Made by a program: the position numbers and the translations under genes. A stretch of 34,285 nucleotides of DNA, from positions 1-34,285 of the forward strand of contig DAOWGM010000011.1 in assembly GCA_030637515.1 (NCBI GenBank). Reading direction: 5' to 3'. The stretch is from Bacteroidales bacterium (GTDB taxonomy: Bacteria; Bacteroidota; Bacteroidia; Bacteroidales; UBA12077). How positions within the stretch are numbered: position 1 is the stretch's first letter; every line of letters begins with the position of its first letter. Positions 1 to 34,285 of the stretch are shown piece after piece. The notes beneath the pieces were generated by a model, which did no database searches, was not told the origin of the DNA, and saw nothing but the letters and a program-made list of their open reading frames with translations.

Positions 1-1
1 A

Positions 2-1114
2 AAAGAAAATGCAGAGAAAAGTATGAAAATTGCTTCTGATATAGGAGCAAAGCTTATAATAAGAGATAATTTTAAAGTGCTGTCAGATATTGAATTAAAA
101 ACAAATGATTATAAAAAGGCTTCGCAGTATTTAAATTGCCTTATTAATTATAACGATACGCTATTTAGTCAGCAACTTTCAGAAAAGATTTTTAATCTGG
201 AATATCAAATTGAGAAGCAGAAAAAGCAAATAGAAATTGATATTCTTAATAAAGATAAAAGAATACAGGAACTTGAGCTGAAAAGAGCAAGAACATATAA
301 TACAGGATTGCTTGTAATACTTGTTTTGGTTACTATTTTGTTTGTTTATGTTTTAATTTCATTAAAGCATCGTAGAACACAAAATGAATTGCTTAAAAAA
401 CAAAAAGAAGAACTTGACAATATTAATAAAACAAAGGATAAAATGTTTCTTATTATTGGACATGATTTGCGTGGTCCTATTGGGAATCTGAAATCTTTAA
501 TTGAAATGTTGTTAGAAGATGAGGAAATAATAGAAAATCAGAATCTTTTGGAAACATTTAATATTTTTATGAAATCAGTTCAATCTGTAAGTGATTTGTT
601 AGAGAATCTTTTGTTGTGGGCTAAAAGTCAAAGGGGTGAAATAGTGTTTACACCTGAAAATATAAGGATTAATACAATCTTGAGTAGGAATCTTCAGTTG
701 TTCAGAACAATAGCAGATCATAAGGGTATAAAATTATCTATAAAAATTGATGATAATTATGATGTGTTCGGTGATAAAAATATGTTGATGACCGTGGTTC
801 GAAATATACTTTCTAATGCGATTAAATATACTCCGAGAAGTGGAAGTATCGATGTTGAAGTTAAGAGAGACTCACAATTTTATAAAGTTATTATTAAAGA
901 TTCTGGTGTTGGTTTTGATGCCAATATCGCATCTAAAATATTTGATACAGCTAGTTTCTATACGACAAATGGTACAAATAATGAATCGGGTTCAGGATTA
1001 GGTTTGTTGTTAAGTAAAGAGTTTGTAGAGAAAAACGGGGGTAAGATTTGGGCTAAAAGTGAACCTGAAAAAGGAGCAACCTTTTATTTTACAATCCCTA
1101 TTTCAAAAATATAA
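2..1114 (+). CDS. TPR-type sensor histidine kinase, 3' part (5' end outside window)
   Basis: The frame is open to the window edge, so the ATG at 23 is probably internal and the protein is N-terminally truncated here. Counting from that ATG, a helical, probably TPR-derived stretch with a lysine/glutamate-rich coiled coil (about 50-90) is followed by one membrane helix (about 95-115). Then comes a HisKA dimerisation domain with H-box GHDLRGP (phospho-acceptor His147), and a HATPase_c domain with N-box VVRNILSNAIKYT, G1 DSGVGFD and G2 GSGLGL. It should autophosphorylate in response to an unknown signal. No receiver domain or response regulator gene lies next to it in the window. It shares architecture with the kinase at 18939-20909. 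The gene ends 28 bp from the convergent lysA stop, with no clear terminator between. The family call is firm; the signal and partner are unknown. Confidence 0.9.
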   Translation, partial: KENAEKSMKIASDIGAKLIIRDNFKVLSDIELKTNDYKKASQYLNCLINYNDTLFSQQLSEKIFNLEYQIEKQKKQIEIDILNKDKRIQELELKRARTYNTGLLVILVLVTILFVYVLISLKHRRTQNELLKKQKEELDNINKTKDKMFLIIGHDLRGPIGNLKSLIEMLLEDEEIIENQNLLETFNIFMKSVQSVSDLLENLLLWAKSQRGEIVFTPENIRINTILSRNLQLFRTIADHKGIKLSIKIDDNYDVFGDKNMLMTVVRNILSNAIKYTPRSGSIDVEVKRDSQFYKVIIKDSGVGFDANIASKIFDTASFYTTNGTNNESGSGLGLLLSKEFVEKNGGKIWAKSEPEKGATFYFTIPISKI

Positions 1115-1142
1115 AGTATTGGATAGTAGTATAGTAGTTAGG

Positions 1143-2318
1143 TCAAATCAACGTGTGCACTTTTGTTAATATTTCATCTGAAAAATACTTTTCAGCAAGT
1201 GATCTGAGATTGTATGATGAAGCCATTACTTCACCATATGCTCCTGTTGAAAATATGGCAATAAGATCACCTCTTTGTGTTTCAGGAAGTTTTATAGAAC
1301 GTCCAAAATAATCTGTTGTTTCGCAAATAGGTCCTGCTATATCATATAATTCATTGATTCCTTTTGACGTTAAGTTTACTATTTTATGATTAGCTTGATA
1401 TAAAGCAGGCCTTAATAATTCTGTCAATCCAGCATCTAAAATTACTGTTTTTGTATTTTCGTTTGTTTTAACAAAAAGAACTCTTGTTAAAAGCATTCCG
1501 CATTGTCCTGTTATTGATCTGCCAGGTTCAAAATGAACGGATTGTGTTGTTCTCTGAACAAAGTTCTTATTGAAAATAGCAAAGTATTTTCTGAAATCTG
1601 GTATTTGATACTCAGGAATTTCATAGTTGATACCAAGCCCTCCTCCAAAATTAATATGCTTGATTTTAAAACCTGATTCTAATATTCGCGTATTTATTAA
1701 ATTGACCTTAGCACACAAATGTGCAAACACGGTTAATTCTGTAATTTGAGAACCAATATGAAAATGAATTCCTTCAATCAATAAACTAGAGAAATTGTCC
1801 TTGTTTGAAATAATGAAATCTAATTCATTAGATGAGAGCCCAAATTTTGTGGATTTCGTTCCTGTTGAAATATTTACGTGAGTATTAGCTTCAATATTAG
1901 GGTTTATTCTAAGAGCAACACGTTGTTTCTTCCCGACTTTAAAAGCAAGGTTATTCACAATCTCCATTTCTTGCAGTGATTCACAGTTAATACAAAAAAT
2001 ATTTTGTGACAATGCATAAATAATTTCATCATCAGTTTTTCCGACACCAGCATAAACTATTTGAGATTTTTTAAAGCCGCAATTTACGGCTCTTTTTATT
2101 TCATGACCACTAACACAATCAGCTCCTATACCATAACTGCTAATAATTCTTAGAATCTTCTCATTGGCATTAGCTTTAATTGCATAGTGCGTATGATAAT
2201 TATACAGATCTGCAGCCTTTTTAATTGATACAAGAGTTTGATGCAACAAATTTGTATCATAATAATAAAACGGAGTTTTTAAATTACATAATCCTTCAAT
2301 TAGTTCAGCGTTAAACAT
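1143..2318 (-). CDS. lysA: diaminopimelate decarboxylase
   Basis: Catalyses the last step of lysine synthesis, meso-diaminopimelate to L-lysine plus CO2, with PLP. The 391 residues match the usual family length. Visible motifs are the PLP lysine in HYAIKANAN (Lys48), a phosphate-binding glycine run FGGGLGINY, EPGRSI, and the substrate-side cysteine/glutamate of GPICETTDYF, all in the order expected for a fold-type III decarboxylase. The ATG lies inside the 3' end of the aspartokinase gene (19 bp overlap, different frame), so the two genes are co-transcribed and probably translationally coupled. Arginine or carboxynorspermidine decarboxylases share the fold, but the CETTD motif and the aspartokinase partner favour LysA. 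Confidence 0.95.
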   Translation of the reverse strand: MFNAELIEGLCNLKTPFYYYDTNLLHQTLVSIKKAADLYNYHTHYAIKANANEKILRIISSYGIGADCVSGHEIKRAVNCGFKKSQIVYAGVGKTDDEIIYALSQNIFCINCESLQEMEIVNNLAFKVGKKQRVALRINPNIEANTHVNISTGTKSTKFGLSSNELDFIISNKDNFSSLLIEGIHFHIGSQITELTVFAHLCAKVNLINTRILESGFKIKHINFGGGLGINYEIPEYQIPDFRKYFAIFNKNFVQRTTQSVHFEPGRSITGQCGMLLTRVLFVKTNENTKTVILDAGLTELLRPALYQANHKIVNLTSKGINELYDIAGPICETTDYFGRSIKLPETQRGDLIAIFSTGAYGEVMASSYNLRSLAEKYFSDEILTKVHTLI

Positions 2319-3637
2319 GGCTCATTTTTTAAAATTCTATCATTAAGTAGCTTTAGTACTTTTATTTTATCCTTTATATTCACAGTAAAAGAGATATTAA
2401 TATTACTTGCACCAAAAGAAATTAAGTTAATAGGAATAGGTTCTATTGCATTAAATATTTTAGAAACTATTGCTGTTTTGTTTTTTTCAAAGTTTCCAAC
2501 AAGGCAAACAATACTTTGGTTTCTTTCTATGGACACATCGCCAATATTGCTTAATTCTGATTCTATTTTTAAAAGATGCCGAGTATTATCAATAGTCATA
2601 GAGACTGAGATTTCTGAAGTAGTAACCATATCTACAGATGTTTGATGTTTTTCAAATACATTAAATATTTTTCTTAGAACTCCATATGCTTGTACCATTT
2701 TTGCTGATCTTACTTTTATAGTTGTAATCTGGTCTTTAGCAGAAATTCCTTTAATTCCGGAAGCTTTTGTAAATTCAGAAATATATGTTCCGGGAAACAT
2801 TGGATTAAAAGTGTTTTTTAAAATCACAGGGATATTGGTTTTTAAAACAGGTATAATACTTAAAGGATGTAATATTTTAGCTCCAAAATATGCTAACTCA
2901 GAGGCTTCGTTATAGGATAAATGACTAATGGGATTGGTATTGTGAATACATGTAGGATCGTTATTACGTAATCCATCAATATCTGTCCAGATTTCAATTT
3001 TCTTTGCTTTTAAAACTGATCCAATAATGGTTGCTGTATAATCGCTGCTTCCTCGACCAAGATTATCAGTAATATTATTATGGTTATTACAAATAAATCC
3101 ATTAGTAATAAACATGTTACAGTCCTGATGTTTTTCTATTTCTTTATTTAGACATGACCTTATATGCTTGTAATCAGGTTCACCGTCCTTGTTTGTTTTC
3201 ATAAATTTTAATGCAGGAATATAAGCAACATCAATATTCTGTTCAAGAAAGTATAAATAAATAATCATTGCAGATAACAATTCACCTTGAGCAAGAATCT
3301 CTTTTTCGATTTTATCAGAAAGCTTAATGTTGATTGATTTATTCAAAAATTTAATTGCAGAATTAACTTTACTAAATGCAATTATTTTGAAATTTGTGCT
3401 TGAAATAAGGTTGTTAATTATATCGATATGAATTTCTTCAATTAACCGTATAATCTTTTCTGATTTCACATAATTTTTATCTTGTATTTGCTGAACAAAA
3501 ACCGAAAGCAGATTTGTTACACCTGATATTGCAGAGAAAGCTATTATTTTGTTCTTTTTGTTATTAACAATATTTGTTACTTTTTTTATAAGATTTGCAT
3601 CGCGAATTGATGTGCCACCAAACTTTAATATTTCCAT
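2300..3637 (-). CDS. lysC: aspartokinase (monofunctional, lysine-sensitive type)
   Basis: Phosphorylates L-aspartate, the entry step to lysine/DAP, threonine and methionine. At 445 residues it is close to E. coli LysC. The N-terminal KFGGTS nucleotide-binding motif, the central NLGRGSSDYTAT segment and the following WTDIDGL..NDPT segment mark the amino-acid kinase domain. The C-terminal ~150 residues (from about 300) look like two ACT domains, consistent with feedback inhibition. No homoserine dehydrogenase domain is attached. First gene of a lysC-lysA operon, divergent from the ACT-regulator candidate at 3754; a TATATTTG box lies about 20 bp upstream of the start. Allosteric lysine control is inferred from the family. 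Confidence 0.94.
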   Translation of the reverse strand: MEILKFGGTSIRDANLIKKVTNIVNNKKNKIIAFSAISGVTNLLSVFVQQIQDKNYVKSEKIIRLIEEIHIDIINNLISSTNFKIIAFSKVNSAIKFLNKSINIKLSDKIEKEILAQGELLSAMIIYLYFLEQNIDVAYIPALKFMKTNKDGEPDYKHIRSCLNKEIEKHQDCNMFITNGFICNNHNNITDNLGRGSSDYTATIIGSVLKAKKIEIWTDIDGLRNNDPTCIHNTNPISHLSYNEASELAYFGAKILHPLSIIPVLKTNIPVILKNTFNPMFPGTYISEFTKASGIKGISAKDQITTIKVRSAKMVQAYGVLRKIFNVFEKHQTSVDMVTTSEISVSMTIDNTRHLLKIESELSNIGDVSIERNQSIVCLVGNFEKNKTAIVSKIFNAIEPIPINLISFGASNINISFTVNIKDKIKVLKLLNDRILKNEPCLTLN

Positions 3638-3653
3638 TTTTTAACTTTTTAGA

Positions 3654-3674
3654 CAAATATACTTTTGAAAAAGT
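3654..3674 (-). promoter_or_regulatory. candidate lysC-lysA promoter -7 box with adjacent inverted repeat
   Basis: On the minus strand, TATATTTG (3661-3654) matches the Bacteroidota -7 consensus TAnnTTTG exactly and lies about 16-23 bp before the lysC ATG. Overlapping it by one base and running upstream is the perfect inverted repeat ACTTTT-GA-AAAAGT (3661-3674), suitably placed for an operator. The -33 element is poor, only a T-rich stretch. Confidence 0.45.
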
Positions 3675-3719
3675 GATGAGTAGAAAAAGACACATAAATT
3701 AGTCACAAAAACAACAAAA

Positions 3720-3735
3720 TGTTATATATTTAACA
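3720..3735. promoter_or_regulatory. inverted repeat TGTTA-N6-TAACA in the lysC/ACT-regulator divergent region
   Basis: TGTTA (3720-3724), TATATT spacer, TAACA (3731-3735) form a 16-bp dyad, 18 bp before the start of the 3754 gene. It is centrally placed to affect the rightward gene, and possibly both directions. Its use as an operator is inferred from position only; AT-rich DNA yields such dyads by chance. Confidence 0.3.
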
Positions 3736-3753
3736 AAAAGTATAAAAAATCAC

Positions 3754-4410
3754 ATGATAACAATAGCTCAAGCAGTAAAGATGGTTTTAAATAATAAACC
3801 ATTTATTTTAGAAGCAATACAGGATGATATTATTAATTACTCATCATTAGCTTCCTTTATTAACAAGGAAGTTGAAAGTATAGCAGGAAAGACAGTAAAT
3901 AATAGTGCTATAGTAATGGCTTTGCGTAGAATTAATCCCGTAGAATTAAAGAAGGTTAGCAGCAAGCTTGATAATTTAATAAAAAATTTAGGAGATATAA
4001 CAGTACGATCAAACCTAGTTGATTATACATTTAGAAATTCAGAGTCATTATTAAATAAACAACAGAAATTACTTTCGGAGTTTAAGGGAGAGACAGATTT
4101 ATTTTTCACTATATCTCAAGGTGTTTATGAAACTACTTTTGTAATAAGCGATAAGTTTAAAGAAGGTATACCTGAATTATTTGATGGAGAAAAATTAATT
4201 TCCTTTTCTTATGGATTATCTTCAATATCCATAAAATTGCCCAAAGAAAATACGGAACAACCTGGCTTGTATTATTTTATTTTCAGGAAACTTGCATGGG
4301 ATGGAATAAATGTTTTAGAAGTTGTTTCTACATCTAATGAATTTACGATAATACTGAAAGATCAAGATATTGATAAAGCATTTTCAGTAATAAAAAAGCT
4401 TAAAAATTAA
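3754..4410 (+). CDS. putative ACT-domain regulator of amino-acid metabolism (COG2150-like)
   Basis: A 218-residue protein without signal peptide or membrane helices. The N-terminal half has the pattern VNYSSLASFI..EV......N-SAIVMALRR (about 28-65; the exact start is IINYSSLASFI), which resembles the winged-helix-like N-terminus of the COG2150 family ('predicted regulator of amino acid metabolism, contains ACT domain'). The C-terminal part (about 165-218) has an ACT-like beta-alpha-beta pattern: PGLYYFIFRKLAWDGINVLE, then a strand ending FTIILKD and a last helix IDKAFSVIKKL. Divergent from lysC-lysA across 116 bp, which suggests it senses lysine or another amino acid and may control that operon. 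The family assignment is from remembered motifs, not a search. A small-molecule-binding role is more secure than DNA binding. Confidence 0.6.
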   Translation: MITIAQAVKMVLNNKPFILEAIQDDIINYSSLASFINKEVESIAGKTVNNSAIVMALRRINPVELKKVSSKLDNLIKNLGDITVRSNLVDYTFRNSESLLNKQQKLLSEFKGETDLFFTISQGVYETTFVISDKFKEGIPELFDGEKLISFSYGLSSISIKLPKENTEQPGLYYFIFRKLAWDGINVLEVVSTSNEFTIILKDQDIDKAFSVIKKLKN

Positions 4411-4883
4411 CTTTCTCTGATTAGTTAACATTTGTTAATTCTAAAAATTAAACTATTTACTTTCTTTGTTTTAAATCTATAATTCAATAATAAGCTAAAA
4501 AAAGAGCATATTCATTAAACCAAAGAAGTAATTTTTCATCTAAATCTTTCAGATATCGATTAATTTTGTAATTACGTATAATTATGACTTTAAATAACAA
4601 TTATATGTTTTAGAATTGTATTAATTATGGTATTATTGCGTTTTTTAAAATTGTTCATGATAAGGATTTTATGAAAAGATAATTTTTATCATACACATTT
4701 AGTTCATAAGTGATTAGTTTTACATTTTAAATTGTCCGGTTTTCATTTATTAATGTTACAAAACTAGACACAAAAATATCGCGAGCTATTATTAAAGTGT
4801 ACATATATAGATGTTTGTGTGTTTGGTATTAATATTGAAATTTTAGTATAAAAAGATTGTTATTTAAAAAATCACCTTAAATT
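4411..4883. other. gene-free AT-rich intergenic region
   Basis: About 470 bp with no convincing ORF on either strand, no tRNA-like clover leaf and no strong terminator after the 3754 gene. A weak dyad ATGATAA/TTATCAT (4657-4663 / 4686-4692) is present. Near the right end a weak promoter-like pair faces the outer-membrane cluster. Confidence 0.6.
4822..4854 (+). promoter_or_regulatory. weak candidate promoter of the outer-membrane cluster
   Basis: TTTG at 4822-4825 is followed after 21 bp by TATAAAAA (from 4847), about 30 bp before the ATG of the first cluster gene. The spacing resembles Bacteroidota TTTG-N19..21-TAnnTTTG, but the -7 box lacks the TTTG half. Confidence 0.25.
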
Positions 4884-5567
4884 ATGAGAATAGTACCAAT
4901 TGTTTTATTGCTATTTGTTTTTTCGAAAATAATGGCACAAAAAGAAATAGATAATACAACTTCAGATTATAAAGATTTACTTTATGGAGTAGTTTATGAG
5001 ACAGAATACTATAAATCAGGCCAACACCCGTTCTTTTTGGATAATAATTTCTTTAATAGTACTGTAGTATTTAAGAATAATACTTATGAAAATGTAAAAC
5101 TGAAATATGATTTATATAATCAGGATTTAATACTATTTCAGGATTTGTATCAAAACCAGCCACGATTTATAAAATTGAATACTTTTTTTATTGATAGATT
5201 CGCTTTAACTACGGATAATGGTACAGAATATATTTTTGCTTCACTCAAAGAAATTCCTGATTTAAACAAGAGATTTAAATATTTTGAGATTAAGTATGAA
5301 AACGAATTGATATTTGTAATAGGAAGAGATAAAGTTTTGCAGAGAAATACAATGAATAATTGGGAGAATAATTTTCTGGAAAATCAAAGATATTATTTAA
5401 TAAAGGATAAGAAAGTTTTATTAATTAGAGGAAAAGGTGATCTGTATAAGGCTCTAAAGGATAGAAAAAAAGAAATCAAACAATATGTAAAACAAAATAA
5501 GCTCAAGATAAGCTTAACAGATATTGAATCAATTAGTAAATTGTTAAAATTTTACGAAGAACTATAA
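4884..5567 (+). CDS. secreted protein of unknown function, first gene of TonB/DUF4249 cluster
   Basis: Family not recognised. The 227-residue product starts with a signal peptide (MRIVPIVLLLFVFSKIMAQ, cleavage probably after AQ or just before it) with no lipobox cysteine, so it is predicted periplasmic or outer-membrane-associated. The mature part is rich in aromatic residues and beta-prone up to about residue 165, then changes to a basic, charged helical tail (KDRKKEIKQYVKQNKLK). The gene ends 30 bp before the TonB-dependent receptor, so co-transcription is likely and it may be an accessory subunit of that system. Low G+C matches its neighbours and there is no sign of disruption. Confidence 0.7.
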   Translation: MRIVPIVLLLFVFSKIMAQKEIDNTTSDYKDLLYGVVYETEYYKSGQHPFFLDNNFFNSTVVFKNNTYENVKLKYDLYNQDLILFQDLYQNQPRFIKLNTFFIDRFALTTDNGTEYIFASLKEIPDLNKRFKYFEIKYENELIFVIGRDKVLQRNTMNNWENNFLENQRYYLIKDKKVLLIRGKGDLYKALKDRKKEIKQYVKQNKLKISLTDIESISKLLKFYEEL

Positions 5568-5597
5568 ATTAATAAAACATAGAATAAAAATAATGTT

Positions 5598-8324
5598 ATG
5601 ATTAAAAAGTATATATACCTGTTCCTTATACTGCTTCAGTTTACAAATACTAATTCTTACTCACAAACAAAGACAGAACTTAAAGAAAAGAATCTTTCTA
5701 TTATCTCTGAAATTGAGAAAAAGTTTAATGTAAGTTTTTATTATGAAGAATTCTGGTTGGAAAATAGCAAACTAAATTATTTTACATTAGATCTTAGTTT
5801 AAAAGAAACGCTTGAAAGTTCTTTTAAAAATAGTTCTTTGAAATACTTTCTTTATCAGGATAAGTATGTTATTCTAACATATTTAGAAAACCTTGATTTG
5901 TCAAATGGAATGATTTCTTTCGATAATAACGTAGATGCTGAGGTTGAATATACAATATCTGATAATGATATTCTGTTAGAAGAATTGAAAAGAGAAGAAT
6001 CTCGAATTTTTAGAATTGGAGCTGCAAATGGGGGAAGCGGAAGAGTGCTCTTGACAGGAAATATAGCTGAAGTATATTCAGGAATGCAAATCGAAGGTGT
6101 TGCTGTAATTGCTGATGATGGAAAAATAGGAACTACAACTGATAGGGACGGGAACTATAAAATTGTTTTATCAAAAGGCTATCATGTAATAAATTATCAA
6201 CATGTTGCAATGGTTCCTGCTAAAAGACAAGTTGAATTATATTCTTCAGGCAGAATTAATGTGAAATTGATGCAAAAGGTTACTGAGCTGGGAGAAGTTA
6301 GAGTTCTTGCAGAAGATGAAAGAAAAGAACGTGAAGTAATAGGTTTCGAGGCCTTAAAAGCAAAAGAGTTTTCGGAACTTCCTTCATTTATGGGAGAAGT
6401 TGACATTATTAAACATTCGCTTTTATTGCCGGGGATTCAATCAGCTGGTGAGGGAGATATGTCTTTTAGTGTTAGGGGAGGAAAAGGTGATCAGAACCTA
6501 ATTTTATTAGAGGGAATGCACACATATTCTTATTCTCACTTTTTTGGATTTTTCCCAAGTATTAATCCTAATACAATAAATAAAGCAAATCTTTATAAAG
6601 CAAGTCTTCCTGTAGAATTTGGTAATAGAATATCTTCAGTTTATGATATAATATTGAAAAATGGTGATTTTAAAAAACTTAATATCGATGGTGGAGTTAG
6701 TCCAATTACAGCTAATGTTGCTATTGACGGACCGATTATTAAAGACAAGCTTAGCTTTTCAATTGGAGGGAGAGGAACATACTCAAATTGGGTAATTAAT
6801 AGCATTGATGTACAGGAACTACAGCGCAGTAAAGTTGATTTTTACGATTATCAGGCAAAGATTAATTACAAAATAAATGAAAATTCTTCTTTATCTGCAT
6901 TCTATTATAATAGCTACGATTATTTTTCACTGCATACCGACACCTCATTTTATTTTAAAAATCAAATTGGATCTTTAATATGGGATAATGTAATAAATGA
7001 TAAACTAACTGTTTCAACTATTCTGGGTTATACAAAATATGCAAATGAAAATACAGACGAAGCTCGTGAAGATTTAGCAACGAAAAAAGAACAGGTAATT
7101 ACTGATTATAAAATTAATACTAAATTTGATTATCAATTAACATCAAAACATGAAATTTCACCCGGGTTTGAATTGATTTACACACAGTTAAAGCCATGGA
7201 GTTTAACACCGCTAAGTAATGCTTCTACAATTAGTCCGATAGATTATCAAGCCGAAAATGCATATACAGGGGCTTTGTATTTCAATGACCGAATTGACTT
7301 AACTAATTCATTTTCAGTAGACTTAGGTGTAAGGTATGCTTTTTTTTATTTAACAGGACCATACGAAGAATATCTGTATGAAGATGATATTCTTTCAGAG
7401 GTAAACATTATGGATACTGCAATTTATTCGAATGGAGATAAAGTGTATTTTGATTCTGGTCTTGAGTATAGAATTTCAGGAACATATAAACTGAATGGAG
7501 CACAAAATTTAAATTTCTGCTATAACAGGAACAGACAATACATTCATACATTAACTAATACTCAAGGAGCTACTCCTGTTGATTCTTGGCAGTTAAGCAA
7601 CAAATATATAGAACCTCAGATCGCAGATCATTTTTCGATTGGTTATAATGCAGATCTAAGATATCGTGATTTGTTCCTAAATGTTGATGCTTATTATAAA
7701 GATATTAAAAACATAAAAGATTTTATTAATGGAAGTGATTTTGAGTTTAATTCTCATCCTGAAACTGAAATTGTGAATGCGAAGGGAAAGTCATATGGTT
7801 TAGAATTCATGCTAAAAAAAGACAGAGGTAGATTGTCTGGCTGGCTGTCATACACATATTCCCGCACTTTAATAAAATCTAAAAGTGATATAGCCCGTAA
7901 AAATATTAATAATGGAGAATGGTATCCGGCAAGTAATGATAAACCACATAATGTTTCTGCTGTAATAAATCTGGAACCTACCAGGAGGTTGGTTGTTTCC
8001 AATGTATTTAATTATAGTACAGGAACTCCCATAACTCTACCTGTTAGTATGATAAAAATTAACGACACTTATTCTATTATATATTCAGAGCGTAACGAAT
8101 ATAGAATGCCAGATTATTTCAGATGGGATTTATCTTTATCATTTAAAGGAAGTTTAAAAAAGAAGAAAGTTAGAAGCACTTGGACATTATCTGTGTATAA
8201 TGTAACTGGAAGAAAGAATGCATATTCAATTTATTTTAAGAATCAGGATAATAATATTCAGGGTTATAAATTATCCATTTTCGGAGAACCTATACCAACT
8301 TTAACCTATAAATTTAATTTCTAA
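5598..8324 (+). CDS. TonB-dependent outer-membrane receptor with STN-like and carboxypeptidase-regulatory N-terminal domains
   Basis: A 908-residue outer-membrane protein. A signal peptide (about 1-22, ending NTNSYSQ) is followed by an STN-like domain (about 33-98: EKKFNVSFYYEE ... LKETLESSF). Next is a CarboxypepD_reg-like beta sandwich (about 150-230: GVAVIADDGKIGTTTDRDGN), a plug domain (about 250-355, with FSVRGGKGDQNLILLEGM), and a long barrel region with alternating aromatic strands ending in the terminal phenylalanine ...LTYKFNF. It should import or handle a substrate using TonB energy. No FecI/FecR-type sigma/anti-sigma pair is adjacent, although the STN-like domain is often linked to such signalling. 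The next lipoprotein gene starts 3 bp after the stop. The absence of SusD, and the plug plus DUF4249 neighbours, argue against a simple glycan PUL. Confidence 0.9.
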   Translation: MIKKYIYLFLILLQFTNTNSYSQTKTELKEKNLSIISEIEKKFNVSFYYEEFWLENSKLNYFTLDLSLKETLESSFKNSSLKYFLYQDKYVILTYLENLDLSNGMISFDNNVDAEVEYTISDNDILLEELKREESRIFRIGAANGGSGRVLLTGNIAEVYSGMQIEGVAVIADDGKIGTTTDRDGNYKIVLSKGYHVINYQHVAMVPAKRQVELYSSGRINVKLMQKVTELGEVRVLAEDERKEREVIGFEALKAKEFSELPSFMGEVDIIKHSLLLPGIQSAGEGDMSFSVRGGKGDQNLILLEGMHTYSYSHFFGFFPSINPNTINKANLYKASLPVEFGNRISSVYDIILKNGDFKKLNIDGGVSPITANVAIDGPIIKDKLSFSIGGRGTYSNWVINSIDVQELQRSKVDFYDYQAKINYKINENSSLSAFYYNSYDYFSLHTDTSFYFKNQIGSLIWDNVINDKLTVSTILGYTKYANENTDEAREDLATKKEQVITDYKINTKFDYQLTSKHEISPGFELIYTQLKPWSLTPLSNASTISPIDYQAENAYTGALYFNDRIDLTNSFSVDLGVRYAFFYLTGPYEEYLYEDDILSEVNIMDTAIYSNGDKVYFDSGLEYRISGTYKLNGAQNLNFCYNRNRQYIHTLTNTQGATPVDSWQLSNKYIEPQIADHFSIGYNADLRYRDLFLNVDAYYKDIKNIKDFINGSDFEFNSHPETEIVNAKGKSYGLEFMLKKDRGRLSGWLSYTYSRTLIKSKSDIARKNINNGEWYPASNDKPHNVSAVINLEPTRRLVVSNVFNYSTGTPITLPVSMIKINDTYSIIYSERNEYRMPDYFRWDLSLSFKGSLKKKKVRSTWTLSVYNVTGRKNAYSIYFKNQDNNIQGYKLSIFGEPIPTLTYKFNF

Positions 8325-8327
8325 TAA

Positions 8328-9440
8328 TTGAGAAAAAGTTTATTCATATTATTTGTTTTTTGTTTGTTTATACTTTCATGTACAGAAGAATATTCATATC
8401 ATGCAGATAATTATATAAATGAACTTGTTGTACAAGGACTAATTTCGGATATTTCAGAAGATTGCGAAGTGAGATTAGTAAGATCATCCCGCTATAACGA
8501 TTATGAAGTTACTGATGAATCAAATGCGATTGTATATGTAACAGATAACAATGGAGAAATAATTCCTTTTACTGAGAAGGAAGCAGGAGTTTACATACCT
8601 GTTGATGAAAACTTTTTAGGAATTTTAGGCAATGACTATTATTTGACGGTTGAAACTGTTGAAGGAACTGAGTATGTTTCAGATATTGTTACTTTAAATA
8701 AAGTTCCTCAAATAGATTCTGTTTATTCTGTTTATAAAGAGATTTATTCTTTTGAAAAGAAAAAATATATTAAAGGAATTGACGTATGCATCGATTTTTC
8801 TTGGGATGAAGGAAAAGACTATTTTTTGCGATGGGATTATATTGAAACAATTAAGATATGGCCAAGATGGGAAGCTATAAATATTGAAGCTCCATATGCT
8901 CCTTGTTGGCAGGAGAAGAACAGCAGTAAAGTTATTACTTTCGACACTAAAGAGGTCCTGTCAAATTCAGTTAAACAATTTACTGTAATACATCTTAGTG
9001 AATATGATTATCAACCATATTACGGATATAGTGTTTTAATTCGACAAAGCTCAATAGATAAAAAAGTATATGATTTCTGGCAAATGGTAAAAGATAATTC
9101 AGAAGAAAACGGGAGTTTATTCGATAATATTCCATATTCTGCTATTGGAAATATGGAATGTAATACAGATGAAGATAAAAGAGTGTTTGGTTATTTTAGT
9201 GCATCCTCAGTGGCTAAAAGAAGGACATATTTAAAAGCACCTATTTTTAAGATACCTTTTATGGATATAAATGAGGGCTGTATAGCCACTAGTGTTCTTC
9301 CAAGTGAATTGAATTCATGGTTGTTAAATAATGCATATTTTTTATCACCATACACATACACATTAAGCAGAAGATGTGTTGATTGTGAATATTACCATAA
9401 TTCAATAAGAGAAAAACCCGATTTTTGGGATTATGATTAA
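8328..9440 (+). CDS. DUF4249-type lipoprotein, paralogue 1
   Basis: A 370-residue predicted lipoprotein with signal sequence and lipobox FILSC (Cys18). The start is TTG at 8328: the in-frame codon just before it is TAA, and no ATG occurs until far into the protein, so only TTG preserves the signal peptide. The mature protein carries family hallmarks: a beta-rich N-terminal half (VVQGLISD ... NAIVYVTDNNGE), a central RWDYIETI and PYAPCWQ, EYDYQPYYGYSVLIRQ, and a C-terminal CVDCEYY ... KPDFWDY. DUF4249 proteins commonly sit beside TonB-dependent receptors in Bacteroidota; their function is unknown. The gene starts 3 bp after the receptor stop and is followed after 3 bp by a paralogue, so it is part of one transcript. 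Family call from remembered features. Confidence 0.82.
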   Translation: MRKSLFILFVFCLFILSCTEEYSYHADNYINELVVQGLISDISEDCEVRLVRSSRYNDYEVTDESNAIVYVTDNNGEIIPFTEKEAGVYIPVDENFLGILGNDYYLTVETVEGTEYVSDIVTLNKVPQIDSVYSVYKEIYSFEKKKYIKGIDVCIDFSWDEGKDYFLRWDYIETIKIWPRWEAINIEAPYAPCWQEKNSSKVITFDTKEVLSNSVKQFTVIHLSEYDYQPYYGYSVLIRQSSIDKKVYDFWQMVKDNSEENGSLFDNIPYSAIGNMECNTDEDKRVFGYFSASSVAKRRTYLKAPIFKIPFMDINEGCIATSVLPSELNSWLLNNAYFLSPYTYTLSRRCVDCEYYHNSIREKPDFWDYD

Positions 9441-9443
9441 AAA

Positions 9444-10589
9444 ATGAAGATCTTAAAATTACATAGAATCAGAATTTTAAACGCAGTATTCTTTTTAACA
9501 CTTGTAGTCTGTAACTCCTGTATTGAAGAATACAATTATCATTATGATTCTTACGATAATATTTTGGCTGTACAGGGCGAGCTTGCAGCAGATTATGAAA
9601 ATACTGAAGTAAAATTATCAAGATCGGTTAATATATCTGGTAAAGAAGCATCTGATGAAACTAATGCACTGGTTTATGTAACAGATAAAAAGGGGAGTAT
9701 TATATCGTTTATAGAGATTGAACCTGGATTATATAAACCAGAAGATATTAACTTTTCAGGAGAAATTAATAATGAATATTTTTTAACTATTGAAACGTCG
9801 GATGGATCTGAATATGTTTCAGATATTGTAACTTGTTATGATGTCCCAGAAATAGATTCATTATATTATATTTATCATGAAATATACTCATTTGAGGAGG
9901 AGAGGTATGTAAAAGGAATTGACATTTGTATTGACACACATTGGGATGGGTCGGATGATTATTATTTGCGATGGGATTATATTGAAACAATTCAATTCTG
10001 GCAGAAATGGGAAAGCGTTCAAGCCGAAAATGCTCCTTATGGTCCTTGTTGGCAAACAAAGTATTGCACTAATGTTTTAATTGAAGAAACCAAAAGATAT
10101 GATAAGAATGAGTTAAATCAGTATCCTGTAATACGTTTAGATGAATATGATTATCAACCTCAATATAGATATCATGTACTTATCAGACAGCAAACAATAA
10201 ACAAATCGGTTTATGATTTCTGGGAAATGGTAAGGGAGAACAATGAAGACATGGGTAACATATTTGATAAAATCCCATATTCGCCATTGGGAAATATAAC
10301 ATGTTCCTCAGATCCTGAAAAAAAAGTGTTAGGATACTTTAATGCAGGAAGTATAACAACAAAAAATATATACATTAAGGCACCTGTATTTGGTATTAAT
10401 TTCGCCAATATTAATGATCATTGTCGAACTATAAATAGCCCTATTGGAAGACAGATTGAAGAAAAATATGTATATATAATTACATCCAACGAAAGTGGTA
10501 TTTTTTATACAAAAAAAAGAGAATGCGTTGATTGTGCATATTATAAAAACTCAACCCGGGAAAAACCCGATTTTTGGGAATATAAATAA
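9444..10589 (+). CDS. DUF4249-type lipoprotein, paralogue 2
   Basis: A 381-residue paralogue of the preceding gene, starting 3 bp after its stop at an ATG. The signal region is longer and has a weak lipobox, VVCNSC (Cys26), so lipidation is likely but not certain. It shares RWDYIETI, PYGPCWQ, EYDYQPQYRYHVLIRQ, YDFWEMV, and C-terminal CVDCAYY ... REKPDFWEY with the flanking copies. It is closest to paralogue 3, with which it shares the run EIYSFEEERYVKG and IQFW/IKFWQKWES. Extra spacing (92 bp) to the next copy, containing a 20-codon ORF, breaks the otherwise tight packing. Confidence 0.8.
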   Translation: MKILKLHRIRILNAVFFLTLVVCNSCIEEYNYHYDSYDNILAVQGELAADYENTEVKLSRSVNISGKEASDETNALVYVTDKKGSIISFIEIEPGLYKPEDINFSGEINNEYFLTIETSDGSEYVSDIVTCYDVPEIDSLYYIYHEIYSFEEERYVKGIDICIDTHWDGSDDYYLRWDYIETIQFWQKWESVQAENAPYGPCWQTKYCTNVLIEETKRYDKNELNQYPVIRLDEYDYQPQYRYHVLIRQQTINKSVYDFWEMVRENNEDMGNIFDKIPYSPLGNITCSSDPEKKVLGYFNAGSITTKNIYIKAPVFGINFANINDHCRTINSPIGRQIEEKYVYIITSNESGIFYTKKRECVDCAYYKNSTREKPDFWEYK

Positions 10590-10611
10590 AGATTTTAAAA
10601 GGAAAAAATAT

Positions 10612-10674
10612 ATGAAAATACTTCAAAAGAAAAAAGAGAATGCAGGTAATATAACTAAATTTGGGGCAAAATAA
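10612..10674 (+). CDS. possible 20-codon ORF between DUF4249 copies 2 and 3
   Basis: ATG at 10612 preceded by AAAAGGAAAAAATAT, a purine-rich stretch that could serve as ribosome binding site; the ORF runs MKILQKKKENAGNITKFGAK. Its first residues resemble the start of paralogue 2 (MKILKLHR), so it may be a relic of the duplication junction and not a functional peptide. It ends 7 bp before the paralogue 3 ATG. Confidence 0.2.
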   Translation: MKILQKKKENAGNITKFGAK

Positions 10675-10681
10675 ATTGACT

Positions 10682-11803
10682 ATGAAAAACATAAAAATAA
10701 CACTTATTATTTTAACCTTACTATTTAGTATTTCATGTATTGAAGAATATGATTATAGTTCTGAAGCTTATGATAGAGTACTAGCTATTCAGGGAATAAT
10801 AACAGATAGATATGAAAGCACTGAAGTAATCTTATCAAAATCGCTTCGCCTATCAGAAGAAGGCTTTATAATCGAATCAGATGCAATTGTGCATGTAACG
10901 GATAGTAAGGGTAATATAATTTCTTTCACAGAAACAGAACCTGGTATATATAAACCAATTGACATAAATTTCTCTGGAGTTTTAAATGAAGAATATTTTT
11001 TAACTGTTCAAACAAAAGACGGATCTGAATATATTTCAGATTTAGTAACCTTAAACGAGGTTCCTGAAATTGATTCTCTTTATCATATTTATAATGAGAT
11101 ATATTCGTTTGAAGAGGAGAGATATGTAAAAGGGCTTGACATATGCATTGATGCACATTGGGACGAGGGAAAGGAGTATTTTTTACGCTGGGACTATATT
11201 GAAACAATTAAATTTTGGCAGAAATGGGAAAGCAATGATGTTCAAAATGCCCCGTATGCAGAATGTTGGCAAACAAAATACAGTGATAATGTTTTAGTAG
11301 AAGAAACATCTTTATTCGAGAATAATCGACTTGAAAAATACACAGTTGTACATTTTGATGAATATGATTATGAACCTCATTACGGATATAGTATTCTTAT
11401 TCGCCAGCATGCAATAAATGAATCTGTTTATAAATTCTGGGAAATGGTAAAAGAAAACAGTGAAGATAACGGTGATATTTTTGCAAATGTACCTTATTCA
11501 CCTGTAAGTAATATAACCTGTTGTTCGGATGCAAATAAAAAGGTTTTTGGTTATTTCGATGCAAGTTGTTCTTCGGAAAAAAGGTTTTATTTTAAAGCAC
11601 CTGTATATAATATTCCTTTTGCTGACATTAATGATCATTGTGTAGCAACAGCTGTAAATTATGAAGTTTGGCGAGATCTTGATAATGTATACGTATTAAG
11701 TTCAGAAGATAATGTAGTTTATACAAAACAAAGAGAGTGTGTTGACTGTGCTGCTTATGAAAGGTCAAACAGAGAAAAGCCTGATTTTTGGGATTATAAT
11801 TAG
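10682..11803 (+). CDS. DUF4249-type lipoprotein, paralogue 3
   Basis: A 373-residue lipoprotein from the ATG at 10682; a longer frame from TTG 10661 would add only MGQNKLT ahead of a complete signal peptide, so ATG is preferred. Lipobox FSISC (Cys19), immediately followed by IEEYDYS as in the other copies. The same core appears: EIYSFEEERYVKG, LRWDYIETIKFWQKWES, PYAECWQTKY, EYDYEPHYGYSILIRQ, FWEMVKENSEDNG, and C-terminal CVDCAAY ... REKPDFWDY. The three copies keep their cysteines and aromatic core but differ most in the N-terminal third, which suggests a conserved fold with diverged ligand or partner contacts. 51 bp separates it from the plug protein start. Confidence 0.82.
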   Translation: MKNIKITLIILTLLFSISCIEEYDYSSEAYDRVLAIQGIITDRYESTEVILSKSLRLSEEGFIIESDAIVHVTDSKGNIISFTETEPGIYKPIDINFSGVLNEEYFLTVQTKDGSEYISDLVTLNEVPEIDSLYHIYNEIYSFEEERYVKGLDICIDAHWDEGKEYFLRWDYIETIKFWQKWESNDVQNAPYAECWQTKYSDNVLVEETSLFENNRLEKYTVVHFDEYDYEPHYGYSILIRQHAINESVYKFWEMVKENSEDNGDIFANVPYSPVSNITCCSDANKKVFGYFDASCSSEKRFYFKAPVYNIPFADINDHCVATAVNYEVWRDLDNVYVLSSEDNVVYTKQRECVDCAAYERSNREKPDFWDYN

Positions 11804-11854
11804 CAAAAATATTATTTGTATTTAAATAGATTTAAAAATATTAATTTGAGAACT

Positions 11855-14095
11855 ATGAAAAGAAAGTTTCAATTATCCTTTTTTGTTTTATTCATGTTGT
11901 TTAATGCAAACGCTTTTGCAGATTTTAGAGATTATGAAGCTGATGAAGTAATCTGTAATGATAAAATAATTATGAATTTTGATAGGAATGAGTATGTTTC
12001 AGGTGAAAATATATTTTTCAAAATAAATTGCGTTAATTATATTAATAATCACATTGCTACTGAAAGTAAATTTGCTTATGTTGAGTTAATTAATCCTGCT
12101 GGATATTCAATTGAGAGAAAGAAAATAAGTTTGGATTCTGGAAGTGGGTTTGGTTCTGTTTCTATACCCGACTCAGCATCGACTGGAATGTATAATATTA
12201 TTGCTTATACAAATTGTATGAAAAGCTTAGGATCAAATGCAATTTATCAGGGTAGCATTTTGATTTATAACCCGGAAAGAGCTAAATTCTATAAGACTGA
12301 TATTGAGTCTTCTAAAAAGAATATTCAGGTTAGTTATGAAAATAATGCAATTGTTAAAGGTTTAGGAAATACAATTTATTATAAGTTAATAGGAGATATT
12401 AAGGATACTATTACTGTTACTATTAATGATGAATCTGGTTATATATTAAATAGTGCTAAAAGCACTAGAGCCGTTGGAAGTATAACTTTTATTCCCGTTG
12501 AATCAACATTAGTATTTAAATTAATTACTAAAGACACTGTGTTTTCTGTTCCTATCCCAGAAATAGAGGAAGAGGGTGTCAATGTTAAGCTTTTAAGCGA
12601 TTCCAAAACAGAAATAAAATTACAAATTCAGTCTACGAATCTACACAGAAAATTATCATATGATTACAAATTATATGATGAAAAAGGAGAGTTACTTAAA
12701 AATATTTTTCTATCAAAAGAAAAGGAAATATTTGAAATTGATCATTCTAAATTCTTCAATGGAAACAATAAGCTGGTTTTGAAAAATAACAATAACGTTG
12801 TTATCTGGGAAAGGCCAATTTATATTGAGAAAGAAAATAACCCAATATTAATAAGTAATTTAAAACAAGAAGTTGAAGAGCGAGAAAAAGTAACTGTTTC
12901 ATTAATTCTTGATAATAAAATAGAAGAAAAAAAATACGCAGATATTTCTTTGTCTGTAAGGAAGATTAATCATTCCATAAAAGATCAGCGTGAACAACAA
13001 ATTAATCAAGCAGAACTAAGTAATTTGAATGTATTGTTTATTCAAGAACCAGAGGTTGGAAAGAGTTTGGGAGAAAAAATATATTTGAATGAACATAAGG
13101 GTTCATTATTATCTGGAAGGGTATTGAATTCAGACGGAACACCATTAATCGATAATAATATGTTTCTGTGTTTCCCAGATTCTTTTGTCAATACTCAGGT
13201 GTGTAAATCAAATGATAAAGGTGAATTCCATTTTTATATAAATAATGATAAAATTCAAAGAGATATTGTAATAAATGCAAATAATGGAAATAAAAATTTA
13301 ACGATTCTGATTAATTCTAACTTCTTAAATAATTATTCATTTGTTGCTAAAAAGAAGTTAGATATAAATGATGAATACCAAGAGTATTTAAAAAAGTTAT
13401 ATTATAATTTAAGAATTCAAAATGTATATAATCAAGATTATTTAAAGGTGGAACTAAATAAAAACGCATATAATTATACTGGTAATTTTTATGAAGAACC
13501 TGATGAAGAGTATTATTTTGATGATTTTGTTAGCTTGGATTCTATTCATGAATATTTTTATGAACTTATTAAAGGAGTTAGGGTTACAGAAATAGATAAT
13601 AAACCAGAATTTAGAGTTGTTAGTGAAAAGACACATGTTGAGTTTCAGGGAAATCCAGCAGTTTTTGTTGACGGCGTTTATATTGATAATGTAAAAACTA
13701 TTTTAGATATTAGTCCTGAATTGTGCTATAAAATTGAAGTTGTTCGATCACCTATTATTTTAAATTCAAAAATAGCTTATGGTCTAGTTAGTCTCATTAC
13801 AAAAAGTAGTAAGCTGAAAAATATTGACTTGTCCTCAAATTCCACAAGAATTGAGTATTCAGTATATGATCCTTCTGAGAAATTTGTTTTTGAAGGTTTA
13901 AATAATGACATTCCCGATTTTAGAAATACACTTTACTGGAATCCTGAAATAATTTTAAATAATGGGGAAGAAGAAAAAATTGAGTTTTATACTGGTGACG
14001 ATAATTCATGGTATGAATTGAATATAAGAGGAATTACTAACACAGGACAAGAAGTTTCTGAGAGCAAAATTTTTAAAGTAGGTAATCCTCAGTAA
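11855..14095 (+). CDS. secreted MG2-like / carboxypeptidase-regulatory / TonB plug-domain protein without barrel
   Basis: From the ATG at 11855 the protein has 746 residues; a TTG at 11816 in the same frame would put 13 residues before a clean signal peptide (MKRKFQLSFFVLFMLFNANAFA), so ATG is chosen. The N-terminal domain (about 30-125) has the macroglobulin-like pattern FDRNEYVSGENIFFKI ... VELINPAG ... GMYNIIAYTN. A CarboxypepD_reg-like domain (about 418-475) begins GSLLSGRVLNSDGTPL. A plug-like domain (about 580-675) contains AVFVDGVYIDNVKTI ... CYKIEVVRSPI ... YGLVSLITK. The C-terminus lacks a 22-strand barrel. Such proteins recur near DUF4249 genes and TonB receptors in Bacteroidota; a role as a periplasmic or surface partner of the receptor is inferred. 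Last gene of the cluster, ending at a hairpin. Confidence 0.75.
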   Translation: MKRKFQLSFFVLFMLFNANAFADFRDYEADEVICNDKIIMNFDRNEYVSGENIFFKINCVNYINNHIATESKFAYVELINPAGYSIERKKISLDSGSGFGSVSIPDSASTGMYNIIAYTNCMKSLGSNAIYQGSILIYNPERAKFYKTDIESSKKNIQVSYENNAIVKGLGNTIYYKLIGDIKDTITVTINDESGYILNSAKSTRAVGSITFIPVESTLVFKLITKDTVFSVPIPEIEEEGVNVKLLSDSKTEIKLQIQSTNLHRKLSYDYKLYDEKGELLKNIFLSKEKEIFEIDHSKFFNGNNKLVLKNNNNVVIWERPIYIEKENNPILISNLKQEVEEREKVTVSLILDNKIEEKKYADISLSVRKINHSIKDQREQQINQAELSNLNVLFIQEPEVGKSLGEKIYLNEHKGSLLSGRVLNSDGTPLIDNNMFLCFPDSFVNTQVCKSNDKGEFHFYINNDKIQRDIVINANNGNKNLTILINSNFLNNYSFVAKKKLDINDEYQEYLKKLYYNLRIQNVYNQDYLKVELNKNAYNYTGNFYEEPDEEYYFDDFVSLDSIHEYFYELIKGVRVTEIDNKPEFRVVSEKTHVEFQGNPAVFVDGVYIDNVKTILDISPELCYKIEVVRSPIILNSKIAYGLVSLITKSSKLKNIDLSSNSTRIEYSVYDPSEKFVFEGLNNDIPDFRNTLYWNPEIILNNGEEEKIEFYTGDDNSWYELNIRGITNTGQEVSESKIFKVGNPQ

Positions 14096-14102
14096 TATAA
14101 GC

Positions 14103-14134
14103 AATCCGGTTAATTAAATTTAACCGGATTTTTT
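14103..14134. terminator. bidirectional intrinsic terminator between plug protein and MATE gene
   Basis: AATCCGGTTAA (14103-14113), 6-nt loop, TTAACCGGATT (14120-14130) form an 11-bp perfect stem followed by a T run to 14134. The convergent MATE stop codon (14133-14135) overlaps the T run. It clearly serves the rightward cluster and can also act leftward, though with a weaker T tract. Confidence 0.9.
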
Positions 14135-15557
14135 ATATCTCTTTTAACTTCCAATTACCTTTTTTAAACAACCACATTGCAATTAGTGCCATAACAGATT
14201 CTGCTACAATAATGGCTATATAAACACCATTTTCATTTATCCCAATATGTTTTGCTAAGAAATATGCCAGAGGAATCTCAATAATCCAGAAACAAATTAT
14301 ATTTATAATTGTTGGTGTTTTAGTATCTCCGGCACCATTAAAGGCTTGTACCATAACCATTCCCATTGCATAAAAGATAAATCCAATGCTTATAATTCTT
14401 AAACCTATTGCACCAGAATTAACAACATCTACATTTTTAATGAAAATTCGAATAAAGAAATGAGGTTCAATAATAAAAACAATAGAAAAAATTCCTAATA
14501 GAAACATATTAATGTATCCTGTTGTCCATACAGCACGCTCTGCTCTTTCAGGCTTTTTTGCACCAAGGTTTTGACCAACTAGTGTTGCTGTTGCATTGCT
14601 TATTCCCCACGATGGTAGCAAAACAAAAATTATAATTCGTATTGCTATTGTATATCCAGCTAATGCAGCACTACCAAAAATAGCAATAATTCTAACCATG
14701 CCGATCCAACTTGAAGTTGCAATTATTGATTGTCCAATTCCTCCCATGGAAATTTGAATAAGATTGGTCATAACCTTAAGATGAACTCGTAATGCTTTTT
14801 TATATAACTTAACCCTACCATTTCCTTTTAATAAGATATGAAATTGATATATAACAGCAATACCTCTACCAGTTGCTGTTGCTATAGCTGCTCCTTTTAT
14901 TCCTAAAGCCGGAATTGGTCCTAAACCAAAAATGAAAATGGGATCAAGAATAATATTTACAATGTTAGCGAGGTATAATATTCGCATTGATAAAGCAGCA
15001 TCGCCTGAACTTCTGAATACGGCATTTATGATGAACAACAGCATAATAATTATATTGCTGCCAAGAGCGATAGTAGGATACCAATATCCGTTTTCTATAA
15101 TATTAGCATTGGCTCCCATTAATCTTAACAAATCTTTGGCGAATATCATTCCAGGTATTCCAATTAGTATTGAAATAAAAGCTCCTGCAATAATTGCCTG
15201 AACAGCAGCTACAGATGCCCGATAAGGTTTTTTTTCACCAATTCGTCTCGAAACAAGAGCTGTAGTAGCCATACTTAATCCCATTCCAATGGAATATATA
15301 ATTGTGAGTAACGATTCTGTTATTCCAACAGTTGCAATAGCATCAGGTCCAAGTTTTGATACGAAAAAAATGTCAGCTACGGCAAATATTGATTCCATGA
15401 TCATTTCTAAAACCATTGGAATAGATAACAATAAGATAGCTTTGCTTAATTTGATTTTTGTAAAATCTTTTTCAGTTCCGGATATAGATTCTTTAATATC
15501 TAACCACAAAGATTTTAAATTGAATTTTTTTATATGATGAATGAAATTTGAAAGCAT
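14133..15557 (-). CDS. MATE-family multidrug/metabolite exporter
   Basis: A 474-residue inner-membrane protein. After a short basic N-terminus (about 1-40) come about 12 hydrophobic helices in two related halves, starting LSIPMVLEMIMESIFAVADIFF, a classic MATE TM1. MATE-like motifs include GxGLSMATTALVSRRIGE between TM2 and TM3 and its second-half counterpart GISNATATLVGQNLGAKKPERAE. It exports cationic drugs or metabolites by Na+ or H+ antiport; the substrate cannot be told from sequence. It is monocistronic: a good promoter lies 136-168 bp upstream, leaving a roughly 130-nt leader with a short ORF and hairpin that may regulate expression. It converges on the plug-protein gene. Confidence 0.92.
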   Translation of the reverse strand: MLSNFIHHIKKFNLKSLWLDIKESISGTEKDFTKIKLSKAILLLSIPMVLEMIMESIFAVADIFFVSKLGPDAIATVGITESLLTIIYSIGMGLSMATTALVSRRIGEKKPYRASVAAVQAIIAGAFISILIGIPGMIFAKDLLRLMGANANIIENGYWYPTIALGSNIIIMLLFIINAVFRSSGDAALSMRILYLANIVNIILDPIFIFGLGPIPALGIKGAAIATATGRGIAVIYQFHILLKGNGRVKLYKKALRVHLKVMTNLIQISMGGIGQSIIATSSWIGMVRIIAIFGSAALAGYTIAIRIIIFVLLPSWGISNATATLVGQNLGAKKPERAERAVWTTGYINMFLLGIFSIVFIIEPHFFIRIFIKNVDVVNSGAIGLRIISIGFIFYAMGMVMVQAFNGAGDTKTPTIINIICFWIIEIPLAYFLAKHIGINENGVYIAIIVAESVMALIAMWLFKKGNWKLKEI

Positions 15558-15602
15558 GATGAAAATGTAAAACGATAAAACAATTAGTATAATTATGAAG
15601 GT

Positions 15603-15622
15603 TTAAAAGCGAGGGCTTTTAA
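15603..15622 (-). promoter_or_regulatory. hairpin in the MATE 5' leader
   Basis: TTAAAAGC-N4-GCTTTTAA is a perfect 8-bp dyad in the transcribed leader, 46-65 nt upstream of the MATE ATG and 8 nt after the stop codon of the 13-codon leader ORF. No T run follows it in the minus direction, so it looks more like a structural or attenuation element than a terminator. Confidence 0.5.
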
Positions 15623-15630
15623 GTTTTGAA

Positions 15631-15672
15631 TTATTCTACGACCGGAGCCGTAAATGGAGTTTTAATTTTCAT
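15631..15672 (-). CDS. possible 13-codon leader ORF upstream of MATE gene
   Basis: On the minus strand an ATG at 15672 opens MKIKTPFTAPVVE followed by TAA (15633-15631). It starts about 21-25 nt after the start site predicted from the TATCTTTG box, and lies in a locally G+C-richer patch. The stop codon is followed within 9 nt by a perfect hairpin, then the MATE start. The arrangement of promoter, short ORF, hairpin and exporter gene resembles translational or transcriptional attenuators of resistance genes. Whether it is translated is not known. Confidence 0.35.
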   Translation of the reverse strand: MKIKTPFTAPVVE

Positions 15673-15692
15673 TGGATTTTGTTTTATCAATG

Positions 15693-15725
15693 CAAAGATA
15701 GATAAAATAAGGCTTTATTACCAAA
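15693..15725 (-). promoter_or_regulatory. candidate promoter of MATE gene
   Basis: On the minus strand TTTG (15725-15722), 21 bp spacer, TATCTTTG (15700-15693) fit the Bacteroidota -33/-7 pattern, with an exact TAnnTTTG match. The expected start near 15686 leaves a leader of about 130 nt before the MATE ATG. Confidence 0.6.
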
Positions 15726-15753
15726 TGAGCAAAGAAATAAATTCGAAGAAAGT

Positions 15754-15782
15754 AAAAAGGGATCCTTTTTAGAACCCCTTTT
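15754..15782 (-). terminator. intrinsic terminator of the small acidic protein gene
   Basis: Reading leftward, AAAAGGGGTTCT (15782-15771), loop AAAA, AGGATCCCTTTT (15766-15755) pair as a 12-bp stem with two G-T wobbles and end in a T run. It lies 8 bp beyond the stop codon of the gene at 15790-16134. Confidence 0.85.
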
Positions 15783-15789
15783 AAATTAT

Positions 15790-16134
15790 TTATGCTTCGT
15801 AACTTTCGTCTTGTATATTTTCCACTTCATCAATATTATCATCGAGATATTTTTCACCTTCATCATTAACATCGTCTTCAAAATCATCACGAAGTTTTCC
15901 GTCCTCGCCATAATCATCATCTTCTTTAATAATATCTTGAGCTTCTTCTTCAGTCATCCTGATAAGATAATAAATCTCTTCAGTTTCGAACGGAAGTGCA
16001 GAAACAAACATCCCTTGCGCATTTGTAAAAGTAATCAGGTTATCTTCAAAGCCATCAGGATGCTCCACTTTTATACTATTCAAAGTATCTTCAGGAAGTT
16101 TTTCGTAATCAATTACAATTCGTTTCTTTGCCAC
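15790..16134 (-). CDS. conserved-looking small acidic cytoplasmic protein
   Basis: A 114-residue protein with no signal peptide or membrane helix. The first ~75 residues form a compact-looking domain (MAKKRIVIDYEKLPEDTLNSI, then ITFTNAQGMFVSALPFETEEIYYLIRMT), which I recall as typical of a conserved Bacteroidota hypothetical family of no known function. The last ~45 residues are a strongly acidic, probably disordered tail of Asp/Glu runs. It has its own good promoter and its own terminator, so it is a single-gene unit. The acidic tail could suggest a nucleic-acid mimic or a regulator, but nothing in the sequence proves this. The large antisense ORF over it is a shadow. Confidence 0.75.
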   Translation of the reverse strand: MAKKRIVIDYEKLPEDTLNSIKVEHPDGFEDNLITFTNAQGMFVSALPFETEEIYYLIRMTEEEAQDIIKEDDDYGEDGKLRDDFEDDVNDEGEKYLDDNIDEVENIQDESYEA

Positions 16135-16167
16135 TTTTATATATATTATATATTATGTTTTATGTCC

Positions 16168-16199
16168 GAAATATATTTAGAAAATCAAAATTGTCAAAA
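16168..16199 (-). promoter_or_regulatory. candidate promoter of the small acidic protein gene
   Basis: On the minus strand TTTTG (16199-16195), exactly 19 bp, TATATTTC (16175-16168): seven of eight matches to TAnnTTTG with the preferred spacing. It lies about 34 bp before the ATG. Confidence 0.6.
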
Positions 16200-16247
16200 C
16201 ACTTTTTAATTTTTTTACTAGATATATTGTCGATTGTACAAATAATT

Positions 16248-16282
16248 AAAGAGCTATGAAAATGTAAATTTCATAACTCTTT
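16248..16282 (-). terminator. hairpin terminator after the FtsX-type permease gene
   Basis: AAAGAG-C-TATGAAA (16248-16261), 7-nt loop, TTTCATA-A-CTCTTT (16269-16282): 13 paired positions with one C/A mismatch. It lies 61 bp past the permease stop (minus strand), with a partly T-rich 3' side (TTTAATTATTTG). Confidence 0.65.
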
Positions 16283-16342
16283 ATACATTATCTTTTAAGA
16301 AAAGTTTTATTAATTTAATAATTTATTTAACAAATTTGAACT

Positions 16343-18736
16343 CTATTCATAACGCAGTGAATCAGCAGGATTTGTATTTGCAGCTTTGAATGTTTGTGAT
16401 GCTATTGTTAACATTCCAAAACTAATTATTATAAAAATTCCTGTGAAAATAATTCCAAACCCGAATGGAGTGTGATCCGAAACATATTGTAACCACATAT
16501 TATTAATAAAGTATGCTAAAGGTCCAGCAATAATAGCCGCTATAATAAATAATTTGATATAAGTTTTTGAGATCAAATACATGATGTTTTTGGATTCTGC
16601 ACCATATACTTTTCTAATACCAATTTCCTTAATCCTTGTTTGTGTACTGTATGTTGCCATTCCCAGTAATCCCAAGCATGCAATAACTATTGCTAATATT
16701 GATGTAAATCCAACAGTATAAGTTATATCCTCAAAATATGAATAATAGTCTTTAATTTCTTCATCTAAGAAATTACCTCTAAATTCATTGTATTTATCAA
16801 TTTTTTCCCACTCGTTTTCTAATTTTGATATTAGTGAAGGACTATTACCTGCCTCAATGCGAAGTACTGCAACTCTAATATTTTTTGGTAAATATCTTAA
16901 TACTAAAGGTCGTTCTGGTAGAAACATTGCCACATACGTATAATCTTTAACAACACCAATAACTTCGACAAGACTTGAGTCACCAACTATTATGTTTTTA
17001 CCAATCGCATTTTGAGGGGTTTTAAAATGTAAAGCTTTTACAGCTCTTTCATCAATGATAATAAAACTTTCAGTTTCGGAACTCAAGTTGTCAGGAAAAT
17101 TGTGTCCGGCAATAAGCTCTAATCCCATTACATCAATATAGTTTTCGTCTACTTCAAATTGGTGAATATCCATTTTTTCGTCTTCTATTTGTAATCTTAC
17201 TTCAACACCATCTAAATAACCAACTCCAGCGACATGTCCTACTCCGGCAATATTCGACACCTCTGGAAATTGGCTGTAATAGTTTTTCACTTTATTAAAA
17301 TCATTGTTCTGTAATCTGATATTGTAAACTAAATCGCGATCAAAGCCCATATTTGCATTAACCATGTAATTCATCTGACGATAAATTAATATTATTGAAA
17401 TAATAAAGATCATGGAGAACACAAATTGAGTAACAAGAAGAATTTTACGTAAAGTAATCTTACTTAACAATTTAATATTTGAAACGCCTTTTAAAACTTT
17501 TATTGGACTAAAGGCAGATATGTATACTGCTGGTAATATACCTGATAAGAATCCGGTAAGTAGAGCAAAAATGAAAAACCATAAATAAACTGTAAAATCC
17601 TGTGCAGGGTTTAAATCAAGTAGCGACATCATTTTCATACCAGAAAAACCAGGTAAGATAAATTGTAAAAGAACTATAGCAAATAGTAAAGCGAAAATAG
17701 CAATTAAAATTGCTTCTGTAAGGAATTGAAAAATAATTAATCTTCGATTAGCACCAAGAGTTTTTCTAACACCTACTTCTTTTGCTCTGAGTAATGCCCG
17801 GGCCATTGATAAACTGGTGAAATTAAATGCTGCTGAGATTATTATTACCAAAGCAAGACCTCCAAAGAAAAGAATAAAGACTTTTGGCATAAACAAGCCT
17901 ATTTCGTTTCCAATGAATGCTCCAGGTACAATTTTATTGAAAGGCTTTAAATAAAAACTATGATTTACGTCTTCAATGTCTGCATATTTTTCAACACTTA
18001 TTTCGTCAAGAGCTTTTTGAATTTTATTTAGATCTATATTTTTATTCACTAATATGTAAATGTAGTTTGTCCACGAATTCTCCCAATTATCGGTAATTTC
18101 TCTTATTTTTTTGCTTTTTTCCAGCAGTTCAATTGTACTTGATGAAGCCAATGCGGTAAACTGAAATTGGGATTTGTTGGCAGGTTTTTTAATAATACCC
18201 GTAACTTTGAATTCCCCCAAACTATCCACTGAAAGAAATTTACCTATTGGATTTTCTTCGCCAAAGAATTTTTTAGCAGTTTCTTCATCTAACAGAATTG
18301 AAAATGGTTCTTTTAATACATCCTGATACGAATTATTTTCTAACTCAAAATCGAATAAATTAAAGAAAGATTCATTAGCATAAAATCCATTTATTGGTAA
18401 ACGGGTTTCATTATAGAGGCCATTGCCATTCAGCCTATTACACAAAACCACCGCATCTTCCACAAGATCGTAATTTGTAATAAGCTCATTGTAAAGAGGA
18501 TATACTGTTGTAGCACTTTTGTTTAGGGCATATGAACTTTCATTATCGATACTTTCAATTCTATATATTCTGTCCTTCTTTGTTATAAAATCGTCGTATT
18601 TAAACTGATCTAAAATAATTACAATAATCAGCATGCAAACAGACATGCTTAATGCTAATCCAAAAATATTTATAAATGAAAAACCTTTATGACGTAATAT
18701 ATTCCTAAAAGCGGTTAATAAATAATTTCTAATCAT
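16343..18736 (-). CDS. FtsX/MacB-type ABC transporter permease, no ATPase nearby
   Basis: A 797-residue inner-membrane protein with the four-helix, two-repeat FtsX layout of Bacteroidota 'ABC transporter permease' proteins. The N-terminal helix (about 18-43) follows the family start FRNILRHKGFSFINIFGLALS and precedes a MacB-like periplasmic domain. A first FtsX core (about 285-395) includes RAKEVGVRKTLGANRRLIIFQF. A further helix (about 430-450) precedes a second periplasmic domain. The last FtsX core (about 675-790) carries RIKEIGIRKVYGAESKNI and ends ANPADSLRYE-like (NTNPADSLRYE). It probably couples an ATPase to export or mechanotransmission, but no ATPase gene is adjacent. The TPR histidine kinase gene lies upstream in the same direction, separated by 202 bp and a hairpin. 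Confidence 0.88.
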   Translation of the reverse strand: MIRNYLLTAFRNILRHKGFSFINIFGLALSMSVCMLIIVIILDQFKYDDFITKKDRIYRIESIDNESSYALNKSATTVYPLYNELITNYDLVEDAVVLCNRLNGNGLYNETRLPINGFYANESFFNLFDFELENNSYQDVLKEPFSILLDEETAKKFFGEENPIGKFLSVDSLGEFKVTGIIKKPANKSQFQFTALASSSTIELLEKSKKIREITDNWENSWTNYIYILVNKNIDLNKIQKALDEISVEKYADIEDVNHSFYLKPFNKIVPGAFIGNEIGLFMPKVFILFFGGLALVIIISAAFNFTSLSMARALLRAKEVGVRKTLGANRRLIIFQFLTEAILIAIFALLFAIVLLQFILPGFSGMKMMSLLDLNPAQDFTVYLWFFIFALLTGFLSGILPAVYISAFSPIKVLKGVSNIKLLSKITLRKILLVTQFVFSMIFIISIILIYRQMNYMVNANMGFDRDLVYNIRLQNNDFNKVKNYYSQFPEVSNIAGVGHVAGVGYLDGVEVRLQIEDEKMDIHQFEVDENYIDVMGLELIAGHNFPDNLSSETESFIIIDERAVKALHFKTPQNAIGKNIIVGDSSLVEVIGVVKDYTYVAMFLPERPLVLRYLPKNIRVAVLRIEAGNSPSLISKLENEWEKIDKYNEFRGNFLDEEIKDYYSYFEDITYTVGFTSILAIVIACLGLLGMATYSTQTRIKEIGIRKVYGAESKNIMYLISKTYIKLFIIAAIIAGPLAYFINNMWLQYVSDHTPFGFGIIFTGIFIIISFGMLTIASQTFKAANTNPADSLRYE

Positions 18737-18810
18737 GACTTTCCTGTATTTGTGGTTCCCTTAATTCTGACGCATGAATTATATATTTGGTTACATGCAT
18801 TATTAAAAAG

Positions 18811-18831
18811 ACTTTTCAAAAAATGAAAAGT
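18811..18831 (-). terminator. probable terminator after TPR histidine kinase gene
   Basis: ACTTTTC (18811-18817), A/T loop, GAAAAGT (18825-18831) form a 7-bp perfect stem; reading leftward it is followed by CTTTTTAAT. It lies 108 bp past the kinase stop and upstream of the permease, suggesting separate transcripts. Confidence 0.45.
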
Positions 18832-18938
18832 TGGAATTATAGGGTGAAATTAAAAATGATAAATGGAAATATCTACAATAATGTAATGAATTGAAGATTC
18901 AACGTAATGAACCTAAAATATTTTATTTAAAAATAGAT

Positions 18939-20909
18939 TTAAGTAACTGCCGGAACAGTAAAATAAAAAACAGAACCTTTCCCGATTTCACTTTCTACCC
19001 AAATTTCACCTTTGTTTTTATGAACAAATTCTTTGCAGAAAAAAAGCCCGAGGCCATTTCCTTTTTCTCCTTTTGTACCTATACTTTTGTCTTCTTCAAT
19101 GCTAAATATGGTTTTTAATTTTTTATGATCTATTCCAACTCCAGTATCAGAAACTTGTATCTCAATCTGCTTTTTAAAGATCTTAGTACTTATGGTAATT
19201 ATACCATTTGGGAGTGTAAATTTTATTGCATTGTTAATTAAGTTTCTAAGTACTGTATTTAATATATTTTTATCGCAGTATACTTGAGTATCTTTCGGAA
19301 TATTATTGATTAGTTCTATTTTTTTGAAATTGGCAATAGGTGAGTAAATATCAAAAATCGCATAAGTAATATCATATAAATCGTAATTTTTAGGATTATA
19401 TGGAATGTCATCATTTTGACTTAAGGTCCAGTTGATTAAATTATCAATTAAAGATAAAACCCTAGTAACAGATTGCTCATCTTTTTCACTTAATCGAATT
19501 GCAGCTTCATAATCCTTTTCTTTTATTAATTCTGGGATTAATTGCATAGTATTACTAATTGAAATTAATGGGCTCCTGAAATCATGTGATATTATTTTAA
19601 ACATCTTGTCTCGATTCTCATTGGATTTTCTTAAAAAACGATTGTTTTTAACTTTTTGGAATAAAGTGTAAGCTATAAATATAATCAAGGCACATGATAA
19701 AATAAATGCAGCGATAAAATAGTTCTTTACACTTCGCTGTTTTGATAAAAGGGCTTCGTGCTCTACACTTTTTATTTTTTGTTCTAACTTATATTCGTAA
19801 TCCTTTTCTTGTATTACAAGTTTTTTTACATTTTCCTTTTTCTTTAATTCTTCATTTAACGATTGATATAGCGATATATAATTCAGGGCATTTTTGTTAT
19901 TTCCCAAACCAAGATACGCCTTATATAATGTAAAATAGTTAAATGTTACATAATTCTTATCTTCGTTTTTTGATGCAATATCCAATGAAATTTCTGCATA
20001 TTTAACTGCTTCTTTATATTGATTTTTTAATAAAAAATGATTTCCTAATAAAAAATAGGAGTATCCAAGCTGTCTTTCGTTACCATAATCTTTTATCAAA
20101 TCTATTCCCTTGTTGTGATATTTGAATGCACTATCAAATAGTTCTTGTGCATCAAAAATCTCAGCAAATAGCTGGTATGTGCTACCTAATATGTAGTTAT
20201 TTTGGATTTTAGAATTTAATTTTAAACTTAAATTTGAATATTTGATTGCAGAATCGATTTTTCCAATTTTCAAACTATGAAATCCAATATTAAAAAGAGA
20301 ATATCCTATTGAAAAAGTATCTTTTATTTCGGTTCTTACACGAAGGGCATTACGATCATATTCAAGTGCTTTTTCATAATCATTTAAATTGGCATATATT
20401 GCGCCAATATTATTGTAAATCATTCCCTTCCATTTTAAATTCATTGTTTCTTCACTTATTGATAGGCATTTAAAATACTTATCAATTGCTTCTTCGTAAT
20501 TTCCTTTAAACATTTGAATTGTTGCTATTCGAAAATAGCATTTCATAATACCTTCCTTATTTTTTGTTTGATTAAAAATTATAAGAGCAGAATCACATAA
20601 ATTCAATGAATTATCATAATTTCCTTTTAACCAGTAGTAGGTTGCTGAATTATAGACGCTTGTTGCCAATCCATTTTTATAATTGATTTTTTTTGAGATA
20701 GATTTGGCTTCTTCGATGTATTTTCTGGTTTTTTCAAGATCAATATTTTGATATAAAAAAGCAATTTCATTTAAAATATTAACTCTTGTGGAATCTTTAA
20801 GCTGGTGTATTTCTAATTTGTTTAATAAACTGTCAACCTTTTTAGTTTGAGCAAAGATTATATTATAAGAAAAGGAAATAACAAACAATATGTAAACAAG
20901 TTTCCTCAT
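18939..20909 (-). CDS. TPR-containing membrane sensor histidine kinase
   Basis: A 656-residue kinase. A signal peptide (1-21, ending IIFAQ) leads into a periplasmic array of about 7-8 TPR-like helical pairs (about 40-350; repeated A..Y...G.Y..A..Y patterns such as GNYEEAIDKYFKCLSI). A coiled coil (350-393) and one membrane helix (about 397-418) follow. The HisKA domain has H-box SHDFRSPL (His442). The HATPase_c domain has VLRNLINNAIKFT, DTGVGIDHKK and GNGLGL. It should sense a periplasmic protein or peptide and autophosphorylate; no response regulator is adjacent. It shares layout with the kinase at the left edge. A perfect 8-bp dyad lies 14 bp upstream of the start. Confidence 0.93.
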   Translation of the reverse strand: MRKLVYILFVISFSYNIIFAQTKKVDSLLNKLEIHQLKDSTRVNILNEIAFLYQNIDLEKTRKYIEEAKSISKKINYKNGLATSVYNSATYYWLKGNYDNSLNLCDSALIIFNQTKNKEGIMKCYFRIATIQMFKGNYEEAIDKYFKCLSISEETMNLKWKGMIYNNIGAIYANLNDYEKALEYDRNALRVRTEIKDTFSIGYSLFNIGFHSLKIGKIDSAIKYSNLSLKLNSKIQNNYILGSTYQLFAEIFDAQELFDSAFKYHNKGIDLIKDYGNERQLGYSYFLLGNHFLLKNQYKEAVKYAEISLDIASKNEDKNYVTFNYFTLYKAYLGLGNNKNALNYISLYQSLNEELKKKENVKKLVIQEKDYEYKLEQKIKSVEHEALLSKQRSVKNYFIAAFILSCALIIFIAYTLFQKVKNNRFLRKSNENRDKMFKIISHDFRSPLISISNTMQLIPELIKEKDYEAAIRLSEKDEQSVTRVLSLIDNLINWTLSQNDDIPYNPKNYDLYDITYAIFDIYSPIANFKKIELINNIPKDTQVYCDKNILNTVLRNLINNAIKFTLPNGIITISTKIFKKQIEIQVSDTGVGIDHKKLKTIFSIEEDKSIGTKGEKGNGLGLFFCKEFVHKNKGEIWVESEIGKGSVFYFTVPAVT

Positions 20910-20922
20910 AGTAATAAATGAT

Positions 20923-20944
20923 AGTAAATTATGTTCAATTTACT
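20923..20944. promoter_or_regulatory. perfect inverted repeat just upstream of TPR histidine kinase
   Basis: AGTAAATT (20923-20930), 6-nt spacer, AATTTACT (20937-20944): an 8-bp perfect dyad located 14-35 bp before the kinase ATG (minus strand). It may be an operator or a 5'-leader hairpin. Confidence 0.4.
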
Positions 20945-20961
20945 GAAATTGAAAAGGAAAG

Positions 20962-20989
20962 CAAATTAAATAGGTGGGATTTTGACCAA
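20962..20989 (-). promoter_or_regulatory. weak candidate promoter of TPR histidine kinase
   Basis: On the minus strand TTG (20989-20987), 18 bp, TAATTTG (20968-20962), one base short of TAnnTTTG. The predicted start would place the 20923-20944 dyad at the very beginning of the transcript. Confidence 0.3.
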
Positions 20990-21011
20990 TGTGATTTGAC
21001 AGAAATTGAAA

Positions 21012-21419
21012 TTACCAGTATTTTTCTATTTCCATTCCTGGTGAATTATTTGCTCGGTTTTTGAATCCAAGCTTTTCGTAAAAACCTGCTTTATCTGCTG
21101 CTGAGAATAGCTGAATATCCCGGATTTTATGTTTTTTACATTTAGCAATTAATTTATCCATGACATCTTTTCCGACTCCTTCGCCTTGTCTCTCTGGATG
21201 AATAATTACATCGAGAATCAGAGCATGAACTACACCATCGCAAATTATTCTTCCAAATCCAACTAATTGTTCATTGTCAATAATTGAAATACAATACCAA
21301 GAATTTTTTAATGCAATATAATATTCATCTTTATTAAGCTCATATTTTGCGTTCCATCCGGTAGTTTCGAATAGTTCAAAGAATTGCTCAGCTGTTGGAA
21401 GTTTTTCAGTGTATATCAT
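21012..21419 (-). CDS. GNAT-family N-acetyltransferase
   Basis: A 135-residue acetyltransferase close to the minimal GNAT length. The acetyl-CoA pyrophosphate loop is RQGEGVG (about 76-82, the R/Q-x-x-G-x-G/A motif A), preceded by the strand ALILDVIIHP and followed by a helix (KDVMDKLIAKCKKH). The C-terminal strand and helix contain AADKAGFYEKLGF, the common motif B 'FYxKxGF'. It transfers acetyl from acetyl-CoA to an amine; the substrate is unknown. It sits between the TSUP permease (65 bp, containing a REP-like palindrome) and the histidine kinase (102 bp), all on the minus strand. Confidence 0.9.
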   Translation of the reverse strand: MIYTEKLPTAEQFFELFETTGWNAKYELNKDEYYIALKNSWYCISIIDNEQLVGFGRIICDGVVHALILDVIIHPERQGEGVGKDVMDKLIAKCKKHKIRDIQLFSAADKAGFYEKLGFKNRANNSPGMEIEKYW

Positions 21420-21440
21420 ATGTTAAATTTAAAAATAATT

Positions 21441-21467
21441 GTCATTCCGGGCTTGACCCGGAATCTC
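21441..21467. repeat. REP-like palindromic element (GTCATTCCGGG...CCCGGAATCTC type)
   Basis: ATTCCGGG (21444-21451), loop CTTGA, CCCGGAAT (21457-21464): an 8-bp G+C-rich perfect stem in otherwise very AT-rich DNA, flanked by GTC and CTC. This core is very like small palindromic repeats seen scattered in many bacterial genomes. It is the only copy in the window and sits between two coding regions. Confidence 0.75.
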
Positions 21468-21484
21468 ATTTTTCACGAAAAATA

Positions 21485-22222
21485 TCATAAAATATTTTTA
21501 ATAGAACTGAAAATTAACATTATTCCTAAAATAACAAGTATAAAATAAATATATTTATGAAAACGCTCTACAGGGATTTTCTTATTTATTCTTGCTCCTA
21601 AAACAATAGCAAATATTACAATAGGTATGCAATATGCAAAATATGTAAGAACTTCACCCGTAAAATTTCCGGCAATTCCATGTCCTGCAATTACCATTAT
21701 TCCTGTTGTAAAAAAATAACCCTGAAGAGTTGCCCGAAAATTCTGTGGGTTCCATTTCTTCAATGAGCTATAAATAACTATTGGGGGACCATTCGTATTG
21801 TATGCGCCGCCAAGAATACCGGCAATAAATCCAAATATCCAAGCGTATTTTTCACCTTTTAACTGATGAAGCTTTGGCTTAAGAATACTATATATTGCAA
21901 AAAGTAGAACAATAATCCCCAGAACAAGTTTTATTACATTCTCATTAATATCATCTAAATACCAAAGACCGATAGGAATACCAGTTAGTGATGCAAGGAT
22001 TAAACGCCAAGCACTTTTAAACTCAACTTTCTTCCAATTTTTAACAAGGATAGATATTGCTATAAAAAAAGCAATTAGTGCTATTAATGGTGTAGCAATT
22101 TTAATATCAATGAAAAATGCAAGTAAAGGCATGGCAATTAAAGCATCGCCGAAACCAAATGTTGAGCGTGTTAATGCCGATATAAAAATGATAGTTAGAA
22201 TAATTATAAAATTAATATCCAT
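21485..22222 (-). CDS. TSUP (TauE/SafE) family membrane permease
   Basis: A 245-residue inner-membrane protein with about 8 hydrophobic helices in two halves. The first half begins with the family signature TRSTFGFGDALIAMPLLAFF (about 18-37). The second has the matching GxLGGAYNTNGPPIVIYSSLKKW (about 137-158), both typical of TauE/SafE proteins that export sulfite, sulfoacetate or other anions. The substrate is unknown; no sulfur-metabolism genes are adjacent. It is followed by the GNAT gene after a REP-like element. The ATG start places the first helix at residues 3-20. Confidence 0.9.
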   Translation of the reverse strand: MDINFIIILTIIFISALTRSTFGFGDALIAMPLLAFFIDIKIATPLIALIAFFIAISILVKNWKKVEFKSAWRLILASLTGIPIGLWYLDDINENVIKLVLGIIVLLFAIYSILKPKLHQLKGEKYAWIFGFIAGILGGAYNTNGPPIVIYSSLKKWNPQNFRATLQGYFFTTGIMVIAGHGIAGNFTGEVLTYFAYCIPIVIFAIVLGARINKKIPVERFHKYIYFILVILGIMLIFSSIKNIL

Positions 22223-22282
22223 GACATTTAATCAAATAAAGTTTCTGGGATGAAGATAAAAAAAATTAACAAATGGAATAAA

Positions 22283-22315
22283 AAAACCCGGATTTGATTT
22301 TCAAATTCGGGTTTT
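22283..22315 (-). terminator. intrinsic terminator after small lipoprotein gene
   Basis: AAAACCCG (22283-22290) and CGGGTTTT (22308-22315) pair, with an inner ATTTG/CAAAT extension around a single bulge on each side. The leftward 3' end is a T run. It lies 26 bp past the stop of the lipoprotein gene at 22341 and also has T-rich sequence rightward. Confidence 0.85.
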
Positions 22316-22340
22316 GGTTTTTGAATAAGCCTATATTGAG

Positions 22341-22721
22341 TTATAGCCAGTTATTATATTTTTTAAAGTCAATAAATACTTCGCTTTTTTTATTCTCATG
22401 AACAATTACTTTTCCTTTGATAGTTTTGGCTGGCTCGCCATTATAGGAATATACCTTTACTTCGTAGTTATGTACACCAGCTAAAAGCTGCTTTTCCAAT
22501 TTTTCCTTAAAAGAGTTTGGTGGATTTAATTCTGCTGGATTATTGCTAATTGATCCAGCTTTTTCCCCATCAATATATATATCAATCTCAAACGAGCTAT
22601 TCATTATTTGTTGGTTAGTTTTAAATGAAACTTCTCCAATTTGCTGATCAACCTGTTCTTCCATTTCACAACTAAGGAGTAATGTAATAATCATTATACC
22701 AATGAATTTTTCAGGCTTCAT
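22341..22721 (-). CDS. small lipoprotein of unknown function
   Basis: 126 residues with a signal sequence and lipobox LLLSC (Cys18). The mature part is a single predicted beta-rich domain: EIDIYIDGEKAGSISNNP, then a helix and GVHNYEVKVYSYNG, and a last strand KGKVIVHENKKSEVFIDF. The pattern resembles small PEGA-like or carboxypeptidase-regulatory folds, but no family is certain. Monocistronic, divergent from the aldehyde dehydrogenase unit and closed by a strong terminator. Likely anchored in the periplasm or outer membrane. Confidence 0.75.
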   Translation of the reverse strand: MKPEKFIGIMIITLLLSCEMEEQVDQQIGEVSFKTNQQIMNSSFEIDIYIDGEKAGSISNNPAELNPPNSFKEKLEKQLLAGVHNYEVKVYSYNGEPAKTIKGKVIVHENKKSEVFIDFKKYNNWL

Positions 22722-22828
22722 TTTTTTGCATTTTTTTGATTTATATTTATAAGATGATTTAACATGATAAAAAGTTGCTTTGTAAGGAATTGAACTTTTA
22801 TAACAAATAATTAATATCCTGATTAATA

Positions 22829-22936
22829 GTGATTAAAAATATCCAGGGTAAAGCATTTAAAAAGTTTATCGAGGCTAAAACGAATCTTTTAGTAATTAAA
22901 TTGCCGAATCAGGAAACAGTAAATAAAGTATTATGA
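22829..22936 (+). CDS. possible 35-codon ORF overlapping the aldehyde dehydrogenase start
   Basis: From a GTG at 22829 the frame reads VIKNIQGKAFKKFIEAK and on to ETVNKVL, ending in TGA at 22934-22936, which overlaps the next ATG as ATGA. An in-frame TGA lies at 22820. The composition looks protein-like and the ATGA junction is the usual form of translational coupling. No family recognised; it could also be a chance ORF or a relic. The remainder of the 211-bp gap upstream shows no clear promoter. Confidence 0.3.
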   Translation: MIKNIQGKAFKKFIEAKTNLLVIKLPNQETVNKVL

Positions 22937-24303
22937 AAACTCAGGAAATAATTAATCTACAACGTGAATATTTTTGTTCCAATAAAACAAAGTCTGTAAA
23001 ATTCAGGATAGAACAACTTAAAAGTTTCCGAAAAATATTAAAGGATAATGAATCTTTGCTTTTTGATGCAATCGATAAAGATTTTGGAAAATCGCAATAT
23101 GAAACATATATAACCGAACTCTCTTTGGTTTATCATGAAATAAATCTGGCAATTAAAAAAGTAAAGAAATGGTCACGATCAAAATATATAGTGACTAATC
23201 TGGCAAATTTCCCGGGCAAAAGCAGGGTAGTATCGGAGCCTCTAGGAAATACATTAGTAATAGGAGCTTGGAATTATCCATATCAGTTAACTTTAATTCC
23301 TGCAATTTCTGCACTTGCTGCAGGTAACACAATAGTTATTAAACCAAGCGAATTATCGAAGCATACTTCAGCTGCTATGGCAAAACTAATAAATGAAAAC
23401 TTCGATCACGGTTTGTTGTATGTACAAGAAGGTGGAGTTAAAGAAACTACTGAATTATTAGAACAACGATTTGATAAAATTTTCTTTACCGGAAGTACTG
23501 CTGTAGGAAGAATCGTAATGCAGGCTGCTGCAAATCATCTTACACCAATTACACTGGAATTGGGTGGTAAAAGTCCTGCATTTGTTTTGCCCGATGCTAA
23601 TTTAAAAATGACAGCAAAGCGTATTGCATGGGGAAAATTCCTGAACGCCGGACAAACTTGTGTTGCACCTGATTACGTGTTAGTTCATACTGATATTAAA
23701 GAGAAACTTTTAAAGGAATTGAAAAATCAGGTAAAAATTATTCATGGTAGTGATCCGAAGGGAAAAGAGACATATGTGCGAATAATTAATAAACGACATT
23801 TTGCAAGATTAAATGATTTAATTCATCGTGATAAGATTTATTGTGGCGGAGAAACAGACGAGGAAAACCTATATATAAGTCCAACAATTCTTGATAATAT
23901 TTCTTTTGACGATAAAGTAATGGAAGATGAGATTTTCGGACCAATTCTTCCGGTAATTGAATTTAATAATTTAGATGAAATTATTAATAAAGTAAGAACA
24001 AGACCAAATCCATTGGCATTATATGTATTTACAAAAACAAGTAAAATTAAAAAAAGACTTATACGTGAGGTTTCATTTGGAGGAGGAGCTATAAACGATA
24101 CTGTTTTGCATTTATCGAATTCCAGATTACCGTTCGGAGGAAAAGGATTTAGTGGTACAGGTAATTATCATGGTAAGGCAGGCTTTGAAACTTTTAGTCA
24201 CAAAAAAAGCATTTTGTATAAAGCTTTATGGTTTGAACCTTTTTTAAAATATGCACCTTATAATAAATTCAAGCTTAAACTTTTAAAGTGGATTATTGAA
24301 TAG
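22933..24303 (+). CDS. aldehyde dehydrogenase, ALDH3-like
   Basis: A 456-residue NAD(P)+-dependent aldehyde dehydrogenase, oxidising aldehydes to carboxylates. The length and absence of an extended N-terminus match class 3 (ALDH3/YwdH-like) enzymes. Catalytic Cys243 is in FLNAGQTCVAPDYVL, the general base Glu209 in ITLELGGKSP, Asn114 in GAWNYPYQ, and the cofactor loop FFTGSTAVGR (185-194). The tail ends SRLPFGGKGFSGTGNYHGK ... SILYKALW, typical of the class, with a short basic/hydrophobic end that may contact membrane. Fatty or aromatic aldehydes are plausible substrates. truA follows 3 bp downstream. Confidence 0.94.
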   Translation: MKTQEIINLQREYFCSNKTKSVKFRIEQLKSFRKILKDNESLLFDAIDKDFGKSQYETYITELSLVYHEINLAIKKVKKWSRSKYIVTNLANFPGKSRVVSEPLGNTLVIGAWNYPYQLTLIPAISALAAGNTIVIKPSELSKHTSAAMAKLINENFDHGLLYVQEGGVKETTELLEQRFDKIFFTGSTAVGRIVMQAAANHLTPITLELGGKSPAFVLPDANLKMTAKRIAWGKFLNAGQTCVAPDYVLVHTDIKEKLLKELKNQVKIIHGSDPKGKETYVRIINKRHFARLNDLIHRDKIYCGGETDEENLYISPTILDNISFDDKVMEDEIFGPILPVIEFNNLDEIINKVRTRPNPLALYVFTKTSKIKKRLIREVSFGGGAINDTVLHLSNSRLPFGGKGFSGTGNYHGKAGFETFSHKKSILYKALWFEPFLKYAPYNKFKLKLLKWIIE

Positions 24304-24306
24304 AAC

Positions 24307-25119
24307 ATGATCAGATACTTTTTTCATATTGTATATAATGGAGCTAACTACCGAGGTTGGCAAAGGCAAAGTAAGGTGATTACAATTCAGGAAGTTTTCG
24401 AAGATAGGTTAAAACAGGTTTTTAAGTATGATATTCCATGTTTAGGTTGTGGGAGAACTGATGCAGGTGTTCATGCAGCTCAATATTTTTTTCATATTGA
24501 TTTAAAAAGTGAAATAAAATCTGATCTTATTTTTATTTTAAATAAGGCGCTTCCAAAAGATATATCTGTATTGGATATAATAAAAATGGAAGGAGAACCT
24601 CATGCTCAATTTGATGCCACTGAACGAACATACGATTACTTTATTCACACAGCAAAGAATCCTTTTCTTGCTGATTTAAGTTCTTATTATTTATTAGAAG
24701 AGATTGATTTAAACGAAATAAAAAAGGCGCTATTAATAATTCCAAATTATACAGATTTCCGTGCTTTTTGTAAAACTCCAGACAGACACAGCAGTACAAT
24801 TTGCAATGTAAAATCGGTTAAGCTTTTTTACAATCAACAGAATAATCGATTACGTTTCCGGTTTACTTCAAGTAAATTTTTAAAAAGCATGATAAGAATA
24901 ATTGTATTCAAACTTCTTGAGATTGGAAAAGGCGAATTAAGCGTTTATGAATTTGAAAATCAGTTAAAGAGTAAAGAAACACCACGATATAATAATCTTG
25001 CATATCCTCAGGGATTATATCTTTCTAAAATTACCTACCCATTTATAGATATAGAACCTAAAGAAGAAATATTTGATATTTTGCAAAACAGAACAGATAA
25101 TTTTTGGCAGGAAATATAA
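24307..25119 (+). CDS. truA: tRNA pseudouridine(38-40) synthase TruA
   Basis: Isomerises U38-U40 in the anticodon stem of many tRNAs. At 270 residues it is normal length. The catalytic aspartate is Asp52 in the signature GCGRTDAGVHA, and the N-terminus RYFFHIVYNGANYRGWQRQ is typical. The second half has the family's FRAFCKTP and KFLKSMIRIIVFKLLEIG motif. It starts 3 bp after the aldehyde dehydrogenase stop, so it is co-transcribed. The larger ORF overlapping the 3' end in another frame belongs to the next gene's upstream region. Confidence 0.95.
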   Translation: MIRYFFHIVYNGANYRGWQRQSKVITIQEVFEDRLKQVFKYDIPCLGCGRTDAGVHAAQYFFHIDLKSEIKSDLIFILNKALPKDISVLDIIKMEGEPHAQFDATERTYDYFIHTAKNPFLADLSSYYLLEEIDLNEIKKALLIIPNYTDFRAFCKTPDRHSSTICNVKSVKLFYNQQNNRLRFRFTSSKFLKSMIRIIVFKLLEIGKGELSVYEFENQLKSKETPRYNNLAYPQGLYLSKITYPFIDIEPKEEIFDILQNRTDNFWQEI

Positions 25120-25162
25120 AAAGAGATATTTCAAATTACGATTATTCTTAATTAAAAATTGG

Positions 25163-25170
25163 TATTTTTG
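25163..25170 (+). promoter_or_regulatory. candidate -7 box (TATTTTTG) upstream of small membrane protein
   Basis: TATTTTTG is an exact TAnnTTTG match, lying inside the inverted repeat AAATTGG (25156-25162) / CCAATTT (25175-25181), 34 bp before the ATG at 25205. No convincing TTTG is seen 19-21 bp upstream, so the call is tentative. Confidence 0.4.
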
Positions 25171-25204
25171 GAGCCCAATTTCAAATACATTTAAGTATTA
25201 TCAA

Positions 25205-25390
25205 ATGAAAATATTTATTAGATCATTGTCATTTATTCTTTTATTAGGAACAACAATCGTCTTTGTATTAAAGGCTAGAATGAATATACCCGTTAGTTAT
25301 ACTCATTTATTAATAGGATTTATAGTTGGTGCAATATGCCTTTTATGGATTAATTTTCGTGAAAGTAAAGAGAATAAAAGAAATAAATAA
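25205..25390 (+). CDS. 61-residue membrane protein
   Basis: Starts at the ATG 25205 (MKIFIRSLSFILLLGTTIVF). Two hydrophobic helices (about 6-23 and 34-51) are joined by a short loop (KARMNIPVSYTH), and the end is basic (NFRESKENKRNK). A longer frame would extend back into truA but with no hydrophobic or family character there. Its stop is 1 bp before the methyltransferase start, so translational coupling is likely. No family recognised. Confidence 0.6.
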   Translation: MKIFIRSLSFILLLGTTIVFVLKARMNIPVSYTHLLIGFIVGAICLLWINFRESKENKRNK

Positions 25391-25391
25391 C

Positions 25392-26156
25392 ATGCCTGAA
25401 TATCATCCGGAACCATATTGGTCAGGCGTTGCCAAAAGAATAAAATCTCGTGAGGGAGAAAATGTAATTGCTGGCGACGATGAGCCTTTTTACAGATACA
25501 AGAGGAAGCAATTTCTGAAAATGCTTCATGCTGTTGATTTTACAGGGAAATCAATTCTGGAAATTGGTTCAGGACCAGGAGGAAACTTGAAAGAGATTTG
25601 GACAAAAAAACCTTCTCGCTTAACAGGCGCTGATATTTCAGCAGAGATGATAAGTCTTGCTAAAAGTCATTTGAATTCAAATATTGAATTGGTGAAAATT
25701 GATGGCACAAGTCTCCCTTTTCAGGATCAGGAATTCGACTATGTTTTTACAGCAACGGTTTTGCAACACAATACCAAAGAGGAAATGCTTAAAAAGATAA
25801 TGGCAGAATTATGCCGTGTTTCCAAAGAAAAAATTTTTCTGTTCGAAAGAATCGAGCCTAAAATAAAAGGTGACGATTTATGTTATGGAAGACCTGTGGA
25901 ATATTATGAAGAAATTTGCAATCAGCATGGATTTGAACTTCAAAGTAAGAGCTTCATTAATATCAGAGTAAGTTATTTCATATCAGGAATCATTAGAAAG
26001 ATTTTTGGGAAAAAAAGAAGAATAGAGGGAGAACCTTATCGTAAATCAGTTATAATACTTCAAAAAATTACTTTACCCGTAACAAAATTGCTGGACAAAG
26101 TATTCGTCTCAAAAAAGGATGTTGCCAGACTTGAATTTAAGCGAATAAAATCCTAA
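25392..26156 (+). CDS. class I SAM-dependent methyltransferase
   Basis: Start taken at ATG 25392 (254 residues), 1 bp after the previous stop; a longer frame from 25326 would overlap the small membrane protein and adds no domain. The SAM-binding motif I is ILEIGSGPGGNL, motif II GADISAEMI, followed by VKIDGTSLPFQDQEFDYVFT (motif III region), so this is a Methyltransf_11/25-type Rossmann fold (about 45-150). The 100-residue C-terminal part is basic and has a hydrophobic segment (VSYFISGIIRKIFGKKRR), possibly membrane-associated. The substrate is unknown; partnership with the tiny membrane protein is inferred from coupling. Confidence 0.85.
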   Translation: MPEYHPEPYWSGVAKRIKSREGENVIAGDDEPFYRYKRKQFLKMLHAVDFTGKSILEIGSGPGGNLKEIWTKKPSRLTGADISAEMISLAKSHLNSNIELVKIDGTSLPFQDQEFDYVFTATVLQHNTKEEMLKKIMAELCRVSKEKIFLFERIEPKIKGDDLCYGRPVEYYEEICNQHGFELQSKSFINIRVSYFISGIIRKIFGKKRRIEGEPYRKSVIILQKITLPVTKLLDKVFVSKKDVARLEFKRIKS

Positions 26157-26218
26157 AGTAATAATATTTTGTACTTTTTAACATAGAATTCATAACTTGT
26201 ACATTATTTACTAAATGT

Positions 26219-27229
26219 ATGATTATGAGATTGGTTATAAATTCAAATTCAATTCAGATTCTTTGGATTGTATTTATTATTTTGCTTTTTTCATGCAATT
26301 CGGAAACAGGAATTCATGAGTCAGATATAAAGTATTATCCTTACGAATATTCTGAAAAACCTGATATTAATTCTCCATATGTAACAAAAGATAAAACAGA
26401 ACTACTTCTTTGCAAAACGAGTAATAGTAAATTCACTATTCTACCGGTTACAGTTGAAAATGGTAAGCCATTTAATTATAATGGGAAAATACGGGGGAAA
26501 GGGAATCAACTTTTTGTTAACGAAAAAGATTTTCCATCGCTGGCAAAATCAGGTTTACATTCAAAAAAAGAACTACTAAATACAATTTCAATAACAGAAC
26601 GTTCCATTGCTGAAATAACTATGAGTGGTAGACCTGAACGTTTGTCTGGGTCTGGGTTTATGGCTGCTAATGAGGATATTATTTCTGTTTTGTCAGGAGA
26701 TAATGAATTGGTTGAAAAAATGGGGCTAAAACATTCTGATCTGGCAAAAACTGTTTTTCATCTCTGGAATATTTTACAGGAAAAAGAAGAAATTGAAATT
26801 GAGTCTGGGATATCTTCAATAGGAATTGATACTATCTTTTATAATAACAGAGTAATAAAATATACGGTTCCATCGTGTCGCGGATGGCAATATTCACTTT
26901 TTAACGATTCTATTTTAGGAGAGTGTCATCTGGAAGTTCAGGTTAATTTAACCAAGAATGAAAGGGAATATATCGTAGAGAATTATACACATTTAACAAA
27001 TGATGAACTTACTGATTTTGTTGAAAGATTAACTCATATTCATACCGGTGAAATGGTTGCATACTATATTCAAATGTATGGTTTTTATGAAGGTCATACA
27101 GGTTTTAGAGCTGATCCGGTAAGTCTTGCATATATTTTTGGATTAAAAAGTTTACAAGAAATTAATCAAGATTTTAATGGTGAACTATATAAAGTTCTTA
27201 CATCACATCATGTAACTACATTTGAATAA
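26219..27229 (+). CDS. lipoprotein of unknown function paired with HEAT-repeat protein
   Basis: A 336-residue predicted lipoprotein; the start is one of two nearby ATGs (26219 or 26225). The signal sequence ends LLFSC with Cys at about 26. The mature protein is mixed alpha/beta. Its C-terminal region has a charged/aromatic helix-rich motif with several histidines: LTHIHTGEMVAYYIQMYGFY, then EGHTGFRADPVSLAYIFGL, suggesting a ligand or metal site, but no catalytic family is recognised. RGWQYSLFN is another striking block. The next gene begins 6 bp later and encodes an exported HEAT-repeat protein, so the pair probably works together in the cell envelope. Confidence 0.75.
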   Translation: MIMRLVINSNSIQILWIVFIILLFSCNSETGIHESDIKYYPYEYSEKPDINSPYVTKDKTELLLCKTSNSKFTILPVTVENGKPFNYNGKIRGKGNQLFVNEKDFPSLAKSGLHSKKELLNTISITERSIAEITMSGRPERLSGSGFMAANEDIISVLSGDNELVEKMGLKHSDLAKTVFHLWNILQEKEEIEIESGISSIGIDTIFYNNRVIKYTVPSCRGWQYSLFNDSILGECHLEVQVNLTKNEREYIVENYTHLTNDELTDFVERLTHIHTGEMVAYYIQMYGFYEGHTGFRADPVSLAYIFGLKSLQEINQDFNGELYKVLTSHHVTTFE

Positions 27230-27235
27230 TTAATC

Positions 27236-28063
27236 ATGAAAAAGATATATTATATAATAATTGCTTTATTTTTTACGATAAGCACTTTTGCGCAAATAAC
27301 TGACTTACAGTCTGAAATAGATTCTTTAGTAGATGTTTTGGTAAAGGAGCGTAGACAATGGAATGAAGCATCCGAAAAATTAATAGTTATTGGAGAACCT
27401 GCGGCAGATAAATTGCTTGAAGCTTTAATGAATAAATCACTAGATTCCTGGGCTAGACGAAAAGCAGCCATGACTCTTTCAGGAATAAATGCTGATCAAA
27501 TAATAACACCTTGTTTGAATGTATTTACAGATGAGTCGGAAGAGATAGCTGTAAGAAGAAATGCATGTAATGCATTAGCATCGGTGAATTTAGATAAACA
27601 AGAAAATTTGTTTTTGTTCTATGCAAAAAATAATAACAGCGATATTAGAAATGTATGTTACCAAAGATTAGGACAAATTGGATCGGAGAAAGCTATCAAA
27701 TTTTTAATTTCTGAAGTAGATAAACAACAGGATATGGGTAAGTGGATCATATTACATATTCTTGAGTCATTTGATACAAAAGAGGTAAATGAAAAATTTA
27801 TTCATGCATTATGTGATGATAACTGGTGGATGATTAATGAATATGCACGGAATATATTAATAAAAAGAGGCGATGATGTAGTTGAACCTCTTCAGAAAGT
27901 TTTAGATAATCAAGAAAATCCAGAATTTGTTCGTTGGAAAGCAATTTGGGTTATAAAAGATTTAGAAAGCCCCAAAAGAAATGAAATTTTGAAAAATGCA
28001 TTAAAAGATGAAAATTGGTTTATACGGAATGAAGCTGAAGTGGCATTAAAAAAGGAAAAATAA
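27236..28063 (+). CDS. exported HEAT-repeat protein
   Basis: 275 residues with a signal peptide (1-20, MKKIYYIIIALFFTISTFAQ) and then about 6 HEAT-like helical pairs covering nearly all of the mature protein. Repeat marks include WARRKAAMTLSGI, AVRRNACNALASV, DIRNVCYQRLGQIG, FVRWKAIWVIKDL and WFIRNEAEVALKK. These form a superhelical protein-binding scaffold, as in PBS-lyase-type HEAT proteins, here predicted periplasmic. No enzyme domain is present. Co-transcribed with the preceding lipoprotein (6-bp gap) and closed by a strong terminator directly after the stop. Confidence 0.85.
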   Translation: MKKIYYIIIALFFTISTFAQITDLQSEIDSLVDVLVKERRQWNEASEKLIVIGEPAADKLLEALMNKSLDSWARRKAAMTLSGINADQIITPCLNVFTDESEEIAVRRNACNALASVNLDKQENLFLFYAKNNNSDIRNVCYQRLGQIGSEKAIKFLISEVDKQQDMGKWIILHILESFDTKEVNEKFIHALCDDNWWMINEYARNILIKRGDDVVEPLQKVLDNQENPEFVRWKAIWVIKDLESPKRNEILKNALKDENWFIRNEAEVALKKEK

Positions 28064-28089
28064 AAAAAGGGGCGTATGCCCCTTTTTTT
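28062..28089. terminator. bidirectional intrinsic terminator
   Basis: A7 (28062-28068), GGGGC (28069-28073), loop GTAT, GCCCC (28078-28082), T7 (28083-28089). The compact stem with A/T runs on both sides can stop the HEAT-protein transcript rightward and the endonuclease transcript leftward. Confidence 0.93.
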
Positions 28090-28110
28090 ATTGAGTTAAA
28101 TGGTTTGGTA

Positions 28111-31100
28111 TTACTCTACAACGAGTTTGCAATTTTCGTTTATTTCATTGTTTGTTATCATAATAAAGTAAATTCCTGTATTCAGATTCGAGATATCTAT
28201 TCTTTCTTCCTGATATCCGTTAACTTGAACGTTATCTTTTTGAATATGAATTCTACCCTGAATATCAACAACCTTATAAGATATTTCGGTATAATCATCT
28301 GCAATTAATTCTAATATTGTATAGCTATTTGCAGGATTTGGATAAAGTTTAGCCTTAATATCATTTACAATTACATTGTTATCCTGAGATTCTACCATAA
28401 AAGATTTGTTATTTATGATGTTTACAGAATAATCTTCAACTTCTCCATATTCAAATACTTCGCAAGGTGTTGCTGCTTTATTATACTTCATCGATACTCT
28501 CATTCGCGTTGTTCCAGATATAGCGTTATCAGGTACAGTAAATGTTCCGCTTAAAGATGTATATCTTGAATCATCAGAAAAGATTAATTCAGTATTTTCA
28601 TCAAAAACGCCATCATGGTTATAATCTATCCATATTGAGTATACTTCTTTGTATGCTCTTCCTGAGTAACCGGTGTACAATGTAATATCATAGCTTGTAT
28701 TTGCTGCAATATTTGCAGTTAGATTTGTGAAATCAGCATAACCGCTATTATCTCCTGAGGAGTTGTTTAAATCAGCAATAACAACTTGATTTATCCATTC
28801 ATCGCTTGTATTTGTACCACGAGAATCACAGTAAGCAATTTGACCATCTAAAGTTGTTACATTTAGCGAATTACTTAATGCAGATGTATTTCCAGCTGCA
28901 TCTTTTGCTTTAACTGTAAATGCATATTGATTAAATGATGACAATCCGCTTACTGAATAGCTTGTTGAAGTAGGATTACCAATTAATGAACCATCTTGGT
29001 ATACTTCGTATTCTGTAACGGCAACATTATCTGTTGAGGCATTCCAACTAATAGTAACACTTGTTGTAGTTATGTTGCTTGCAGCTAATGCAGTTGGAAT
29101 TGTTGGTGCTTCAGTATCAACTACAGCATCTGTAAATGTTACAGTATAATCTTCCACTTCACCATAATCAAAACTTTCACATGCAGTTTGAGCTCCATCA
29201 TATTTCATTGAAACTCTCATCCTTGTAGTTCCTTCTGCTGTTGCTAAAACAGATATGTTTCCGTTAACAGTTGTAGAACTTAATGAGCCTGCATCAAATG
29301 CTAACTCTCCGGAATCTTCAAAATCACCATCAGCATTATAATCAATCCAGATTTTCCAGTATTCGTTGTATGTTGATCCGCTAAATCCTGGTGTTAATGA
29401 AATATTAACCGTACTTCCTTTTTCTAATGAAATAGTTTCAGAAGTAAAATCAGTATAATTAGCTGCACCTGATGAATTTGTATAAGAACCTATTTCAACA
29501 TTTGCAATCCATTCATAAGATGAATTATTTCCTTGTGATGAACAGTAAGTAGTTACAATTTCAGAAGTTGTTACATTAATAGTATTACTTGCACCGGAAA
29601 TATTTTCAGCAGCATCTTTAGCTTTTATATAAAAAGCATAAGCTGTTGAAGCCGTTAATCCTGTTACGCTATATGTAGTATTACTTGAAGAAGATAATAA
29701 ACTTCCATTCCTATAAATATCATATTCGGTAACTCCAACATTGTCGGTAGAAGCTGCCCAGCTTAAACTAACAGATGTTTCTGTTACGCCGGAAGAAACT
29801 AAGCTGCTTGGAACAGTTGGAGCTTCAGTATCTTCAGTAGTTCCACCAATTTCAGTAATACTTGTTACATACTCAATGCTTTGTTCAGATGAATAAGTAT
29901 CACGTACTCCAACTACTTCAATTGTTTTTCCAACTGCACTTGAGTTATTTTCTGGACTCCACTCATCCCGTTGATCTGTTTCTAATTTTACAACAATAGT
30001 TTCACTACCGTTGATGTCTTTCATAATCAAAGCATATACACCATTATACGATTCAGTAATAATACCGTCAACAGTAACTGAAGTGCCTATCGATTCTGCT
30101 AAGGCTTCACTTACACTAATACCCGAACCGGTATTCCCGGAATTTAACTGACCACTTACAATATTGCTATTACTGCTATTCCCGTAATCATTATAAGCAA
30201 GAATATAATATGAGTAAGTAATATTTTCTGAAACTGCATTGTCAGTGTAGCTTGTTGTATTCGCCGCTAAATCTGATGAAAGAGAATATTCTGATCCACT
30301 TGATTTGTATAGCTTATATCCATTCTCGTCAGAAACATTATTCCATGAAAGACTAATTGAAGTTTCTCCTGCATTTAGTTGTAATGTTGGACTTGAAGGA
30401 GCACTATTAACAGGAGTAAGATCCCATGCACGAGCTACAAGTTCAGGATAATCGATAAAAGGATTTCGGTTTCCCTGATAAGTTTCAATTTCGCTGTTTC
30501 TTTCAATTTCTTCTGCGTCAACAGGATCATCTAAATGCCACTGATAAAAAATATCAATATCTCCAACTTGACTTATATCTCCTGCCTGTGTAGGATACAT
30601 GGTGTAAAAATAGAAAATAGCTCTTGCAGCATTTCCTTTGTGATCCTCGCGTGGCTCGAATACTGAACTGGCTGATTCGCTGTAAAGATCAATGTTACTT
30701 GTCGGAATTGTTGTTTGTGATTGATTCAAATACATCCATTTTGAGGTTGTATTATCATCAATTTCTGTTAAGGGATAATTAGAACGTGTACTATTCCAGT
30801 TTTCATAAGTTGGAAAAAGATGATGAATATCGGAGACCATAGGATCAGCCTCGTTAAAGAAACTTTGCGGAATAGTGTGTTCGCAGTTTATGGGGGCAGG
30901 ATAGGTTGTTGTGCCTCCATATGTACTGTTTACTTCATAACCTGAATAAACACATGTTATTACATTGTTTTCATTATCAATGTAATTGTACAGATACTTT
31001 CTTGCAGTAGAGTATCCAAGAGTTTGATGTTTGCCATCATAGTAATTTGTTATTAGCCATGACTTTAGATCTTCGCCTGATAAGTCTTCAGGAGCTTCTT

Positions 31101-31179
31101 GTGAGAAAGCAAGCTGACTAAGCATTAGAAATAATACAGCCAAAATGCTTACTCTTTTTTTGAGTAATGGGTTTTTCAT
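28111..31179 (-). CDS. secreted endonuclease I-family protein with FN3/GEVED repeats and type IX sorting domain
   Basis: A 1022-residue exported protein. Signal peptide 1-26 (...SQLAFSQ). The endonuclease I (EndA/Vvn-type, beta-beta-alpha metal finger) domain (about 30-255) has NCEHTIPQSFF (His101) and SDIHHLFPTYENWNSTRSNYPL. It degrades DNA/RNA outside the cell. An FN3 domain (about 260-345), an OB-like domain (about 353-446), then two FN3-GEVED units follow (FN3 ~453-540, GEVED ~545-682; FN3 ~690-778, GEVED ~783-922; both GEVEDs carry IWIDYN.DG.F and RMRVSMKY). A Por-type C-terminal sorting domain (about 945-1022: LYPNPANSY ... GIYFIMITN) sends it out through T9SS. Monocistronic, with terminators at both ends. 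Inverted repeat ACACG-N10-CGTGT lies 113 bp upstream. Confidence 0.93.
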   Translation of the reverse strand: MKNPLLKKRVSILAVLFLMLSQLAFSQEAPEDLSGEDLKSWLITNYYDGKHQTLGYSTARKYLYNYIDNENNVITCVYSGYEVNSTYGGTTTYPAPINCEHTIPQSFFNEADPMVSDIHHLFPTYENWNSTRSNYPLTEIDDNTTSKWMYLNQSQTTIPTSNIDLYSESASSVFEPREDHKGNAARAIFYFYTMYPTQAGDISQVGDIDIFYQWHLDDPVDAEEIERNSEIETYQGNRNPFIDYPELVARAWDLTPVNSAPSSPTLQLNAGETSISLSWNNVSDENGYKLYKSSGSEYSLSSDLAANTTSYTDNAVSENITYSYYILAYNDYGNSSNSNIVSGQLNSGNTGSGISVSEALAESIGTSVTVDGIITESYNGVYALIMKDINGSETIVVKLETDQRDEWSPENNSSAVGKTIEVVGVRDTYSSEQSIEYVTSITEIGGTTEDTEAPTVPSSLVSSGVTETSVSLSWAASTDNVGVTEYDIYRNGSLLSSSSNTTYSVTGLTASTAYAFYIKAKDAAENISGASNTINVTTSEIVTTYCSSQGNNSSYEWIANVEIGSYTNSSGAANYTDFTSETISLEKGSTVNISLTPGFSGSTYNEYWKIWIDYNADGDFEDSGELAFDAGSLSSTTVNGNISVLATAEGTTRMRVSMKYDGAQTACESFDYGEVEDYTVTFTDAVVDTEAPTIPTALAASNITTTSVTISWNASTDNVAVTEYEVYQDGSLIGNPTSTSYSVSGLSSFNQYAFTVKAKDAAGNTSALSNSLNVTTLDGQIAYCDSRGTNTSDEWINQVVIADLNNSSGDNSGYADFTNLTANIAANTSYDITLYTGYSGRAYKEVYSIWIDYNHDGVFDENTELIFSDDSRYTSLSGTFTVPDNAISGTTRMRVSMKYNKAATPCEVFEYGEVEDYSVNIINNKSFMVESQDNNVIVNDIKAKLYPNPANSYTILELIADDYTEISYKVVDIQGRIHIQKDNVQVNGYQEERIDISNLNTGIYFIMITNNEINENCKLVVE

Positions 31180-31291
31180 AAATTAGAGGTTTAGGTGTTA
31201 AAGAATTACAAGTACGTGAATAATTCAATACAAAAATTCTCAAAATCAGATCTTTATTAAACTTAAAGTACTGTTTGTTAACATTACAAAT

Positions 31292-31311
31292 ACACGAAAC
31301 GTTATGCGTGT
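31292..31311. promoter_or_regulatory. inverted repeat ACACG-N10-CGTGT upstream of endonuclease gene
   Basis: Arms at 31292-31296 and 31307-31311, with AACGTT near the centre; 113 bp before the endonuclease ATG. On the minus strand a TGTATTTG box (7/8 to TAnnTTTG) overlaps the left arm, so the dyad could be a promoter-proximal operator. Confidence 0.3.
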
Positions 31312-31511
31312 TCTGAAATGAGTTTGTGTTTTAGATTTAAATAATAAAAAGAAATACTGAAACAGGAGAAAATGAGGTGAAATTAAAAAAGGCAGCGAAA
31401 AACCCTAAAACAGACTTTTTTGGCTACATGGTTTGGAAATTTATTCTAAAAGAATAATGTTTGATGTTTTAATAGAAAGGCAAGACAAGAACCCGTTCAT
31501 GCAAAATAAAA

Positions 31512-31542
31512 AACCCTATTTGGATAAATACCAAACAGGGTT
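31512..31542 (-). terminator. intrinsic terminator of grpE-dnaJ operon
   Basis: AACCCT-A-TTTGG (31512-31523), 7-nt loop, CCAAA-C-AGGGTT (31531-31542): 11 paired positions with one A/C mismatch. Leftward it is followed by TTTTTATTTT. It lies 22 bp past the dnaJ stop. Confidence 0.88.
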
Positions 31543-31563
31543 ATTATATATATTAAATAATAT

Positions 31564-32736
31564 TTATTCAAAAAAGTTTTTCATTCTTTCAAAGAAAGTT
31601 TTATCATCAGCTGTAGGCTGAGGTTTGAAGTTTTCAGAATTAGCAAGTTGTTCAACTTGTTTCTGTTCTTCTTTCGACAAATTCTTAGGAATCCAAACAT
31701 TTATATTCACAAGTAAATCTCCTTTTCCATAGCCATTAACTTCAGGTAGTCCTTTACCACGTAATCGAAGAATTTTACCAGGTTGAGTACCAGTTTCAAT
31801 TTTGATTTTTACTTTACTATCCACAGTTGGAATTTCAACGGTAGCTCCAATAGCTGCTTCAGCAAAATTTAGATAAAGTCCATAAATTAAATCGTTACCA
31901 TCTCTTACTAAATCAGGATCTTTTTCTTCTTGAATTACAACAATTAAATCGCCATTAACACCGCCTCGTCGGGCAGCATTTCCTCGTCCGCTTACAGATA
32001 ACTGCATTCCTTCGGCAACTCCTGCAGGTATATCCAACGATATAACTTCAGCATCTTTAACAATTCCTTCGCCATGGCATTTTGTACATTTATTTGTAAT
32101 AATTTTTCCTTCGCCGCCACAAATATGACATGCCTGAGTAGTTTGCATTTGCCCTAAGAAAGTGCTTGTAACTCTTGTTACCTGACCTGAACCATGACAT
32201 GTGGAGCAATCAGTATGTGAAGAAGAATCTTTAGCTCCGCTTCCGTCACAAGTATCACATGTAATGTATTTATTAACTTTTATTTTCTTATTAACTCCGT
32301 GGGAAATATCTTTTAAACTTAAAGAAACTTTTACTCTTAAGTTTGATCCTTTATTAACTCTACGACCCCGTGAACGAGATCCGCCAAATCCACTAAAACC
32401 GCCTCCGCCAAATCCTCCGCCAAAAGCGCTTCCGAAAATATCGCCGAAATTCTCAAAAATATCTTCCATTGACATACCGCCGCCAAAGCCTCCTGTACCA
32501 CCTGCTGCGCCACCAACTCCTGCATGACCATATCTGTCATATCTGCTTCTTTTATCTTGATGTGAAAGAATCTCGTAAGCTTCTGCAGACTCTTTAAATT
32601 TAGCTTCAGCTTCCTTATCACCCGGGTTTTTATCAGGATGATATTTTATGGCCTGCTTACGATATGCTTTTTTTATTTCTTCCTGTGTAGCACTTTTCGA
32701 TACTCCTAAAATCTCGTAAAAATCTCTTTTCGACAT
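31564..32736 (-). CDS. dnaJ: chaperone DnaJ (Hsp40)
   Basis: Co-chaperone that delivers unfolded clients to DnaK and stimulates its ATPase. At 390 residues it is full length. The J domain (1-70) carries HPD in [11 protein letters not shown], followed by a glycine/phenylalanine-rich linker (about 75-125). The zinc domain has all four CxxCxGxG repeats ([31 protein letters not shown]-type CTKCHGEG). The C-terminal substrate-binding domains end near the C-terminal dimer region. It follows grpE by 22 bp on the same strand and ends at a strong terminator. dnaK is not in the window. Confidence 0.97.
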
Positions 32737-32758
32737 GTTCGTATTTTTTCAGTAATAA

Positions 32759-33349
32759 TTATTCGCCGATAACAACTTTCGAAAAGCGAATGATTTTTTC
32801 ATTTAAATAATATCCCTTTTCAATAACATCAACAACTTTACCTTTTAGTTTGTTGTTTGGTGCAGGGATTTTTGTGATAGCTTCGTGTAAGTCTGTATCA
32901 AATTCTTTTTCTTTAGCTTCAATTTCTTTAACACCTCGTTGCTTAAGGAATTCATCAAATTTATTGTATATCAATCGAATGCCTTCTTTAACAGCATTAA
33001 TATCTTTAGCCTGATCAATGTTGCCTAAACCACGCTCAAAATCATCCATTACAGGTAAGATATTAACTAAGATATCTTCACCAGCCGATTTGCTAAGTTC
33101 CATTTTCTCCTTTAATGTTCTTCTTCTGTAATTATCGTATTCGGCTGCAAGTCGTAAATACTTATCGTTAAGTTCGGCTATGATTTCCTTATCTGTTTTT
33201 TCTTTCTTAAGCTCTTTTTTAACTTCTTCTTTTTCAGCTTTTACTTCCTTTTCCTTTTTCTTTGAAGCGGATTTTGCTTGTTGTTTTTTTGGCTGTGAAG
33301 TTTTAGTATTTTTCTTACTCTCAGTTTTTTCTATTGTTTTTTTTGTCAT
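32759..33349 (-). CDS. grpE: nucleotide exchange factor GrpE
   Basis: 196 residues. Releases ADP from DnaK as a dimer. After a lysine/glutamate/serine-rich, probably disordered N-terminal extension (about 1-55) comes the long dimerisation helix with NDKYLRLAAEYDNYRRRTLKEK and the four-helix bundle (ILPVMDDFERGL). The C-terminal beta-domain closes with the GrpE signature VIEKGYYLNEKIIRFSKVVIGE. Overall length is within the family range; the charged extension is common in Bacteroidota. First gene of the grpE-dnaJ operon, with its own upstream region separating it from murA by 132 bp. Confidence 0.96.
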   Translation of the reverse strand: MTKKTIEKTESKKNTKTSQPKKQQAKSASKKKEKEVKAEKEEVKKELKKEKTDKEIIAELNDKYLRLAAEYDNYRRRTLKEKMELSKSAGEDILVNILPVMDDFERGLGNIDQAKDINAVKEGIRLIYNKFDEFLKQRGVKEIEAKEKEFDTDLHEAITKIPAPNNKLKGKVVDVIEKGYYLNEKIIRFSKVVIGE

Positions 33350-33389
33350 CCCCTAAAAAATAAAAAAATGATTATTTAATTTCTCGTCT

Positions 33390-33441
33390 GCATATAGCAA
33401 TCAAAATTTTTGCCAAAAGGATTTTTTACGTCAAATTGGCA
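33390..33441 (-). promoter_or_regulatory. candidate grpE-dnaJ promoter region with TTGGCA inverted repeat
   Basis: On the minus strand TGCCAA (33441-33436) and TTGGCA (33416-33411) are inverted arms 19 bp apart. The inner arm, as TTTTGGCA, lies about 15 bp before TATATGC (33396-33390), a fair -10-like box 40 bp before the grpE ATG. It could be a heat-responsive control region; no CIRCE element (TTAGCACTC-N9-GAGTGCTAA) was seen. Confidence 0.35.
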
Positions 33442-33481
33442 CGCAAAATAATGTTTAATGGAAAATCTGACAATGATTTGC

Positions 33482-34285
33482 TTAATTAATTCTCTTTATG
33501 TCAGCACCGATGGCATTTAGTCTTTTATCAATATCCTGATAACCCCTGTCTATTTGATCAATATTATGTATTGTGCTTGTTCCATCGGCAGATAAAGCAG
33601 CAATAAGTAGTGCAACTCCAGCACGAATATCCGGAGACACCATGTTTGTTGCTCTGAGTTGTATCTGATTGTTTAATCCTATAACAGTTGCTCTATGTGG
33701 ATCGCATAATATAATTTGTGCACCCATATCAATTAATTTATCAACGAAAAATAAACGACTCTCAAACATTTTCTGATGAACTAAAACGCTTCCTTTGGCT
33801 TGTGTAGCTGTTACCAGCATAACACTTAATAAATCAGGTGTTAATCCTGGCCAAGGAGCATCAGCAATTGTCATGATAGAACCATCAATAAATGTCTCAA
33901 TCTGATAATGTCTTTGTTCAGGAATGAAAATATCATCGCCGATCTTTTCAAATTGTATTCCAAGGCGTTTAAACGAAGTTGGTATAATACCAAGGTTCTC
34001 GTAAGAAACATTTTTAATGGTAATCTCAGAACCAGTCATTGCAGCAAGACCAATAAAACTTCCTATTTCAATCATATCAGGAAGTATTCTATGTTCGCAA
34101 CCTTTTAATTCCTTAACACCATCAATGGTTAATAAATTTGAACTAATACCTGAAATTTTTGCACCCATACTAACAAGCATTTTACATAATTGCTGAATGT
34201 AAGGTTCACAAGCGGCATTGTAAATTACAGTTTGTCCCTGTGCAAGAACCGAAGCCATTACAATATTGGCAGTTCCGGTAACTGA
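33482..34285 (-). CDS. murA: UDP-N-acetylglucosamine 1-carboxyvinyltransferase MurA, C-terminal part
   Basis: The frame runs off the right edge as SVTGTANIVMASVLAQGQT, so the ATG at 34258 is internal and the 5' end is outside. Catalyses the first committed step of peptidoglycan synthesis, adding enolpyruvyl from PEP to UDP-GlcNAc in the cytoplasm. The visible ~267 residues are the second lobe of the EPSP synthase-like fold. Recognisable MurA blocks include PWPGLTPDLLSVM (PGFPTDMQ-like loop), MFESRLFFVDKLIDMGAQI, DIRAGVALLIAALSADG and IDRGYQDIDKRLNAIGADIKRI at the end. The catalytic cysteine would lie in the missing part. It is upstream of grpE but with a separate regulatory gap. Confidence 0.95.
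   Translation of the reverse strand, partial: SVTGTANIVMASVLAQGQTVIYNAACEPYIQQLCKMLVSMGAKISGISSNLLTIDGVKELKGCEHRILPDMIEIGSFIGLAAMTGSEITIKNVSYENLGIIPTSFKRLGIQFEKIGDDIFIPEQRHYQIETFIDGSIMTIADAPWPGLTPDLLSVMLVTATQAKGSVLVHQKMFESRLFFVDKLIDMGAQIILCDPHRATVIGLNNQIQLRATNMVSPDIRAGVALLIAALSADGTSTIHNIDQIDRGYQDIDKRLNAIGADIKRIN

Follow-up and report, generated by a model that had tools for sequence, protein, structure and literature searches.

The window, the whole 34,285-nucleotide stretch of Bacteroidales DNA that was analysed, contains six genes packed in one direction on the forward strand (Table 1). The list of open reading frames places them exactly where an earlier sequence-only reading had put them, between 4884 and 14095. 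They encode a secreted protein (SEC), a TonB-dependent receptor (TBDR), three DUF4249 lipoproteins (D1 to D3), which we call lids after their presumed role, and a plug-like protein (PLUG). Counted from the first possible start codons, the intergenic gaps are 30, 3, 3, 71 and 12 bp; from the likelier ATGs of D3 and PLUG, the last two become 92 and 51 bp. The gaps of 3, 3 and 92 bp given in that reading are correct when counted from this likelier start of D3.

Table 1. Features of the cluster, in window coordinates
Feature	Coordinates	Strand	Description
SEC	4884..5567	+	Module gene 1, open reading frame; secreted protein of an unnamed family, 227 aa, without lipobox
TBDR	5598..8324	+	TonB-dependent receptor, 908 aa: STN-like region, CarbopepD_reg_2, Plug, C-terminal barrel region (without barrel family match)
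D1	8328..9440	+	DUF4249 lipoprotein copy 1; TTG start; PF14054 E 1.1e-28; lipidation Cys followed by TEE
D1 variable segment	9282..9374	+	Conserved Cys to CxxC tail; from sequence comparison
D2	9444..10589	+	DUF4249 lipoprotein copy 2; PF14054 E 4.8e-29
D2 variable segment	10425..10523	+	From sequence comparison
D3	10661..11803	+	DUF4249 lipoprotein copy 3; likelier ATG 10682; PF14054 E 3.2e-29; AlphaFold2 pLDDT 91
D3 variable segment	11642..11737	+	ORF residues 328-359; from sequence comparison
PLUG	11816..14095	+	MG2-like, carboxypeptidase-regulatory-like and plug-like, without barrel; likelier ATG 11855
Terminator-like hairpin	14103..14130	reported on both strands	11 pairs; between PLUG and convergent MATE gene

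Between 3600 and 16400 we saw 11 terminator-like sites, against 3.3 expected; two weak ones lie within cluster genes on the forward strand, at 7565 and 9417. Promoter patterns of the Bacteroidota type were considered as a sign of separate transcription and dropped, their counts not being above expectation. The Bacteroidota-type motif TAnnTTTG occurs 46 times in the window (61 expected), once at 10656, before D3; the two-box pattern occurs twice (4.1 expected), never within the cluster; and 84 sigma-70-like sites were seen against 86 expected. Rfam and tRNA scans gave nothing of use.

A profile scan of genome contigs with the receptor alignment yielded 587 confirmed candidate loci, of which the best 80, with 88 receptor rows, were analysed. 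Because they are the best 80 of 587, they are biased towards relatives of the window's receptor; judging from their titles, they come from Bacteroidales, Cytophagales, Chitinophagales, Sphingobacteriales and Flavobacteriales. Within this set of the best 80 of 587, SEC lies directly upstream of 77 of the 88 receptors, a DUF4249 gene lies downstream of 76, as in the window, and DUF4249 followed by PLUG is found in 70. The complete order SEC-TBDR-DUF4249(n)-PLUG is present in 66 of the 88 rows, and this conserved neighbourhood supports the earlier claim that DUF4249, receptor and plug protein recur together in Bacteroidota. Median gaps in the same best 80 of 587 loci are 2 bp from SEC to receptor, 2 bp from receptor to lid and 7 bp from lid to PLUG, with wide ranges because starts were taken as the first possible codon.

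Six of the 22 incomplete rows reach a contig end (L062, L110, L114, L122, L125, L138), and six, without SEC and DUF4249, are seemingly other receptors (L075, L081, L085, L087 and two in L101). The remaining ten are variants or cut loci: L063 has PLUG and no lid; L105, L108 and L109 have no downstream lid, those of L105 and L109 being on the opposite strand, as is the lid of L140; genes are split in L089; L131 is cut by the locus edge; SEC is unrecognised in L132 and L135; and PLUG precedes the lids in L136. A further conserved partner gene was looked for and dropped, the recurrence of flanking genes being mostly synteny within a genus. An MFS gene stands at position +1 in 5 of the best 80 of 587 loci, and a response-regulator cluster, judged by eye, is found in five of them.

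In a second survey, a near full-length long DUF4249 was found in 17 of 39 genomes, the window's own included, and PLUG and SEC matches lie on a module contig in all 17; in G004, the lid array and PLUG are on two contigs. G024, left out of the 17, combines PLUG and SEC matches with an incomplete match to the lid; it may carry a module whose lid has diverged. In the 22 other genomes, where no long lid was counted, PLUG matched in six (G019, G021, G024, G028, G033, G038) and SEC in seven (G006, G008, G011, G019, G024, G028, G037), which argues against a strict bond. Overall, the evidence supports a single cluster of six genes, found repeatedly in Bacteroidota and followed in the window by a terminator-like hairpin.

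The window's receptor passes the cut-offs for CarbopepD_reg_2 and Plug (PF07715, 24.8 bits; cut-off 23.9), and Plug is detected at E ≤ 0.1 in all 17 aligned receptors, the window's among them. The barrel of the window's receptor has no family match; PF00593 is found in 3 of the 17. The STN-like domain ascribed to this receptor holds for the family and not for the window's own sequence, which is unmatched: Pfam STN appears at E ≤ 0.5 in 26 of 34 aligned receptor N-termini (best 2.7e-11), and the joint N-terminal profile retrieves from the PDB the STN domains of the ferric-pseudobactin receptor (2a02, E 5e-4) and HasR (E 0.003).

SEC has no NCBIfam match, and no Pfam family reaches its cut-off. 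Its AlphaFold2 model, built from an alignment with 71 other rows, has a pLDDT of 91; a fold search with it against the PDB gave nothing at E ≤ 0.001 (best E 0.14), and the SEC profile gave nothing firm against PDB sequences (best E 0.035). The sequence-only reading had left this first gene out of the recurring parts; it directly precedes the receptor in 77 of 88 rows of the best 80 of 587 loci. PLUG had been called an MG2/plug protein. For the window's copy this is weak, MG2 being at E 6e-5 and below cut-off; among 16 PLUG sequences, the window's included, E ≤ 0.1 was reached by MG2 in 13, CarboxypepD_reg in four, CarbopepD_reg_2 in two and Plug in two, and their joint profile finds a SusC plug in the PDB at E 0.0018. 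A literature search for the MG2/plug combination gave nothing useful. A simple lipobox pattern is present in 72 of 100 DUF4249 proteins, 4 of 76 SEC and 8 of 78 PLUG from the best 80 of 587 loci; because SEC and PLUG mostly have no lipobox, they most likely work in the periplasm.

All three lids match DUF4249 (PF14054, 101-103 bits; cut-off 28.5) and are 52-59% identical to one another; together with their common clade, described below, this bears out their earlier description as three paralogous lipoproteins. They are old duplicates, with dS about 1.3, near saturation, and whole-gene dN/dS about 0.22-0.32, and all are intact. Besides D1 to D3, DUF4249 is matched at three other places in the window's genome, six in all; the genome also has three further pairs of receptor and short lipoprotein, without SEC or PLUG alongside. 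The presumed lipidated cysteine, Cys26, is aligned in all 133 long DUF4249 proteins compared. In Bacteroidota lipoproteins, acidic residues after the lipidated cysteine are a surface-export signal. At least one acidic residue stands at +2 to +6 in 115 of the 133, and the motifs of the window's lids, CTEE, CIEE and CIEE, fit such a signal.

The AlphaFold2 model of D3, based on an alignment with 77 other rows, consists mostly of beta-strands behind an N-terminal helix. Foldseek against the PDB returned 10 matches at E ≤ 0.001 and 1544 at E ≤ 10. The 50 listed of these 1544 are mainly Ig/FnIII-like, so that an Ig-like make-up of the modelled protein is likely, with TM-scores of 0.13-0.21 that leave the number of domains unsettled; these 50 include neither SusD nor another known lid. 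PDB sequence searches with single cluster proteins and with the DUF4249 profile gave nothing useful.

The sequence-only reading took the triplication of the lipoprotein to be unusual, which the survey does not bear out. The 66 complete modules of the best 80 of 587 loci were counted as 52 with one lid, 12 with two and two with three; after hand correction of L083, whose two counted DUF4249 genes are one split gene, 53 have a single lid and 13 have two or three. Larger numbers are found in the window's genus, where 12 of 20 genomes, the window's own included, have the long form. Five of these have a single long lid (G003, G009, G013, G016, G018); three lids are present in the window, G001, G002 and G012, at least three in G004, five in G017 and nine, one of them frameshifted, in G007, so that 7 of the 12 have at least three. 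Arrays of three, five or nine lids stand beside single genes for receptor, SEC and PLUG. The lid module is common, not rare, and the arrays of lids are its interesting part.

In a tree of 45 DUF4249 rows (one dropped for being under 240 aa; a broken G007 piece and part of another kept), D1 to D3 form a clade with support 100/99 inside the single-copy relatives G013 and G022. This placement shows the window's lids to be duplicates within their own lineage. A quick tree of the 133 long proteins, with variable columns removed, extends the comparison; proteins under 360 aa had been dropped from this set, which keeps seven of the nine G007 copies. Of its 27 loci with at least two rows, four (L081, L093, L131, L137) are not tandem, leaving 23 arrays to be judged. 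Fourteen are clades of their own with SH-aLRT of at least 81, L107 forms one with a value of 30, and the other eight do not; four of those eight contain a sister pair with support of at least 90. The 14 clades imply that lid duplication recurred many times, and concerted evolution could lie behind part of the pattern.

The lids share a set of cysteines near the C terminus. Among the 133 long proteins, Cys202 is kept in all, Cys327 and Cys360 in 132, and Cys363 in 132, the exception ending at a contig edge. The sole protein that lost Cys327, L037_8991, is also without Cys360, and this joint loss, a single event, suggests that the two form a pair closing a loop; a Cys202-Cys363 pair would follow. 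The cysteines may instead form a metal site or be free thiols, because neither VKOR nor DsbB was matched in the window's genome (91% complete) and because the loss was seen once.

The segment that separates Cys327 from Cys360 measures 27-61 residues and differs strongly between copies. When windows of about 32 residues are ranked by variability, it comes first in 18 of 21 same-locus pairs, one taken from each locus, and in 15 of 28 disjoint ortholog pairs, the latter including array members. One of the same-locus pairs, L137, is not truly tandem, and L061 was left out because it shares its contig with L044. The ratio of divergence in the segment to that in the rest is 2.34 in the same-locus and 1.69 in the ortholog pairs (p=0.0035); an earlier comparison with overlapping pairs had given 3.24 (25 pairs) and 2.00 (23 pairs; p=0.0018). 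Among pairs under 25% divergence, segment divergence is 0.55 within loci (n=12) and 0.24 between orthologs (n=5; p=0.004). Above 25%, the p values are 0.12 and 0.32, and the contrast with orthologs is confined, in these sequences, to young pairs, five of them orthologs.

Individual pairs illustrate the pattern. In L041, the youngest array pair, the segment is 42% identical and the remainder 89%, with pS of 0.26 and 0.23, and pN of 0.41 and 0.06, respectively. When the window's lids are divided into nine bins, the segment is the most variable in two of three pairs (D1-D2, 24% identity; D2-D3, 38%); in D1-D3, the first bin, at 43%, is lower than the segment, at 45%. Two dispersed G017 copies without a receptor (L040, L055) have no excess, with 84% identity in the segment and 81% elsewhere; in this one pair, the direction fits what would be expected if the segment works with the receptor. 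Positive selection as a proven claim was dropped: in the segment, one of nine tandem pairs has pN/pS above 1, and not significantly so (1.57, p=0.16). Its silent divergence is raised (p<0.05) in five of the nine tandem and two of four ortholog pairs, all chosen by us among low-divergence pairs, so that much of the variability could stem from relaxed constraint, from exchange, from conversion of the flanks or from noise in the alignment.

By analogy with known receptor-lipoprotein pairs, the cluster probably makes an outer-membrane importer, and the difference of D1 to D3 in one cysteine-framed stretch hints at one importer with alternative lids. We regard it as about an even bet that the cluster is such a lidded TonB-dependent importer, with alternative lids on one receptor. 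The receptor would be the energised pore. A DUF4249 lipoprotein on its outer face would catch the ligand and close over the pore, as is reported of BtuG and XusB, and SEC and PLUG would act below it, with PLUG possibly serving as dock or receiver. The lid copies share a conserved frame and differ in the cysteine-framed C-terminal segment, which would set each lid's catch or seating; alternative lids could then serve one receptor. More tentatively, tandem duplication of lids, up to nine copies, may diversify the stretch from Cys327 to Cys360/Cys363 into an interchangeable library that widens the ligand range of one TonB-dependent importer by lids, not receptors. The multi-ligand half of the sequence-only reading is a possibility that fits the data on the variable segment.

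The most serious competitor, which we consider possible though not probable, is dosage and drift: redundant lids would raise the supply of lid, and the C-terminal segment would vary through weak constraint. Consistent with this, the segment tops the variability ranking in 15 of 28 ortholog pairs as well, its pN/pS is below 1 in eight of nine tandem pairs, and one G007 copy is broken. However, drift sits uneasily with flanking cysteines kept in 132 of 133 proteins, with the greater segment divergence of young same-locus copies than of orthologs and with window copies that are old yet intact. Diversification of the segment by phages, predators or antibodies, rather than by ligands, seems unlikely to us. 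Repeated local expansion and a hypervariable segment would be expected under such selection too, but an inverted-repeat scan of 4400-14200 found only six, short and imperfect (20-31 nt, 72-90% complementary), and thus no obvious inversion switch, which is weak evidence against it.

We think it improbable that all three lipoproteins sit on one receptor unit simultaneously, in the way that glycan and B12 systems have additional surface lipoproteins. This multi-subunit complex, the other half of the earlier proposal, agrees with the tight gene order and has precedent in further surface lipoproteins per receptor (in the cited part of PMC10404256), but 53 of the 66 complete modules in the best 80 of 587 loci have a single DUF4249, and five and nine lids beside one receptor gene fit it poorly. 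Equally improbable is a receptor whose main task is signalling from the surface to an anti-sigma factor, a role to which the family-level STN would be suited, but scans of the 20 other window ORFs gave no match to a sigma factor or FecR, the FecR_C matches of the genome lie on other contigs, and the only sigma factor seen in flanking-ORF clusters (at least three loci, representatives judged by eye) looks like primary RpoD, in four of the best 80 of 587 loci.

If lids are exchangeable on one receptor, as the importer with alternative lids would have it, receptor counts undercount what Bacteroidota import, and lid arrays become readable as ligand repertoires. The module also names a short segment as a target for swaps, and it flags SEC, with its confident model without fold match, and PLUG as two unassigned families that are frequent partners of a widespread importer.

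Several known systems resemble parts of this one. FecA-type signalling receptors are marked by an STN domain, matched in 26 of 34 aligned N-termini of the receptor family and not in the window's, and by a linked sigma/FecR pair, of which the scanned ORFs of the window gave no match. SusC-SusD, which imports glycans, shares the CarboxypepD_reg and plug domains of the receptor and the pedal-bin idea. Membership of SusCD was nevertheless rejected: the receptor scores 42.1 bits against a cut-off of 368.25 for the SusC family TIGR04056, and the lids have no SusD family match and no SusD among the 50 listed of 1544 fold matches. BtuB-BtuG, for vitamin B12, and XusA-XusB, for a xenosiderophore, combine a TonB-dependent receptor with a surface lipoprotein lid (as outlined in the cited parts of PMC13142918 and PMC10404256). 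Receptor with surface lipoprotein is the likeness from which the lid role of DUF4249 is drawn by analogy; no lid of the BtuG or XusB kind is among those 50 of 1544 matches. The closest counterpart is BT2172/BT2173 of Bacteroides thetaiotaomicron, a TonB-dependent transporter and adjacent DUF4249 protein reported to work together (Price et al. preprint, as cited in PMC11003636), disruption of either having similar consequences (PMC11003636). The order of receptor gene then DUF4249 is that of the window and of 76 of 88 rows in the best 80 of 587 loci; SEC, PLUG, STN, the C-terminal cysteine tail and tandem lids are not mentioned in the PMC11003636 passages on the BT pair. Because a DUF4249 protein and its own transporter have thus been proposed in print as a functional pair, the sequence-only reading's unqualified claim of an undescribed system is not supported. 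What our literature search did not find elsewhere (the DUF4249 preprint being represented in it by PMC11003636) is the four-family module, the repeated amplification of lids and the cysteine-framed variable segment. The unit belongs to an already known kind of importer, to which these features are added.

The largest DUF4249 array among the loci compared lies in a genome of the window's genus (G007), where nine of these presumed lid lipoprotein genes, one of them frameshifted, stand between a single receptor gene on one side and a single gene for the barrel-less plug-like protein, PLUG, on the other. At another locus, L136, the module order is changed, with PLUG ahead of three DUF4249 genes.

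In the window's own genome three further receptors are each paired with a short form of DUF4249. The C-terminal Cys tail is missing from these short forms, and neither SEC (the secreted protein that opens the module) nor PLUG had a match adjoining the pairs. In G017, also of the window's genus, long DUF4249 lipoproteins are dispersed; those of L040 and L055 are close copies of each other, and the stretches surrounding all three yielded no receptor, SEC or PLUG match.

No fold match to the confidently predicted structure of SEC was found in the PDB. SEC matches occur in 24 of the 39 genomes searched, part of them outside the module.

Elsewhere in the window, the Endonuclease I gene probably encodes a type IX-secreted nuclease. 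The 218-aa protein, whose gene neighbors an amino acid kinase with an ACT domain and a PLP-dependent decarboxylase, is perhaps an amino-acid pathway regulator.

Coordinates of the module-related loci and other window genes
Feature	Position	Genome
Nine-gene DUF4249 tandem array (L037, L038)	C4:326993-337180	G007
Module with changed order	L136:10001-18878	
Receptor and short DUF4249 pair	L057:2991-6093	window's genome
Receptor and short DUF4249 pair	L058:6218-9422	window's genome
Receptor and short DUF4249 pair	L059:8970-12445	window's genome
Dispersed long DUF4249 lipoprotein	L040:8957-10090	G017
Dispersed long DUF4249 lipoprotein	L055:8626-9846	G017
Dispersed long DUF4249 lipoprotein	L056:8940-10127	G017
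218-aa protein, ACT-like end (weak)	3754-4410	window
SEC	4884-5567	window
Endonuclease I (domains: fibronectin-III, GEVED; Por secretion tail)	28111-31179	window
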